Assembly: GCA_028821265.1 (NCBI GenBank)
Contig: JAPPGU010000041.1
Location: forward strand, 1-47,951
Source of the DNA: a bacterium
Lineage (GTDB): Bacteria > Actinomycetota > Acidimicrobiia > Spongiisociales > Spongiisociaceae
Direction: 5' to 3'
Length of the DNA stretch: 47,951 bases
The position numbers and the translations under genes were made by a program. Below are positions 1-47,951 of this stretch, piece by piece; within the stretch, counting starts at the first letter, position 1; every line of letters begins with the position of its first letter. The notes under the pieces are model-generated. The model ran no database searches. It saw only the letters and a program-made list of their open reading frames with translations, and was not told the origin of the DNA.

Positions 1-66
1 CAGGAGTCCGGGTTCGGCCGGGAGGGCGGGCGCCACGGCCTGCTCCCGTACCTGAGAGGGCACTGA
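1..66 (+). CDS. aldehyde dehydrogenase, C-terminal end (partial)
   Basis: The window opens inside a reading frame that ends with a TGA at 64-66. The 21 visible residues include ESGFGREGGRHGLLPYLRG, the usual C-terminal end of NAD(P)-dependent aldehyde dehydrogenases, where ESGFGREGG precedes the last helix. Only the tail is visible, so catalytic residues and substrate cannot be judged. The next real gene, at 558, is a short ALDH paralogue, which fits a paired-ALDH operon. I recall such pairs in actinobacteria but cannot verify it here. The roughly 490-bp gap between the two is filled by repeat DNA. Confidence 0.8.
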   Translation, partial: QESGFGREGGRHGLLPYLRGH

Positions 67-172
67 GAGATGTCCATTCGGCCCGTCGCCGCCGGCACCC
101 TCCCGGTGTCCTGTGCCGGAGTTTCACGGCCGATTGACGCTTCCCTTGTCCATTCCTGTCACTCGGACCCGA

Positions 173-417
173 ATCTGTCACACCCTTCCTATAGGTTGGC
201 TCATGCCAAGCACCACCACCGGCCGACAGCTGCGCAAGCTCCGATCGGCCCGGCCGGGACGGAGGGAACATTCAGAAGGGGTTTCGTTGAGCGACCCGCC
301 GTCTCACCCGGCATCAGGCCGGGCGTGGCCGCTCACGCCCCGGACCATGGTGGTGGCGGCGGGGGAGGGCCCTGTGGGGGGACGCCCGGCCTGGCGGCGG
401 CGTTTTTCGCGTTCTTC
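173..417 (+). repeat. dispersed composite repeat, copy A
   Basis: This is one of four long copies of a repeat of about 250 bp; the others lie near 23.8, 30.1 and 40.2 kb. Shared blocks, in order, are a TGTCACACC block followed by ATAGGTTGGC, then GCCAAGCACCA and CACCGGCCGA, then CCGATCGG, then a GGTGGTGGCGGGGG block, and finally TTTTTCGCGTTCTT at 403-416. Reading frames across it (for example one from 113) are continuations through repeat DNA with no family resemblance. It sits between two ALDH genes that would be expected to be adjacent. Confidence 0.7.
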
Positions 418-439
418 CGACGAATCAGCACCTCCCGCC

Positions 440-545
440 AAGATCGAGTTGGCACCGTCCGAGATCGAGTCGGCACCGTCCGGGATCGAGTCGGCACCGT
501 CCCAGAACGACCCAGCACCCTCCCAGAACGACCCGGCACCCCTCC
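440..545 (+). repeat. five tandem 21-bp units before the short ALDH gene
   Basis: Five consecutive units of 21-22 bp follow the pattern gAGATCGAGTCGGCACCGTCC. The first three are nearly identical. The last two have drifted to CAGAACGACCCGGCACCC forms. The array ends exactly at the AGGAGGTG ribosome binding site (546-553) of the ALDH gene at 558, so it forms that gene's 5' leader. Its role is unknown. Confidence 0.8.
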
Positions 546-557
546 AGGAGGTGGGTC

Positions 558-1418
558 GTGAGCCGGCTGGCGGTCCGCAAGACCTACAAGCTGTACATCG
601 ACGGGGACTTCCCCCGCTCCGAGTCGGGCCGGTCGTTCCCCGCGCTCGACCACAAGGGCGAGGTGGTCGCCCGGGTGGCCGCCGGCACCCGCAAGGACCT
701 GCGGATGGCGGTCCGGGCCGCCCGCCGCGCCCAACCCGGCTGGGCCGCCCGCACCGGCTACAACCGGGGCCAGATCCTCTACCGCATCGCCGAGATGGTC
801 GAGGACCGGGCCGAGGCCTTCGGCGCGGCCATCAAACTTTCCGGCGTCAGCGCCTCCAAGGCCCGCAAGGAGGTCGCCCAGTCTGTCGACCGGCTGGTGT
901 GGTACGCCGGATGGGCCGACAAGTTCGCCCAGGTGATGGGGAATCTCAACCCGGTGTCCGGACCGTTCTTCAATATCTCCACACCCGAGCCCACCGGCGT
1001 GGTGGGGATCATCGCCGCCGAGCCGTCCCCGCTGCTGGGCCTGGTCTCACGCATCGCGCCGGTGATCGTGTCCGGCAACACCGCCGTGGTGCTGGCCTCC
1101 GAGCGATGGCCCACCCCCTCCATCACGCTGGCCGAGGCGATGGCCACCGCCGACGTCCCCAAAGGAGTGGTCAACATCCTCACCGGCCCCAAAAAGGCCA
1201 TGGTCCCCTACCTGGCCTCCCACCTGGACGTCAACGCCATCGACGCGTTCGGCGCCGAGCCCGCCATGATGCACGACATCGAGCAGGAGGCGGCGGCCGG
1301 CGTGAAGCGGGTGGTCCGCCCGCCCGGCGGCGAGATCGACTGGGCCGGGGCGCAGAGCCCCTACGCCATTGCCGCCTTCACCGAGATCAAGACCGTCTGG
1401 CACCCCAAGGGCCTCTGA
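558..1418 (+). CDS. short aldehyde dehydrogenase-family protein, apparently non-catalytic
   Basis: This 286-residue protein starts at GTG 558 behind a strong AGGAGGTG site. The N-terminal half is a normal ALDH coenzyme-domain sequence: YIDGDFPRSESGR near residue 13, EPTGVVGII near 140 and PKGVVNILTG near 205. The end, AFTEIKTVWHPKGL, matches an ALDH C-terminus. The segment that normally holds the catalytic Cys and general-base Glu is missing, so the protein is about 190 residues shorter than the usual 480. It is unlikely to be an active dehydrogenase and may be a partner subunit of the full-length ALDH that ends at 66. Two partial copies of its 3' half lie at 2922-2989 and 3961-4217. Confidence 0.8.
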   Translation: MSRLAVRKTYKLYIDGDFPRSESGRSFPALDHKGEVVARVAAGTRKDLRMAVRAARRAQPGWAARTGYNRGQILYRIAEMVEDRAEAFGAAIKLSGVSASKARKEVAQSVDRLVWYAGWADKFAQVMGNLNPVSGPFFNISTPEPTGVVGIIAAEPSPLLGLVSRIAPVIVSGNTAVVLASERWPTPSITLAEAMATADVPKGVVNILTGPKKAMVPYLASHLDVNAIDAFGAEPAMMHDIEQEAAAGVKRVVRPPGGEIDWAGAQSPYAIAAFTEIKTVWHPKGL

Positions 1419-1419
1419 T

Positions 1420-1440
1420 TAGTTGCTAGTTGCTAGTTGG
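1420..1440. repeat. short repeat matching an inverted copy at 4514-4527
   Basis: Just after the ALDH stop, TAGTTGCT is repeated and followed by AGTTGG. The 14-mer TAGTTGCTAGTTGG (1427-1440) has a 13/14 inverted match at 4514-4527. The two sites bracket the whole duplicated coiled-coil/HTH patch. The 150 bp after it are AT-rich for this window and hold no gene. They include GATAA/TTATC near 1450-1470 and AGACACC/GGTGTCT around 1530-1560. Confidence 0.4.
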
Positions 1441-1589
1441 TACGAGAGTGATAAAGATACTTATCGTTCTGATCATATAGCAGCCACACGATTCTCTAGA
1501 TTAACCCTCTGTTGATGGGTAGACACCTGCTATGAGCTGTTGCTCGTCTTGGCGGTGTCTCCTAGCATTGATAGGGAAGGGAGTGGTTG

Positions 1590-1904
1590 ATGGACCCGCA
1601 GCTGGTTGATTGGGGTGGCTCTGCCGTCCTGCTGGGCATCTTCTGGCAGTTGATGGCCTGGTCGATGAGACGGCTGACCCGGCGCCTTGACCGGCAGGAT
1701 GAGTATCTGGCCGAGTTGAAGGCGGACATGAAGGCGGGTCAGGCCGAGTTGAAGGCGGACATGAAGGCGGGTCAGGCCGAGTTGAAGGGGGGCCAGGTGC
1801 GGTTGGAGGACCACATCATCCAGTTGGCGGGCGGTCTCGGTGAGGTCAAGGGTGAGTTGAAGAGGATCGCCCCCAGGGAAAAGGCCGCAGCCGGTGGTTC
1901 GTAA
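1590..1904 (+). CDS. membrane-anchored coiled-coil protein, copy 1
   Basis: This 104-residue protein starts at ATG 1590 behind GAAGGGAG. Residues about 8-28 (GSAVLLGIFWQLMAWSM) form a hydrophobic anchor, followed by a basic stretch (RRLTRRLDRQ) and a long charged coiled coil. The coil contains an 11-residue unit, QAELKADMKAG, repeated in tandem from 33-bp DNA repeats. It ends LKRIAPREKAAAGGS. I do not recognise a named family, and the charge pattern suggests the coil faces the cytoplasm. Its first ~125 bp are almost identical to the next gene (1950), so the tandem duplication is recent. Confidence 0.65.
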   Translation: MDPQLVDWGGSAVLLGIFWQLMAWSMRRLTRRLDRQDEYLAELKADMKAGQAELKADMKAGQAELKGGQVRLEDHIIQLAGGLGEVKGELKRIAPREKAAAGGS

Positions 1905-1949
1905 GCCGAGTGGCCGCTGGCCACTGGCCACCGGCGAAGGGAGTGGTTA

Positions 1950-2327
1950 ATGGACCCGCAGCTGGTTGATTGGGGTGGCTCTGCCGTCCTGCTGGGCATC
2001 TTCTGGCAGTTGATGGCCTGGTCGATGAGACGGCTGACCCGGCGCCTTGACCGGCAGGACAAGGATCTAGCTGAACTGAAGACGGATGTGGCCGGGTTGA
2101 AGCGGGATGTGACCGGGTTGGCGGAGGGTCAGGCCGAGTTGAGGGCGGACATGAAGGCGGGTCAGGCCGAGTTGAAGGCGGACATGAAGGCGGGTCAGGC
2201 CGAGTTGAAGGGGGGCCAGGTGCGGTTGGAGGACCACATCATCCAGTTGGCGGGCGGTCTCGGTGAGGTCAAGGGCGAGTTGAAGAGGATCGCCCCCAGG
2301 GAGAAGGCTACGGCAGCCGGTTCGTAG
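1950..2327 (+). CDS. membrane-anchored coiled-coil protein, copy 2
   Basis: This 125-residue paralogue of the preceding gene starts at ATG 1950 behind GAAGGGAG. It has the same N-terminal anchor and basic stop-transfer, then a longer coil. An inserted stretch (KTDVAGLKRDVTGLAEG) precedes the QAELKADMKAG units, and the C-terminus is near-identical. The 45-bp gap before it holds a small GTGGCC-GGCCAC hairpin at 1911-1925. A remnant of a further gene and an XRE-type HTH gene follow, an order repeated at 3.0-3.8 kb. Function unknown. Confidence 0.65.
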   Translation: MDPQLVDWGGSAVLLGIFWQLMAWSMRRLTRRLDRQDKDLAELKTDVAGLKRDVTGLAEGQAELRADMKAGQAELKADMKAGQAELKGGQVRLEDHIIQLAGGLGEVKGELKRIAPREKATAAGS

Positions 2328-2344
2328 GAGCCGCACCGCGCACC

Positions 2345-2404
2345 GGTTCCGGCTTCGTCCCGCTCTTCGGAGCCCCGGTGGAGTTGTTCGGAGAAGTGAA
2401 GTGA
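2345..2404 (+). pseudogene. remnant of an unidentified small gene, copy 1
   Basis: A 19-residue tail, GSGFVPLFGAPVELFGEVK, ends prematurely at 2404. The homologous DNA continues out of frame to about 2463 and matches 3280-3393. The position directly before an XRE antitoxin-like gene suggests it was once a toxin-type partner, but too little remains to name a family. Confidence 0.45.
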
Positions 2405-2476
2405 TGGCCTTGCGCTGCCTTCCAGACTTATGGCCACGAGATCGAGGCCGCCACCGGTGGTTGACTGCCATCAACA

Positions 2477-2908
2477 GTGATGTATGGAGGAGACACTCGC
2501 ACATGGCTGAGCAGAACGGACCCGGGCCGCACACCGACTAAGAGTGGGAAACGGCCTCAGAGCGGGTCCAGGTTATCCGCGAGCGAGCAGGCGAGGGCCA
2601 ACCCGGTTGCGGCGGCTGCCGAAGCTCGGAGATACGCAGAGATCGCAAACCGTGTCCAAACGCTACGAGCCATCCGGCAAGCTCGGGGGCTGACCCAGCA
2701 GCAGATGTCGGCACAACTGGACATCAGTCGGGCGGAGGTCTCCCGGATGGAACGGCGGAACAACCTCCACCTCGCTACCTTGGCCTGCTTCATCAGGGCT
2801 ACCGGCGGGAGACTTCGGATTACCGCTGTCTTCGACGACCAGGAGACCGAGATCAGCATCGGCGACATCCTCCCCGTCGACCCCCACCCGGTACAACCGC
2901 GCGCGTAG
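2477..2908 (+). pseudogene. XRE-family HTH gene, copy 1 (damaged N-terminus)
   Basis: From about residue 37 this encodes a good XRE/Cro-type helix-turn-helix (RQARGLTQQQMSAQLDIS, then AEVSRMERRNN) and the tail RLRITAVFDDQETEISIGDI. It resembles antitoxin-type regulators of HigA style. Against the copy at 3406, the N-terminal part carries a one-base loss near 2492 and a four-base gain (GAGCGAGC) near 2583. The frame is therefore scrambled for about 27 residues and then restored. The alternative start ATG 2503, well placed behind GGAGGA, meets a stop after 12 codons. The HTH could still be made from GTG 2477, but the gene looks decayed. Confidence 0.6.
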
Positions 2909-2921
2909 AACAAGTCTTCGA

Positions 2922-2989
2922 TAGAGCGTTGGCCGACCCCCTCCATCACGCTGGCCGAGGCGATGGCCACCGCCGACGTCCCCAAAGGA
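2922..2989 (+). pseudogene. ALDH fragment A (internal piece)
   Basis: About 65 bp match the short ALDH gene at 1100-1171 almost exactly (PTPSITLAEAMATADVPK in translation). The match breaks off after GACGTCCCCAAAGGA and runs straight into a coiled-coil gene that has lost its start. The rest of this ALDH copy resumes at 3961 with the same GACGTCCCCAAAGG. Confidence 0.75.
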
Positions 2990-3005
2990 GGAGGGCCAAG
3001 CCGAG

Positions 3006-3257
3006 TTGAAGGCGGATATGAAGGCGGGCCGGACCGAGTTGAAGGCGGACATGAACGCTGGCTACGCCGGGTTGGATGCGAGGGTTGCCGGGCTGGAGAA
3101 GGGTCAGGCCGGGTTGGATGCGAAGGTGGCGGGTTTGGAGAAGGGTCAGGAGCGGATCGATCGCAACGTTCTCCAGGTCGTGCGCGGCCTCGGTGAGGTC
3201 AGGGGCGAGCTGAAGAGGATCGCTCCGAGGGAGAAGGCTACGGCAGCCGGTTCGTAG
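3006..3257 (+). pseudogene. coiled-coil protein, copy 3, lacking the membrane anchor
   Basis: This frame keeps the repeat-rich coil (MKADMKAG, then GLDARVAGLEKGQ twice) and the family C-terminus LKRIAPREKATAAGS. The DNA upstream is an ALDH fragment, so the N-terminal anchor, ribosome binding site and start codon are gone. The candidate start TTG 3006 has no ribosome site. It is probably a truncated, unexpressed copy. Confidence 0.6.
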
Positions 3258-3279
3258 GAGCCGCACCGCGCACCGCACC

Positions 3280-3393
3280 GGTTCCGGCTTCGTCCCGCTC
3301 TTCGGAGCCCCGATGGAGTTGTTCGGCCAAGTGATGGCCTTGCGCTGGCTCGAGGACTATGGCCACAAGATCGAGGCCGCCACCAGGGGTTGA
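3280..3393 (+). pseudogene. remnant of an unidentified small gene, copy 2
   Basis: An uninterrupted 37-residue tail (GSGFVPLFGAPMELFGQV, then MALRWLEDYGHKIEAATRG) ends at TGA 3391-3393, 12 bp before the XRE gene. The head of the gene is missing. The same remnant lies before XRE copy 1. It may be the C-terminus of a toxin-like partner; this is inference from position only. Confidence 0.45.
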
Positions 3394-3405
3394 CTGCCAT
3401 AAACA

Positions 3406-3831
3406 GTGATGTATGGAGGAGAGCACTCGCGCATCACCGAAGACAAGGGATCCGGGCCATACACGGACGAAGAGTGGGAAACGGCCTCAGAGCGGGTCCA
3501 GGTTATCCGCGAGCAGGCGAGGACCAACCCGGTTGCGGCGGATGCCGAAGCCCGGAAGTACGCAGAGATCACCAATCGCGTCCAAACGCTACGAGCCATC
3601 CGGCGAGCTCGGGGGCTGACCCAGCAGCAGATGTCGGCGCAACTGGACATCAGTCAGGCGGAAGTCTCCCGGATGGAACGGCGGAACAACCTCCACCTCG
3701 CTACCTTGGCCCGCTTCATCAGGGCTACCGGCGGGAGACTTCGGATCACCGCTGTCTTCGACGACCAGGAGACCGAGATCAGCATCGGCGACATCCTCCC
3801 CGTCGACCCCGACCCGGTTGCGCTGACATGA
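3406..3831 (+). CDS. XRE-family HTH transcriptional regulator, copy 2
   Basis: The 141-residue frame from GTG 3406 is intact. An N-terminal helical stretch (WETASERVQVIREQARTNP) is followed by a Cro/C1-type HTH at about residues 68-105 (RRARGLTQQQMSAQLDIS, AEVSRMERRNN) and a short tail (GGRLRITAVFDDQETEIS). This layout matches antitoxins that act as autoregulators in HigBA-like modules. The start is uncertain: the GGAGGA at 3414-3419 would suit a start near 3432, where the sister copy has an ATG but this copy reads ATC. No intact toxin precedes it. Confidence 0.65.
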   Translation: MMYGGEHSRITEDKGSGPYTDEEWETASERVQVIREQARTNPVAADAEARKYAEITNRVQTLRAIRRARGLTQQQMSAQLDISQAEVSRMERRNNLHLATLARFIRATGGRLRITAVFDDQETEISIGDILPVDPDPVALT

Positions 3832-3960
3832 CCGGTGTGTCCGTGCTGCGTACGGCGAACCGCGCGCGACCTAGAGACACACTTCGGAGTCTTCGGATAG
3901 AGCGATGACCTCTCGGTAGCCCGCGTGTGGATCTCTGTCTCGCATGTCTTGGCAAAGAGT

Positions 3961-4217
3961 GACGTCCCCAAAGGGGTGGTCAACATCCTCACCGGCCCCA
4001 AGGAGGCCGTGGTCCCGTACCTGGCCTCGCACCTGGACGTCAACGCCGTCGACGCGTTCGGCGCCGAGCCGGCATGATGCAGGACATCGAGCAGGAGGCG
4101 GCCGCCGGCGTGAAGCGTGTGGTGCGCCCGCCCGGCGGCGAGATCGACTGGGCCGGGGCGCAGAGCCCCTACGCCTTCACCGAGATCAAGACCGTCTGGC
4201 ACCCCAGAGGCCTGTAG
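3961..4217 (+). pseudogene. ALDH fragment B (3' part)
   Basis: This matches the 3' end of the short ALDH (1157-1418) at well over 90 percent by eye. It begins abruptly at GACGTCCCCAAAGG and has lost one base near 4073 (frameshift) and nine bases near 4175. It ends at the same TAG-type position after KTVWHPRGL. Together with 2922-2989 it forms a second ALDH 3' copy, split by about 970 bp of coiled-coil/HTH DNA. Confidence 0.8.
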
Positions 4218-4269
4218 CCGGTTGCAGAGGATCGCGCCCAGGGAGAAGGTCGCGGACGGCGGTTCGTAG
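4218..4269 (+). pseudogene. coiled-coil protein 3' tail fragment
   Basis: Directly after ALDH fragment B the DNA encodes LQRIAPREKVADGGS followed by a stop, the C-terminus of the coiled-coil family at 1590, 1950 and 3006. It is a fourth copy reduced to its last 15 codons. Confidence 0.65.
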
Positions 4270-4425
4270 GGCCCGCACCGGTCTCCGGGTTCCCAGCTCG
4301 ATCCCTTTCTCGTAGTTCCCACGTCAGCACGACTAGCTGTACTGTCCAGCAAGGCGGCAGGCGGTTCGTAGGCGCCGCGCCGGTCTCCGGGTCCCGGCTC
4401 ATCCCTCCTCGTAGCCCCCAGGGCT
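4258..4425 (+). repeat. degenerate direct repeat of the coiled-coil 3' flank
   Basis: The stretch GGCGGTTCGTAGG...CCGCACCGGTCTCCGGG (4258-4295) recurs as GGCGGTTCGTAGG...CCGCGCCGGTCTCCGGG (4361-4400). Both are followed by similar CTCGTAG tails. It continues the duplication pattern seen from 1.6 kb onward. Confidence 0.5.
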
Positions 4426-5460
4426 CTCGCCCGCTGCACATCTATATATATACGCAGGAACCGCTACGCCCGCCGACCCCGTGTCCGGCTAGCGAGCTAT
4501 CGACCACCAACCCCCAACCAGCAACTACCAAACTATCGAACGGGTTCCGGCCACCCGGAGACCCTCCGATCCGGCCGGGATTCTTTCGAAAACGCGAAAA
4601 AACGCCGTCTGACCCGACAGGGCCGGAAGCTGTCCGGCTTGGCCGGATTACGCCCTTCCGGTAGCTGTGAGTTCACCGATCCAGGCCGTTCGGGGACGAC
4701 CTGGCGCCAGGAGCTGGCGCCCGGCCCATCGTGGCGCTCGACCGGGCCGGGTTCCTCGCCGACCGCACCGTGCCAACCCATGCGTGATCCTCGACGACGC
4801 CGAGATCGACAGCTGGCCGAGCGCAACACCCATGTGGCCCACTGCCGGTTCAACGACATGAAGCTGGCCAAAGGGCGATGAAGCTGGCCAAAGAGCGATG
4901 TTCACCTCCAGGTATACGTTGATTACGGCGGCCGGCAGTCCAGCACCCGGGTGATCGCGCGCCCATGGTGCGCCATGTACTGGTGGACGCCGCCTGGCTC
5001 GACCGCCTGGGCCTGCCCGGAGCCCCTGCTGGAGCATGGTTCGCGCCTCGCGCGAGCGCCTGCTGGCGTACTCGGACAGACCGGAGCGATTCCATGCGCG
5101 GCTCCCGAGCGCTACGTTGTCGGCCATGGCTAACGGTTGCCCTACGCCGCTGGTGCTGTTACGGTGACATGACGTGAACGCCAGGTATCGGAGAGTTCCG
5201 CCCCTGTTGGTCAACACAGTGTTACGCATCTGGAATGGGATTGGCCATGAATGACCGTGCTGTTGGACGTGCTGTGCTACACTCCGTGCTCGGCATGAGC
5301 CCTGCCACCGTGGTAAGGTTCTCGGTATGTTCCGGGTCAACCACCCAGAGGGGAGTAGCCGGTGATTGGCGCAGGTAGCGCTAGTTCGGGTGCATCCGCG
5401 AGGGTTTCGCAGCTGCGAATTGTGCGGCCCCGGACCGGCAGGCTTGCCATAGGTGGAAAA
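4426..5460. other. about 1 kb without a convincing gene
   Basis: No frame here looks like a real protein. A TATATATATA run lies at 4443-4452 and AAAACGCGAAAAAACG at 4589-4604. A scrap reading PIVALDRAGFLADRTVPTHA ends in a stop near 4786. A 20-bp tandem unit (ATGAAGCTGGCCAAAG) lies near 4858-4897. The long open frame on the minus strand (4648-5514) has the composition of a shadow frame. The last 300 bp presumably contain the promoter of the surface protein at 5526, but no clear -35/-10 pair is visible. Confidence 0.5.
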
Positions 5461-5525
5461 GAAAGGAGGGGCCGATGCCCCGATTGAGAGGGCATGCGCG
5501 CCCGTTACAAGCAAAGGAGGGGCCG

Positions 5526-7988
5526 ATGGCCCAGCTAGTGAAGAAGCGGCGCCCGGGTTGGGCAGTGCTCGTCGTGACCGCCTTGGTCGCCTCGCTGTTC
5601 GCGGTCGGGACCGGTCCGGCGGCAGCGGTCGAGATCGACAACAGCAACCTCCCTCGCCCGAGCGAGTCCACCCCTTGGTCGGCGTGCGTGGGCGACGCCC
5701 TTGCCGGTCGGGGGTTCACCGACGTGTCGATGGGCAGCGTCCACTACGACGACATCAACTGCCTGTCGTACTACGGGATCACCATGGGCACGACGGCTGA
5801 CACCTACTCCCCCGGCGACAACGTGAGCCGCTGGCAGATGGCGCGGTTCATGGAGCGGGCCGCCAGCTTGACGGGCGCTGACGCCGACGAAGTTCTCGGC
5901 GACTTTGAAGAGAACGGCTCCGACCCGGTGACCCGGGCTGACATGGCGAAACTGCTGGTCAAGCTGTTGGCCTCGGCCGCTCCGCACGTCGTGCAGGTCG
6001 ATCCGGACGACGAGTACGCCGTGACCTACGGCCCGAATGGTGCTCGGGATCTCGACGACGGCGACGGCGACCCGCGGACCGGCCCCCTCGACTACTTCGC
6101 TGACGCGCGGCAGCAGACGCCTCGTCGTGTGGACAACCTCATCAGCGCGGCCTACGAGTTGGGGATAACCAGCGGGACTGGCGACGGCACGACCTTCGAG
6201 CCCGCGAGCTTGGTGACCCGGGCCCAGATGGCCTCGTTCATCATGCGGACCATGGCCCACACCGATGTGCGCCCGGCTGGGCTGACGGCTCAGTCTTCGA
6301 GCGCGACCGTTCAGGTTTCGCTGCGGGACAGCGACTACCAGCCCATCGTCAACGAGTGGATTGACGCGTTCTATGTCCACCCGGACCGGGCGGACGACGC
6401 GTTGAGGAGCAACGGCTCCTGTACCCGCCTGCCCAACACCGCGCCTGATGACACCACCAGGTGCACGATCGACAAGGGCGACAATCTCACCCAGGCGGAT
6501 GGAAACGTGCAGTTCGCCCTGCCGTTGACGTTCGTGGGCGACGCTCGCACCCTGTGGACATGGACCGGCGACCTCGGTGACGAGTACGAAGACGGTGAGA
6601 CCGATGTCGTAAAGATTGAGGTCGTGCAGGGTTCGATGCCCGCCACCAGGGCGCTCGTGACCAGCGACATGAGGTCAGGCGCCACCGAGGTTCGCTACGG
6701 CGCCAAGATCACTTTCACGATCCAGCTCCAGCACTACAACGCGACCACCGGTGCTGTGCTCGACTCGGTGCCACTGCGCCAGGACTTCGCGTTCCGGCTG
6801 ACGCAGACACTGCGCACCGAGCCGACGCGAGACGCGACGACCGGCACACGCACGGACAACGGGAGTCTGATCGGCCAGACTGTGGAGGTCATCAACATCG
6901 GCACGGACGGAACGGCAGAGTTCGTCGTTTCTGCGGGTGACCCGCGACCGCACCGACGCGACAATGACACTCCGAGGGAGGTCGAGTGGTCTCTGGTTCC
7001 GGTAGCAGCTGGAACAACCACTCCCGTCAAGGTCGGCCAGGGTGTGGATAACGACTTCGTGACGGTCATTGGGGTGGACGACAGCAACGTCGGCACACGT
7101 GAGGATCTGGGCACGACCAGCGGTTACGTCCAGTTCGACGACGACGCTGGCATGCTCCAGAGGATCTCCGTGCTGGGCGGGAACGCCTCCCGCAGTCCGA
7201 GCTACGAGTACCAGGATTCCGGTGGGGAGACCGCCTATGTCACTGTCTCCGCCATCAACGAGTACGGCGAGCCGGTGGGTGGAGTCCGAGTGAAGGTTGC
7301 CGGCACCGACGCCACCAGCCCCGACACCTGTGCTCCGGCGCTCAACGCCGATCCCAACGACGATACGGTTCTCTTCGCTAGGGAGTACCAGACGAACCGG
7401 TTCGGCACCGCTCGGATTCCTCACACGGGCCCGACGGGCAATGCCTCCAACACCCAGCAGATGGTGGCCGTCTACCCAGGGTCTTCCACGGACGCGGCGT
7501 ACACAGCCACCTGTGCCGCATCGGCCGATGGAGGCCTGATAGCACGAGCCACCGTTGTGACTAATGCCTCACCCGAAACGGGTGAGACTCAGGCCCAGGC
7601 GGAAGCGAGGGTGTTCGCGGAAGCCGACCTGGTTTCAGCGAACTCCGCACGGCACACGCTCCACTGGGTCCGGGCTGACAGCACCGCCGGTCCCAGCCAG
7701 ACCGATCAGGCCATCGCGGTCGTCAATACCCAGGCCGATGAGATCGTCGCAGGAGCGGGCGCCACGTTGGTGATCGTCCGGTACGACGACAACGACGAGT
7801 TCAAGGTCAACGGTGTGTCCAAGAGCATGGCGAAGTTCGAGGAGGCGTTGGAGTACGCCACCGGCGACAGCCGCATCACGGAGGTGCAGCTCGATTGGTC
7901 CGGTTACGACTACAGGGATTCGGATGAGATCACTGAGTGGGAGGTGACCTACACCGACATCACGGGGGAGCGTGAGCCGCTCGGATAG
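5526..7988 (+). CDS. SLH-domain surface (S-layer-like) protein
   Basis: This is an 820-residue secreted protein. ATG 5526 is behind AAAGGAGG and opens a clear signal peptide (KKRRPGWAVLVVTALVAS, cleavage probably near AAA-VE at 34-36). Three SLH units follow: one at about 45-105 (FTDVSMGSVHYDDINCLSYY), a degenerate one near 120-155, and one at about 190-245 (AAYELGITSGTGDGTTFEP). SLH domains bind secondary cell-wall polymers. The middle has Ig-like repeats marked by the motif LWTWTGDLGD, and the end carries the recurrent module VRYDDNDEFKVNG...SMAKFEEAL. An identical AAAGGAGGGGCCGATG lies 51 bp upstream and in frame, so a start at 5475 is possible but would spoil the signal peptide. Confidence 0.85.
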   Translation: MAQLVKKRRPGWAVLVVTALVASLFAVGTGPAAAVEIDNSNLPRPSESTPWSACVGDALAGRGFTDVSMGSVHYDDINCLSYYGITMGTTADTYSPGDNVSRWQMARFMERAASLTGADADEVLGDFEENGSDPVTRADMAKLLVKLLASAAPHVVQVDPDDEYAVTYGPNGARDLDDGDGDPRTGPLDYFADARQQTPRRVDNLISAAYELGITSGTGDGTTFEPASLVTRAQMASFIMRTMAHTDVRPAGLTAQSSSATVQVSLRDSDYQPIVNEWIDAFYVHPDRADDALRSNGSCTRLPNTAPDDTTRCTIDKGDNLTQADGNVQFALPLTFVGDARTLWTWTGDLGDEYEDGETDVVKIEVVQGSMPATRALVTSDMRSGATEVRYGAKITFTIQLQHYNATTGAVLDSVPLRQDFAFRLTQTLRTEPTRDATTGTRTDNGSLIGQTVEVINIGTDGTAEFVVSAGDPRPHRRDNDTPREVEWSLVPVAAGTTTPVKVGQGVDNDFVTVIGVDDSNVGTREDLGTTSGYVQFDDDAGMLQRISVLGGNASRSPSYEYQDSGGETAYVTVSAINEYGEPVGGVRVKVAGTDATSPDTCAPALNADPNDDTVLFAREYQTNRFGTARIPHTGPTGNASNTQQMVAVYPGSSTDAAYTATCAASADGGLIARATVVTNASPETGETQAQAEARVFAEADLVSANSARHTLHWVRADSTAGPSQTDQAIAVVNTQADEIVAGAGATLVIVRYDDNDEFKVNGVSKSMAKFEEALEYATGDSRITEVQLDWSGYDYRDSDEITEWEVTYTDITGEREPLG

Positions 7989-8004
7989 CTGACGGCATCC
8001 ATAA

Positions 8005-8036
8005 GGTCGCTCGCTAGGAACCCCTAGTAAGAGACC
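8005..8036 (+). terminator. hairpin after the surface-protein gene
   Basis: GGTCGCTC pairs imperfectly with GAGAGACC, and an inner CTAGG pairs with CCTAG around a short loop. It lies 16 bp after the stop. There is no U-run, so termination efficiency is uncertain. Confidence 0.5.
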
Positions 8037-8048
8037 ACAGACACCAAC

Positions 8049-8390
8049 TCAGAGGAGGCCCCCGCATCTTTCCGGGGCCAACCCGCGTCTTTGGAGCAGT
8101 CGTCGCCTGAGTGTGTTGGCTAGCTCGGTCTCGAAGACGGTGATGGTCGTGGGCTCGCCTCTAACGTTGAACCGGTCGTTGTCGTCGTACACCACCATCA
8201 CCGGAGCGGTGGCATTAAGCACGATCTGCCTCCTGGCGACAGCGCCGGCCACGATGTTCGCGGTGCCGCTGCGTCCTGCGTCCGTGGTCCAGTACAACTC
8301 TCCGTAACTGGCGGTCAGGGTCTCTGCTTCACCGCCCAGCCCCGTGTCCTCAACGCGTGAAACTCCACGTCCTCTCCATGTGTGATCATC
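8049..8390 (-). pseudogene. surface-protein C-terminal fragment (inverted)
   Basis: On the minus strand the sequence encodes GGEAETLTASYGELYW, then VMVVYDDNDRFNVRGEP and TTITVFETELANTL, the end of the SLH-protein family. There is no signal peptide, SLH domain or ribosome site upstream, so it is a severed 3' end. It runs head-to-head with another fragment starting near 8.5 kb. Confidence 0.65.
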
Positions 8391-8396
8391 TGGGCC

Positions 8397-8448
8397 GGGG
8401 CTCCTCCGTCGCTGACGCTCTGGCGAACGTCCAGCACAGAGGAGCCCC
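8397..8448. repeat. hairpin between two inverted surface-gene fragments
   Basis: GGGGCTCCTC (8397-8406) and GAGGAGCCCC (8439-8448) are perfect inverted 10-mers. Inside them is a smaller CTGG/CCAG stem, and just downstream a CCCCACGGTGGGG palindrome. The structure sits exactly between two oppositely oriented surface-gene fragments. Confidence 0.6.
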
Positions 8449-8526
8449 ACCCCATCTAGGTGGATGCCCCACGGTGGGGAATGTCAGTGATCAGAACTGG
8501 GGAGTCTCAGTGATCGCCAGCAACCG

Positions 8527-9696
8527 CGCGGGGTACATTCCGTCGGTGACTTCACCATCGGCCTTGGTCCCACCGACGAGCAGGACGTGACCGTATGGGC
8601 CTGGACAGGAGCACTCGGGGACGTGATCCGCAGAGGCGGCGATGGGCTCGTCAGCGTCGAGGTGAGCACTCAGGGCGTGGAGGCGACCGGCGCGAAGGTC
8701 ACCAACAGCCTGCCTGAGAACGCGACCCATGCCCGCTTCGGCAGCACCGTCACCGTAACCGTCCAGCTGATCGGCGTGAACGGGCTGCGAGCGGTTCCAC
8801 CCGAGGACGGCGCCTCCTACACGATCCTGTAGGAGGCCTTCAACCAGATCGACGGTACGGCCACTCCAAGCAGCCCCCTCACGCAGAGAAGCACCGAGAC
8901 TGTCGAGGTCGACGACACCGGCAAGATCGAGTTCATCCTCGACGGGGTCGATCCGGACTCCCACGACACCGGAGACACCGCCGCGGACGAGATCCTGTGG
9001 CGCTACACCGTCACCCCAGTCGGGGACAGCCCCCGGTTCGACGCGCCGGTCGAGAACGTGCGGGTCGTCTTCACCGACGCCGATCCGGAGGCGACCACAA
9101 TCGACCTGGCCACTCAGGTCAGGTACCTGAGGGCTGCGAGGTCGAGCTCGCGCCTGGTCAACAATGTGGTGATCGCTACTGTGACCGATCAGTACGGCCA
9201 GCCGTTCAGGGGTGCGAGGGTGCAGCTTGCGAGCACCAGCACGGACTTCTTGTTCTCCGGCCCTGTGACCACAGGCTCGTCGGGGGCAGCCCGGATTGGC
9301 TACCAACACTCCGGCACCGGAGGCAGTACGGAGACCCTGACCGCATCCCTCGAGGGCGTCACCGGCGTCACCGGCACCGTCGACTTCCTGTGGGCCGACG
9401 ATCCTCCGATCGGTTTCGAAGTGACAACCAGCGGCGGGACGTACGAGGTGCTGGCGGCCGACCCTCAGCGCAACGAGGTCGTCGTCGATCTGGGCGTCGG
9501 TTTCGGGACCCCGACCGTGGTCGTTTACGACGGCAACGACCGGTTCCGTCTCGAAGGCAGGGTTGTGTCGCTGAGCCTCTTCGAGAGCGTGCTCGCCAAC
9601 GAGGTGGACGATGAGGCCAGCATCCTGCTGCTCGGCTGGGCGTCACGCGATCCCGACAACCAGGCCGATCGCACCGACTGGTACCTAGTCAGCTAG
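8527..9696 (+). pseudogene. surface-protein gene lacking its 5' half, with an in-frame stop
   Basis: One frame runs from about 8527 to 9696 and is broken only by a TAG at 8830-8832. It encodes the Ig-like middle (DVTVWAWTGALGD, ATVTDQYGQPFRGARVQL) and the terminal module (VVVYDGNDRFRLEGR, LSLFESVLANEV) of the SLH-protein family. No signal peptide, SLH domains or ribosome site are present, so it is a 5'-truncated pseudogene unless it serves as a recombination donor. A GCCCGG/CCGGGC hairpin follows the stop (9710-9728). Confidence 0.7.
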
Positions 9697-9731
9697 ACCC
9701 CGAAACGCCGCCCGGCCATCGTCCGGGCCGG

Positions 9732-9790
9732 CCGGCGCCGGTGGTGATGCCGAGTTCGTAGGCGGCGCTGATGGCCGCGTCCTGCGCTAG
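9732..9790 (-). pseudogene. isolated SLH-domain scrap
   Basis: The minus strand encodes RLAQDAAISAAYELGITTGAG, the central helix pair of an SLH domain (compare DARIAAAYELGITTGT in the protein at 12523-14778). It is bounded by stops and unrelated sequence. Confidence 0.55.
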
Positions 9791-9837
9791 GCGGCTCCCG
9801 TCACGGCCGGCCGGCCGCTCCAACCGGGAAGGCGCGC

Positions 9838-10779
9838 TCAGGACCGCTTCTCTGTGAGGATGATGCCCCAAGAGAAGTTATACTTAGTGGTCCGGTCGGG
9901 GTCGCCGTCGGGGTCGCCCGAGGGCTGGGATGGGGTGGTGATGGTGTTGTCGGCCATGTAGGCGCTGACCCTGATCTGGCCGCTCGTGGGCAGGCGTCCG
10001 GGCACGTTCGCGATCTCGACGTCGACGGTCCCTGTCGCGGGTGCTTGCCGGAACAGCGCGGTTGCGGTCGGCAGGTTGCCACCGTCAGTCCCTCCCAAGT
10101 TCAGCGTGCTGACCGCGAAGGTCTTCCACGTGCCGCCCGACTCCCGGTACTCGACCTGGATCAGTGTCACCGGCTCGGGGGCGTCGTCGGTGTCCTGATT
10201 GTGGCCTGCCGCCGCCTTGGTGGCCTCCAGCGTGAACACGGCTTTGTAAACGCCTGCCGGGAGGTTGAACGAGCGGGCCTGGTGTTGGGTGCCTCTGGTG
10301 GTGAACTGCTGCAGCGGCACCGTCGTGGGTGTCGTGTCGTTCCCGAACCCGGCGTTTGGGTTTGGTCCTTGGACGGACCCGCTCTCCAGCGCTCGGATCC
10401 GGTTCTCGAGCTGTCTGATCACGTTGTTGTGGTAGCGGTGCAGGAACGTCACCGACTGGGCTCTGTTCACGTACGTCTCGGGGCAGAAGTACGTGCCGTC
10501 TCCACATCCATACGTGATGTTGTTCTGAACGGCCCACTGCACCGAGTCGCGGGCGTAATGGTTGCCAGGCACGTCACGGAACTGGCCGCTCCCCTGTGCG
10601 AATGCCACGGCTGCCGCCGTCAACGCAACAGCCGCGGCGACCATGACAACGGTCAGCCGAGACGCGCGCCGTTGCCACACACGCCGTAGGCGCCCATCTC
10701 GCCCGCGGCGACCGCCCTGGCGGCCATTCGAGCCGTGCGCCTCGTGTTCCCCGGAGGGGGAGTCGTGGTCATGGTTCAT
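9838..10779 (-). CDS. secreted SLH-domain protein
   Basis: This 313-residue protein starts at ATG 10779, behind AGGAGAGGACAGGAGAGGAC, a tandemly doubled Shine-Dalgarno region. A long basic N-terminus (about 40 residues) precedes a hydrophobic segment (LTVVMVAAAVALTAAAVAFA), so it is a long signal peptide or an anchor. One SLH unit follows at about 68-115 (FRDVPGNHYARDSVQWAV, GCGDGTYFCPETYVNRAQ), then a short coiled coil (IRQLENRIRALE) and a beta-rich domain of about 180 residues. It does not carry the YDDND terminal module and belongs to a different subfamily from its neighbours. It is probably cell-wall attached; its ligand is unknown. Confidence 0.8.
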   Translation of the reverse strand: MNHDHDSPSGEHEAHGSNGRQGGRRGRDGRLRRVWQRRASRLTVVMVAAAVALTAAAVAFAQGSGQFRDVPGNHYARDSVQWAVQNNITYGCGDGTYFCPETYVNRAQSVTFLHRYHNNVIRQLENRIRALESGSVQGPNPNAGFGNDTTPTTVPLQQFTTRGTQHQARSFNLPAGVYKAVFTLEATKAAAGHNQDTDDAPEPVTLIQVEYRESGGTWKTFAVSTLNLGGTDGGNLPTATALFRQAPATGTVDVEIANVPGRLPTSGQIRVSAYMADNTITTPSQPSGDPDGDPDRTTKYNFSWGIILTEKRS

Positions 10780-10904
10780 TGTCCTCTCCTGTCCTCTCCT
10801 TACGGTGCAGCCTATGGCCGGTGATCCAACTGATCAAGGACTGGAACAACCACCCGGAGTCCAGGGAGCCCCTGCCGGCCAAGCGGTGCCCCGGTACGCT
10901 GTGT

Positions 10905-11026
10905 GTGGTGCGGTGTTCCTGAGGATCAGGACGTCATATATGGTGCGGTGTTCCTCAGGTTCGGGGGCCGCGACGTTCTTGAGGATCAGGACGTCATATT
11001 TGACGCCCTCTGCCTCAAGAACCGAG
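10905..11026. repeat. imperfect palindrome array, locus 1
   Basis: Two to three units contain GTTCYTGAGGATCAGGACG and its near-inverse ending CTCAAGAAC, centred on GTCATATTTGACG or GTCATATATGG. It is joined at 11027 to a partial copy of the composite repeat, exactly as at 23.6-24.0 and 40.0-40.4 kb. Confidence 0.65.
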
Positions 11027-11087
11027 ACTCCAGGCAAAACTCGCGAAAACCCGGTGCTCCGCACCGGGCCCCCTCGGCCGGCCACCA
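11027..11087 (-). repeat. composite repeat, partial copy E
   Basis: The block CCAGGCAAAACTCGCGAAAA followed by CCCGGTGCTCCGCACCGGGC is nearly identical to 23759-23800. The copy is cut off near 11087, where a nucleotidyltransferase fragment begins. Confidence 0.65.
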
Positions 11088-11163
11088 TCTGATGATCGTC
11101 GGTGGCGCCGCGTTGGCGCTGATGTACGAGGACCGCGCCACCCACGACATCGATGTCCTCTCG
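11084..11163 (+). pseudogene. nucleotidyltransferase-like fragment
   Basis: HHLMIVGGAALALMYEDR followed by ATHDIDVLSTDR matches the start of minimal nucleotidyltransferases (GG/A-x(n)-D-x-D type, as in DUF6036/AbiEii-like antitoxin proteins). The frame loses resemblance after about 27 residues and no start is present. It is a broken gene caught between a repeat and a truncated surface gene. Confidence 0.5.
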
Positions 11164-11255
11164 ACGGACCGCGCCGGGGCACGGCAGGACCCCGTTCCCG
11201 CGGGGCGGCGCACGCCCTCGGTCGATCTCATCTCGATGCGCTTTGCTGATCGCCA

Positions 11256-12367
11256 TCAACCCTTGTCGCCCAGGTCTCCGGTCCAGGCCCACACGGTGGT
11301 GCCGCCTGCTTTCACGTTCACCGTGATCGTGCTGGGGTCGTAGTCGCCGCTGAGGCCGGTCACCGCGTCGAGCGCATCGATCTCACACTCCTTGGCGTTG
11401 CCGCCCACGTCGGAGACGCGTGGCGTGTCGCAGGTGCCGTCCTCCTTGAAGGCCTCCCCGACCTTGTCCGCGCTGGCCGAGAAGACATCGACCGCCGCGT
11501 TGGCCATCGGATGGAAGTTGGCGTCACGGACCGAGATGATCACCTCACCAGGACCGTCGGACTGGATCGTCAAGCCCTCGGGACGCGCGGTGGTGTGAGC
11601 CAGCGCCCTGGTGATGAACGCAGCCATCTCGCCGCGGTTCACCGGGTCGCCCGGCGAGAAGTAGCCCATACCGGTCCCCGAGGCCACGCCCAGCTCATAC
11701 AGCGCGCTGGCCGCGCTGTCATGGACGCGGTTCTGCAGCCGGCGGGAGTCAGCGAAGTAATCCCAGTTTTTGGCCGCCACGGTCTTGATCGTGAACGTGC
11801 CGTCGTCGTTCGTCTCGACGTTCTGGGTTGACTCCGGCGCGAGTCGATGAACGCGTCGTCGGCCTCGGTCCCGCCGACGGTGAAGGTGCCGCCGGGTCTC
11901 AGTACCACGTTCACGCGGGAGTCGTTGTCGGTAGCCGAGGCGAGCAGCCGGGCGATCAGCAACGCCTTGTCGGCCCGATTCACGGGGTCGGAGCCCGTCG
12001 CGGCGAAGTCGGCCACGACGTCGTCGCGGTCTCCTCCGGCGGCGCGGGCCGACCGTTCCATGAACAGCACCATCTCGAACCGGGACACATTCCGGCTCGG
12101 GCGGAAGGTGCCGTCGCCGTAGCCTTCGGTCACGCCGTAGTAGGCCAGGCAGTTGATCGCACCCCGGAAGTAGTGCCCCGCCGACACATCATCGAACATC
12201 CAGTCCGTGGTGGCGTCACCGACGCAGGCGGTGACCGGGGTCGCATGGTCGGCGACGGTCTCGACTGCTCCTGCCGGCCGCGCCCCAACCGCGACGAGCG
12301 AGGCGACCAGCGCGCCGGCGGCAAGGATCGACGTGCCCGAACGCCGCATGGTCACTGGCTGAGGCAT
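11256..12367 (-). pseudogene. SLH surface-protein gene, frameshifted and 3'-truncated
   Basis: It begins at ATG 12367 behind AAGGAGGG with a good signal peptide (SILAAGALVASLVAVGARPAGA). SLH units follow, including CVGDATTDWMFDDVSAGHYF and GDGTFRPSRNVSRFEMVLFM. Near 11840 the frame changes: the coding continues as VETNDDGTFTIKTVAAKNWDYF and a further SLH unit. The sequence then stops at VWAWTGDLGDKG (11256) where the Ig-like middle should start. Two lesions, a frameshift and loss of the 3' half, mark it as a pseudogene; the frameshift alone could be a sequencing error. Confidence 0.75.
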
Positions 12368-12472
12368 TGGGTCCCTCCTTCGCATGTGGCTGGAACACCT
12401 GCGGTCAAGCTCGTCGCTTGCCTTTGAATCCACAAGGGGGGCATCACTTGGAGTCACTTGCGAGGAGACGCG

Positions 12473-12504
12473 GGGAGGCCCCGGCCGTGTGGCCGGGGCC
12501 TCCC
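12473..12504 (-). terminator. strong 14-bp hairpin between surface genes
   Basis: GGGAGGCCCCGGCC (12473-12486) and GGCCGGGGCCTCCC (12491-12504) pair perfectly around a 4-nt loop. It lies 19 bp after the stop of the gene at 12523-14778 and upstream of the next minus-strand gene. It lacks a U-tract, so it may be a terminator or an RNA-stabilising stem. Confidence 0.65.
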
Positions 12505-12522
12505 TTAGGGTTGGTGGGTTGA

Positions 12523-14778
12523 TCAGGCCTCTGTCAACGTGAACGTACTCGTTGTCGTTGACCGCTTGGTCGGATCGGTCGGGTAGTTGGTCCAAGCGAT
12601 CGAGTCGTTGATGGCGGACCTCATGCTCTCGGCGGCGAGCTTCGCCTCGAACTCGGCCATAGTCGAGGGCGTAGTGCCGATCGTGAACTGGTCACCGCTG
12701 TCATACACGACCACCTTGTTGTTGGCGACGATCGTCTTGCTGGCAACATCGATGTAGTCGATCTCGGTCGACGTTTCTGAAGCCGAGTTCGCCTCCACGA
12801 AGTAGACGGTTCCTGAGGCAACATCCACTGCCGGGTCGCCGACCTGGGCGGTCACTGCGAACTCGCCCCAACCTTGCGTTGCGGTGCTCGTGATCGTGTA
12901 GACGATGACCGCTTCGCCGTTGCCGTCGGTCGAGTAGGGACCGCCCACCACGGAGATATCGGTCGCCGTGGCTGCTGTCAAGGTGACTACCTGTCCGGCC
13001 ATGGGCGAGCCGTACTGGTCGTTGACGGTGACGGTGACAAGCTGCGAACCCCGCGCAGTGCTGGTGGTAGCCAAGACGACATACGGACTCGTATGCGTGA
13101 CCTTGCCTGCGCCTGCTGTAGCAGCGTTCGATTGGTCACTGAACTTGTACTCGAAGGCCGTCGTACTGGTTCCCGCTGCGTTCACCGTGTTGGTCGCATC
13201 GGGGGCGCCGTCGCCAATAGTCAGGGCCACACTCACCCAACGCTCCTCAGGCTGCTGACCGTCGGTATTGGGGTCGGTGTCGGTGGCACCCGGTGTCGGA
13301 TCCGAGGGAGCAGACACCGAAATCGTCGCCTGGCCGTTGCTGTCGGACGTGAGCGCCATAGAAGCACTCTGACTCAACAGACCGGTACAGGTGCCGTCCG
13401 CGTCTGTTGGATCATCCGAGCAGAGCCGCACGACGTAAGTCCACTTGGCGGACTCGCCCACCGTGGTGCCCGACGAGGTGTCGGTGATGACCTCCGGCGG
13501 ACCCGCATCCACGTTCTGCAGCTGCAGGGTGATGGTGCGGTCAGAGCCGTACCTGAACAGAGTCGCTCCACCGGAGTCGTCGCCAACCAGGGTCCTGGTG
13601 GCCATGAGGTCCGGCGTCTTGGGCTCGGGCAGGTCATGACGGAACCGCTCGGTGGCGGTGACCACAATCATGCCGACATCGCCGGTCCACACCCAGATGG
13701 TCTGGGGCGTCTTGACGGTGTGCTCGGTGGCGTCTGGACCAGCCAGGGTGACGTTGCCGGAACTGTTAGTGACCGGATCGGCACTGTCGATCCTGCACAA
13801 CGTGCCGGTCTTATTGCTCACGACGGTGGGGTCGCAGGTGCCGGCTTGGCCGAAGGCTTCGTCGGCCTTGGCAGTGGCCGCGTAGAAGAGGTCGAGCCTG
13901 GCGCCGCTGACGGGATTGAGCTCGGCGTCGCGCACAGATGCCTTGATGGCGCCGTTGCTGTCCCGATAGGCGCTGACGCCTTCCGGACGGGCGTTGGTGT
14001 GATTCAGCGCCCTGGTGATGAACGCTGCCATCTCGCCGCGGTTCACTGGGCTGTTGGGACCAAAGCTGGTGAGGAGCCCGGCGTAGGTCTGACCGGCGGC
14101 CCGCTCAGGTGCCATGGTGGTGCCCGTGGTGATACCGAGCTCATAGGCGGCTGCGATCCTGGCGTCTGTGGCTCTTGGCTGCGAGGCCCTGGCATCGGGG
14201 AAGTAGTCGTCAGCCTCACCCGTTCCCGCGGCGCCGAGCTTGATAGCGCCAGTCTTGTCGATCGTCACCGCCGACGAAGCCTGGGCCAGCATGTTGACGA
14301 GGATGACGGCCATGTCGGCCCGGCTCACCGTGCCGTTGGGGTCAAACATGGTGGCGGACTTGCCAGCCATGATGCCTGCGGCAGCGAGCTGGTTAATGGC
14401 GTCATGGGCCTCGGCGGGAGCGTCACCGATGTCGGCAAAGCCCTGGTCCGCAGCCATGGACAGCGTCATCCCAGCCGGACCAGCGGCACGTGCCATGAAC
14501 AGGGCCATCTCCCAGCGAGAGACGGTGTCGTTCGGGCTGAAGGTGCTGCCGTCGCCGCTGCCCTTGGTGATCCCGTAGTAGGCGATGCAGTTGATGGCGT
14601 CCTTGAAGCTGTGCATGTCGGACACGTCGGTGAACATCCAGTCACCGGTGGCAGGCCCGACGCACGCGTTCGCGGAGGTCGTGTGGTCCGCCTTGTCCAT
14701 CACCGCGCCCGCGGGGACCGCGAGGAGTGAGGCGACCAAGGCGCTCACGACGAGCAGCACCCAACCCGGGCGCCGCAA
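12523..14778 (-). CDS. SLH-domain surface (S-layer-like) protein
   Basis: This 751-residue secreted protein has a signal sequence GWVLLVVSALVASLLAVPAGA. SLH units follow at about 35-95 (ACVGPATGDWMFTDVSDMHS), 105-165 (FADIGDAPAEAHDAINQLAA) and 185-260 (AAYELGITTGTT, NSPVNRGEMAAFI). The middle is Ig-like (IWVWTGDVG, VTVNDQYGSPMAGQVVTL). The end is the recurrent module VVVYDSGDQFTIGTTPSTMA, ending FTLTEA. The start is a problem: similarity to the 5526 gene begins at RRPGW, no ATG is available, and the best start, TTG 14778, lacks a ribosome site. The gene's 5' end appears replaced at a junction beside the recombinase gene, so it may be silent. Confidence 0.75.
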   Translation of the reverse strand: MRRPGWVLLVVSALVASLLAVPAGAVMDKADHTTSANACVGPATGDWMFTDVSDMHSFKDAINCIAYYGITKGSGDGSTFSPNDTVSRWEMALFMARAAGPAGMTLSMAADQGFADIGDAPAEAHDAINQLAAAGIMAGKSATMFDPNGTVSRADMAVILVNMLAQASSAVTIDKTGAIKLGAAGTGEADDYFPDARASQPRATDARIAAAYELGITTGTTMAPERAAGQTYAGLLTSFGPNSPVNRGEMAAFITRALNHTNARPEGVSAYRDSNGAIKASVRDAELNPVSGARLDLFYAATAKADEAFGQAGTCDPTVVSNKTGTLCRIDSADPVTNSSGNVTLAGPDATEHTVKTPQTIWVWTGDVGMIVVTATERFRHDLPEPKTPDLMATRTLVGDDSGGATLFRYGSDRTITLQLQNVDAGPPEVITDTSSGTTVGESAKWTYVVRLCSDDPTDADGTCTGLLSQSASMALTSDSNGQATISVSAPSDPTPGATDTDPNTDGQQPEERWVSVALTIGDGAPDATNTVNAAGTSTTAFEYKFSDQSNAATAGAGKVTHTSPYVVLATTSTARGSQLVTVTVNDQYGSPMAGQVVTLTAATATDISVVGGPYSTDGNGEAVIVYTITSTATQGWGEFAVTAQVGDPAVDVASGTVYFVEANSASETSTEIDYIDVASKTIVANNKVVVYDSGDQFTIGTTPSTMAEFEAKLAAESMRSAINDSIAWTNYPTDPTKRSTTTSTFTLTEA

Positions 14779-14832
14779 ATTGCGGTAATAAATGCAGGTC
14801 AGAGGGGGTGCAGTACCCCCCGGAGGGCCACT

Positions 14833-14854
14833 TGTCCTCGGCTTGTCCCTCGAT
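14833..14854. other. candidate attachment-like direct repeat (left)
   Basis: TGTCCTCGGCTTGTCCCTCGAT (two halves of a 22-mer) recurs with three differences as TGTCCCCGTCTTGTCCCTCAAT at 16269-16290. The pair brackets only the recombinase gene. They could be the two att halves of a minimal integrative element, or chance. Confidence 0.3.
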
Positions 14855-15021
14855 AGCTGCTGGCCCGGCTCGTTGAGCGACCCCCGAGTTCTGAGAAAAA
14901 TCTTTGTCGCGACGGGTCATATGGAGGTCCAAAGTTGGTTGTCGCCGCGCCGCCGCGGCGCGACGGGTGCTCCGAGACACTTTCTTCGCACGATCGCGAG
15001 GCCACCACGGCGACGCCCCAG

Positions 15022-16152
15022 CTACGTGATGTAGCGGCCCCAGGCCTCCATGACCTCCCGGCGGGCGGCTAGCAGATCGGAGCGCTGGTAGGCGCGCGCC
15101 AGAGATCCGGCCGAGTGCGCCAGCGCGGCCTCGGCCACCTCCCGGGGAACTCCGTTCTCGGCCGCCCACGATCGGAACGAGGCCCGCAACCCGTGAGGGG
15201 TGTACCCGTAGGGCCGGGTGAGCTTCGACATGGCACCGTTGCTCAGCGTCTTGCCGGCGGGCGAGGCGAACACCGGCCCGGAGCCGCCGGAGTAGAGGCG
15301 GGCCACTTCGAGCGCCTCGAGGGCCGCCGACGACAGCGGCACAACGTGCTCCCGGCTGGTCTTGCTGCGCTCAGTCGGCACGGTCCAGGTCCGGGCCTCG
15401 AGGTCGATCTCGTCCCAGGTGGCGAACCGGGCCTCGCCGGAGCGGGCCGCAGTGGCCGCCAGGAACCGAAGGCACGCCACCGTGGGCGGCCACGCCCCTG
15501 GCAGCGCGTTGAGCTTGTCGAGGGCCGCAGCGACCTCAGGATGGGGCAGGCTGGCGAGATGCTTGACCGGGGCGGTGTGGCGGGGCAGCGCCGCCGCCAG
15601 GGCCGGGCCGGCGGGATCGTCGGTGCGGTGGCCGGCGGCGATGCTCCAGCGCATCACCACTCCGAGACGGGTCTTGAGCTTGCGGGCCGTCTCCGGCTTG
15701 GTGTGCCAGACGGGCAGCAGCACCCGCACCAGGTCGGCGGTGGTGATCTGATCGACCGGAATGGACCCGAGAGCGGGGTAGACGTAGCGCCTCAGCGACG
15801 ACCGCCAGCTCTCCTCGGAGCGGCCGGTGTCCTTCCAGCCGGGACGGTACGCCTCGATGACCTGCTCCACCGCCTTCGCGAACGTGGGGATGGGGTTGAC
15901 GGACTGCTTCGCCTTGGGGTCGATCCCGGCCCGGGCCAGCTTGCGGTACTGGTAGGCGATGTCGCGGGCCTCCGCCAGCGTGGTGTACGCCACCGCTCCC
16001 AGCCCGATGTCGCGGCGCCGGCCCCGGACGGTACCCCGCCAGATCCACTGCTTGGACCCTCCGGGCGTAACCCGGAGGATCAGCCCGTGCAGGTCGTAGT
16101 ACTTGCCCGGCTTGCTGAGCGACCGGACGGATGAAACGGTCAGTTTCCCCAT
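15022..16152 (-). CDS. P4-type tyrosine recombinase/integrase
   Basis: This 376-residue protein starts at ATG 16152 behind AGGGAG. The N-terminus (about 1-85) is the arm-binding domain of P4-family integrases (DLHGLILRVTPGGSKQWIWR, RRDIGLGAVAYTTLAEARD). The SAM-like core-binding domain lies at about 90-190. The catalytic domain shows R237 (AARSGEAR), H320-x-x-R323 (TPHGLR), H346 (ALAHSAG) and Y355 (RAYQRSD), so it looks active. It catalyses site-specific integration or excision at an att site. No other phage or plasmid genes accompany it, so it is an orphan or the remains of an element that lost its cargo. It lies upstream of a surface gene whose 5' end is broken. Confidence 0.9.
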   Translation of the reverse strand: MGKLTVSSVRSLSKPGKYYDLHGLILRVTPGGSKQWIWRGTVRGRRRDIGLGAVAYTTLAEARDIAYQYRKLARAGIDPKAKQSVNPIPTFAKAVEQVIEAYRPGWKDTGRSEESWRSSLRRYVYPALGSIPVDQITTADLVRVLLPVWHTKPETARKLKTRLGVVMRWSIAAGHRTDDPAGPALAAALPRHTAPVKHLASLPHPEVAAALDKLNALPGAWPPTVACLRFLAATAARSGEARFATWDEIDLEARTWTVPTERSKTSREHVVPLSSAALEALEVARLYSGGSGPVFASPAGKTLSNGAMSKLTRPYGYTPHGLRASFRSWAAENGVPREVAEAALAHSAGSLARAYQRSDLLAARREVMEAWGRYIT

Positions 16153-16359
16153 CGTGCGACTCCCTGCGTCGCGTGCGCGCAGGCAACATCTTAACGTGTC
16201 CTTTTCCTCATTTTGTGGCCGTGATGTGAAATTCCTCTTGCTCCACAGTCCGCGCTATCGGCCGAGTGTGTCCCCGTCTTGTCCCTCAATCTCAGGACCG
16301 CACACCGTAGGTGACTCCCGGCGCGGTTGTCGAGGCCCGCCGCTGGTTCCCAAGCGAGC

Positions 16360-17107
16360 GAAGCCGGTGCTGGCCGGCGACGTCCGCCGCAGGCACATCG
16401 TGGCCGACGACAGCGCAAGCGGCGAGACTCCGGTGCGGCTGGTCTACGACGACAACGACCGGTTCAACCTGCGGGGCTCGCCCACCTCGATGGCCGTCTT
16501 CGAGGCCGTGCTCGCCGAGGCGCTCAATCGCGACAGTTCGGGCCTGAGCCTCGCCTTGAGCAACTACCGGCCCGGCAGGGGTAAGCGCGCTCAGCTCAGT
16601 TCGTACTCGGTCTCGCTCACCGTTCCCGAGACCATCCTGGACGGCATCGATACCACGGTTTGGGTCTGGACCGGCCGGGAAGGTGACGAGGTAGACCGGC
16701 GCACTGAACTCTTCCGGTTGGATGTCGAGGCGTCGGCCCGGGCCCGGGGCGCCGTCCAGACCGAGATCTCCACCCGTTTCAAGGGGTCGAAGGCGAAGTT
16801 CGGCACCACCGTCAGCGTCACCGTGCAGCTCCAGGACGCCCAGGGCCGCGACGTCAGTGTCGGCGTGGACGGCGAGCGGCCCGCCGAGTGGGAGTTCTTC
16901 GAGGAGGAACTGGAGGAGACAGAAACCGTCAACGGCATTAGGGAGGGGAACGAAGAGGCGCGTGGAACTGACTCGTTCGAGGACGTTGAGGTCGGACTCC
17001 AACGGCCGCGTCACCTTCTCGCTGTCCGTCCGCGACTGGCGAACTTCGACCGGGCCCGGGACACGGCAGAAATCGAGCTGTTCGACACCAACTGCCCACG
17101 CACCTAG
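16360..17107 (+). pseudogene. permuted surface-protein fragment
   Basis: The order of modules is reversed relative to intact relatives. The terminal module comes first (VRLVYDDNDRFNLRGSPTSM, AVFEAVLAEAL, about 16425-16600). The Ig-like middle follows (TTVWVWTGREGDEV, KFGTTVSVTVQLQDAQGR, about 16620-16900). Frame changes occur near 16985, where another frame reads SDSNGRVTFSLSV, and again shortly after. There is no start or signal peptide. It must derive from two adjacent copies whose junction was retained. Confidence 0.65.
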
Positions 17108-17264
17108 GCAGCCGCTCGGGCTGCGACTCTAGGAGGGCACGGCCTGATCAAGTTCCCTGGTTGGCCGGGTCAGCATATTGACCATGGCCGGACGATGTTG
17201 CGGCGGTGGTGGGGCGTGATCTTGCCCGCAGCTTGCTGCACGCTGCGAAAGATCTACCGGGTCC

Positions 17265-17459
17265 TCACGTTGTCAAACTCAACATCGCGACCATTACCGC
17301 GATCATGATGCCTGTCATGCCGACAATGACGCCGACGATCCACTTGGTCTGAGAGTCGAACCGCTTCTCGATCAACAGCAGCGCGTTGGCGAGGGCCTCA
17401 CGGGATTCCGCCTGGCGCGCTTCGTCCTTCGCGTCTACGACGGATTCGGTGACGGTCAA
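17265..17459 (-). CDS. small one-helix membrane protein, copy 1
   Basis: This 64-residue protein starts at TTG 17459 behind GAAGGAG. An amphipathic charged N-terminal half (DAKDEARQAESREALANALL) is followed by FDSQTKWIVGVIVGMTGIMI, a single C-terminal transmembrane helix. A close paralogue lies at 23326-23499 and a truncated one at 21406. I recognise no named family; the layout resembles small holin- or XhlA-like proteins but I do not claim that role. The ~60 bp upstream are also conserved between the two full copies. Confidence 0.65.
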   Translation of the reverse strand: MTVTESVVDAKDEARQAESREALANALLLIEKRFDSQTKWIVGVIVGMTGIMIAVMVAMLSLTT

Positions 17460-17539
17460 CGGGCTTTGCTCCTTCTCGCTAACCCTGAACGTACCTTACC
17501 CCGAGGAGACTTCAAGGGGTGTGTCGCCGTTCTGCGGCC

Positions 17540-17735
17540 AGGCCGGTCAAGAACGCGAAAACCGTGGAGGCGTCCCGCCGTCCCCTCTACGAGGGTTGAA
17601 GAGCAGCATGACTCCTGCCCCGGTGGCTTGTTAGCGTGAGCGCACCCTCGCCCCTTCCAGGAGGCCTATGGCCATCCTCCTCGCCGGACTGACGTCCGTT
17701 GCCATGGATAGGGGGTTGCCCTCGGCGCCCTAGCC
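17540..17735 (+). pseudogene. duplicate of the EamA-transporter 5' region with internal deletion
   Basis: About 160 bp match 22190-22350, the upstream region and first ten codons of the transporter at 22319. Examples are GGTCAAGAACGCGAAAACCG and CCAGGAGGCCTATGGCCATC. After GACTGACGTCCGTT it jumps to GCCATGGATAGGGG, which matches the transporter near 22675, so about 320 bp are deleted. No functional product is possible. Confidence 0.75.
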
Positions 17736-17866
17736 GTTACAGTGCTTCATGCCAGACCCCGCGAATCCGAACGCGACCGACCGGTCTCGGACTTCCCCTT
17801 TGAATCCGTGAGTCCGTGTCACTGCCCGTAGATAGGGTTGCGGCACAAGAGAAGGGGAGGTAGCCA

Positions 17867-18091
17867 GTGGATACTCAGACCGCTGCGGTCCGGTCGAAGA
17901 AGGCAGAGGTCTTGAGGCACTTCGAGGAGCGCCGGGACAACGAAGAGGAGCCGTTCGGGGGCGTTCTCAAGTTCTTGCAGGACCAAGGCTCCGATCTCGA
18001 CGACGTCGATGTAGCGGTCGCTATCGGTCGGCTGGTCTGCGATGGCAAGCTGCGTTATGCCCTCGACGGTATTCGCCTTGTCCCAGAGTGA
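17867..18091 (+). CDS. hypothetical 74-residue protein
   Basis: It starts at GTG 17867 behind GGGGAGGT. The protein is acidic and soluble (SKKAEVLRHFEERRDNEEEP, LKFLQDQGSDLDDVDVAVAI) and ends GKLRYALDGIRLVPE. The end resembles a small winged-helix-type hairpin, but I cannot assign a family. It overlaps the next small frame by 14 bp. Confidence 0.5.
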   Translation: MDTQTAAVRSKKAEVLRHFEERRDNEEEPFGGVLKFLQDQGSDLDDVDVAVAIGRLVCDGKLRYALDGIRLVPE

Positions 18092-18203
18092 GCATCGGTC
18101 GGATCGGTTCCTTCAGACCAATGGTTACGATCCTCGCAATCCCTACCGGGTCCCCATGCCTACGAAGGAACGGTACGACACCGCCGTCTACATTCAGCTA
18201 TGA
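18078..18203 (+). CDS. possible 41-residue protein
   Basis: A frame from TTG 18078 (inside the end of the previous gene) encodes SEHRSDRFLQTNGYDPRNPY then RVPMPTKERYDTAVYIQL. The composition looks protein-like. Its TGA overlaps the next start in an ATGA arrangement, which suggests translational coupling. No ribosome site is obvious and no family is known. Confidence 0.3.
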   Translation: MSQSEHRSDRFLQTNGYDPRNPYRVPMPTKERYDTAVYIQL

Positions 18204-18322
18204 GGTGTCTGTTCGCTGCCATCGCTGCGATCGCCCTGGTGGTCTTTCTCTGGTGGGTCATCTGCGGCTGGGCTGACGGCGATTGGCTATGTAGCGCTCT
18301 CCGCCTGCCTGTACCTCCCTAG
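18200..18322 (+). CDS. possible 40-residue one-helix membrane peptide
   Basis: ATG 18200 overlaps the preceding stop (ATGA). The peptide starts MRCLFAAIAAIALVVFLWWV, a convincing hydrophobic helix, followed by ICGWADGDWLCSALRLPVPP. It could be a small membrane peptide or a lipoprotein-like signal. Its position as third in a run of overlapping small frames is the main support. Confidence 0.3.
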   Translation: MRCLFAAIAAIALVVFLWWVICGWADGDWLCSALRLPVPP

Positions 18323-18462
18323 CCCATCAACGTAGATTCGTTGGGGTTCCCGACGGGGTGGGAGGCTGTAAGCGATTACCACACATGATGTCAAGTTTCA
18401 GCCCAAGAGCCCAACCCGGCCCGGGGCCCCGGCCTTTGTTCTTGCGACGAAGCGATACAGCG

Positions 18463-18758
18463 TCACTCGTTCGACTCCTTCACCCAGAAGGCCACAGCTC
18501 GTTTTAGGAACTCACGCTCCATCCGCAGCCGAGCGTTCTCCCGCTCGAGCTCGCGGAGCCGTTCCCGCTCATCGCTGGTAAGACCTTCCCGCTCGCCGCG
18601 GTTGATCTCGTCGTGGCGTACCCAGTTCTCCAACGTCGAGTCATAGATCCCAACTCGTTGGCGACCTGGCGTAGCGGCTTGCCCGAGCTGCGGGCGATCC
18701 CCACCGCGTCTCGTTTGAACTCATCCGAGAACTTCCTTCTCGGTCGTTTCCCTCCCAA
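18463..18758 (-). pseudogene. IS3-family transposase OrfA remnant
   Basis: The minus strand encodes RRKFSDEFKRDAVGIARSSG then KPLRQVANELG, the HTH of IS3-type OrfA. After a one-base loss near 18650 it continues in another frame as YDSTLENWVRHDEINRGERE and ERLRELERENARLRMEREFL, the leucine-zipper part, ending KESNE at 18463. No OrfB (DDE domain) follows, so the element cannot move. A CGGGGCCCCG palindrome lies downstream at about 18420, and ACTCCAGTGGAGT near 18840 may mark the other edge. Confidence 0.75.
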
Positions 18759-19108
18759 CAGGACTCCTTCCCAGCGCGCAGTCCCATGGTCGGAGACAAG
18801 ACGCGCTCACTGTGGGAATGTCCGGCTACTGGGGGGAACTCCAGTGGAGTCAGCTCACTGCGAAGCTTAGGGTTCAGCACGCGCGCAATCCTCTTGCGAA
18901 CCCTAGGTTCATGGAACCTCCGGACCGGATGCGTCAGGTGTTGAGCAGCTAGGCGATCAGCTACCGGCTACGCGCCTGCAAGGGCCCGAGCCTGACAACA
19001 CCCGACCGATCGGAGACCGCAGCTAGAGTCGTATCGTCCCCAGGATGGGGGACCTCACCTTTCAACCCGAACGATTCCAGCAATTGCTGTCACGAGGATC
19101 AGAACACC

Positions 19109-19747
19109 TTGACGACTCCCCTGCGTGGGCTCCTGTTCCACATCACTCACATCTCCAACCTCGGGTCGATTGTCACAGATGGGCTCTACTGTGACAGCGA
19201 AATGATGGATAGTCAGCGATCAGTGATGGAGATCGGCCATCCGGACATCAAGGCCGGGCGACGCGACCGCCTGGTTCCGTTGCCGCCGGGTGGGGTAGTT
19301 GCAGACTACGTACCCTTCTACTTCGCGGCGCGTTCGCCCATGCTCTATGTGATCGCCCAGGGATCCGTCCCTAGCTACAACGACGGACAGAACCAGGTGG
19401 TGTATCTCGTGACGAGCGTCGAAGCAGTCAGGACACATGGGCTTCGGTTCGTCTTCAGCGACCGCAACGCCGCCCTCCACTATGCTCGGTATGCCGACGA
19501 TCCTCAACTGCTGGACCAGCACATTGACTGGGAATTGATGGAAGCCCGAAAGTGGGCCAACACGCTGGACGAGCCTGATCGCATGGAGAGGCGGATGGCA
19601 GAGTTGTTGGTCCATCGCCACGTACCGTGGCAGATGATCCACCGTGTGGTGACCAAGGACGAAGGGTTAGCACAGCACGCTCGGAACGTACTTGATAGTG
19701 TGCCGGTGACGGTCCCCGTCCATGTCGAGCCTGGGTGGTACTACTGA
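19109..19747 (+). CDS. darT: DarT-type DNA ADP-ribosyltransferase toxin
   Basis: This 212-residue protein matches the DUF4433/DarT family. FHITHISNLGSIVTDGL at 10-26 is the NAD+-binding HxT region. R51/R52 (KAGRRDRLVPLPPGG) is the conserved Arg position. E165 in RRMAELLVHRHVPW is the expected catalytic Glu. DarT proteins attach ADP-ribose to thymidine in single-stranded DNA using NAD+, blocking replication. Start TTG 19109 follows a GAGGA 9 nt upstream; rare codons are common in this window. The stop overlaps the next start by one base, the usual darT-darG coupling. It lies between an IS3 remnant and a surface-module scrap, typical of a mobile defence gene pair. Confidence 0.9.
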   Translation: MTTPLRGLLFHITHISNLGSIVTDGLYCDSEMMDSQRSVMEIGHPDIKAGRRDRLVPLPPGGVVADYVPFYFAARSPMLYVIAQGSVPSYNDGQNQVVYLVTSVEAVRTHGLRFVFSDRNAALHYARYADDPQLLDQHIDWELMEARKWANTLDEPDRMERRMAELLVHRHVPWQMIHRVVTKDEGLAQHARNVLDSVPVTVPVHVEPGWYY

Positions 19748-20838
19748 TGACACGGTTCAAGGACGTATCCGGGAACCTTCTCCGAGCCGATGTCGACGCG
19801 CTTGTGAATACGGTCAACACGGTCGGTGTCATGGGCAAGGGCCTCGCCCTTCAGTTCAAGAACGCCTTCCCAGCCAACTTTCAGGCTTATTCGAAGGCAT
19901 GTAAGGCCGGGGAGGTCGGGCTCGGACGAATATTCATCTTCGACAATGGTCAACTGGTTCGACCGCGATGGATTTTCAATTTTCCGACGAAGGGCCATTG
20001 GCGCGAACGCTCGCGCCTGTCAAATGTTTCCGCAGGTCTCGATGACCTACGGCGGGTGGTTGAGGAACTGCAAGTCGGTTCGATCGCTGTTCCACCACTT
20101 GGCTGTGGCAATGGCGGGCTGAACTGGGCTGATGTACGTACGTTGATCGAAGAGAAGTTCGAGGGCCTATCCAGTGATGTTCATCTGTATCCGCCGAGCG
20201 GCACACCACCTGCCGCGGACATGGTTATCTCGACCCCGCGTCCCGACTTAACCCCTGCGAGGGCAGCCCTAGTTCTTTTGGTCAACAGGTACTCGACCCT
20301 GGCGTTCGGGGCTTCGCTGATTGAGGTACAGAAACTGATGTATTTCCTACAAGCCGCCGGTGAGCCACTACGGCTGCGATACAAGCCATATCACTATGGA
20401 CCCTATGCTGATAATCTTCGGCACGTATTGAAACTGCTAGAAGGGCATTACCTGCAGGGATTTGGCGATGGGTCCAAGAGCGTCTCGCAGGCCGAGCCAA
20501 TTCGTGTGCTTCCCAATGCGCCTGAGCAAGCGCGGTGTGTGCTGTCACAGCAGGGCGAACTGTTGGGCCGGATGGAGCGTGTTCTGGATCTCATTCGAGG
20601 ATACGAGTCGTCTTATGGTCTCGAACTGCTAGCAAGCGTTCACTGGGCCGCTGCTAACGACGAAAAATGTAGCTCTCGTGACCGTGTGGTAGAGCAGATT
20701 CGCTCCTGGAACTCTAGGAAGAGACACGCGTTCGCCGAGAACCACATCGGAATGGCATGGAAACATCTCCGAACAGAGGGTTGGTTGACCGAGACCTCCC
20801 TGCCTGAGTCGAGGACCGAGCCAGTCTCGCAGACTTGA
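19747..20838 (+). CDS. darG: DarG-type macrodomain antitoxin
   Basis: This 363-residue protein starts at ATG 19747, which shares an A with the darT stop. Residues 1-155 are a macrodomain: GNLLRADVDALVNTVNTVGV, GKG at 30-32 and PPLGCGNGGLNW near 117-128. In DarG this domain removes ADP-ribose from DNA. The C-terminal half (about 170-320; ARAALVLLVNRYSTLAFGAS, VQKLMYFLQAAGEPLRLRYK, HYGPYADNLRHVLKLLEGHY) matches the DarT-binding domain that blocks the toxin directly. The two activities together make the pair self-limiting. No operator is evident upstream of darT. Confidence 0.9.
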   Translation: MTRFKDVSGNLLRADVDALVNTVNTVGVMGKGLALQFKNAFPANFQAYSKACKAGEVGLGRIFIFDNGQLVRPRWIFNFPTKGHWRERSRLSNVSAGLDDLRRVVEELQVGSIAVPPLGCGNGGLNWADVRTLIEEKFEGLSSDVHLYPPSGTPPAADMVISTPRPDLTPARAALVLLVNRYSTLAFGASLIEVQKLMYFLQAAGEPLRLRYKPYHYGPYADNLRHVLKLLEGHYLQGFGDGSKSVSQAEPIRVLPNAPEQARCVLSQQGELLGRMERVLDLIRGYESSYGLELLASVHWAAANDEKCSSRDRVVEQIRSWNSRKRHAFAENHIGMAWKHLRTEGWLTETSLPESRTEPVSQT

Positions 20839-20966
20839 CGAAGACGCGAGCCTTCTTGCAAAGCAACGGATTAACCACCTTCAGAGAAGCCCTAACCGTA
20901 GGCAATACCCTCACCTTCCAAATCCCATCCTCCGGCTCAGCCACCTACACCCTCCTCACCCCCTAA
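20838..20966 (+). pseudogene. surface-protein terminal-module scrap
   Basis: Immediately after darG the DNA encodes TRAFLQSNGLTTFREALTVG then NTLTFQIPSSGSATYTLLTP and a stop. The pattern x-T-F-x-x-A-L followed by a beta strand resembles the SMAKFEEAL terminal module of the surface proteins. It shares the stop context CACCCCCTAACCCCC with a second scrap ending at 26274. No start precedes it. Confidence 0.45.
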
Positions 20967-20988
20967 CCCCCTGGAGCCCACCCCCGTC

Positions 20989-21236
20989 GTTCCTCAGGAT
21001 CAGGGCGTCACCCATGACGCCCTCTGCTCAAGTTCGGAACCACCACCATTCTCGATGCACAGACGTCACCCATGGTGCGGGGTGTTCCTCAGGATCAGGG
21101 CGTCACCCATGACGCCGTGTGCCTCAAGTTCGTGGAACCACCACCATTCTCGATGCACAGACGTCACCCATGGTGCGGGGTGTTCCTCAGGTTCAGGGCG
21201 TCATCCATGACGCCGTGTGCCTCAGGTTTCGGGGCA
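20989..21236. repeat. imperfect palindrome array, locus 2
   Basis: Two and a half tandem units of 95-98 bp begin at 20989, 21084 and 21182. Each contains TTCCTCAGGATCAGGGCGTC, a CCCATGACGCC centre and GCCTCAAGTTC, so each can fold back on itself. The remainder of a unit is CACCACCATTCTCGATGCAC plus an ACGTCACCCATGGTG palindrome. Confidence 0.75.
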
Positions 21237-21405
21237 GCTGTTAACAATCGTCGGAATTCCCCGGTCTCGATCATTCAAACTCACCACCACTAGACCCCAG
21301 GAGCGCCCGCACCGAGTGACGCGGGCCGGGGGAAGGGTCTGTTCAAGCCCGGGGAGCGTCCTTACAGTTCCGTGTGAGAGCATGGAGCAGGGAAGGGGGT
21401 AAACC

Positions 21406-21492
21406 GTGACCGCTGTTACCGAGGGTCTGGTCGATGCCAAGGACCAGGCTCGCCAAGCTGAGTCCCGTACCGATCTCGCCAGGGCCACGGCC
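21406..21492 (+). pseudogene. truncated copy of the small one-helix membrane protein
   Basis: GTG 21406, behind GGAAGGGGG, opens TAVTEGLVDAKDQARQAESR then TDLARATA, matching the N-terminal half of the proteins at 17459 and 23499. Similarity stops just before the HigB gene, so the transmembrane half has been lost. The retained promoter and start region may now serve the toxin-antitoxin genes. Confidence 0.6.
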
Positions 21493-21500
21493 CCCCGAGT

Positions 21501-21516
21501 GTATCCGATAGGATAC
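21501..21516. promoter_or_regulatory. likely HigBA operator palindrome
   Basis: GTATCC-GATA-GGATAC is an inverted repeat ending one base before the toxin start codon at 21518. Antitoxins of this class bind such palindromes to repress their own operon. No good -35/-10 pair is visible around it. Confidence 0.5.
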
Positions 21517-21517
21517 A

Positions 21518-21808
21518 ATGGTCGAGATCAGGCAGACCAGGGCCTACACCCGCTGGTTCTGCAAGATCCGGGATCCTCAGGCCCGGGCGCGGATACTGAC
21601 CCGGATCCGGCGGCTGTCCCTCGGTAACCCCGGGGATGTGAGACCGGTAGGAGGAGGGGTCTCCGAAATGCGCATCGACTACGGACCCGGCTACCGCGTC
21701 TACTACGCAAGGCGAGGCGACACAACGGTGGTCCTGCTCGCAGGTGGCAACAAGAACACTCAGGATCGGGATATCAGGAGGGCCCTGAAGCTGGCACGGA
21801 ATCTATAG
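21518..21808 (+). CDS. RelE/HigB-type toxin (addiction-module killer family)
   Basis: This 96-residue protein belongs to the RelE/ParE-fold 'killer' family that pairs with a downstream HTH antidote. It shows RAYTRWFCKIRDPQARARIL, RRLSLGNPGDVRPVGGGVSE, MRIDYGPGYRVYYARRG and VVLLAGGNKNTQDRDIRRAL. Such toxins cut mRNA, usually on the ribosome; the basic residues of the last two motifs fit. Start ATG 21518 follows the palindrome directly and lacks a clear ribosome site. The antitoxin gene begins 29 bp later. Confidence 0.85.
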   Translation: MVEIRQTRAYTRWFCKIRDPQARARILTRIRRLSLGNPGDVRPVGGGVSEMRIDYGPGYRVYYARRGDTTVVLLAGGNKNTQDRDIRRALKLARNL

Positions 21809-21837
21809 CCGGAACGTGACAAGAGGGAGATGATGGA

Positions 21838-22146
21838 ATGGCGCGACGAACAACCACGCAGCCGTGGGACGCGGCAGACCACCTCAAGACCGAAGAAGAC
21901 ATGGTCGCGTACCTGGACGCGGCGCTCGAGGAATTCGACTTGGGGCTGATCGCAGCCGCCCTGGGCGATATCGCCCGAGCCAAGGGCATGACGAACGTGG
22001 CGGCGGATGCGGGACTGGGAAGGGAGAGCCTCTACAAGTCTCTGTCGGTCGAAGGCAATCCCGCGTTCGACACCGTGCTCAAGGTAACCCGCGCGCTTGG
22101 TATCCGTCTCCGGGCGACACCCCTAGCCGGAGACCCCTCGCCGTAG
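21838..22146 (+). CDS. HigA-type HTH antitoxin (addiction-module antidote family)
   Basis: This 102-residue protein starts at ATG 21838 behind GAGGGAGATG. WDAADHLKTEEDMVAYLDAA and ALGDIARAKGMTNVAADAGL, then GRESLYKSLSVEGNPAFDTV, are hallmarks of the antidote partner of the preceding toxin type. The HTH lies at about residues 45-95. It should neutralise the toxin and repress the operon through the palindrome at 21501. Confidence 0.88.
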   Translation: MARRTTTQPWDAADHLKTEEDMVAYLDAALEEFDLGLIAAALGDIARAKGMTNVAADAGLGRESLYKSLSVEGNPAFDTVLKVTRALGIRLRATPLAGDPSP

Positions 22147-22318
22147 GAAGGACCCCCACACCCACAGGGTCATTCGCCAACCCGGCTGCCGTCCGGTCAA
22201 GAATGCGAAAACCGCATGGGCGTCCCGCCGCCCCTCTGACGAGGGTCGAGAACAAGCATGATCACTGCCCCGGCGGGGTTGTTAGCGTGAATGCACTCTC
22301 GCTTCTTCCAGGAGGCCT

Positions 22319-23152
22319 ATGGCCATCCTCCTAGCCGGACTGACGTCCATCTTCTACGGGGTCTTCGACTTCGCAGGTGGGATGGCCACCCGCCGGGCCC
22401 CGGTCTTCGCGGTTGCCTTCTGGTCCAACATCATGGCCCTGGCGCTCTCGGGCTTGGTTGCGTTGGTGTACCACGTGGCGTTCGGGTCCGCCGCCAGCCT
22501 CCCCGACCTGGCTTGGGGAGCGGCGAGCGGTGTCGCCGGAGTCGCAGGGGTGGTCGCTTACTACGAAGGTCTCGCAAAGGGCAAGATGGCGGTGGTTGCT
22601 CCGGTATCCGCCATCACCCTGTCACTGATCCCGTTCACGTTCGGGCTGCTGACCGGAGAGCGCTATGCCTTGTTGCCGTGGATAGGGGTGGCCATCGCTG
22701 CCCCTGCGATGTGGCTCACCGTCGCGACCGGGACCCGTGAGGACCGCCCGGGGAAGGCGATATACGGTCTCGGAGCCGGCCTGGGCTTCTCATTGATGTT
22801 CATCGGGCTGGCGCAGGTCTCGGGCGAGGCCGGCATGTGGCCGTTGATTGCCTTCAGGTGCGCTGCCGTTGCCACATCGGCTGTTCTGGTCAAGGCGCGG
22901 GGGATCCCGCTCAGGATGGCAAGGATGGACCTGCTGTTGAGTTTCGCCGCCGGGGGCGCCATCCTGGCCAACCTCACCTACGTGCTGGCAGTGCGAATCG
23001 GGCCCCTGGGACTCGTAGCGGTGGTGTCGGCCCTCTATCCGGCTGTGGTGGTGGTCATGGCTTTCCTGGTCTACCGGGAGAGGCCCGGTCGCCGGCGCAT
23101 AGTGGGTCTCTTGCTGTCCCTTGGAGCCGTATCCCTGATCGCCCTGAACTGA
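22319..23152 (+). CDS. EamA/DMT-family transporter
   Basis: This 277-residue integral membrane protein starts at ATG 22319, behind CCAGGAGG. About ten hydrophobic helices in two EamA repeats are visible: an N-terminal set (LLAGLTSIFYGVFDFAGGMA, ATRRAPVFAVAFWSNIMALA) and a C-terminal set ending AVVVVMAFLVYRERPGRRRI and VGLLLSLGAVSLIALN. DMT members export metabolites or amino acids; the substrate is not predictable. Its upstream region and first codons are duplicated at 17540-17735. Confidence 0.88.
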   Translation: MAILLAGLTSIFYGVFDFAGGMATRRAPVFAVAFWSNIMALALSGLVALVYHVAFGSAASLPDLAWGAASGVAGVAGVVAYYEGLAKGKMAVVAPVSAITLSLIPFTFGLLTGERYALLPWIGVAIAAPAMWLTVATGTREDRPGKAIYGLGAGLGFSLMFIGLAQVSGEAGMWPLIAFRCAAVATSAVLVKARGIPLRMARMDLLLSFAAGGAILANLTYVLAVRIGPLGLVAVVSALYPAVVVVMAFLVYRERPGRRRIVGLLLSLGAVSLIALN

Positions 23153-23325
23153 TCGGCTGTCTCGGGGAGGGGCGCGAGTCCCGACGCCACGGGCCGCGGC
23201 TGTCCGGCTGGAACGGTGGCGGAACCCGGACAGATGTCTAAGGCGACCGGTCCGGATCGGGCATCGGACAGGTGGACGCCCTCACCAAGCAAGCGGAGCC
23301 GCGGTCTAGGTAGTCAAGTGTCCTG

Positions 23326-23499
23326 TCATCGCAGCGCCGCCACGACGAGCGCAACCGTGCCGATTCCGACCCCGACGATCCACTTGGTCTGGGAGGCGAG
23401 CCGCTTCTCGATCAACAACAGAGCGTTGGCTAGGGCCTCACGGGATTCTGCCTGGCGGGCTTCGTCCTTCGCGTCAACCAGGGATTCGGTGACGGCCAT
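23326..23499 (-). CDS. small one-helix membrane protein, copy 2
   Basis: This paralogue of the gene at 17265-17459 encodes MAVTESLVDAKDEARQAESR, then EALANALLLIEKRLASQTKW and a transmembrane helix IVGVGIGTVALVVAALR. An in-frame ATG at 23508 lies only 3 nt from GAAGGAG, so ATG 23499, aligned with the paralogue's start, is preferred. The upstream ~60 bp are conserved with copy 1. Confidence 0.65.
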   Translation of the reverse strand: MAVTESLVDAKDEARQAESREALANALLLIEKRLASQTKWIVGVGIGTVALVVAALR

Positions 23500-23604
23500 C
23501 GGTGGCATTCGCTCCTTCTCGCTCCTCCCGAACCTACGTTACCTCCGAGGAGATTTCAAGGGGTGTCCCGGTAGGCTGTCCGGCCCCACGGGCAGTTCCG
23601 TGGT

Positions 23605-23755
23605 GGGCGTTCCTGAGGCTCAGGGCGTCATGTGTGGTGCGGTGTTCCTGAGGTTCGGGGGCCGCGTCGTTCTTGATGCGTAGGGCGTCGTGTGTGGTGC
23701 GGTGTTCCTGAGGTTCAGGACGTCATATTTGACGCCCTCTGCCTCAAGAACCGAG
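23605..23755. repeat. imperfect palindrome array, locus 3
   Basis: Three units of GTTCCTGAGG-type palindromes lie here. The last (about 23708-23755) is the most complete, with arms of about 22 nt centred on GTCATATTTGAC. Spacers read GTGTGGTGCGGT. The array is joined directly to composite repeat copy B. Confidence 0.7.
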
Positions 23756-23758
23756 ACG

Positions 23759-24003
23759 CCAGGCAAACTCGCGAAAACCCGGTGCTCCGCACCGGGCCCC
23801 TCCCCCGCCACCACCCATCCTGGTTGGAGCGTGGTCGGCCATGCCCGGCCTGCGGCCGGGAATCGGCGCTTCGCTCCATTGAGCTTGTTGTGTTCCCTCG
23901 GTCCGGCCGTTCCGATCGGTCTCACTGCATCGGCCGGTGTAGGTGCTTGGCGATAGGCAACTTATGGTGGGGGTGTGACAGATTCAACCCCTTTTGTAAG
24001 GGG
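23759..24003 (-). repeat. dispersed composite repeat, copy B
   Basis: In the minus direction it reads AAGGGGTTGAATCTGTCACA, a CATAAGTTGCCTATCGCCAA block, CACCGGCCGATG, GACCGATCGGAACGGCCGG, then GGTGGTGGCGGGGGAGGGGC and the CCCGGTGCGGAGCACCGGG hairpin before TTTTCGCGAG. It matches copy D closely over the full length. The TTGAATCT end could also fold with AGATTTCAAC at about 24010. Confidence 0.75.
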
Positions 24004-24188
24004 ACGTTGAAATCTGCCGCCCGGACCGTTACGGGCACCCGTCACCTCGCACGTCAGCGGGCGAAAGGTCCCGGAAGTTGCCGATCCTTCGGGCGGTCCT
24101 CGCGTAGTCTTCGGCAAGATGTTTCGGGCGGTCGGCACGGGTGTTCTCGAGTGCTGGTCGTGGCTGTTGAGAATCCGCCGGTGGTGAG

Positions 24189-25892
24189 GTGAGGACGCCT
24201 AGGACAGTGCGCGCCGGGCTGGCTCGGGCATTGACGGCTGCCTTGGTGCTGATGTCGCTGCTGACGCCGGGGGAGATGTCGCCCGCCCAGGCCCAGTCGG
24301 CCCAGGCGCAGTCGCAGGTGGAGTTGTGCGATCCGGGATCGGTGGAGCAGTTCACCGATGTGGAGCCGGGCGACTATGGGGCGGCGTACATCCTCTGCAT
24401 GCGCGCCCTGGGACTGTCGGTCGGCACCGGCGGCGGACGATACGGGCCCGACCAGGTGTTGAACCGCGGCCAGATGGCCACCTTCCTGGTGCGGCTATGG
24501 CATGACGTGCTCGGTCGACAGTGTCCCGAAGGGGGATCGCCGTTCACGGACGTCTCCGCCGGTGGCACCCACTCGGAGGACATCGAATGCCTGTACAACC
24601 TGGGCGTCACCGCGGGTGTGACGCCCACCACCTACGGGCCGCAACTGCCGCTGAGGGCTTCCCAGGTGACACGGTTCCTGCTGCGGGTCTATCGGAATGC
24701 AGGGGACTGCCCCGATACCGCCGGCACCGGCCGCAGCGAGCTGGAAGAGGCGGTCACCTGCCTCACCGGCCTGAGGGTGCTACCTCCGGGCGAAGGCGGC
24801 GGGTCGGGGTCGATCACCCGGGCACGGGCGGGGGTCTACCTGATCGGGCTATGGCACATCCTTTCCGGAAGGGGACTGCCACCCCCACCACCAACCGTCC
24901 CGCGGCTGCACATCGCCTACAGCAGCTGCCACCTCGGCGAACGTTTCGAATGTTCGGACATCGGGTTGATCGGAGTCGACGGTACCGACCACCGGCAGGT
25001 CCCCACCACCGGGTGGCTGCCACAGTCGATAGACACGTATCCGGCCTGGTCTCCCGACGGCGCCACGATCGCCTACAACGCCGGCGGCGAGATTTGGCTG
25101 GTCGAAGCCGACGGTACCGATCACCGGCGTCTCACCACCACCGGCTACGCCTCATCATCGTTCGCATGGTCACCCGACAGCTCCATGATCGTCTACTACG
25201 GCTACGAGGACGGGACGGGATTGTGGGTGATCAACTCCGACGGCACCGACAACCGGCAACTGACCACCGCCCGCCACTTCGGGCCGTCCTTCGCATGGTC
25301 GCCCGACGGGACCAGGATCGCCTACCGCGTCTACTACGGCCGCGAGGACGGAGCGGCGTTGTGGGTGATCAACTCTGACGGAACCGGCAACCGAGAGCTC
25401 ACCACCACCGGCCACGGCGCGCCGTGGTTCGCATGGTCGCCCGACGGAACCAGGATCGTCTACTCGAGTTATGACCGGAACAGTATGGAGGCCGGGCTGC
25501 GGGTGATCGAAGCAGACGGTTCCGACGAGCGCCTACTCGCCACCCTCCGCAACGTCGGATACGCCGATTGGTCGCCGGACGGATCCAGGATCGTCTATTC
25601 GGGTTATGACCGGACCGCCGAGGAGGGCGGGCTGTGGGTGATCGACGCCGACGGTACCGATGGTCGCCTGCTCGCCGCCGCCCGCGGCTACATCCTCGAC
25701 CTCGACTGGTCTCCCGACGGCGCCAAGATTGCGTACAGCCTCTGGCAACCGGGCAACAGTACATGGATCCGGGTAATCGAAGCCGACGGTACCGGCGATC
25801 GACAGCTCGTGGGCACCCGCCTCAGCCCCGAGGACCCCCTCCTCTTCATGTGGTTACGGTTCTTCACCGCCCCCATGGCACCCCGTCCCTAG
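24189..25892 (+). CDS. secreted SLH-domain beta-propeller (TolB/PD40-like) protein
   Basis: This 567-residue protein has a signal peptide (LTAALVLMSLLTPGEM, cleavage near AQA). Three SLH units follow: about 50-100 (FTDVEPGDYGAAYILCMRAL), 105-170 (FTDVSAGGTHSEDIECLYNL) and a weaker one at 175-225. A proline linker (LPPPPPTVPRL) leads to a C-terminal propeller with six WSPDG/WSPDS blades, each with a strand such as LWVINSDGTDNRQLTT. Such PD40 blades resemble those of TolB and peptidase accessory domains and usually bind proteins or peptides. The start GTG 24189 has only a weak ribosome site. The protein is likely displayed on the cell wall by its SLH part. Confidence 0.82.
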   Translation: MRTPRTVRAGLARALTAALVLMSLLTPGEMSPAQAQSAQAQSQVELCDPGSVEQFTDVEPGDYGAAYILCMRALGLSVGTGGGRYGPDQVLNRGQMATFLVRLWHDVLGRQCPEGGSPFTDVSAGGTHSEDIECLYNLGVTAGVTPTTYGPQLPLRASQVTRFLLRVYRNAGDCPDTAGTGRSELEEAVTCLTGLRVLPPGEGGGSGSITRARAGVYLIGLWHILSGRGLPPPPPTVPRLHIAYSSCHLGERFECSDIGLIGVDGTDHRQVPTTGWLPQSIDTYPAWSPDGATIAYNAGGEIWLVEADGTDHRRLTTTGYASSSFAWSPDSSMIVYYGYEDGTGLWVINSDGTDNRQLTTARHFGPSFAWSPDGTRIAYRVYYGREDGAALWVINSDGTGNRELTTTGHGAPWFAWSPDGTRIVYSSYDRNSMEAGLRVIEADGSDERLLATLRNVGYADWSPDGSRIVYSGYDRTAEEGGLWVIDADGTDGRLLAAARGYILDLDWSPDGAKIAYSLWQPGNSTWIRVIEADGTGDRQLVGTRLSPEDPLLFMWLRFFTAPMAPRP

Positions 25893-25907
25893 ACCGCCCA
25901 AGCCCAG

Positions 25908-25959
25908 AACGCGAAGAAACTGGCACAGAACGCGAAAAGCCGGCAGAGAACGCGAAAAT
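25908..25959. repeat. three tandem GAACGCGAAAA-containing units
   Basis: GAACGCGAAGAA, GAACGCGAAAAG and GAACGCGAAAAT lie at about 20-bp intervals directly after the propeller gene, with shared CCGGCA-like spacers. The same word occurs at 26101-26111 and at other repeat-rich loci in the window. Confidence 0.6.
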
Positions 25960-26037
25960 TGCGCCGGGCGATTCGCGAGTGCCGTCCGACGCGATCCGCG
26001 TAGTCGGCCTGGTAGGTCGCGGATATGGCTGGGTGGG

Positions 26038-26274
26038 GTGGTGGGTGTGGTGTCGGCAGGGTCGGTGTTGCTGGCCTGGCAGATCGCGAAGATCCGACGA
26101 GAACGCGAAAATCACGCTGGCGGGCTCCGCCCGCCGGGCAGCGACTACTACTACGGCGCCAGCCCGATCACCTACGACACCCTCCTGGAGAGAGTGATGG
26201 AAGGCGACACCCTGAGGGCAGAGGTCACCTCCCACAGATCAGCCTACGTCAACACCTTCACCCGCACCCCCTAA
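26038..26274 (+). pseudogene. possible surface terminal-module scrap or small protein
   Basis: A 78-residue frame from GTG 26038 has a hydrophobic start (VSAGSVLLAWQIAKIRRERE). Its end, SDYYYGASPITYDTLLERVM then EGDTLRAEVTSH, resembles the terminal module of the surface proteins. It stops at 26274 within CACCCCCTAACCCCC, shared with the scrap at 20966. No good ribosome site precedes it, so a decayed fragment is more likely than a gene. Confidence 0.35.
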
Positions 26275-26330
26275 CCCCCGGGCCGGGAGAACGCAAACAG
26301 CGCTGTAGGCGGTCTTCGGTAATCGAGTGC

Positions 26331-26348
26331 CTGGTTAGGCCTAACCAG
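26331..26348. promoter_or_regulatory. 18-bp perfect palindrome, likely operator
   Basis: CTGGTTAGGCCTAACCAG is a perfect inverted repeat 37 bp before the kinase start codon. It lies immediately upstream of the inferred -35 position, so a dimeric repressor bound here would block the promoter. Confidence 0.65.
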
Positions 26349-26349
26349 C

Positions 26350-26378
26350 TTCGGTGTTGTTCTTCCTTTAGTTACACT
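26350..26378 (+). promoter_or_regulatory. inferred promoter giving a leaderless transcript
   Basis: TACACT at 26373-26378 is a good -10 element 6 bp before GTG 26385, so transcription would begin at or next to the start codon. The -35 position 17 bp upstream reads TTCGGT, a poor match, as is common in actinobacteria. There is no Shine-Dalgarno sequence before the gene, which agrees with leaderless translation. Confidence 0.5.
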
Positions 26379-26384
26379 TTGGTT

Positions 26385-27332
26385 GTGACGACCGAGGATA
26401 TCAGCGATCACCGGCATCGCTATGACGAGCTCGACGTCAGCGAGTGGGTATTGGCCGCGGAGGAGCCGCTGGGGACCAAGCCGAAACAGTGGTTGATCCA
26501 TCCGGACACAGGGCATCGCTGGCTGATGAAGGACGCCACGTTCAATACCCCATCTGGCGGACCGAAGTACCGCAAGGGCGATGACTGGGCTGAGCGGGTT
26601 GCCTACGGCGTGGCAGAGGCGTTGTGCCTTCCGGCCGCCCGGGTTGAACTCTCGGTCGCTTTCCGGGGTGAGGGGCGCGCGTACGGGACGATATGCCGTT
26701 CCGTTCTTAAGGACAGAGGGGAGCACCTAGTCCATGGCAATGCGTTGCTCGCCGAAGCTCTGCATGCCGAAGGTATTCATGTAACCGGCGATGATCGAGA
26801 GTCGTACACGGTTACGGCAATTCATCGGGTTTTGGGGGACTGTCAACCCCCGACAGACGCCTCGGACGATCTATCCGCGTGGGACGTGTTCGTAGGGTAT
26901 CTGGCGCTCGACGCACTCATCGGCAACACCGACCGACATAACCGGAACTGGGCGGTCATCGAGTCGGGGTCCGGCCGCTGCCTGGCCCCTAGCTTCGATC
27001 ATGCCTCCAGCCTTGGGTTCCTGCTAAGCGATGCAGAAAGACAAGAACGACTGTCGTCCAAGGATCACAATCGCACACCTGAGGCGTATGCTGACCGGGC
27101 CCGCACGCGGTTTGCTGGCAAACCACATCCGATTGCCGCCCTAGACAACGCACGAGCGCTCGACGGCGAGACCGCCGTGACGCACTGGCTCAACCAGCCC
27201 AAAGGCATAGAGGACCTGGTGGCGCCGATCTGGGCGATTCCCGAAGATCGGATGTCGGAGCCGGCTCGGGAGTTCGCCGAACGCATCATGCGTCGGAACT
27301 GGGCACGGCTAACAGGTCCTGACCGTCGCTAG
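26385..27332 (+). CDS. HipA-like Ser/Thr kinase (HipT-type, short form)
   Basis: This 315-residue protein has the HipA kinase core without the usual N-terminal subdomain. K49 in HRWLMKDATF is the likely ATP-binding Lys. The catalytic loop is ALIGNTDRHNRNWAVI with D183 and N188, and the metal-binding Asp is D205 in PSFDHASSLGF. HipA kinases phosphorylate aminoacyl-tRNA synthetases or related targets and act as growth-arrest toxins. Length and missing N-subdomain resemble HipT of the three-part HipBST systems. A HipS-like/HIRAN protein is encoded 34 bp downstream and no HTH HipB gene is present. The longer open frame upstream from 26025 passes through repeat DNA and the palindrome and was not used. 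Confidence 0.8.
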   Translation: MTTEDISDHRHRYDELDVSEWVLAAEEPLGTKPKQWLIHPDTGHRWLMKDATFNTPSGGPKYRKGDDWAERVAYGVAEALCLPAARVELSVAFRGEGRAYGTICRSVLKDRGEHLVHGNALLAEALHAEGIHVTGDDRESYTVTAIHRVLGDCQPPTDASDDLSAWDVFVGYLALDALIGNTDRHNRNWAVIESGSGRCLAPSFDHASSLGFLLSDAERQERLSSKDHNRTPEAYADRARTRFAGKPHPIAALDNARALDGETAVTHWLNQPKGIEDLVAPIWAIPEDRMSEPAREFAERIMRRNWARLTGPDRR

Positions 27333-27366
27333 GCTGAAAGGCAATCTCAGTGCACATGGTGGAAGC

Positions 27367-28122
27367 ATGACCGAGCCCTCCGTACCCGAACACAGCCTGT
27401 ACGTCACGTGGCGGCATCCCGCGGGCACCATCCATCCTGTGGGCAGGCTTACTCGACGCGTCTTGAACGGATCAGATTCTTACCGGTTCGTCTATCTCAA
27501 GAGTTCGGAGTCCATTGAGGGCTTTCACCACCTTCCGGGCCTGCCCGATCTTCATCGGGTTTACGAGAGCAAGGATCTGTTTCCGGTCTTTCGGAACCGC
27601 CAGATGTCACGCCGCCGCCCGGATTATCCCCAGTATGTCGAGAAGCTGAACCTCGCGATCGATTGCCACCCCTTCGAGGTAATGGCGCGCAACGAGGGCC
27701 GAAAGCTGACCGACCGTATTGAAGTGTTCGCCCCGCCAGCCCGCACCGCTGATGCCAAGCTCACGACCCTGTTCTTCGCTCGCGGAATCCGCCACCGGCC
27801 CGGTGATTCACAGGCTATTACTGCCTTGCAAGTTGGGGATCGCCTAATTCTCGAGGACGATTCCGAGAATCAACACAACAGGAGAGCCATCTTCATCAAC
27901 ACCCTGCAGCTCCGGCCTGTGGGTTGGGTACCGAACTACCTAGTGAACACGCTTCACGAGCTTCGCGACCTCGTCGGCCAGAACGCCATCTCCGTCACCG
28001 CTGAACATATCAATCCACCTGACGTGGCCCCGAGTATGCGGCTCATCTGCCAGTTGACCGCCCCGTGGCCGGATCACTACGAGCCGCTGACCGGTCCGGA
28101 GTTCCAGCCCGTAGTCTCGTAG
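27367..28122 (+). CDS. HipS-like N-domain fused to a HIRAN domain
   Basis: This 251-residue protein starts at ATG 27367 behind GGTGGAAG. Residues about 10-95 follow the pattern of the HipA N-terminal subdomain or HipS: VGRLTRRVLNGSDSYRFVYL, LPGLPDLHRVYESKDLFPVF and NRQMSRRRPDYPQYVEKLNL. Residues about 133-200 are a HIRAN domain: LFFARGIRH, LQVGDRLILEDDSENQHNRR and PVGWVPNYLVNTL. HIRAN domains bind DNA ends or 3'-OH single strands in repair proteins. Placed directly after the HipT-like kinase, it is the likely partner or antitoxin and could link the kinase to DNA damage. The role is inference; the domain calls come from motif reading. Confidence 0.65.
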   Translation: MTEPSVPEHSLYVTWRHPAGTIHPVGRLTRRVLNGSDSYRFVYLKSSESIEGFHHLPGLPDLHRVYESKDLFPVFRNRQMSRRRPDYPQYVEKLNLAIDCHPFEVMARNEGRKLTDRIEVFAPPARTADAKLTTLFFARGIRHRPGDSQAITALQVGDRLILEDDSENQHNRRAIFINTLQLRPVGWVPNYLVNTLHELRDLVGQNAISVTAEHINPPDVAPSMRLICQLTAPWPDHYEPLTGPEFQPVVS

Positions 28123-28244
28123 CCGGTCGGCCATCGCTCGCGCCGAGCGCGTGTACGACGCCTTCAGCCTCGGTCCGGGAAGGGCTACCATCCTCTAGCG
28201 GACCAGCATGATGCGTGGTCGCAGACCGGCTCCCAGGAAGGCCA

Positions 28245-29045
28245 ATGACCGACAAGGCGCGCCCCACTTCCCTGACCGCTCCCCTGTACCGCCTGTACGA
28301 GCGGCGCCTCCTGCGTCAACTGGACCCGGACCGTCTCCCCCGCCACATCGGGATCATCCTGGACGGCCACCGGCGCTACGCCCGGGCCGAGGGCCTGGAG
28401 ACCTACTCCCACAGCTACCGCAGCGGGATGAGGCGGTTCGAGGAGTTCCTCGGCTGGGTGGCCGAACTGCCCATCCCCTCCATCACCGCCTGGGTTCTGT
28501 CCACCGAGAACCTGGCCCGGCCGGCGGAGCAGATCGAGCCCTACTTCAACACGCTGACCGAGATGTTCCAACGGCTTCCGGAGCGCACCGACCGCCTGGG
28601 GTTCCGGCTGAAGGTGATGGGGAGCCTCGACCTCCTACCCGCCGACCTGGTGAAGGCCGCCAAGCATGCCGTGGAGGCAAGCCGGCCCACTTCGCAGGAT
28701 TCCCCGAAGGTCACGGTCGCCATGGGGTACGGCGGGCGCCAGGAGATCGTCGATGCCTGCCGCGACCTGGTAGATGAGCTGCTCGGCCGGGGCACGCCTC
28801 CCGAGGAACTGGCCGAGCACGTGGATGCCGCCGGCATCGCCGCCCACCTGTACGAGCCCGACCAGCCGGATGCCGACCTGATAATCCGCACCTCGGGCGA
28901 GTCCCGGCTGTCGGGGTTCCTGCTGTGGCAGGCCGCCTATGCCGAGTATGCCTTCGTGGACGTGTTCTGGCCGGACTTCAGGCGGGTCGACTTCCTCCGC
29001 GCCCTGCGAGACTACGCCGCCGCCGACCGCCGCTTCGGCCGCTAA
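28245..29045 (+). CDS. uppS: short Z-isoprenyl diphosphate synthase (UppS family)
   Basis: This 266-residue protein starts at ATG 28245 behind AGGAAG. HIGIILDGHRRYARAEG contains catalytic D40 in the DG-x-R-R motif. The end, DLIIRTSGESRLSGFLLWQA then AYAEYAFVDVFWPDF, is the substrate-binding signature. The family extends allylic diphosphates with cis isoprene units, giving the lipid carrier for cell-wall synthesis or, in actinobacteria, a short Z-farnesyl precursor. Position 42 is His where most members have Asn. The stop abuts the convergent methyltransferase stop. Confidence 0.9.
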   Translation: MTDKARPTSLTAPLYRLYERRLLRQLDPDRLPRHIGIILDGHRRYARAEGLETYSHSYRSGMRRFEEFLGWVAELPIPSITAWVLSTENLARPAEQIEPYFNTLTEMFQRLPERTDRLGFRLKVMGSLDLLPADLVKAAKHAVEASRPTSQDSPKVTVAMGYGGRQEIVDACRDLVDELLGRGTPPEELAEHVDAAGIAAHLYEPDQPDADLIIRTSGESRLSGFLLWQAAYAEYAFVDVFWPDFRRVDFLRALRDYAAADRRFGR

Positions 29046-29849
29046 CTAGCCCGGACGAGCCGGGGCGCCACCGACCGGAGCCACGGCTTCCATCCTCTGC
29101 TCGGCGATGGCCACGTAGTCAGCTGAGACATCCACGCCGATGTAGTCCCGCCCGGCCAGCAGCGCCATCTTGGGGGTGGTGCCGGACCCGCACATCGGAT
29201 CGAACACCAGGTCGCCGGGCTCGGTCCAGGACCTGATGTGGTCGGCGGCCAGCTTCTCGGGGAATACGGCCGGATGGCGGAAGGCCACCCTGTCCCTGGT
29301 CGTGCCCCCCAAGCCCACCGCGTACGCCCAGATGTTGGTCCTGGTCTTCTCCTTCTTGAGCTCCTTCAGCACCTTGTTGTTGACCGCGTCCGGCCCCTTG
29401 TTGTGGGGAAGCATCTCGTAGCCGCTCCGGACAGTCGGCTCGGTGAGCGGGTTGAAGGTCCTCGGGCTCCCCTTGCTCAGCACGAACATGAACTCGTACG
29501 CGTTGGTGTAGGCGTTGGAGCGCATGAAGGGTGTGTTCTTCTTCCTGTAGATCATCACGTCATGCATCCGAAATCCGATCTCCTGGAAGAAGAGCCCCTG
29601 CCGGAAGCTCGAGAGGGTGCGCCGTCCGCCGTCGATCTTGTCCCCGACCACCCATACCACCACGCCGCCTCGCCTGGTGACCCGGAACAGGCCGCGCGCG
29701 ATGGCCTCGAAGTCGAACGAGTACCCGTTGTAGTTCCGCAGGTTGTCATAGGGAGGGGAAGTGACGGTCAGATCGACAGTCCCGGCGTCCATCCGGGCCA
29801 TGAACTCCACGCAGTCCGCCACGTACAGACGGTTGCGCCCGATGCTCAT
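29046..29849 (-). CDS. beta-class DNA methyltransferase (SPPY type)
   Basis: This 267-residue protein starts at ATG 29849. Motif IV (LTVTSPPYDNLRNY, residues 27-40) precedes motif I (VFDPMCGSGTTPKMALLAG, then RDYIGVDVSADYVAIAEQR), the order of beta-class N4-cytosine or N6-adenine methyltransferases. SPPY favours N4-cytosine but does not prove it. The middle (HDVMIYRKKNTPFMRSNAYT, then NAYEFMFVLSKGSPRTFNPL) is typical of this class. No restriction nuclease gene is adjacent, so it may be an orphan methylase. A 16-codon leader frame overlaps its start. Confidence 0.85.
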   Translation of the reverse strand: MSIGRNRLYVADCVEFMARMDAGTVDLTVTSPPYDNLRNYNGYSFDFEAIARGLFRVTRRGGVVVWVVGDKIDGGRRTLSSFRQGLFFQEIGFRMHDVMIYRKKNTPFMRSNAYTNAYEFMFVLSKGSPRTFNPLTEPTVRSGYEMLPHNKGPDAVNNKVLKELKKEKTRTNIWAYAVGLGGTTRDRVAFRHPAVFPEKLAADHIRSWTEPGDLVFDPMCGSGTTPKMALLAGRDYIGVDVSADYVAIAEQRMEAVAPVGGAPARPG

Positions 29850-29896
29850 TCCGCCCCGCTCCGTGCCCGCCGCCTGGCGATGTGCCTGGTAGTCAT
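29846..29896 (-). CDS. possible 16-residue leader peptide
   Basis: ATG 29896, behind a strong GAGGAGG site, opens MTTRHIARRRARSGAE. Its stop overlaps the methyltransferase start codon (AATGA). The methyltransferase itself has only a weak ribosome site, so translation of this short frame probably couples to it. The peptide is very Arg-rich. Confidence 0.45.
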   Translation of the reverse strand: MTTRHIARRRARSGAE

Positions 29897-29984
29897 GGTC
29901 CTCCTCTACGACCTCGCGGCTAGTCGTCACGCCTGCCTTCCAAGACCGCGTACCGAAGGCCCAGTCCGCCGCATCCGGGGAAAA

Positions 29985-30200
29985 GACCGCGAAAATCGCG
30001 GCAAGCGGGCTCCGCCCGCTGGGCCCTCCCCCTCCGCCACCACCTTGGTCCGAGACGCGTCCCGCCAAGCCCTCGGCGGGGCGGTCTCGAACGATTTGAT
30101 CCCTCGTGTGGCCCGGCCGACGTCGGAGCCGGACCGCTGGTAATTGCGGTTATCCAATAACCTATAGCGAGGGTGTGACAAGTTCAACCCCCTTGCCGGC
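29985..30200 (-). repeat. dispersed composite repeat, copy C
   Basis: In the minus direction it contains AAGGGGGTTGAACTTGTCAC, TATAGGTTATT and GGTGGTGGCGGAGGGGGAGG, then an AGCGGGCGGAGCCCGCT hairpin and CGCGATTTTCGCGGTC. It is more diverged than copies B and D and has its own hairpin stem. It separates the two methyltransferase genes. Confidence 0.65.
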
Positions 30201-30278
30201 AGGCAACGGCCCGGGTGGAGGTCCAGACGCATACGGACCGGCGCCGGGCAAGAGCCGAAGCAGGTATGCATCCTGCGC

Positions 30279-31244
30279 CTAGCCGCCGGCACGCCGGTCC
30301 CTCTGCCCCGCAGCCGGAGAACCAGCGCCGTTCTCCTGCCGGGTGATCCTCAGGTACTCCTTCACCACGTCGGCCTTCCCGAAGCCGGGGGTGATGGTGT
30401 TGTTCTGCGACAGGGCGGCGAAGTCCATGCTCAGCAGCCGGTCGAGGACGGCCGGGGTCCCGGCCTTGAACAGGATCCACTGCTTGGTGCGCTCGCAGCG
30501 GTCGGCGGAGGTCTCCCGCCTCGAGTAGTCCTGGTAGCCCTGCCGGGGCACGGCGAAGTCGAAGTCGTGGTCGAAGACCTTGAGCGCCCCGGGCGTGTTG
30601 TTGTACTGCCACATCTCGAAGTCGGCGTGCCGGATGGCGGGCGGGCTCAGCAGGCGCATGTCCTCGAAGTCGTGGTTCGCCTCCCTGGTCCAGACCTGGA
30701 ACTCGGCGTTGAGCCGGTAGTCCGCCTCGGCCCGCGTGTAGAAGGCCGGGCCCTCCAGTCCCAGAGTCGCGATCCACCGGAACCCGGGACGCAGGTTCTT
30801 GTGCACCGAGTACTTCCGGAACTGGACGGGGACCACGAAGGCGATGGTGTTCGCCATGGCGGCCGCCCGGTTGAAGAACCGGATGGCCAGCCTCGACCGG
30901 TGGCCGAAGGGCGGATTGCCCACCACCACCGTGTGCCGGGGGTCCTCGATCGTGTCCTCGAAGGGCCAGGTGAGGAAGTCGTGCCGGATGATGCCGGGCC
31001 GCTGCGGCTCGATGTCGATGCCGATGCGCCGGCCGGCGGGCAACAGGTCGAGGAAGCAACCCTCCCCGGCGCTCGGCTCCACGTAGAGGACACGGTCGCG
31101 CCGGACATCGCGGAGCCCGTCAAGCGTATCGAGCAGGAACCGGAGGCAGCGATCCGCCACGGCCGGCTTGGTGTAGATCTGATCCAGCCCGATGGCGCCG
31201 TCCTCCTCCCTGCCACCTCCAACCCTAGGTGTCGCCCCTGACAC
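30279..31244 (-). CDS. Class I methyltransferase, N6-adenine type (NPPF)
   Basis: This 321-residue protein has motif I VLYVEPSAGEGCFLDLL (residues 52-68) and motif IV VVVGNPPFGHRSRLAIRFF (106-124). The motif I to IV order and the NPPF tetrad are those of N6-adenine methyltransferases. The C-terminal half (WQYNNTPGALKVFDHDFDFA, SADRCERTKQWILFKA) would be the target-recognition part. The start is uncertain: GTG 31244 gives the longest frame, but the best ribosome site (AGGGAGGAGG, about 31210) would suit a start near ATC or CTG at about 31190. With the methylase at 29046 it forms a same-strand pair split by a repeat. Confidence 0.75.
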   Translation of the reverse strand: MSGATPRVGGGREEDGAIGLDQIYTKPAVADRCLRFLLDTLDGLRDVRRDRVLYVEPSAGEGCFLDLLPAGRRIGIDIEPQRPGIIRHDFLTWPFEDTIEDPRHTVVVGNPPFGHRSRLAIRFFNRAAAMANTIAFVVPVQFRKYSVHKNLRPGFRWIATLGLEGPAFYTRAEADYRLNAEFQVWTREANHDFEDMRLLSPPAIRHADFEMWQYNNTPGALKVFDHDFDFAVPRQGYQDYSRRETSADRCERTKQWILFKAGTPAVLDRLLSMDFAALSQNNTITPGFGKADVVKEYLRITRQENGAGSPAAGQRDRRAGG

Positions 31245-31292
31245 TCATGCGGCAATGCGAAGACGGGTTGGCCGGTCGGGCTCCATACGTCG

Positions 31293-31344
31293 GATAACCC
31301 TCATCCGGATCACCGGATGGACATTAATCCTGCGATAACCCTCA
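31293..31344. repeat. short repeat and hairpin in the methyltransferase upstream region
   Basis: GATAACCCTCA occurs twice (31293-31303 and 31334-31344), 41 bp apart. Between them CATCCGG and CCGGATG form a 7-bp hairpin. The 247-bp gap also separates the end of the betaine transporter operon; no gene fits. Confidence 0.45.
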
Positions 31345-31491
31345 CGGCCTGAGGCTTAATCGGCTCGGATTCCTCATGCCCTGAGAGTTGTGTGCCCACC
31401 CGGGAGGTCAGCCGCCCTATCTCCGGGAATCCATCAATGCCGGTCCAGACGCTCCAGAGGCTCGATTAGTTCGCAGCACCCCGTTGCGCTA

Positions 31492-33441
31492 TCAGACCGC
31501 GGCCGGGGGGCGGAGGCGGTCGGCCACGGCGCGGGTGAGGCGGTCGAGGATGGCGGCCAGAAGGACGATGGCGATGCCGGCCTCGAAGCCGCGGCCCACC
31601 GCGTCGCTGCGGCGCAGGCCCCGGACGGCCTCCAGGCCCAGCCCGCCCCCGCCGACCAGCCCGGCGATGACGACCATGGCCAGGATGAGCATGATCACCT
31701 GGTTCACCGCCACCATCAGCTCGGGTGCGGCCAGCGGCATCTCCACCTGGCGGAGGCGCTGGGCCCGGGTCGCCCCGAAGCTCTCCGCCGCCTCGTGGGT
31801 CTCGACGGGCACCCGGCGCAGCCCGAGGTCGGTGTAGTGGACCGCGGCCGGTAGTGCGTAGACGACCGAGGCGATGATGCCGGGGATGCGGCCCACGTGG
31901 AAGAGGGTGATCACCGGCACCAGCAGCACGAAGCTCGGGATCGTCTGGAAGAAGTCCAGCACCGGGCGGAGGGCGGTGCGGAGCAGGTCGTTGTGCGAGG
32001 ACATGATCCCCACCGGCACGCCCACGGCCAGGGTGGCGGCCACTGCCAGGAGGACCTGGGCCAGGGTGTCCATGGACAGCTCCCACATGCCCAGGAGGCC
32101 GATGGCTGCCAGCGCCGCACCGATCCCGACCGCCAGGCGGGGCCCCCGAGCCCAGAGCCCGAGAACGACCCCGATCCCGATCATGGCCGGCCACGGGATG
32201 CCGGAGGAGAGGAGCTCGCGCAGCGGTATCACGAGCTGGGTGGTGACGAAGTCGCTGAACGGACCCGTCCCGATGCCCGATCCACCGATGTCGTACAGGT
32301 TGTCCCGGGCCCAATCGGTGAGGCTGTTGACGTAGGGGGCGAACCGCCAGCCGAGCGCCTTGGGGAATTCGTTGAGGCCGAGCACGCCCCCGGCCACGGC
32401 GCCGACCGCCGTCACCGCGGCCAGCCATCGGATGGCCGGGAGGTCGTCGCCCGGGTCGGCGGTGGCGACGCCGGTGGAGAAGCGGTCCAGGATGATGGCC
32501 ATGATCACGATGGCGATGCCCGCTTCGGAGGCCTTGCCCACGTTGATGCTCCGCATGGCCTGCAGCACCACCTGGCCGAGGCCCCCGGCGCCGATGAAGG
32601 CGGCTATCACCACCATGCTCATGGCCAGCATGGTGGTCTGGTTCATTCCGGCGAAGATGGCCGGCCGCGCCTGGGGGAGACGCACCAGCCGCAGGGTCTG
32701 CCGCTCGGTGGCGCCGAACATCTCCGACGCCTCCACGGTGGACTGCGGGACGGTACGCAGCCCCACCTCGGTGAGCCTCACCACCGGGGCCAGGGCGAAG
32801 ATCACCGTGGAGATCATGGCCGGGACCCGCCCGAACCCGAACAGCAGGACGAAGGGGATGAGGTAGACGAACCCCGGCATGGTCTGCATGGTGTCCAGGG
32901 TGGGCCGGGTGATGCGGGCGACCGCATCGCTGCGCCACGCCGCGATCCCCAGCGGGATCCCGATGGCCATGGAGACGAGCACCGCCACTCCCATCAGCGC
33001 CAGGGTGGCGAACGCCTCGTTCCAGAGGCCGATCACCCCGATCAGCGCTACGCCGGCCAGACCCAGCGCGCCGGCCAGCCGGCCCCTGGTCCACCACAGC
33101 CCCAGACCGGTGAACAGCGGGTAGCAATACCAGGGGAACCACCTGAGGAGAGATTCCAGCCTGCGGATGGCCCAGTCCATGGTGTCGGTGAGCGGGTTCA
33201 GGAAGACGGTGTACAGCCAGTGGGAGTTCTGGTTCGTGATCAGCCAGCGCCGTGCCCGGTCGATAGGGTCGGCCAGGCCGATGTTCCAGGACTCCGGGAA
33301 GACGCCGAAGTCGGTGAGGATGCGGAAGGCCGCCACCAGCAGGATCATCCCGCCGAGTACCAGGGCGAGGCGCGCCGGCCCGCTTCTCCACGCGCCCTGG
33401 AGCCCGTCGGCGCCGGGGCGGACCCCGTCCAGCGCCGTCAT
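31492..33441 (-). CDS. betaine/proline ABC transporter, double permease
   Basis: This 649-residue membrane protein contains two ProW/OpuAB-type permease domains in tandem. The first EAA-like loop is [20 protein letters not shown] (about residue 240) and the second [20 protein letters not shown] (about 560). Each is followed by the usual [19 protein letters not shown] or [20 protein letters not shown] segment. Members usually carry one such domain of about 280 residues, so this is a fusion of two. It would move glycine betaine or similar osmolytes with the ATPase and binding protein in this operon. Start ATG 33441 overlaps the ATPase stop by 4 bp. Confidence 0.88.
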
Positions 33442-34496
33442 CGCCGGTCGGGGGAGATCACGCCGGCGACCTCGTCCGCGTGGAGCAGCCCCACGGGTGC
33501 CTCCTGCTCATCGCACACCAGCACGGGTTCGGTGGAGCCCAGCAGGTGGGGAAGGACCGCCTCCAGCGGCGTGGTCTCGGACACCTTCGGCCACCCGTGG
33601 TCGACCTCGGTTCCCTCCAGCGGCCGCATCACCGAGCAGGCCTGCAGGACCTTCACCACCGGGGCGTCCTGGGTGAACGCCCGCACGTAGTCGTCCGCCG
33701 GGTCGGTGAGTATCTCCACCGGGGTGCCGACCTGCACGAACGCCCCGTCGTTCATGATGGCGATCCGGTCCGCCAGCTTCAGGGCCTCTACGAAGTCGTG
33801 GGTAATGAACACCAGCGTCCGGCGCAGCCTCATCTGGAGCTCGATCAGCTCGTCCTGCATGTCCCGGCGGATGAGCGGGTCGAGTGCGGAGAACGGCTCG
33901 TCGAAGAACAGCACCTCGGGATCGACGGCCAGCGCCCGGGCCAGGCCCACCCGCTGCTGCATGCCGCCGCTGAGTTGCTGGGGGTGATGATCGCCCCAGC
34001 CCTCCAGGCCGACAGTCTCCAGGAGTTCCCGGGCGCGCTCCTGCCGCTCGCGGCGGTCCACCCCCTGCACCTCCAGCCCGTAGGCCACGTTGTCCACCAC
34101 AGTGCGATGGGGGAACAGCCCGAAGTGCTGGAACACCATGGCCATCTTCCGGCGCCGCAGATCGCGCAGCGTGGCGCTGTCGGCCTGAGTGAGCTCCGTG
34201 CCGCACACCTCCACGGTTCCCTCGGTGGGCTCGATCAGGTGGGAGACGCACCGGACGAGGGTGGACTTTCCCGATCCGGAGAGGCCCATGACCACGAACG
34301 TCTCCCCAGGGGACACCTGGAAGCTGACGTCGCGCACCGCCACCACGCTGCCGACGGCCTCCCTTATCTCCTCCCGGCCGGCCCCGGCCTCCGCCATCTC
34401 CCGCGCCTCGGCGGCCCGCCTGCCGAAGACCTTCCACACGCCCTCGACCCTGACCCGGGAGGCCTCGCTACTCGCGTCCATCGCTGTGTCCATCAT
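33438..34496 (-). CDS. betaine/proline ABC transporter ATP-binding protein
   Basis: This 352-residue ATPase shows Walker [16 protein letters not shown], signature [15 protein letters not shown], Walker [15 protein letters not shown] and the switch His in LVFITHDF. A ProV-specific insert ([20 protein letters not shown]) precedes Walker A. The C-terminus is a shortened CBS-like region ([20 protein letters not shown]). Start chosen at ATG 34496; the open frame extends to 34568 but without a better ribosome site. It drives import together with the fused permease, to which it is translationally coupled. Confidence 0.9.
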
Positions 34497-34533
34497 CTTG
34501 ATCCAACTTCCACCGTCGATTGTCGAGCGTTCG

Positions 34534-36171
34534 TCACCCGGCCGGTTCCGCCGGGTAGACCGGGACATCCAGGGGCTCCAGGGGCTGGTTGCCCAGGATG
34601 AGGTCGGCCGCCTTCTCCGCGATCATCATCACCGGAGCGTAGATGTTGCCGTTCGTGACCGTCGGCATAACCGAAGCGTCCACCACGCTCAGCCCCTCGG
34701 TGCCGTGAACCCGCATCGATCCGGGCTCCACGACCGACCGGTCGTCGATGCCCATGCGAGCCGTTCCGGAGGGATGCAGGGCCGTTTCGGCGTCCCGGGC
34801 GACCCAGTCCAGGATCTCCTCGCCGGTTGAGACCTCCGGGCCGGGCGACAGCTCCCCGGCGTTGAAGGGGGCGAACGCCGGCTGGTTCATGATGTGGCGG
34901 GTCACCCGGACGGCCTCGACCCACTCCCGGCGATCCTGGTCGGTGGAGAGGTAGTTGAACCGGAGGGACGGCTTCACCCTCGGGTCGCGCGACTTGATCC
35001 GGACGTAGCCCCGGGCGTCCGAGTACATGGGGCCGACATGGACCTGGTATCCGTGGCCGTGGCTCGGCGAAGAGCCGTCGTAGCGGATGGCCAGCGGCAG
35101 GAAGTGGAACATGAGGTTGGGGTAGGACACGTCCGGGTTGGAGCGGACGAAACCGCCGCCCTCGAAGTGGTTGGTGGCGCCGGGTCCCCTCCGGGCCAGC
35201 CATTGCATCCCGATCCAGGGTCGGCGCCACAGGCGAAGGGCCGGCTGCATCGACACCGGCCGGCGGGAGGCGTACTGGACGTACACCTCGAGGTGGTCCT
35301 GGAGGTTCTCGCCGACCCCCGGAAGGTCGGTGACCACCGGGATGTCCAGCGACTCCAGGAGACCGGCGGGCCCCACCCCGGAGAGCTGGAGCAGCTGGGC
35401 GGATCCGAACGCCCCGGCGCACAGCAGGACGTGCCGGCCCCGGACGGTGCGGTCACGGCCCCGCCGGCGGTACTCCACCCCCACCGCCCGCCTGGCCTTG
35501 AACAGGACCCGGTTGATGAGGGCGCCGGTCTTCACGTCGAGGTTCTTGCGATGCATCACCGGATGCAGGTAGGCCACCGAAGCCGAGACCCGCCGTCCCC
35601 GGTGGATGTTGCGGTCGAAGGGCGCGAACCCCTCCTGGCGGTACCCGTTCACGTCGTCGGTCAGCGCGTACCCGGCCTCCTGCACCGCTTCGAAGAAGGC
35701 CACAAAGAGGGGACTGTCGGCCGGTCCCCGTTCCAGCACCAGCGGGCCCTCCCCGCCCCGCCATCCATCCGCACCGGCCAGGCAGGTCTCCGAACGCTTG
35801 AAGTAGGGGAGGCAGTGGCGGTAGTCCCAGCCCTCCATGCCGGGTTCGGCGGCCCACTTGTCGTAGTCGGCCGGGTTGCCCCGCTGGAAGATCATGCCGT
35901 TGATCGAGCTCGATCCGCCGAGAACCTTTCCACGGGCGTGGTAGATCCTCCGGCCACCCATGTGGGGCTCGGGATCGCTCTGGTATCGCCAGTCGTAGAA
36001 GCGGCTGCCGATGGGGAAGGCCAGGGCCGCCGGCATGTGGATGAACACGTCCCAGCGGTAGTCCCGGCGCCCGGCTTCCAGCACCAGAACCCGGTTGCCG
36101 GCATCCGCGCTCAGCCGGTTGGCCAGGGCGCACCCGGCCGAGCCACCTCCCACGATGATGAAGTCGTACAA
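34534..36171 (-). CDS. betA: GMC-family FAD oxidoreductase, choline dehydrogenase-like
   Basis: This 545-residue protein has FAD-binding [19 protein letters not shown] at 2-20 and GMC signature 1 [20 protein letters not shown]. Signature 2 is [18 protein letters not shown]. The catalytic His is H466 in [11 protein letters not shown], and the conserved Asn lies in [20 protein letters not shown]. The sequence is closest to choline dehydrogenases, which make betaine aldehyde from choline. Lying between the binding protein and ATPase genes of a betaine-type importer, it probably oxidises an imported precursor. Other GMC alcohol oxidases cannot be ruled out. Confidence 0.85.
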
Positions 36172-36194
36172 GAACTACTCCTCGGGGGAAGGCT

Positions 36195-36232
36195 ACCGGC
36201 GCCGGCAGGTCTGGCTAGCCGCCGGCGCCGGT
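36195..36232 (-). terminator. 12-bp perfect hairpin between binding-protein and dehydrogenase genes
   Basis: ACCGGCGCCGGC (36195-36206) and GCCGGCGCCGGT (36221-36232) pair perfectly around a 14-nt loop just after the binding-protein stop. In transporter operons such a stem often protects the upstream mRNA or partially terminates. That would give more binding protein than downstream products. Confidence 0.65.
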
Positions 36233-36244
36233 TCTTACCTGCCT

Positions 36245-37231
36245 TCAGGAGGAGGGGATCCAGGCACTCCAGACGTCGGAATTCGCCTCGATCCACTGGG
36301 CGGCGGCCTCGTCCACCGTCAGGCCGTCGTTCTCGATGGCCGACAGCATCTGGATCTGGTCGGCGGTCGAGTAGTTCATGGCCCGCAGGAAGGCATCGGC
36401 GTCGGGGGCGTTTTCAGCCAGATCGCGGTTGACGATCTTGAACAGCACGTCCTCCGGGTAGTCGCAATCGATCCCGCCGGCATCACCCGTGGCGTAGCAC
36501 TCATCGCTGTAGGCGGGGAGCGCCACCCGGGTGAGGTCGTAGGTGTTGAACGCCGAGTGCGGGGTCCAGAAGTAGAAGAGAGCGGGCTCCTGGCGGCTGT
36601 ACGCAGAGTCCAGGGCGGCCAGGATGCCGGCCTCGGAGCCGACGTACACGATCTCGAGCGGCAGGTTCAGGTTGGCGATGATCTGCTCGTCGTAGATCGT
36701 CCAGCTGGGGTCACCGCTCAGGAACTGGCCCTTGTCACCGGTCTCGGCGGTGGCGAACAGACCCGCCAGCTCGGGATCGGCGAAGCCCTCCCAGGTTGCC
36801 AGCGCCGGATGCTGATCCACCATGTATGACGGCATGAACCAACCGATCTCGCCGATCGGACCGATCAGGCCGGCGTTGTCCACGTTCCCGTCCGCGCTAT
36901 CGATGAAGTCGGCCACGTTCTGGGCGTGACCCGAGGGCCATACCTCCAGCGAGGCGTCGAGATCTCCGGTGTTGATCGCGGCCCACTGGGCGTTCTCGTC
37001 GATGTCCACTCGTTCGACGGTGTAACCGAGCTCCTCCTCCAGCAACTGGGCCGCCACCGCGACGTTGGCCGCAGAGCCGTTCCAGGGATTGACGGCGAGC
37101 TTGATAGTTGTCTGGGAACCGCGGGAGTCGTCCTCGGCGCAGCCCGTGGCAATAAGTGCCAGCACGGCGACGAGCGCGAAAACGAGACGGCGGCTTCCCC
37201 TCTTGGTGTGGCGGGTTCGCACTGTGTACAC
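36245..37231 (-). CDS. betaine/proline ABC transporter substrate-binding lipoprotein
   Basis: This 328-residue lipoprotein starts at GTG 37231. A basic N-terminus and VFALVAVLALIATGC give a lipobox with Cys31. The mature part is of the OpuAC/ProX type: IKLAVNPWNGSAANVAVAAQ, LEVWPSGHAQNVADFI and FYFWTPHSAFNTYDLTRV. The Trp residues in these motifs are the usual quaternary-amine cage, consistent with glycine betaine or choline binding. It is the first gene of the operon, and the hairpin at 36195-36232 follows it. Confidence 0.9.
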   Translation of the reverse strand: MYTVRTRHTKRGSRRLVFALVAVLALIATGCAEDDSRGSQTTIKLAVNPWNGSAANVAVAAQLLEEELGYTVERVDIDENAQWAAINTGDLDASLEVWPSGHAQNVADFIDSADGNVDNAGLIGPIGEIGWFMPSYMVDQHPALATWEGFADPELAGLFATAETGDKGQFLSGDPSWTIYDEQIIANLNLPLEIVYVGSEAGILAALDSAYSRQEPALFYFWTPHSAFNTYDLTRVALPAYSDECYATGDAGGIDCDYPEDVLFKIVNRDLAENAPDADAFLRAMNYSTADQIQMLSAIENDGLTVDEAAAQWIEANSDVWSAWIPSS

Positions 37232-37433
37232 CCCATTCCTGGTCGGGATAACTTCTCAGGCAGGCCTGTAGCGTGCCCGGTCACAAGATTACCTGTTGCG
37301 AGAGCGCTACACCCGACCAAACGGTCATTTGTACGTAAGATGGTCTATGTCCGAGCCTACGGTTGGCTCCGGTTGTCGGAGTCCGGTGGGACGCTCGGTA
37401 CGGGTCCGCGGTCCCCAGGCCCAGCAGGTTCAC

Positions 37434-37439
37434 TACAAT
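37434..37439 (+). promoter_or_regulatory. -10 element of proA (leaderless)
   Basis: TACAAT lies 9 bp before ATG 37449, so the transcript would begin at or next to the start codon. No Shine-Dalgarno is present and the -35 position is not consensus. The 217-bp divergent gap to the binding-protein gene holds both promoters. Confidence 0.5.
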
Positions 37440-37448
37440 CCTGCCCCT

Positions 37449-38744
37449 ATGTCTACGGGTGCTTCAACGGAGGATCAGGCGAGGTCGGCTCGGGAGGCCC
37501 AGCGCGCCTTCGTGGTGGAGGGCGCCGACATGCGGACCGAGGTGCTGCGGAACCTGGAGCGCCTGCTTGGCGAGCGCGAGGACGACCTGCTGGCCGCCAA
37601 CCAGCGGGACCTGGAGGCTCCGGGGGCGGACGACCTCCCGGGACCGATCCGCAAGCGCCTGGCGCTGTCGCCGTCCAAGCTGGAGACGTTGCGGGAGGGC
37701 GTGAACGTCCTGATCGACTCGGCCGACCCGGTGGGGCTCCCCCTGATCCGCCGGGAACTGGACGAAGGGCTGGTCCTCGAGCAGGTACGGGTCCCGATCG
37801 GCGTGTTGCTGATCGTCTTCGAGAGCCGCCCCGACGCGGTGATCCAGATCGGCTCGCTGGCGCTGCGCACCGGCAACGCGGTGCTCATGAAGGGCGGATC
37901 CGAGGCCCTGCACTCCAACCGGGCGCTCACCGACCTGTTGCGGGAGGCGGTCGTCAAGGCGGGAGGACCCGCCGATGTGGTCCAGAACGTGGAGGGCCGG
38001 GAGGCGGTGGCCGACCTGCTGTCCATGGACGAGCACATCGACCTGGTCGTCCCCCGGGGCTCCGCCGACCTGGTGCGCGCCATCAAGGCGGCGTCGCGCA
38101 TCCCCGTGCTGGGTCATGCGGACGGCATCTGCCATGTCTACGTGGATGAGACTGCCGACCCCCGTATGGCGGTCCGGGTGGCGGTGGACTCCAAGACGAA
38201 CTACGTCGCCGTCTGCAACGCCGCCGAGACCCTGCTGCTCCACCGCGACTTCCCGGCGGGCCGGGTGGTGGTCCAGGCCCTGCTCGATGCCGGGGTGGAG
38301 GTGCGCGGGGACGAGGCGGTGGCGGCCATGGCGCCGGGTGTCACGCCCGCTGACCCGTCCGACTTCGGCCAGGAGTTCGGGGATCTCGTCATCGCGGCCC
38401 GGGTGGTGGACGGGCTCGAAGACGCCATCGACCACATCCATGGTTACGGGTCGGCGCACACCGACACCGTGGTCACCGAGGACACCCAGGTGGCGCGGCG
38501 CTTCCTCGAGACAGTCGACTCCGCCTCGGTGTTCTGGAACGCCAGCACCCGGTTCGCGGACGGGTTCCGCTACGGGTTGGGCGCCGAGGTGGGCATCGCC
38601 ACCGGCCGCGTCCACGCCCGGGGTCCGATGGGGGCCGAAGGACTGTTCACCACCAAGTGGCTGCTGCGGGGCGAAGGGCACGTGGTGGGCGACTACGGGC
38701 CGGGCAAGCGGTCCTACACCCACCGGGACCTGGCGCTCGGCTGA
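37449..38744 (+). CDS. proA: gamma-glutamyl phosphate reductase (glutamate-5-semialdehyde dehydrogenase)
   Basis: This 431-residue protein of normal length has VLLIVFESRPDAVIQIGSLA, then LRTGNAVLMKGGSEALHSNR, the catalytic Cys256 in NYVAVCNAAETLLLH, and FWNASTRFADGFRYGLGAEV. The last runs into VGIATGRVHARGPMG, the ProA signature. It reduces gamma-glutamyl phosphate with NADPH in proline synthesis. ATG 37449 is chosen because the -10 element is directly upstream; the open frame to 37296 is non-coding in style. No proB is adjacent. Confidence 0.95.
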   Translation: MSTGASTEDQARSAREAQRAFVVEGADMRTEVLRNLERLLGEREDDLLAANQRDLEAPGADDLPGPIRKRLALSPSKLETLREGVNVLIDSADPVGLPLIRRELDEGLVLEQVRVPIGVLLIVFESRPDAVIQIGSLALRTGNAVLMKGGSEALHSNRALTDLLREAVVKAGGPADVVQNVEGREAVADLLSMDEHIDLVVPRGSADLVRAIKAASRIPVLGHADGICHVYVDETADPRMAVRVAVDSKTNYVAVCNAAETLLLHRDFPAGRVVVQALLDAGVEVRGDEAVAAMAPGVTPADPSDFGQEFGDLVIAARVVDGLEDAIDHIHGYGSAHTDTVVTEDTQVARRFLETVDSASVFWNASTRFADGFRYGLGAEVGIATGRVHARGPMGAEGLFTTKWLLRGEGHVVGDYGPGKRSYTHRDLALG

Positions 38745-38751
38745 CGCCGGG

Positions 38752-39192
38752 CTATTCGACCAGCAGGATCAGCGTCTCGGCCACACAGGCGGGCCTGGCG
38801 GACCCTTCCAGCTCGATCGTCACCTTCTCCTCGAGAAGGATGCCGTTGGGCTTCTCCGACACGCCCGCTACCTCCCGGACCACCCGCACCCTCGAACCGA
38901 CCGGGACCGGGCTGAGGAACCGGACCCGGTTGAGACCGTAGTTGATGATCATGTTCACTCCGGGGAGGTCGAGCTCGGGGCCGATCCCCGGTGTCAGCGC
39001 CAGGGTCATGAACCCGTGGGCGATGGTGGCGCCGAACGGACCTTCGGCAGCCCGGGCGGCGTCCACGTGGATCCATTGAGGGTCACGGGTGGCGTCGGCG
39101 AAGCGGTCGATGTCGGCCTGGGTGATGGTGTGCCAATCACCCACCCCGATGACCTGGCCGACCCGGGCCTCCAGTTCCGCCCCGATGCTCAT
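38752..39192 (-). CDS. MaoC-like (R)-enoyl-CoA hydratase/dehydratase
   Basis: This 146-residue hot-dog-fold protein contains ITQADIDRFADATRDPQWIH then VDAARAAEGPFGATIAHGFM, the hydratase-2 motif with catalytic Asp (RDPQWIHVD) and His. The usual NYGLNRVRFLSPVPVGSRVR follows. It would hydrate enoyl-CoA esters. The gene starts at ATG 39192, 21 bp after the AlaX-like gene on the same strand. Confidence 0.9.
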   Translation of the reverse strand: MSIGAELEARVGQVIGVGDWHTITQADIDRFADATRDPQWIHVDAARAAEGPFGATIAHGFMTLALTPGIGPELDLPGVNMIINYGLNRVRFLSPVPVGSRVRVVREVAGVSEKPNGILLEEKVTIELEGSARPACVAETLILLVE

Positions 39193-39212
39193 CGGTCGCC
39201 CCGGTTCGGCTG

Positions 39213-39938
39213 CTACGCGGGGTCGTCTTCGAGGGCCACCCGGATGCGGCGGAACCCCCGACCCTTCGACTGGACCTTGGTGATCCGCACCCGGCCCACC
39301 TCCCTGGTCGTGTTGACATGGGTGCCGCCGTCCGCCTGGCGGTCCAGGCCCACGATGTCGATCACCCGAATCCGGCGCACCGAGGGCGGTATCAGGTTGA
39401 CCTTCGTACGGATGAGGCTGGGCTCGAGATCGGCCTCCTCGCGGTCCATGAAGGACACCTCGACAGGCAGGTGGCGGGCGATGGCATCGTTCAACGCCTG
39501 CTCGACGGGATCCCGCAGGCTGGCGTCCCAGTTGGGGATCTCGAAATCCAGGCGACCGTGGCCGGGTTCCATGTTGCCGCCAGTCACCGGGCTCCGGAAC
39601 CGCTCCCAGATCACCCCGCAGAGGGCGTGCATCGATGTGTGGGTACGCATCAGCCGGTACCGGCGGTCCCAGTCGATCCTGCCGATCACCTTCGTTCCCA
39701 CCTTCGGAAGCCCGCCCTCGAGCCAGTGCCACACACCGTCCGAGTCCTGCTTGACCCGTACCACCTGGAGCCGGTCATCTCCGATCGCCAGTTCTCCGAC
39801 GTCCACCGGCTGACCACCCCCGCCCGGATAGAACACCGTCCGGTCGAGCAGCACCCGCCCATCGTCAACGTCGGTAGCCACCACCTCGGCCGCCATCTCG
39901 CGGGCATAGGAGTCAACAGAGTAGATCTGCTCCGTCAT
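39213..39938 (-). CDS. AlaX-type alanyl-tRNA editing protein
   Basis: This 241-residue protein has an N-terminal TVFYPGGGGQPVDVGEL barrel, zinc-binding H100-TSM-H104 in RTHTSMHAL, and the second motif DGGTHVNTTREVG with H207. The usual Cys of the second zinc motif (CxxxH) is D203 here, a substitution I believe occurs in related proteins. The family removes wrongly attached Ser or Gly from tRNA-Ala in trans. Start ATG 39938. Confidence 0.85.
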   Translation of the reverse strand: MTEQIYSVDSYAREMAAEVVATDVDDGRVLLDRTVFYPGGGGQPVDVGELAIGDDRLQVVRVKQDSDGVWHWLEGGLPKVGTKVIGRIDWDRRYRLMRTHTSMHALCGVIWERFRSPVTGGNMEPGHGRLDFEIPNWDASLRDPVEQALNDAIARHLPVEVSFMDREEADLEPSLIRTKVNLIPPSVRRIRVIDIVGLDRQADGGTHVNTTREVGRVRITKVQSKGRGFRRIRVALEDDPA

Positions 39939-40057
39939 AGCACCAACGATACCCCGATCACGATCAGGCCCTCGCTCCCGCCCATCGATCCGCCACCCGG
40001 TCGGCAGCACCACCCGAGGCTCCCGCTGCCCTCATGTGGCCGCCCCGCTTCTGGGGG

Positions 40058-40318
40058 AAAATTTTTTCGCGTTCTCGCAACAAGGGGTTGAAACCGTCAC
40101 AGCTCCGATATACGTTGCCTATCGCCAAGCACCAACACCGGCCGATAGAGATGAGACCGATCGGAACGGCCGGCCCGAGGGAACACAAGGCTTCATGGAG
40201 CGAACAGCCGAGGCCCGGCATCCAGCCCGGCATGGCCGACCACGCTCCAACAGGATGGGTGGTGGCGGGGGCGGGGCCCGGTGCGGAGCACCGGTTTTTC
40301 GCGACTTTTGGCGCCCGG
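40058..40318 (+). repeat. dispersed composite repeat, copy D
   Basis: It begins with AATTTTTTCGCGTTCTCGCA, then AAGGGGTTGAAACCGTCACA, ATACGTTGCCTATCGCCAAG and CACCGGCCGATAG. These are followed by GACCGATCGGAACGGCCGG, GGTGGTGGCGGGGGCGGGGC and the CCCGGTGCGGAGCACCGG stem before TTTTTCGCGAC. It is the best-preserved copy with B and lies between the AlaX and WhiB genes, outside the main accessory region. The 120 bp before it hold no gene. Confidence 0.75.
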
Positions 40319-40320
40319 CG

Positions 40321-40429
40321 GTTCTTGAGGCGGAGGGCGTCATCCGTGACGCTGTGATCCTGAGGTTCGGCGGCGTCACGGTTCTTGAGGCGGAGGGCGT
40401 CATCCGTGACGCTGTGATCCTGAGGTTCG
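40321..40429. repeat. imperfect palindrome array, locus 4 (60-bp tandem)
   Basis: Positions 40321-40369 and 40381-40429 are identical over 49 bp, with an exact 60-bp period. Each unit runs GTTCTTGAGGCGGAGGGCGT, a CATCCGTGACG centre, then TGATCCTGAGGTTCG. It is attached to composite repeat copy D. Confidence 0.85.
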
Positions 40430-40492
40430 CCCGTGGCGATGGGTCAACCGAACCCGGTCATCGGAGCGACTCCCGGTAGGGAAAGGGACGGG

Positions 40493-40792
40493 TCAGCCGG
40501 CTTCTCTCAGGTCCTTGAGCCACCGCTGCCGGAGCCGGCGCCGCTCGCCCTGGGTGGTGCCACCCCAGACCCCCTCGGTCTGGTTGGTGCCCACCGCGTA
40601 GGACAAGCACTCGGACGCCACCGGGCATCCGTCGCATACCTGCTTCGCTCGCTCCACTCCCACCACGTCCCCCGGATCGGGGAAGAAGATGCCCGGGTCG
40701 GCCGTCCGGCACGCCGCGAGGTCGCGCCACGACGACCCACCCGCCGGGGATTGGATCGCTGTGAAGATGATCGGTGTAGCGCTGCGTCTCAT
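40493..40792 (-). CDS. WhiB-family iron-sulfur regulator
   Basis: This 99-residue protein has four Cys in the WhiB pattern C-x24-C-x2-C-x5-C (LAACRTADPGIFF, QVCDGCPVASECLSYAV). The G-V-W-G-G turn (TEGVWGGTTQGERRRLRQRW) and basic tail are also present. WhiB proteins hold a 4Fe-4S cluster and act with the main sigma factor in actinobacteria, controlling development, redox or nutrient responses. Start ATG 40792 is chosen by length; the frame extends to GTG 40840. Its specific regulon cannot be read from the sequence. Confidence 0.9.
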   Translation of the reverse strand: MRRSATPIIFTAIQSPAGGSSWRDLAACRTADPGIFFPDPGDVVGVERAKQVCDGCPVASECLSYAVGTNQTEGVWGGTTQGERRRLRQRWLKDLREAG

Positions 40793-40858
40793 ACCCCGTA
40801 CAACAACCGTCGGGCCTGGCGTGTTCCCTGTTTCTGACACGCGGTCGGCAACACCCGG

Positions 40859-42094
40859 TCAGAAGGGATAGGGAGGAGGGACCTCACCCGGTTCGTAGCG
40901 GGCCAGCTCGCGGCGGGCCACCGCTCGGACATGCACCTCGTCGGGCCCGTCGAGGATCTGCAGGGAGCGGACCTGCGCATAGAGATGGGCCAGCGGGAAC
41001 TGCTCCGACACCCCGGCAGCGCCGAACAGCTGGATGGCGCGGTCGATCACCAGCCTGGCCATCCGCGGTACGGCCACCTTGATTGCCGAGATCTCGACCC
41101 GGGCCTCGCGGGTGCCCACCGTGTCGATCATCCAGGCCGTCTTCAACACCATCAGCCGAGCCTGCTCGATCCGGATCCGCGAATCGCCGATCCAGTCCCG
41201 CACCACACCCTGGTCCGATAGCAGCGACCCGAAGGCCTGCCTGGCCTGCGCCCGGGCGCACATCAGATCGAAAGCCCGCTCGGCCATGCCGATCGCCCTC
41301 ATGCAGTGATGGATCCGTCCCGGACCGAGCCGGGCCTGGGCCATGGCGAAGCCCCCGCCCCGCTCGCCCAGGAGGTTCGAGGCCGGCACGCGGACGTCGT
41401 CGAAGTGGATGGTGGCATGGCCGCCCCGGTCGTGATAGCCGAAAACGGAGGAGTCGTGCTCGATGGTCACCCCCGGACGATCGAGCGGCACCAGCACCAT
41501 GCTCTGGCGGCGGTAGGGAGGGGCGTCCGGATCGGTCACCCCCATGACGATCGCCACCCGGCAGCGCGGGCTGGCCGCCCCGGTGGAGAACCATTTGCGC
41601 CCGCGGATGACGAGGTGATCGCCCTCCTCCGTGATACGGGTGCGGATGTTGCGGGGGTCCGAAGAGGCGACGTCAGGCTCGCTCATCGAGATGCATGACC
41701 GGATGGCGCCGTCCAGAAGCGGATCGAGCCAGCGCCGTTTCTGCTCATCCGTCCCGAACATGTGGAGGATCTCCATGTTGCCGGTGTCGGGCGCCGAGCA
41801 GTTCACCGCCTCCGGCGCCAGCAGCGGGCTACGGCCGGTGATCTCGGCCAGCGGTGCGTACTCGAGGACCGACAATCCCGCCCCCCGGTCCGGATCGGGC
41901 AGGAACAGGTTCCACAGTCCCCTGGAGCGGGCTTCCGCCTTCAACTCCTCCATGATCGGCGGATGGTGGTGGGGGTCTCCCGCAGCCGCCATCTGCTCTG
42001 CATAGACGGACTCGGCGGGGTAGACCGTCCCGTCCATGAAGTCCAGCAAGGCGGACTGCAGCCGCTCCACTCGCGACGAGAATTCGAAGTCCAC
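40859..42094 (-). CDS. acyl-CoA dehydrogenase
   Basis: This 411-residue protein has the acyl-CoA dehydrogenase order. A helical N-domain comes first (FEFSSRVERLQSALLDFMDG), then ISMSEPDVASSDPRNIRTRI with the FAD/substrate loop and VIRGRKWFSTGAASPRCRVA. The C-terminal helices follow (RLGPGRIHHCMRAIGMAERA, IQLFGAAGVSEQFPLAHLYA). It oxidises acyl-CoA to enoyl-CoA, passing electrons to ETF. The motif style suggests the ACAD10/11-like branch; the substrate chain is not predictable. Confidence 0.9.
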   Translation of the reverse strand: MDFEFSSRVERLQSALLDFMDGTVYPAESVYAEQMAAAGDPHHHPPIMEELKAEARSRGLWNLFLPDPDRGAGLSVLEYAPLAEITGRSPLLAPEAVNCSAPDTGNMEILHMFGTDEQKRRWLDPLLDGAIRSCISMSEPDVASSDPRNIRTRITEEGDHLVIRGRKWFSTGAASPRCRVAIVMGVTDPDAPPYRRQSMVLVPLDRPGVTIEHDSSVFGYHDRGGHATIHFDDVRVPASNLLGERGGGFAMAQARLGPGRIHHCMRAIGMAERAFDLMCARAQARQAFGSLLSDQGVVRDWIGDSRIRIEQARLMVLKTAWMIDTVGTREARVEISAIKVAVPRMARLVIDRAIQLFGAAGVSEQFPLAHLYAQVRSLQILDGPDEVHVRAVARRELARYEPGEVPPPYPF

Positions 42095-42291
42095 CGGTTG
42101 CGCATCTCCTCGGGCGATGACCGAGAACGTTAGCCACCCTGCGGTCCGCCTCGAGGGGACGCCGAGAGCGGGTCGCCGCGTCCCCTGACCGCGAACCCGG
42201 ACCCGCTACACTTGGCAGGTACGGGGTCGGATGTTCAGGCGGACAGCCGAGCAAGACCCGACTTCTTGCCAACCCGCTAGGGGGTGACCGC

Positions 42292-42933
42292 ATGTTGAGA
42301 TTCGTGGAGGAGATCCTCCTTCTCCTACTCCGTGACGAGGACGGCAAGTTCTATCACGTTTCCCGCTTCGCGATGGACCGCGCCATCGCCGGAGCCGTAC
42401 TCATGGACCTGGCCATGGAGAACCGCATCGACACCGACCTCGAGGACCTGCTCCTGATCGATGCCGACCCCACGGGCGACAGCCTGCTGGACCCGACCCT
42501 GGCCATGATCGCCGCCGGGGAGAAGCGCAACGCCCTCTACTGGGTGGAGCAGGTCGCTCGGAGCTCCGACGAGATCCGGGAAGATGCGTTGACACGGCTG
42601 GTGGAGCGGGGGATCCTGGAACGACAGGAGGATTCCTTCCTCTGGGTGTTCCGCTCGCGGCGCTACCCGGCTGTTGACGGCGAGGCGGAGCGCGAGGTCA
42701 AGCTGCGGATCATGGGTGTCCTGTTCAGCGACGAGATCCCCGACCCGCACGATGTGGTGCTCATCTGCCTGGCCGACGTGTGCGGCATCTTCAAGCTGTT
42801 GCTGTCCAAGCAGGAACTGGAGCAGGCCACAGCCCGGATCGAGCAGGTGCGGAAGCTCGACCTGATAGGCCAGGCCGTGGCCCAGGCCATCCATGAGATC
42901 GAGATATCCATCGCCTCGGCGGTGATGTTCTGA
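42292..42933 (+). CDS. GPP34 (GOLPH3-like) family protein
   Basis: This 213-residue protein starts at ATG 42292 behind a GGGGGTGA region. The pattern FVEEILLLLLRDEDGKFY, DRAIAGAVLMDLAMENRID, then DADPTGDSLLDPTLAMIAAG matches the bacterial GPP34 family, relatives of the Golgi PI4P-binding protein GOLPH3. The bacterial role is not established; the proteins are common in actinobacteria. The protein is mostly helical and soluble. Confidence 0.8.
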   Translation: MLRFVEEILLLLLRDEDGKFYHVSRFAMDRAIAGAVLMDLAMENRIDTDLEDLLLIDADPTGDSLLDPTLAMIAAGEKRNALYWVEQVARSSDEIREDALTRLVERGILERQEDSFLWVFRSRRYPAVDGEAEREVKLRIMGVLFSDEIPDPHDVVLICLADVCGIFKLLLSKQELEQATARIEQVRKLDLIGQAVAQAIHEIEISIASAVMF

Positions 42934-43052
42934 GTCCGGCTTGACACGCCGTGCCGGAGAACGGGCACCTCAACCACGTATGTAACTCCTTCGAGCCCCA
43001 GTGCCGCCGGAAGCTGCTTGACATCCCACCGGAGGGGTCTGCCAGGTCGGGC

Positions 43053-43072
43053 GGCCACTTGCAGAAGTGGCC
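43053..43072. terminator. bidirectional hairpin between GPP34 and MFS genes
   Basis: GGCCACTT-GCAG-AAGTGGCC has an 8-bp perfect stem and a 4-nt loop. It lies between two convergent genes, 6 bp past the MFS stop. It may serve both directions although no U-run is seen. Confidence 0.6.
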
Positions 43073-43077
43073 AGAGT

Positions 43078-44241
43078 TCACGAGCTTGCCAGCCGTGAGG
43101 TGGATGTGACCGCCCGGCGTCCGGGACGGGCCCAGAGGCTGTAGACGACCAGCACCGAGCCGAACGCAGCCAGGGCGTAGGGAGTGGTGATCGCCTCCCC
43201 GAGAGCGCCGAGCACCAGCGCACCCAGCGGGAAGACGCCTCCCCACGCCAGCACGAACAGGCTCATCACCCGTCCCCGCTTGGACTCGGTGGCCAGGGTC
43301 TGGACCAGGGTGGTCAGGCAGGTGAGCAGGAAGAAGTTGAGGCCGCCCAGCACCGTCACGAGGATCCCTGCCGCCCAGACGGACCGGGTAACCGTGAACA
43401 ACGCTTCAAACACCCCGAAGGCGACCGCGCCCCACGTGATGGTGGTCATGTTCAGCGGTAACCGGCCGCTCCCGGCCGTGAACGCGCCGAGCATGGCGCC
43501 GAGACCGATCAGCATGATCAGCATCGTGAACGTCTGGTCGCTCCCGCCCAGGGTGTCGTAGGCGATGACCGTCATCGAGATTGCCACCGCTCCAGACAGG
43601 GCTGCCACCGCCCAAATCGCGAAGGTGCCTCCGGGCCCCCAGAGAGCCAGGATCGGCCCCGCCAGCGCCGGCCCTCCGATGCGGGCCAGGTTGAGCCCGA
43701 TCGAGTTGGTCGACACCGCGCTCCGCAGGTCCTCGGGTGGGACGGAATTGGCCACCGCCGCCTGGTTGATCGGGATGGCGAACGCCAGCCCGACCCCGAA
43801 CACGAGGGCGAAGCCGAACATCACCACCACCGAGTCGGCGCGGCCGACTATGACCAGGTAGCTCATGACCGCAGCCGCAATGCCCATGACCACCTGGTTG
43901 GCCACGATGAGGAGTTTCCGGTCGAGGCGGTCGGCCACCACACCGACGAAAGGTGTGACCACCAGCATCGGGATGGAGTTGAAGAACGACAGCAGGCCCA
44001 GCATCCACGGGCTGTTGCGGGTCAGGCGGGCCACCATCAGCTGGAAGGTGAGCAGGCCGATCCAGAACCCCACCCGGTAGAAGAACAACCCGGTCCACAG
44101 GACGGTGAAACTGCGATGCCGGAAGGCCCTCAGGCTTGAGGTCGAGCCTCGGTCACGGGGTGTTCCTCGCCTCCCGGGCAGGACGCGTCGCAGGCCGGTG
44201 ACAGAGCGGAGCGTCGAACGAGGTTGCAAACCGGAGCCCAT
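43078..44241 (-). CDS. MFS transporter
   Basis: This 387-residue membrane protein starts at ATG 44241. About eleven to twelve hydrophobic helices are visible, with the MFS loop signature GVVADRLDRKLLIVANQVVM between helices 2 and 3. The sequence style (SLRAFRHRSFTVLWTGLFFY, AIPINQAAVANSVPPEDLRS) is that of EntS-like or macrolide-efflux-like exporters. The open frame upstream to 44997 is a shadow of the divergent exonuclease. The substrate is unknown. Confidence 0.85.
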   Translation of the reverse strand: MGSGLQPRSTLRSVTGLRRVLPGRRGTPRDRGSTSSLRAFRHRSFTVLWTGLFFYRVGFWIGLLTFQLMVARLTRNSPWMLGLLSFFNSIPMLVVTPFVGVVADRLDRKLLIVANQVVMGIAAAVMSYLVIVGRADSVVVMFGFALVFGVGLAFAIPINQAAVANSVPPEDLRSAVSTNSIGLNLARIGGPALAGPILALWGPGGTFAIWAVAALSGAVAISMTVIAYDTLGGSDQTFTMLIMLIGLGAMLGAFTAGSGRLPLNMTTITWGAVAFGVFEALFTVTRSVWAAGILVTVLGGLNFFLLTCLTTLVQTLATESKRGRVMSLFVLAWGGVFPLGALVLGALGEAITTPYALAAFGSVLVVYSLWARPGRRAVTSTSRLASS

Positions 44242-44385
44242 CCATAAACAAGAACACCCGCCACCGTGACAGCGACGGGTTGACCGCCACCAGACTAGTG
44301 GCCATGAGGGTGGAGTTCGGGTAGCGGCAGGAAGTCGGCGGTCCTGCTGGGCGATCCTGGACAACCCGCCTAGCCTGTCTACGTT

Positions 44386-45255
44386 GTGAACCTTCACCTG
44401 CTGGATGCCACCTACGAGCTGTTCCGGGCCTACTTCGGGTATCCGAGGCGGGCCGCTCCTGACGGGATGGAGGTGGGCGCCGTCTACGGGGTGCTCGACT
44501 CCACGATCCGCCTGCTCCGCGAGGACGGGGTCACCCATCTGGCCGCCGCCACCGACGCGGTCATCGAGTCCTTCCGCAACGACATCTTCCCGGGCTACAA
44601 GACGGGCGAGGGAATCGAGCCGGAGTTGCTGGCCCAGTTCCGGCTGGCGGAGGAGGCGCTGGAGGTACTGGGCGTGACCGTCTGGGCCATGCGGGACTTC
44701 GAGGCCGACGACGCCATCGCCACGGCCGCCCACCGCTGGATGGACGATGTGGAGCGGGTGGTCATCCTCAGCCCCGACAAGGACCTCATGCAGTGCGTGA
44801 TCGGGGATCGGGTGGTGACGTTCAACCGCCGGGAACGCAAGCGTTATGACGAGCGCGGGGTGGTGGAGAAGTTCGGCGTCCGTCCCGGCTCCATACCCGA
44901 TTACCTGGCGCTGGTGGGTGACGCCGCCGACCGGGTTCCCGGGATTCCCGGCTGGGGCGCGAAGTCCAGTTCCACCCTCCTGGCCAGGTACGGCCACATC
45001 GAGGACATCCCGGGATCGCCCGGCGGCTGGGACGTGAAGGTCCGGGGCGCCGCCCGGCTGTCCGCCAACCTGGAAGCCGCCCGGCCCGAGGCTGCCCTCT
45101 ACCGGACGCTCACCACCCTCCGCCGTGACGTGCCGCTGGCCGAGGACCTGGACGATCTTGAATGGCGCGGCGCCAACCGATCACGTTTCTTCGAGCTGTG
45201 CGACCGGCTCGGTTTCGGCGCCATCCGCACCCGGCCCGGCCGCTGGCGGAGCTAG
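44386..45255 (+). CDS. 5'-3' exonuclease (FEN/PolI N-domain family)
   Basis: This 289-residue protein starts at GTG 44386, with no clear ribosome site and a possible leaderless start. The N-domain (HLLDATYELFRAYFGYPRRA, FRNDIFPGYKTGEGIEPELL, DFEADDAIATAA, ILSPDKDLMQCV) carries the metal-binding acidic residues. The H3TH motif is LVGDAADRVPGIPGWGAKSS. It should remove 5' flaps or RNA primers, using two metal ions. It is a stand-alone version of the PolI N-terminal domain. Confidence 0.88.
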   Translation: MNLHLLDATYELFRAYFGYPRRAAPDGMEVGAVYGVLDSTIRLLREDGVTHLAAATDAVIESFRNDIFPGYKTGEGIEPELLAQFRLAEEALEVLGVTVWAMRDFEADDAIATAAHRWMDDVERVVILSPDKDLMQCVIGDRVVTFNRRERKRYDERGVVEKFGVRPGSIPDYLALVGDAADRVPGIPGWGAKSSSTLLARYGHIEDIPGSPGGWDVKVRGAARLSANLEAARPEAALYRTLTTLRRDVPLAEDLDDLEWRGANRSRFFELCDRLGFGAIRTRPGRWRS

Positions 45256-45301
45256 CCACCGACCACCGCGCCCCTCCACCGACCACCGGGTCCCGAGGTC
45301 T

Positions 45302-45330
45302 TTGACATCCGTCACTTCGTATGGTCTAAT
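45302..45330 (+). promoter_or_regulatory. consensus promoter of the riboswitch leader
   Basis: TTGACA (45302-45307), a 17-bp spacer and TCTAAT (45325-45330) form a near-perfect sigma-70-type promoter, the best in the window. Transcription would start near 45337, just before the riboswitch. Confidence 0.8.
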
Positions 45331-45345
45331 TCTGCCGTTACAACG

Positions 45346-45428
45346 CGCTCATCCAGAGCGGTGGAGGGACAGGCCCTTTGAAGCCGCGGCAACCGACATG
45401 AGCGGTGCCAATGCCTGATCGATGAGAC
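45346..45428 (+). ncRNA. SAM riboswitch (SAM-I type)
   Basis: The closing stem P1 is CTCATC (45348-45353) with GATGAG (45421-45426). Between them are the conserved blocks AGCGGTGGAGGGACAGGCCC, TTTGAAGCCGCGGCAACCGA and GCGGTGCCAATGCCTGATC, in the order and spacing of the S-box aptamer. It binds S-adenosylmethionine and usually turns downstream genes off when SAM is plentiful. An expression platform is not obvious directly after P1. Instead a leader peptide and attenuator-like hairpins follow. Confidence 0.88.
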
Positions 45429-45494
45429 TGCCGAGGCGGGATTCCGCTCGCGGCGCTCAGACGAGCGCGTACAAGCGAGAGGAGACTGTCACAC

Positions 45495-45593
45495 ATGGAT
45501 TGCCTGCACTTCAAGCCTCCAGCATCGAGCAGGTGCATGTGTTGTCCAGGCTCCCGGGTGATCCACCCGGGCGGTCCTGGCAACCGCCCGTAA
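45495..45593 (+). CDS. Cys-rich leader peptide
   Basis: ATG 45495, behind AGAGGAGA, opens a 32-codon frame. It begins MDCLHFKPPASSRCMCCPGS and ends in HPGGPGNRP at TAA 45591-45593. Four Cys codons, three of them in CMCC (45534-45545), would stall ribosomes when charged tRNA-Cys is short. The last two Cys codons end four bases before the first arm of the alternative hairpins. Actinobacterial Cys-attenuation leaders of this style are known; this one sits behind a SAM riboswitch. Confidence 0.6.
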   Translation: MDCLHFKPPASSRCMCCPGSRVIHPGGPGNRP

Positions 45594-45615
45594 CCGACGC
45601 CACCACCCGGGAGCC
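45549..45615 (+). promoter_or_regulatory. mutually exclusive attenuator-like hairpins
   Basis: GGCTCCCGGGTG (45549-45560) can pair with the adjacent ACCCGGG (45564-45570) as a short stem. It can also pair with CACCCGGGAGCC (45604-45615) as a perfect 12-bp stem. The first arm lies inside the leader frame right after the Cys codons, so ribosome position would decide which stem forms. The distal stem lies 146 bp before the OsmC gene. Confidence 0.55.
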
Positions 45616-45760
45616 AACAGGCACGACCGGCCACGCGTCCTCGACTCCGGACCTGTGATCGACGATCCAGGATCAACAGGGACGGACCAGACCCGAGCTT
45701 GGGTACAGAACGCAAGCAACCAACCCGTATCCACGGGAAACACGAAGGAGAAGAACAAAA

Positions 45761-46315
45761 ATGAGCACTGGTGACATCAACGGAGTCGATACGGCTCACC
45801 TGTTGTTCGCGCGGGGAGTGGTCGGCGACACCCCGGCCGCCGGCGACTACACCTGGAGGGCCTCGAACGAGTGGGTCCACGGAACCCACAGCAAGACGAA
45901 GATCGATGGCTACTTCGGCCTGGGCGAGGAGCGCAGCCACAAGGGGAACTACGAGTTCGAGGCCGACCATCCGCTGGAGTTCAACGCGGCGGACAATGCC
46001 GCCACTCCGGTGGAGATCGTGCTGGCGGGCCTGGCGAGCTGCCTGACGGCGGGTGTGGCCGCGGTGGCCGAGAACCGCGAGATCAAGCTCCGCTCGGTGA
46101 AGGCCACGCTCGAGGCCGACATGAACATCGGGGGCATCCTCGGATCCGACCCCGATGTCAGGAACGGATTCAACGACGTCCGGGTCAACTACGAGATCGA
46201 CGCCGACGACACGAGCGAGGCCGATCTCGAGGCGCTGGTGGCGCAGTCCCAGAAGATCTCGGCGGTCTTCGACATCATGACCAATCCCACCAACGTGACC
46301 GTAAGCGTCGGCTGA
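45761..46315 (+). CDS. OsmC-family protein
   Basis: This 184-residue protein starts at ATG 45761 behind GAAGGAG. The OsmC fold is recognisable from ADHPLEFNAADNAATPVEIV, LAGLASCLTAGVAAVAENRE and the C-terminal SQKISAVFDIMTNPTNVTVS. Classical OsmC/Ohr hydroperoxidases use two Cys. Here the first is present (ASCLTAG) but the second is missing, so thiol peroxidase chemistry is unlikely. The SAM riboswitch and Cys-rich leader upstream point to a role in sulfur metabolism. The next gene starts 23 bp later. Confidence 0.82.
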   Translation: MSTGDINGVDTAHLLFARGVVGDTPAAGDYTWRASNEWVHGTHSKTKIDGYFGLGEERSHKGNYEFEADHPLEFNAADNAATPVEIVLAGLASCLTAGVAAVAENREIKLRSVKATLEADMNIGGILGSDPDVRNGFNDVRVNYEIDADDTSEADLEALVAQSQKISAVFDIMTNPTNVTVSVG

Positions 46316-46338
46316 GACGTCCGATCCGGAGTCATCGG

Positions 46339-47592
46339 ATGCGTACCACCACCGTCGTCATCGGAGCCGGGCACAGCGGCTTGGCGGCGAGCTACTTCCT
46401 GTCTGCTCGAGGCATCGACCATGTGGTCCTGGAGCGGGGTGAGGTGGCCAACACCTGGCGGACCGAACGCTGGGACTCGCTGCGGCTGCTGACCCCCAAC
46501 TGGCAGGTCAGCCTGCCCGGCTTCGCTTACGACGGTGACGATCCGGACGGCTTCATGACCGTGACGGAGTTGGTGGGCGTCATCGCCCGGTACGCCCGGT
46601 TGGTGAACCCACCTCTCCAGACGCGCACCACCGTCACCTCGGTCCGCCCGGACGGTGACGGTTACGAGGTGGTGACCGACCGCGGCGTGTGGCGGTGCCG
46701 GTCGGTGATCCTGGCCAGCGGGGGCTTCAACCTGCCCAAGGTGCCCCCCATCGCGGCCGCCCTCCCCGACTCGGTTCGTTCCGTCACCCCGCACGAGTAC
46801 CGCCGCCCCTCCGATATCGAAGATGGAGGGGTGCTGGTGGTGGGGGTGTCCGCCACCGGCATCCAGCTCGCCGAGGAGATCCATCGATCCGGGCGTCCGG
46901 TCACCGTGTCCGTGGGCGAGCACGTCCGCATGCCCAGGATCTACCGAGGTCGCGACATCCGGTACTGGATGGACGTGACCGGCGTCTCGGACGAGCGCTA
47001 CGACGAGGCGGACGATGTCCACCGCGCCCGCCAGGTTCCCTCGCCCCAGCTGGTCGGATCCCCGGAGCGCAAGTCGCTCGATCTCAATGCCCTGACCGAC
47101 CAGGGGGTTCGGATGGTGGGCCGCCTGGCCGGGATCAGGGGCGGTAAGGCCCAGCTGTCGGGATCCCTCCACAACAAGGTCACCCGCTCCGACCTCAAGA
47201 TGAACCGCCTGCTGACCACCATCGACGAGTGGGTCACCGAGAACGGGTTGGACGGCCGGTACGATCCGCCGCATCGATTCGAGCGCACCCGGCTGGAGGA
47301 TTCCCCGCCGCTGCTGATCGATCTGGACGGGGAGAACATCCGCACCGTGCTGTGGGCGACCGGGTACCGCCCCGACTACTCGTGGCTCCACGTTCCGGTG
47401 CTGGACTACAAGGGCCGGATCCGCCACGACGGCGGCGTGGTGACCGAATCCCCGGGCCTGTACGTGATCGGGTTGAACTTCCTGCGCCGTCGCAAGTCCA
47501 GCTTCATCCACGGCGCCGAGGACGACGCCAGCGACCTGGTCGAACACCTGGCCGCGTATCTGGACGCCCGGGTGCCGGTGGGAGTCGGCTGA
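46339..47592 (+). CDS. FAD-dependent monooxygenase/oxidoreductase
   Basis: This 417-residue protein has FAD-binding TVVIGAGHSGLAASYFLSAR at 5-24. The FMO/BVMO-type WRTERWDSLRLLTPNW follows, then a second dinucleotide motif VLVVGVSATGIQLAEEIHRS, and ATGYRPDYSWLHVP before the end. It belongs to the flavin monooxygenase-like group also containing proteins that oxidise sulfur or nitrogen compounds. Co-transcription with OsmC under the sulfur-responsive leader suggests an organosulfur substrate, which is inference. Confidence 0.82.
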   Translation: MRTTTVVIGAGHSGLAASYFLSARGIDHVVLERGEVANTWRTERWDSLRLLTPNWQVSLPGFAYDGDDPDGFMTVTELVGVIARYARLVNPPLQTRTTVTSVRPDGDGYEVVTDRGVWRCRSVILASGGFNLPKVPPIAAALPDSVRSVTPHEYRRPSDIEDGGVLVVGVSATGIQLAEEIHRSGRPVTVSVGEHVRMPRIYRGRDIRYWMDVTGVSDERYDEADDVHRARQVPSPQLVGSPERKSLDLNALTDQGVRMVGRLAGIRGGKAQLSGSLHNKVTRSDLKMNRLLTTIDEWVTENGLDGRYDPPHRFERTRLEDSPPLLIDLDGENIRTVLWATGYRPDYSWLHVPVLDYKGRIRHDGGVVTESPGLYVIGLNFLRRRKSSFIHGAEDDASDLVEHLAAYLDARVPVGVG

Positions 47593-47638
47593 CCGATCGC
47601 CGCCGCCGGCGGCAGGACGCGAGCGAGGAGGTAGGCGG

Positions 47639-47951
47639 ATGGGTTACGAGCCCGGAACCCCGATCGTGATCACCGAGGCGGAAGGGGTGGGCCTGACCAC
47701 TCCCGAACCGTTCGTGCGCCATGTGAAGGCGTTGCTGTCCCCCTTGCTCCAGCCGGGCATCGGGGACTTCGCTATAGGCACCTGCGAGGTACCGCCGGGC
47801 CAGAAGGGGAGCCTGCACACGCATGCGGACGCCGCCGAGATCTGGATGTTTTCCGAGGGCCTGGGCCGGGCCACGGTGGGCGACCTGGAGATCGAGACCG
47901 GTCCCGGCACCGTCGTCTTCACGCCTCCCGGAGTCAGCCACCAGTTCTTCA
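47639..47951 (+). CDS. cupin-domain protein (partial, runs off window)
   Basis: It starts at ATG 47639 behind GAGGAGGT. The 104 visible residues include the cupin motif SLHTHADAAEIWMFSEG, with His-x-His and Glu metal ligands, and the second motif PGTVVFTPPGVSHQFF. Small cupins of this type include thiol and organosulfur dioxygenases as well as binding proteins. It lies 47 bp behind the flavoprotein gene and probably belongs to the same operon. The 3' end is outside the window. Confidence 0.8.
   Translation, partial: MGYEPGTPIVITEAEGVGLTTPEPFVRHVKALLSPLLQPGIGDFAIGTCEVPPGQKGSLHTHADAAEIWMFSEGLGRATVGDLEIETGPGTVVFTPPGVSHQFF

Follow-up and report, generated by a model that had tools for sequence, protein, structure and literature searches.

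Introduction

Both riboswitches and leader-peptide attenuators are familiar devices, and trp is a classical amino-acid attenuator, with control codons and competing stems that are set by the position of the ribosome. Within the actinobacteria, similar systems are described in mycobacteria, where polycysteine short ORFs are called leaderless in the title of a 2020 study by Canestrari that an excerpt of PMC13236596 cites, and act, according to that excerpt, by translation attenuation. Earlier predictions of mycobacterial Cys-rich ORFs appear in excerpts of PMC1262725 and PMC4633059, the former reporting that in the cys leaders it saw no conserved hairpins able to serve as terminators. In S. lividans, the metL leader MSTTSDRTPATEATTTPGARCMCRRMCAF precedes metNIQ and is described in an excerpt of PMC8079986 as leaderless, with several hairpins and no typical terminator. 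Riboswitches have also been joined to short upstream ORFs: excerpts report that the M. tuberculosis Mbox controls a uORF, with Rho (PMC12810186), and that B12 riboswitch-uORF pairs occur (PMC11260477). Rare variants of the SAM-I riboswitch bind spermidine, as stated in an excerpt of PMC10853860.

Here we analyzed a stretch of 47,951 nucleotides of DNA from an uncultured actinobacterium, hereafter the window, which carries elements of several of these systems in one 5' UTR. With the mycobacterial polycysteine ORFs the locus shares a Cys-rich short ORF 5' of sulfur genes in actinobacteria; it differs from them, as they are excerpted, in having a Shine-Dalgarno sequence, a covarying long-range stem and, often, an upstream riboswitch, and in that methionine can take the place of cysteine at the control codon. 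In the S. lividans metL leader, too, Cys codons alternate with Met codons ahead of a set of methionine genes, but it is leaderless and the excerpt mentions no riboswitch (PMC8079986). In common with the Mbox (PMC12810186) and the B12 pairs (PMC11260477), a riboswitch is joined to a short upstream ORF that is predicted to be translated; the ligands there are different, and amino-acid control codons are not described in those excerpts. The putative control codon, and stems between which the position of a ribosome would decide, recall the ilvB1 attenuator as excerpted (PMC13236596), from which, as from other classical attenuators, the locus differs in using two amino acids of the same pathway as alternative control codons, in having no clear U-tract terminator and in the riboswitch that precedes many copies. 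The aptamer itself matches SAM-I (S-box, RF00162) above the family cut-off; what differs from the known family is that the expression platform here runs up to the Shine-Dalgarno sequence of a short leader ORF and that a ribosome-driven second switch appears to follow. Among the matches listed from the open-licence literature, no paper described a SAM riboswitch followed in tandem by a Met/Cys leader.

Results

Analysis of the window confirmed that a SAM-I riboswitch, a leader ORF and a long-range stem stand in series on the + strand, on which all features of the window given below lie. The near-consensus promoter reported by an earlier, sequence-only reading was again read from the sequence at 45302-45330 (-35 box TTGACA at 45302-45307, 17-nt spacer, -10 box TCTAAT at 45325-45330), and a TTGAC box recurs 35-54 nt 5' of the aptamer in 36 of 38 SAM-I copies (first two matches listed per locus), L073 and L092 being the exceptions. 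A promoter scan of 45240-45780 listed nothing; it was empty at 45302-45330 because its -10 rule leaves out TCTAAT, and it is uninformative for a second promoter too. The predicted transcript start lies about 155-160 nt 5' of the leader ATG. A covariance-model search placed RF00162 at 45346-45428 with 68.3 bits (cut-off 44.4; E 6e-14), which bears out the S-box aptamer proposed by that reading, and a second SAM-I copy is present in the same genome at C51:93224. RF00162 was the only Rfam family above cut-off in the window and no T-box was found there. Nothing above chance matched the second element, the only match in 45430-45770 being a sub-threshold miRNA, and a T-box identity for this element was rejected since no Rfam match supported it.

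Ahead of the leader we found two candidate structures that would compete. The 5' strand of P1, ACGCGCUC at 45343-45350, is complementary at 8 of 8 positions to GAGCGCGU at 45463-45470, a candidate anti-P1 helix spanning 45343-45470. Compared with shuffled platforms this pairing was significant (p<0.05) in 25 of 38 copies and not significant in 13, and in L085 the sequence is altered with the pairing kept. A second predicted hairpin (45447-45479; CUCGC/GCGAG at 45447-45451/45475-45479 around GCGCUC/GAGCGC) directly abuts the leader Shine-Dalgarno AGGAG at 45480-45484. Counterparts were seen by eye, with no statistic attached, as UGUCG/CGACA in L005 and CUCAC/GUGAG in L102.

The leader ORF comprises 32 codons (45495-45593, from ATG at 45495 to TAA at 45593; MDCLHFKPPASSRCMCCPGSRVIHPGGPGNRP) and contains the Cys box CMCC at codons 14-17. 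Its AGGAG and a predicted start far upstream of the ATG set it apart from the leaderless mycobacterial attenuators, and no NCBIfam match to the 32-aa peptide was found up to E 1. We compared 60 distinct copies of the leader element; L146, whose 3' arm was missed by the search pattern, stands outside all counts of 60. The peptide ends in [CM]-x-x-S-R-V in most copies, and in the nine residues before SRV Cys and Met together make up 39%, as against 7.7% upstream, 2.9% after, and 14% and 1.8% in the other frames. Such frame-specific enrichment of pathway codons in a short ORF is one of the marks of an amino-acid attenuator. The putative control codon, at position -3 before Ser-Arg-Val, is UGU in the window (45543-45545). 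Among the copies it is UGU in 39/60, AUG in 21/60 and UGC in none, and it encodes Cys or Met in 33/33 clusters. Every one of the 39 Cys codons at this position is UGU, although in the aligned structural genes this codon accounts for only 29 of 182 codons for Cys. AUG was found in 11 of 16 clusters preceding MetY and in none of 13 others (Fisher p 1.3e-4), a value to be read knowing that copies share ancestry, that the association was noticed before testing and that 4 of the 33 clusters, with too little downstream sequence or no named gene, were left out of the table.

Four Cys codons had been singled out in the window's leader, and all four are there. Conservation within the genus is confined to the CMCC group, which is kept in 8 of 9 distinct same-genus copies (YMCC in L052) and whose Cys/Met box recurs more widely; codon 3 varies among the nine (Cys 5, Arg 3, Tyr 1). 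The stop codon lies 12 nt 5' of the 11-nt arm F described below in 32/60 copies and 8-13 nt in 53/60.

The long-range stem pairs arm A (45551-45561) with arm F (45603-45613), its core in the window being 12 of 12 complementary (45549-45560/45604-45615). Over 33 copies, with the arms of the first 40 hand-picked rather than found by a blind program, 95% of cells were paired and 6 of 11 pairs were altered on both sides, so that the compensatory changes that the earlier reading had named as a check are present. Cells altered on both sides numbered 25, compared with 7.5 in shuffles, and slid versions of the stem pair at 31-51%; one of five measures, the number of further pair types, gave no excess (11 vs 10.4 in shuffles). 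Arm A can also pair locally with 45564-45571 (hairpin A:B, 45553-45560/45564-45571, 8/8 complementary), a partner that by eye is absent from some relatives, and an inner hairpin C:D spans 45568-45590 at the end of the ORF (45568-45575 complementary to 45583-45590).

In many relatives a third stem (ACGCC...GGCGU), farther downstream, takes the role of alternative to the 12-bp stem, and this third stem is weak in the window's genus. Its candidate counterpart in the window, E:G, lies around arm F (45596-45639; GACGC at 45596-45600 with GCGUC at 45635-45639); with 5 bp it beats 76% of shuffles and falls inside the shuffled range. Among 34 distinct E arms across relatives, 17 did better than at least 95% of shuffles, the stem is absent from the same-genus copies L050 and L045, and E:G as a universal stem was rejected on the support of these 17 of 34 arms only. 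The two mutually exclusive hairpins of the sequence-only reading find support as a covarying A:F with candidate local alternatives, amended in that the alternative in many relatives is E:G.

To represent ribosome position, segments were masked during folding, and these masks themselves impose part of the outcome of the following counts: A:F formed in 47/60 copies when free, 4/60 with a ribosome at -3 and 34/60 with a ribosome at the stop codon, and E:G in 12/60, 28/60 and 2/60, respectively. With a stalled ribosome the predicted fold of the window's copy showed neither A:F nor E:G.

No intrinsic U-tract terminator, the usual output of an attenuator, was seen after A:F, and the one terminator-like site found by a terminator scan (45522-45536) is inside the leader and within chance. 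We also considered occlusion of the gene's own Shine-Dalgarno as a general output. This was rejected: the Shine-Dalgarno of the window's OsmC gene is predicted to be open in all three states (0.82, 0.87, 0.90), and among 53 loci stalling opened the start region by more than 0.1 in 16 and closed it by more than 0.1 in one. In five SAM-less copies (L142, L143, L145, L148, L184) the start region opens from 0.2-0.3 to about 0.5 on stalling, perhaps through the complementarity, seen by eye, of the leader's GTCATGTG to the CACATGAC start region.

The gene set proposed downstream, an OsmC protein, an FMO-like flavoprotein and a cupin, was borne out by domain matches. The first gene (45761-46315) encodes a 184-aa OsmC-family protein (PF02566, 65.5 bits) that has the cysteine we take to be the first catalytic one and, as had been noticed, lacks the second; SAVFD occupies that site in 17/17 OsmC184 relatives, and SPV does in all 27 OsmC173 copies listed, of which there are at least 27. 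The pair of catalytic cysteines that characterizes OsmC/Ohr two-Cys peroxidases is thus incomplete. The next gene (46339-47592) encodes a 417-aa FAD-dependent monooxygenase-like oxidoreductase (PF13738, Pyr_redox_3) with 340.7 bits to TIGR04046, under its cut-off of 498, and with PDB matches (E down to 3e-21) to flavin monooxygenases and to a pyridine nucleotide-disulfide oxidoreductase. The cupin (47639-47951; PF07883, Cupin_2, 38.8 bits) is incomplete and the operon end lies outside the window because the contig ends at base 47951. The controlled genes had been described as other than standard methionine or cysteine synthesis genes. The set is less exotic than had been claimed: other copies of the element precede MetY (homocysteine synthase), MetX, an SsuA-family sulfonate-binding protein or a cysteine synthase-like protein, besides OsmC proteins; MetY, MetX and SsuA score above curated cut-offs, and mercaptopyruvate sulfurtransferase and cysteine synthase below theirs. 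Because of these neighbors the element looks like part of a sulfur-assimilation regulon, which is what the predicted gene families indicate, and the window's OsmC/flavoprotein/cupin unit is one branch of this wider pattern. The unit may form an unrecorded organosulfur scavenging or detoxification route.

R1, our covariance model of the leader element, is based on 33 of the 40 copies first collected, and these 33 match it by construction. Within the order, 50 of 138 genomes had an R1 match. Outside the order R1 matched no genome in samples of 395 (class) and 396 (phylum), in a search whose fast filters may lose weak copies and which scored 8 candidates per genome; R1 also missed the known copies L071 and L173. 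Four R1 places (G022:C92, G050:C126, G113:C14, G117:C41) are outside the counts, and by coordinates L184 corresponds to R1 place G069:C107 and L178 to G135:C172.

Discussion

We propose, with a probability of roughly two in three, that the 5' UTR holds a two-stage sulfur sensor in which SAM-I controls whether the leader of a Met/Cys attenuator is translated. When SAM is bound, P1 would form and the downstream hairpin would close against the leader Shine-Dalgarno; without SAM, the 5' strand of P1 would pair with GAGCGCGU and the Shine-Dalgarno region would open. This gating is suggested by complementarity. In the second stage, a ribosome awaiting Cys-tRNA (in the window) or Met-tRNA (in relatives) at -3 would cover part of arm A, preventing full A:F, and E:G (in many relatives) or local hairpins would form; a ribosome at the stop codon would cover E and leave arm A free for F. 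In the ON/OFF polarity that we infer, A:F is the OFF state, and the genes would be expressed under low SAM together with a shortage of sulfur amino acids. Since no U-tract terminator follows A:F, the output step is probably Rho-dependent termination or translation control. Comparison among copies supports the predicted aptamer, the codon box, A:F and, in half of the distinct arms, E:G. The sequence-only reading had envisaged a gate with SAM read by RNA and cysteine by ribosome stalling. Its two candidate inputs in series are retained, and methionine must be added to the second, because the control codon is AUG in many copies.

The arrangement could instead consist of two independent devices, an ordinary SAM-I terminator or Shine-Dalgarno switch and a separate Cys/Met attenuator whose leader is not SAM-gated. 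That the parts occur separately is consistent with this, the leader lacking SAM-I at 12 of 23 further loci and SAM-I lacking the leader at 38 of 78 places (2 of them under the Rfam cut-off); against it, the P1/anti-P1 pairing beside the leader Shine-Dalgarno exceeds shuffled platforms in most copies, and, by eye, the likely leader start codon of five f6 MetY loci that lack this platform lies only about 11-14 nt 3' of the aptamer. We regard independence as unlikely, yet as an account to be taken seriously. More doubtful is a reversed polarity, with E:G as terminator and A:F as antiterminator, in which Met/Cys starvation would turn the genes off and expression would occur only in SAM-poor but Cys/Met-replete cells, for instance to save sulfide for cysteine. 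In the free fold E:G does take the place of A:F where it is longest (L071, L095), and by eye U-rich sequence follows E:G in L154 and L060, with less clear cases in L056, L155 and L156; there E:G would be a terminator. However, no U-tract was seen by eye after G in the other copies listed with E:G, shortage should induce sulfur-assimilation gene families, and the dominance of A:F in the free fold would mean that high SAM turns the genes on, if SAM blocks leader translation.

The conserved [CM]-x-x-S-R-V end could also mark an arrest peptide that responds, in the exit tunnel, to a sulfur compound rather than to charged tRNA. Arm A encodes SRV, so its conservation is explicable by base pairing; its variants, SQV (L068, L084) and S-stop (L067, L085), go along with changes in the stem, and the Cys/Met swap at -3, with Cys always as the rarer UGU, fits codon reading. 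We consider an arrest peptide very improbable. We give marginally less credence still to a conserved RNA structure or small-protein gene without sulfur amino-acid sensing, which is at odds with the frame-specific Cys/Met enrichment, with the exchange of Cys for Met at a single fixed position and with the sulfur genes downstream.

If SAM gating of the Met/Cys leader is correct, the 5' UTR would be an RNA logic gate that measures two levels of one pathway. There is somewhat better than an even chance that the element represents a new attenuator class of an Acidimicrobiia order, in which Met and Cys are interchangeable at one fixed codon (rare UGU or AUG), often under SAM-I gating, with the codon exchanged to match the operon product. 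Interchange of Cys and Met at a single codon, where Cys is encoded each time by the rarer UGU, offers a direct test of control-codon evolution and of the role of codon speed. The single-Cys OsmC proteins and the FMO-like flavoprotein would be tied to sulfur metabolism, and their function becomes testable.

The SAM-I aptamer and the start of the leader

Scanned against Rfam over its full length, the window gave a single match, a SAM-I aptamer on the plus strand at 45346-45428 that covers the full RF00162 model at 68.3 bits. This covariance match bears out the aptamer proposed by the sequence-only reading, and the leader ORF (45495-45593), its Shine-Dalgarno sequence and the 12-bp stem were likewise found where that reading had placed them. 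Immediately upstream, an ORF for a 5'-3' exonuclease-like protein (44386-45255; PF02739/PF01367) ends about 45 nt 5' of the promoter. Contig C16, which the window spans from end to end, belongs to a 2.6-Mb draft genome of 87 contigs, and the same genome carries a second SAM-I aptamer (locus L005, G000:C51:93224-93306), followed by a leader with ACSCSRV and a gene for a single-Cys OsmC of 173 aa.

The 5' P1 strand of the aptamer, ACGCGCUC, is complementary to GAGCGCGU, which lies in a platform hairpin closing directly 5' of the leader Shine-Dalgarno sequence. Complementarity of this type exceeded that of shuffled sequences (p<0.05) in 25 of 38 copies, and in locus L085 the P1-platform helix is altered in sequence yet kept. 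Five f6 MetY loci are without this platform, and their likely leader start lies about 11-14 nt 3' of the aptamer. Taken together, the pairing at the leader Shine-Dalgarno sequence and the proximity of these five leader starts to the aptamer make leader translation the probable target of SAM.

The control codon of the leader

After identical copies were taken out, 60 of 89 leader instances remained. At position -3, counted before the Ser of Ser-Arg-Val (SRV) or its equivalent, the residue is Cys in 39/60 copies and Met in the other 21. The Cys codon at -3 is UGU in 39/39 cases and never UGC, while in the structural genes UGC is the usual Cys codon: UGU makes up 29/182 Cys codons in their aligned stretches, and 0/12 in six window ORFs. 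Since UGC is frequent at -4 (13/31) and -6 (17/24), the UGU rule is confined to one position, where it could reflect either tuning by a rare codon or some unrecognised constraint on the RNA. Clustering of the leaders at 75% identity gave 33 clusters, with UGU at -3 in 20 and AUG in 13; binomial probabilities, which take no account of shared ancestry, were set aside. Cys and Met together account for 39% of residues in the nine-residue box (198/504; 56 distinct boxes), 7.7% upstream of it and 2.9% after SRV; the other frames gave 14% and 1.8%.

The long-range stem and a candidate third stem

The stem between arms A and F was evaluated in an alignment of 33 copies, in which 95% of cells are paired. 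The compensatory changes anticipated for this stem were present: both sides have changed in 6/11 pairs, and 25 cells are changed on both sides versus 7.5 +/- 2.8 in shuffles. Among the arm variants are CTCTTGAGCGG/CCGCTCAAGAG and CTCCCCGGTG/CACCGGGGAG. When one arm was slid along, pairing fell to 31-51%. Further pair types showed no excess in these copies (11 versus 10.4 in shuffles), and the innermost pair is not formed in 16/33.

A single base, A in 50/60 copies, separates the end of arm E (ACGCC and variants) from F, and arm E is able to pair with arm G downstream of F. Among distinct E arms, 17/34 do better than at least 95% of shuffles of the downstream sequence (mean 82%; window 76%), and an arm's own sequence outdoes a foreign one in 65% of comparisons. 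Strong E:G pairing with differing sequence occurs in L071, L095, L152, L159 and L134; no E:G stem was found in L050 or L045. With the arms in the order A-E-F-G, an H-type pseudoknot would be possible as well, a class of structure that the folding programs used are unable to predict.

Codon -3 starts 8 nt 5' of arm A, and a ribosome with this codon in its A site would, given usual footprint sizes, extend several bases into that arm. The distance from the stop codon to the 11-nt arm F is 12 nt in 32/60 copies and 8-13 nt in 53/60, which in most copies puts the stop directly 5' of arm E; outliers are six copies at 19-29 nt and L153, whose stop codon lies 60 nt beyond F. We folded each copy free or with a 28-nt mask at codon -3 or at the stop codon, calling A:F at six or more pairs and E:G at four or more. 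A:F was predicted in 47/60 free copies, 4/60 masked at codon -3 and 34/60 masked at the stop; for E:G the values were 12/60, 28/60 and 2/60. In the window, A:F of 10 pairs was predicted in the free and stop states, and neither A:F nor E:G in the stalled state. In L142, L143, L145, L148 and L184, which lack SAM-I, a leader stretch near GTCATGTG reads by eye as the complement of CACATGAC, the start region of OsmC. This start region opens in the predicted stalled fold of the same five loci, where the element may be a translational attenuator.

Genes behind the element

Searches by tblastn with reference proteins gave four arrangements: OsmC184-flavoprotein, followed by the cupin in eight copies from the window's genus; OsmC173 alone, found behind the second element copy of the window's genome; OsmC173-MetY-CoA-binding protein, joined by MetX in L148 and L149; and MetY-MetX. 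NCBIfam cut-offs were exceeded by MetY, by MetX and, in L073, by the SsuA-family protein; the CoA-binding protein scored above its Pfam cut-off, as did the permease that follows SsuA. In L173 a mercaptopyruvate sulfurtransferase-like protein comes first, then a second ORF, then a cysteine synthase-rhodanese-like protein, the first and last falling under curated NCBIfam cut-offs; the first ORF of L159 had no match. For the window's flavoprotein (46339-47592) the closest family is TIGR04046 and the second ArsO, both below cut-off, and its OsmC resembles PDB 2opl, a hypothetical protein.

AUG stands at -3 in 11/16 clusters before MetY (L153 being entered as MetY at 36% identity) and in 0/13 others, and Cys stands there in 17/17 OsmC184 copies, which suggests that the window's OsmC184 unit responds to cysteine supply. 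OsmC173 recurs as first gene before MetY and the CoA-binding protein (L062, L067, L085, L102, L142-L144, L148, L149, L151), and this recurrence suggests a role in homocysteine synthesis by direct sulfhydrylation. In L081 and L107 a different short ORF, ending THRCPMS, takes the leader's place between SAM-I and an OsmC173-like gene; the A:F stem was not seen downstream of SAM-I in either, and the ORF is perhaps a second leader type.

Occurrence among relatives

RF00162 matched in 45/59 relatives' genomes, 44 of them above cut-off, at 78 places (76 above cut-off). We read the DNA downstream of all 78, window included, and found at 40 a short ORF with Cys/Met codons beside a CTCYCGGGTG-like arm whose complement follows; the leader element was not found downstream of the other 38. 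Several of these 38 precede an ORF of about 3.5 kb, whose size suggests metH. Among 20 further loci RF00162 was present in 10 and absent in 10; L148 was counted as lacking SAM-I less certainly, because only 112 bases lie upstream of its match.

R1, a covariance model of box and stem, matched 65 places in 50/138 genomes of the order, 50 of 395 genomes in a class sample, all listed as its own order or closer, and two of 396 in a phylum sample, both from the order. Scanning a collection of named genomes for the exact pattern yielded 30 stretches, whose titles read Acidimicrobiia, Acidimicrobiaceae, Actinobacteria/Actinomycetes/Actinomycetota, 'bacterium' only or, twice, Acidobacteria. L185 (VXRE01000003.1, titled Acidimicrobiia) carries the same element as same-genus G007:C20. 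The two Acidobacteria-titled stretches are L184, whose position coincides with that of G069 of the same order, and L173, which is unplaced. Of three named loci adding new copies, L178 has RF00162, and L173 and L184 have none.

Relation to known systems

Two-input precedents include the Clostridium ubiG operon, which has an S-box and a Cys T-box, and the mgtA leader of Salmonella. For comparison we used work on leaders (PMC1262725, PMC4633059, PMC8079986, PMC13236596) and on riboswitch-uORF pairs (PMC12810186, PMC11260477). PMC9373788 describes a SAM-II switch that has two start codons; its abstract is without an amino-acid leader. The component parts are of known kinds; what appears new, within the open-licence literature searched, is the way they are combined and a control codon that is interchangeable. 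The element first noticed in the window is real and broader than stated there, recurring in the order before further sulfur genes. Judged from sequence comparison, we regard it as a putative Met/Cys leader attenuator of one Acidimicrobiia order, acting on sulfur genes and often placed behind SAM-I.
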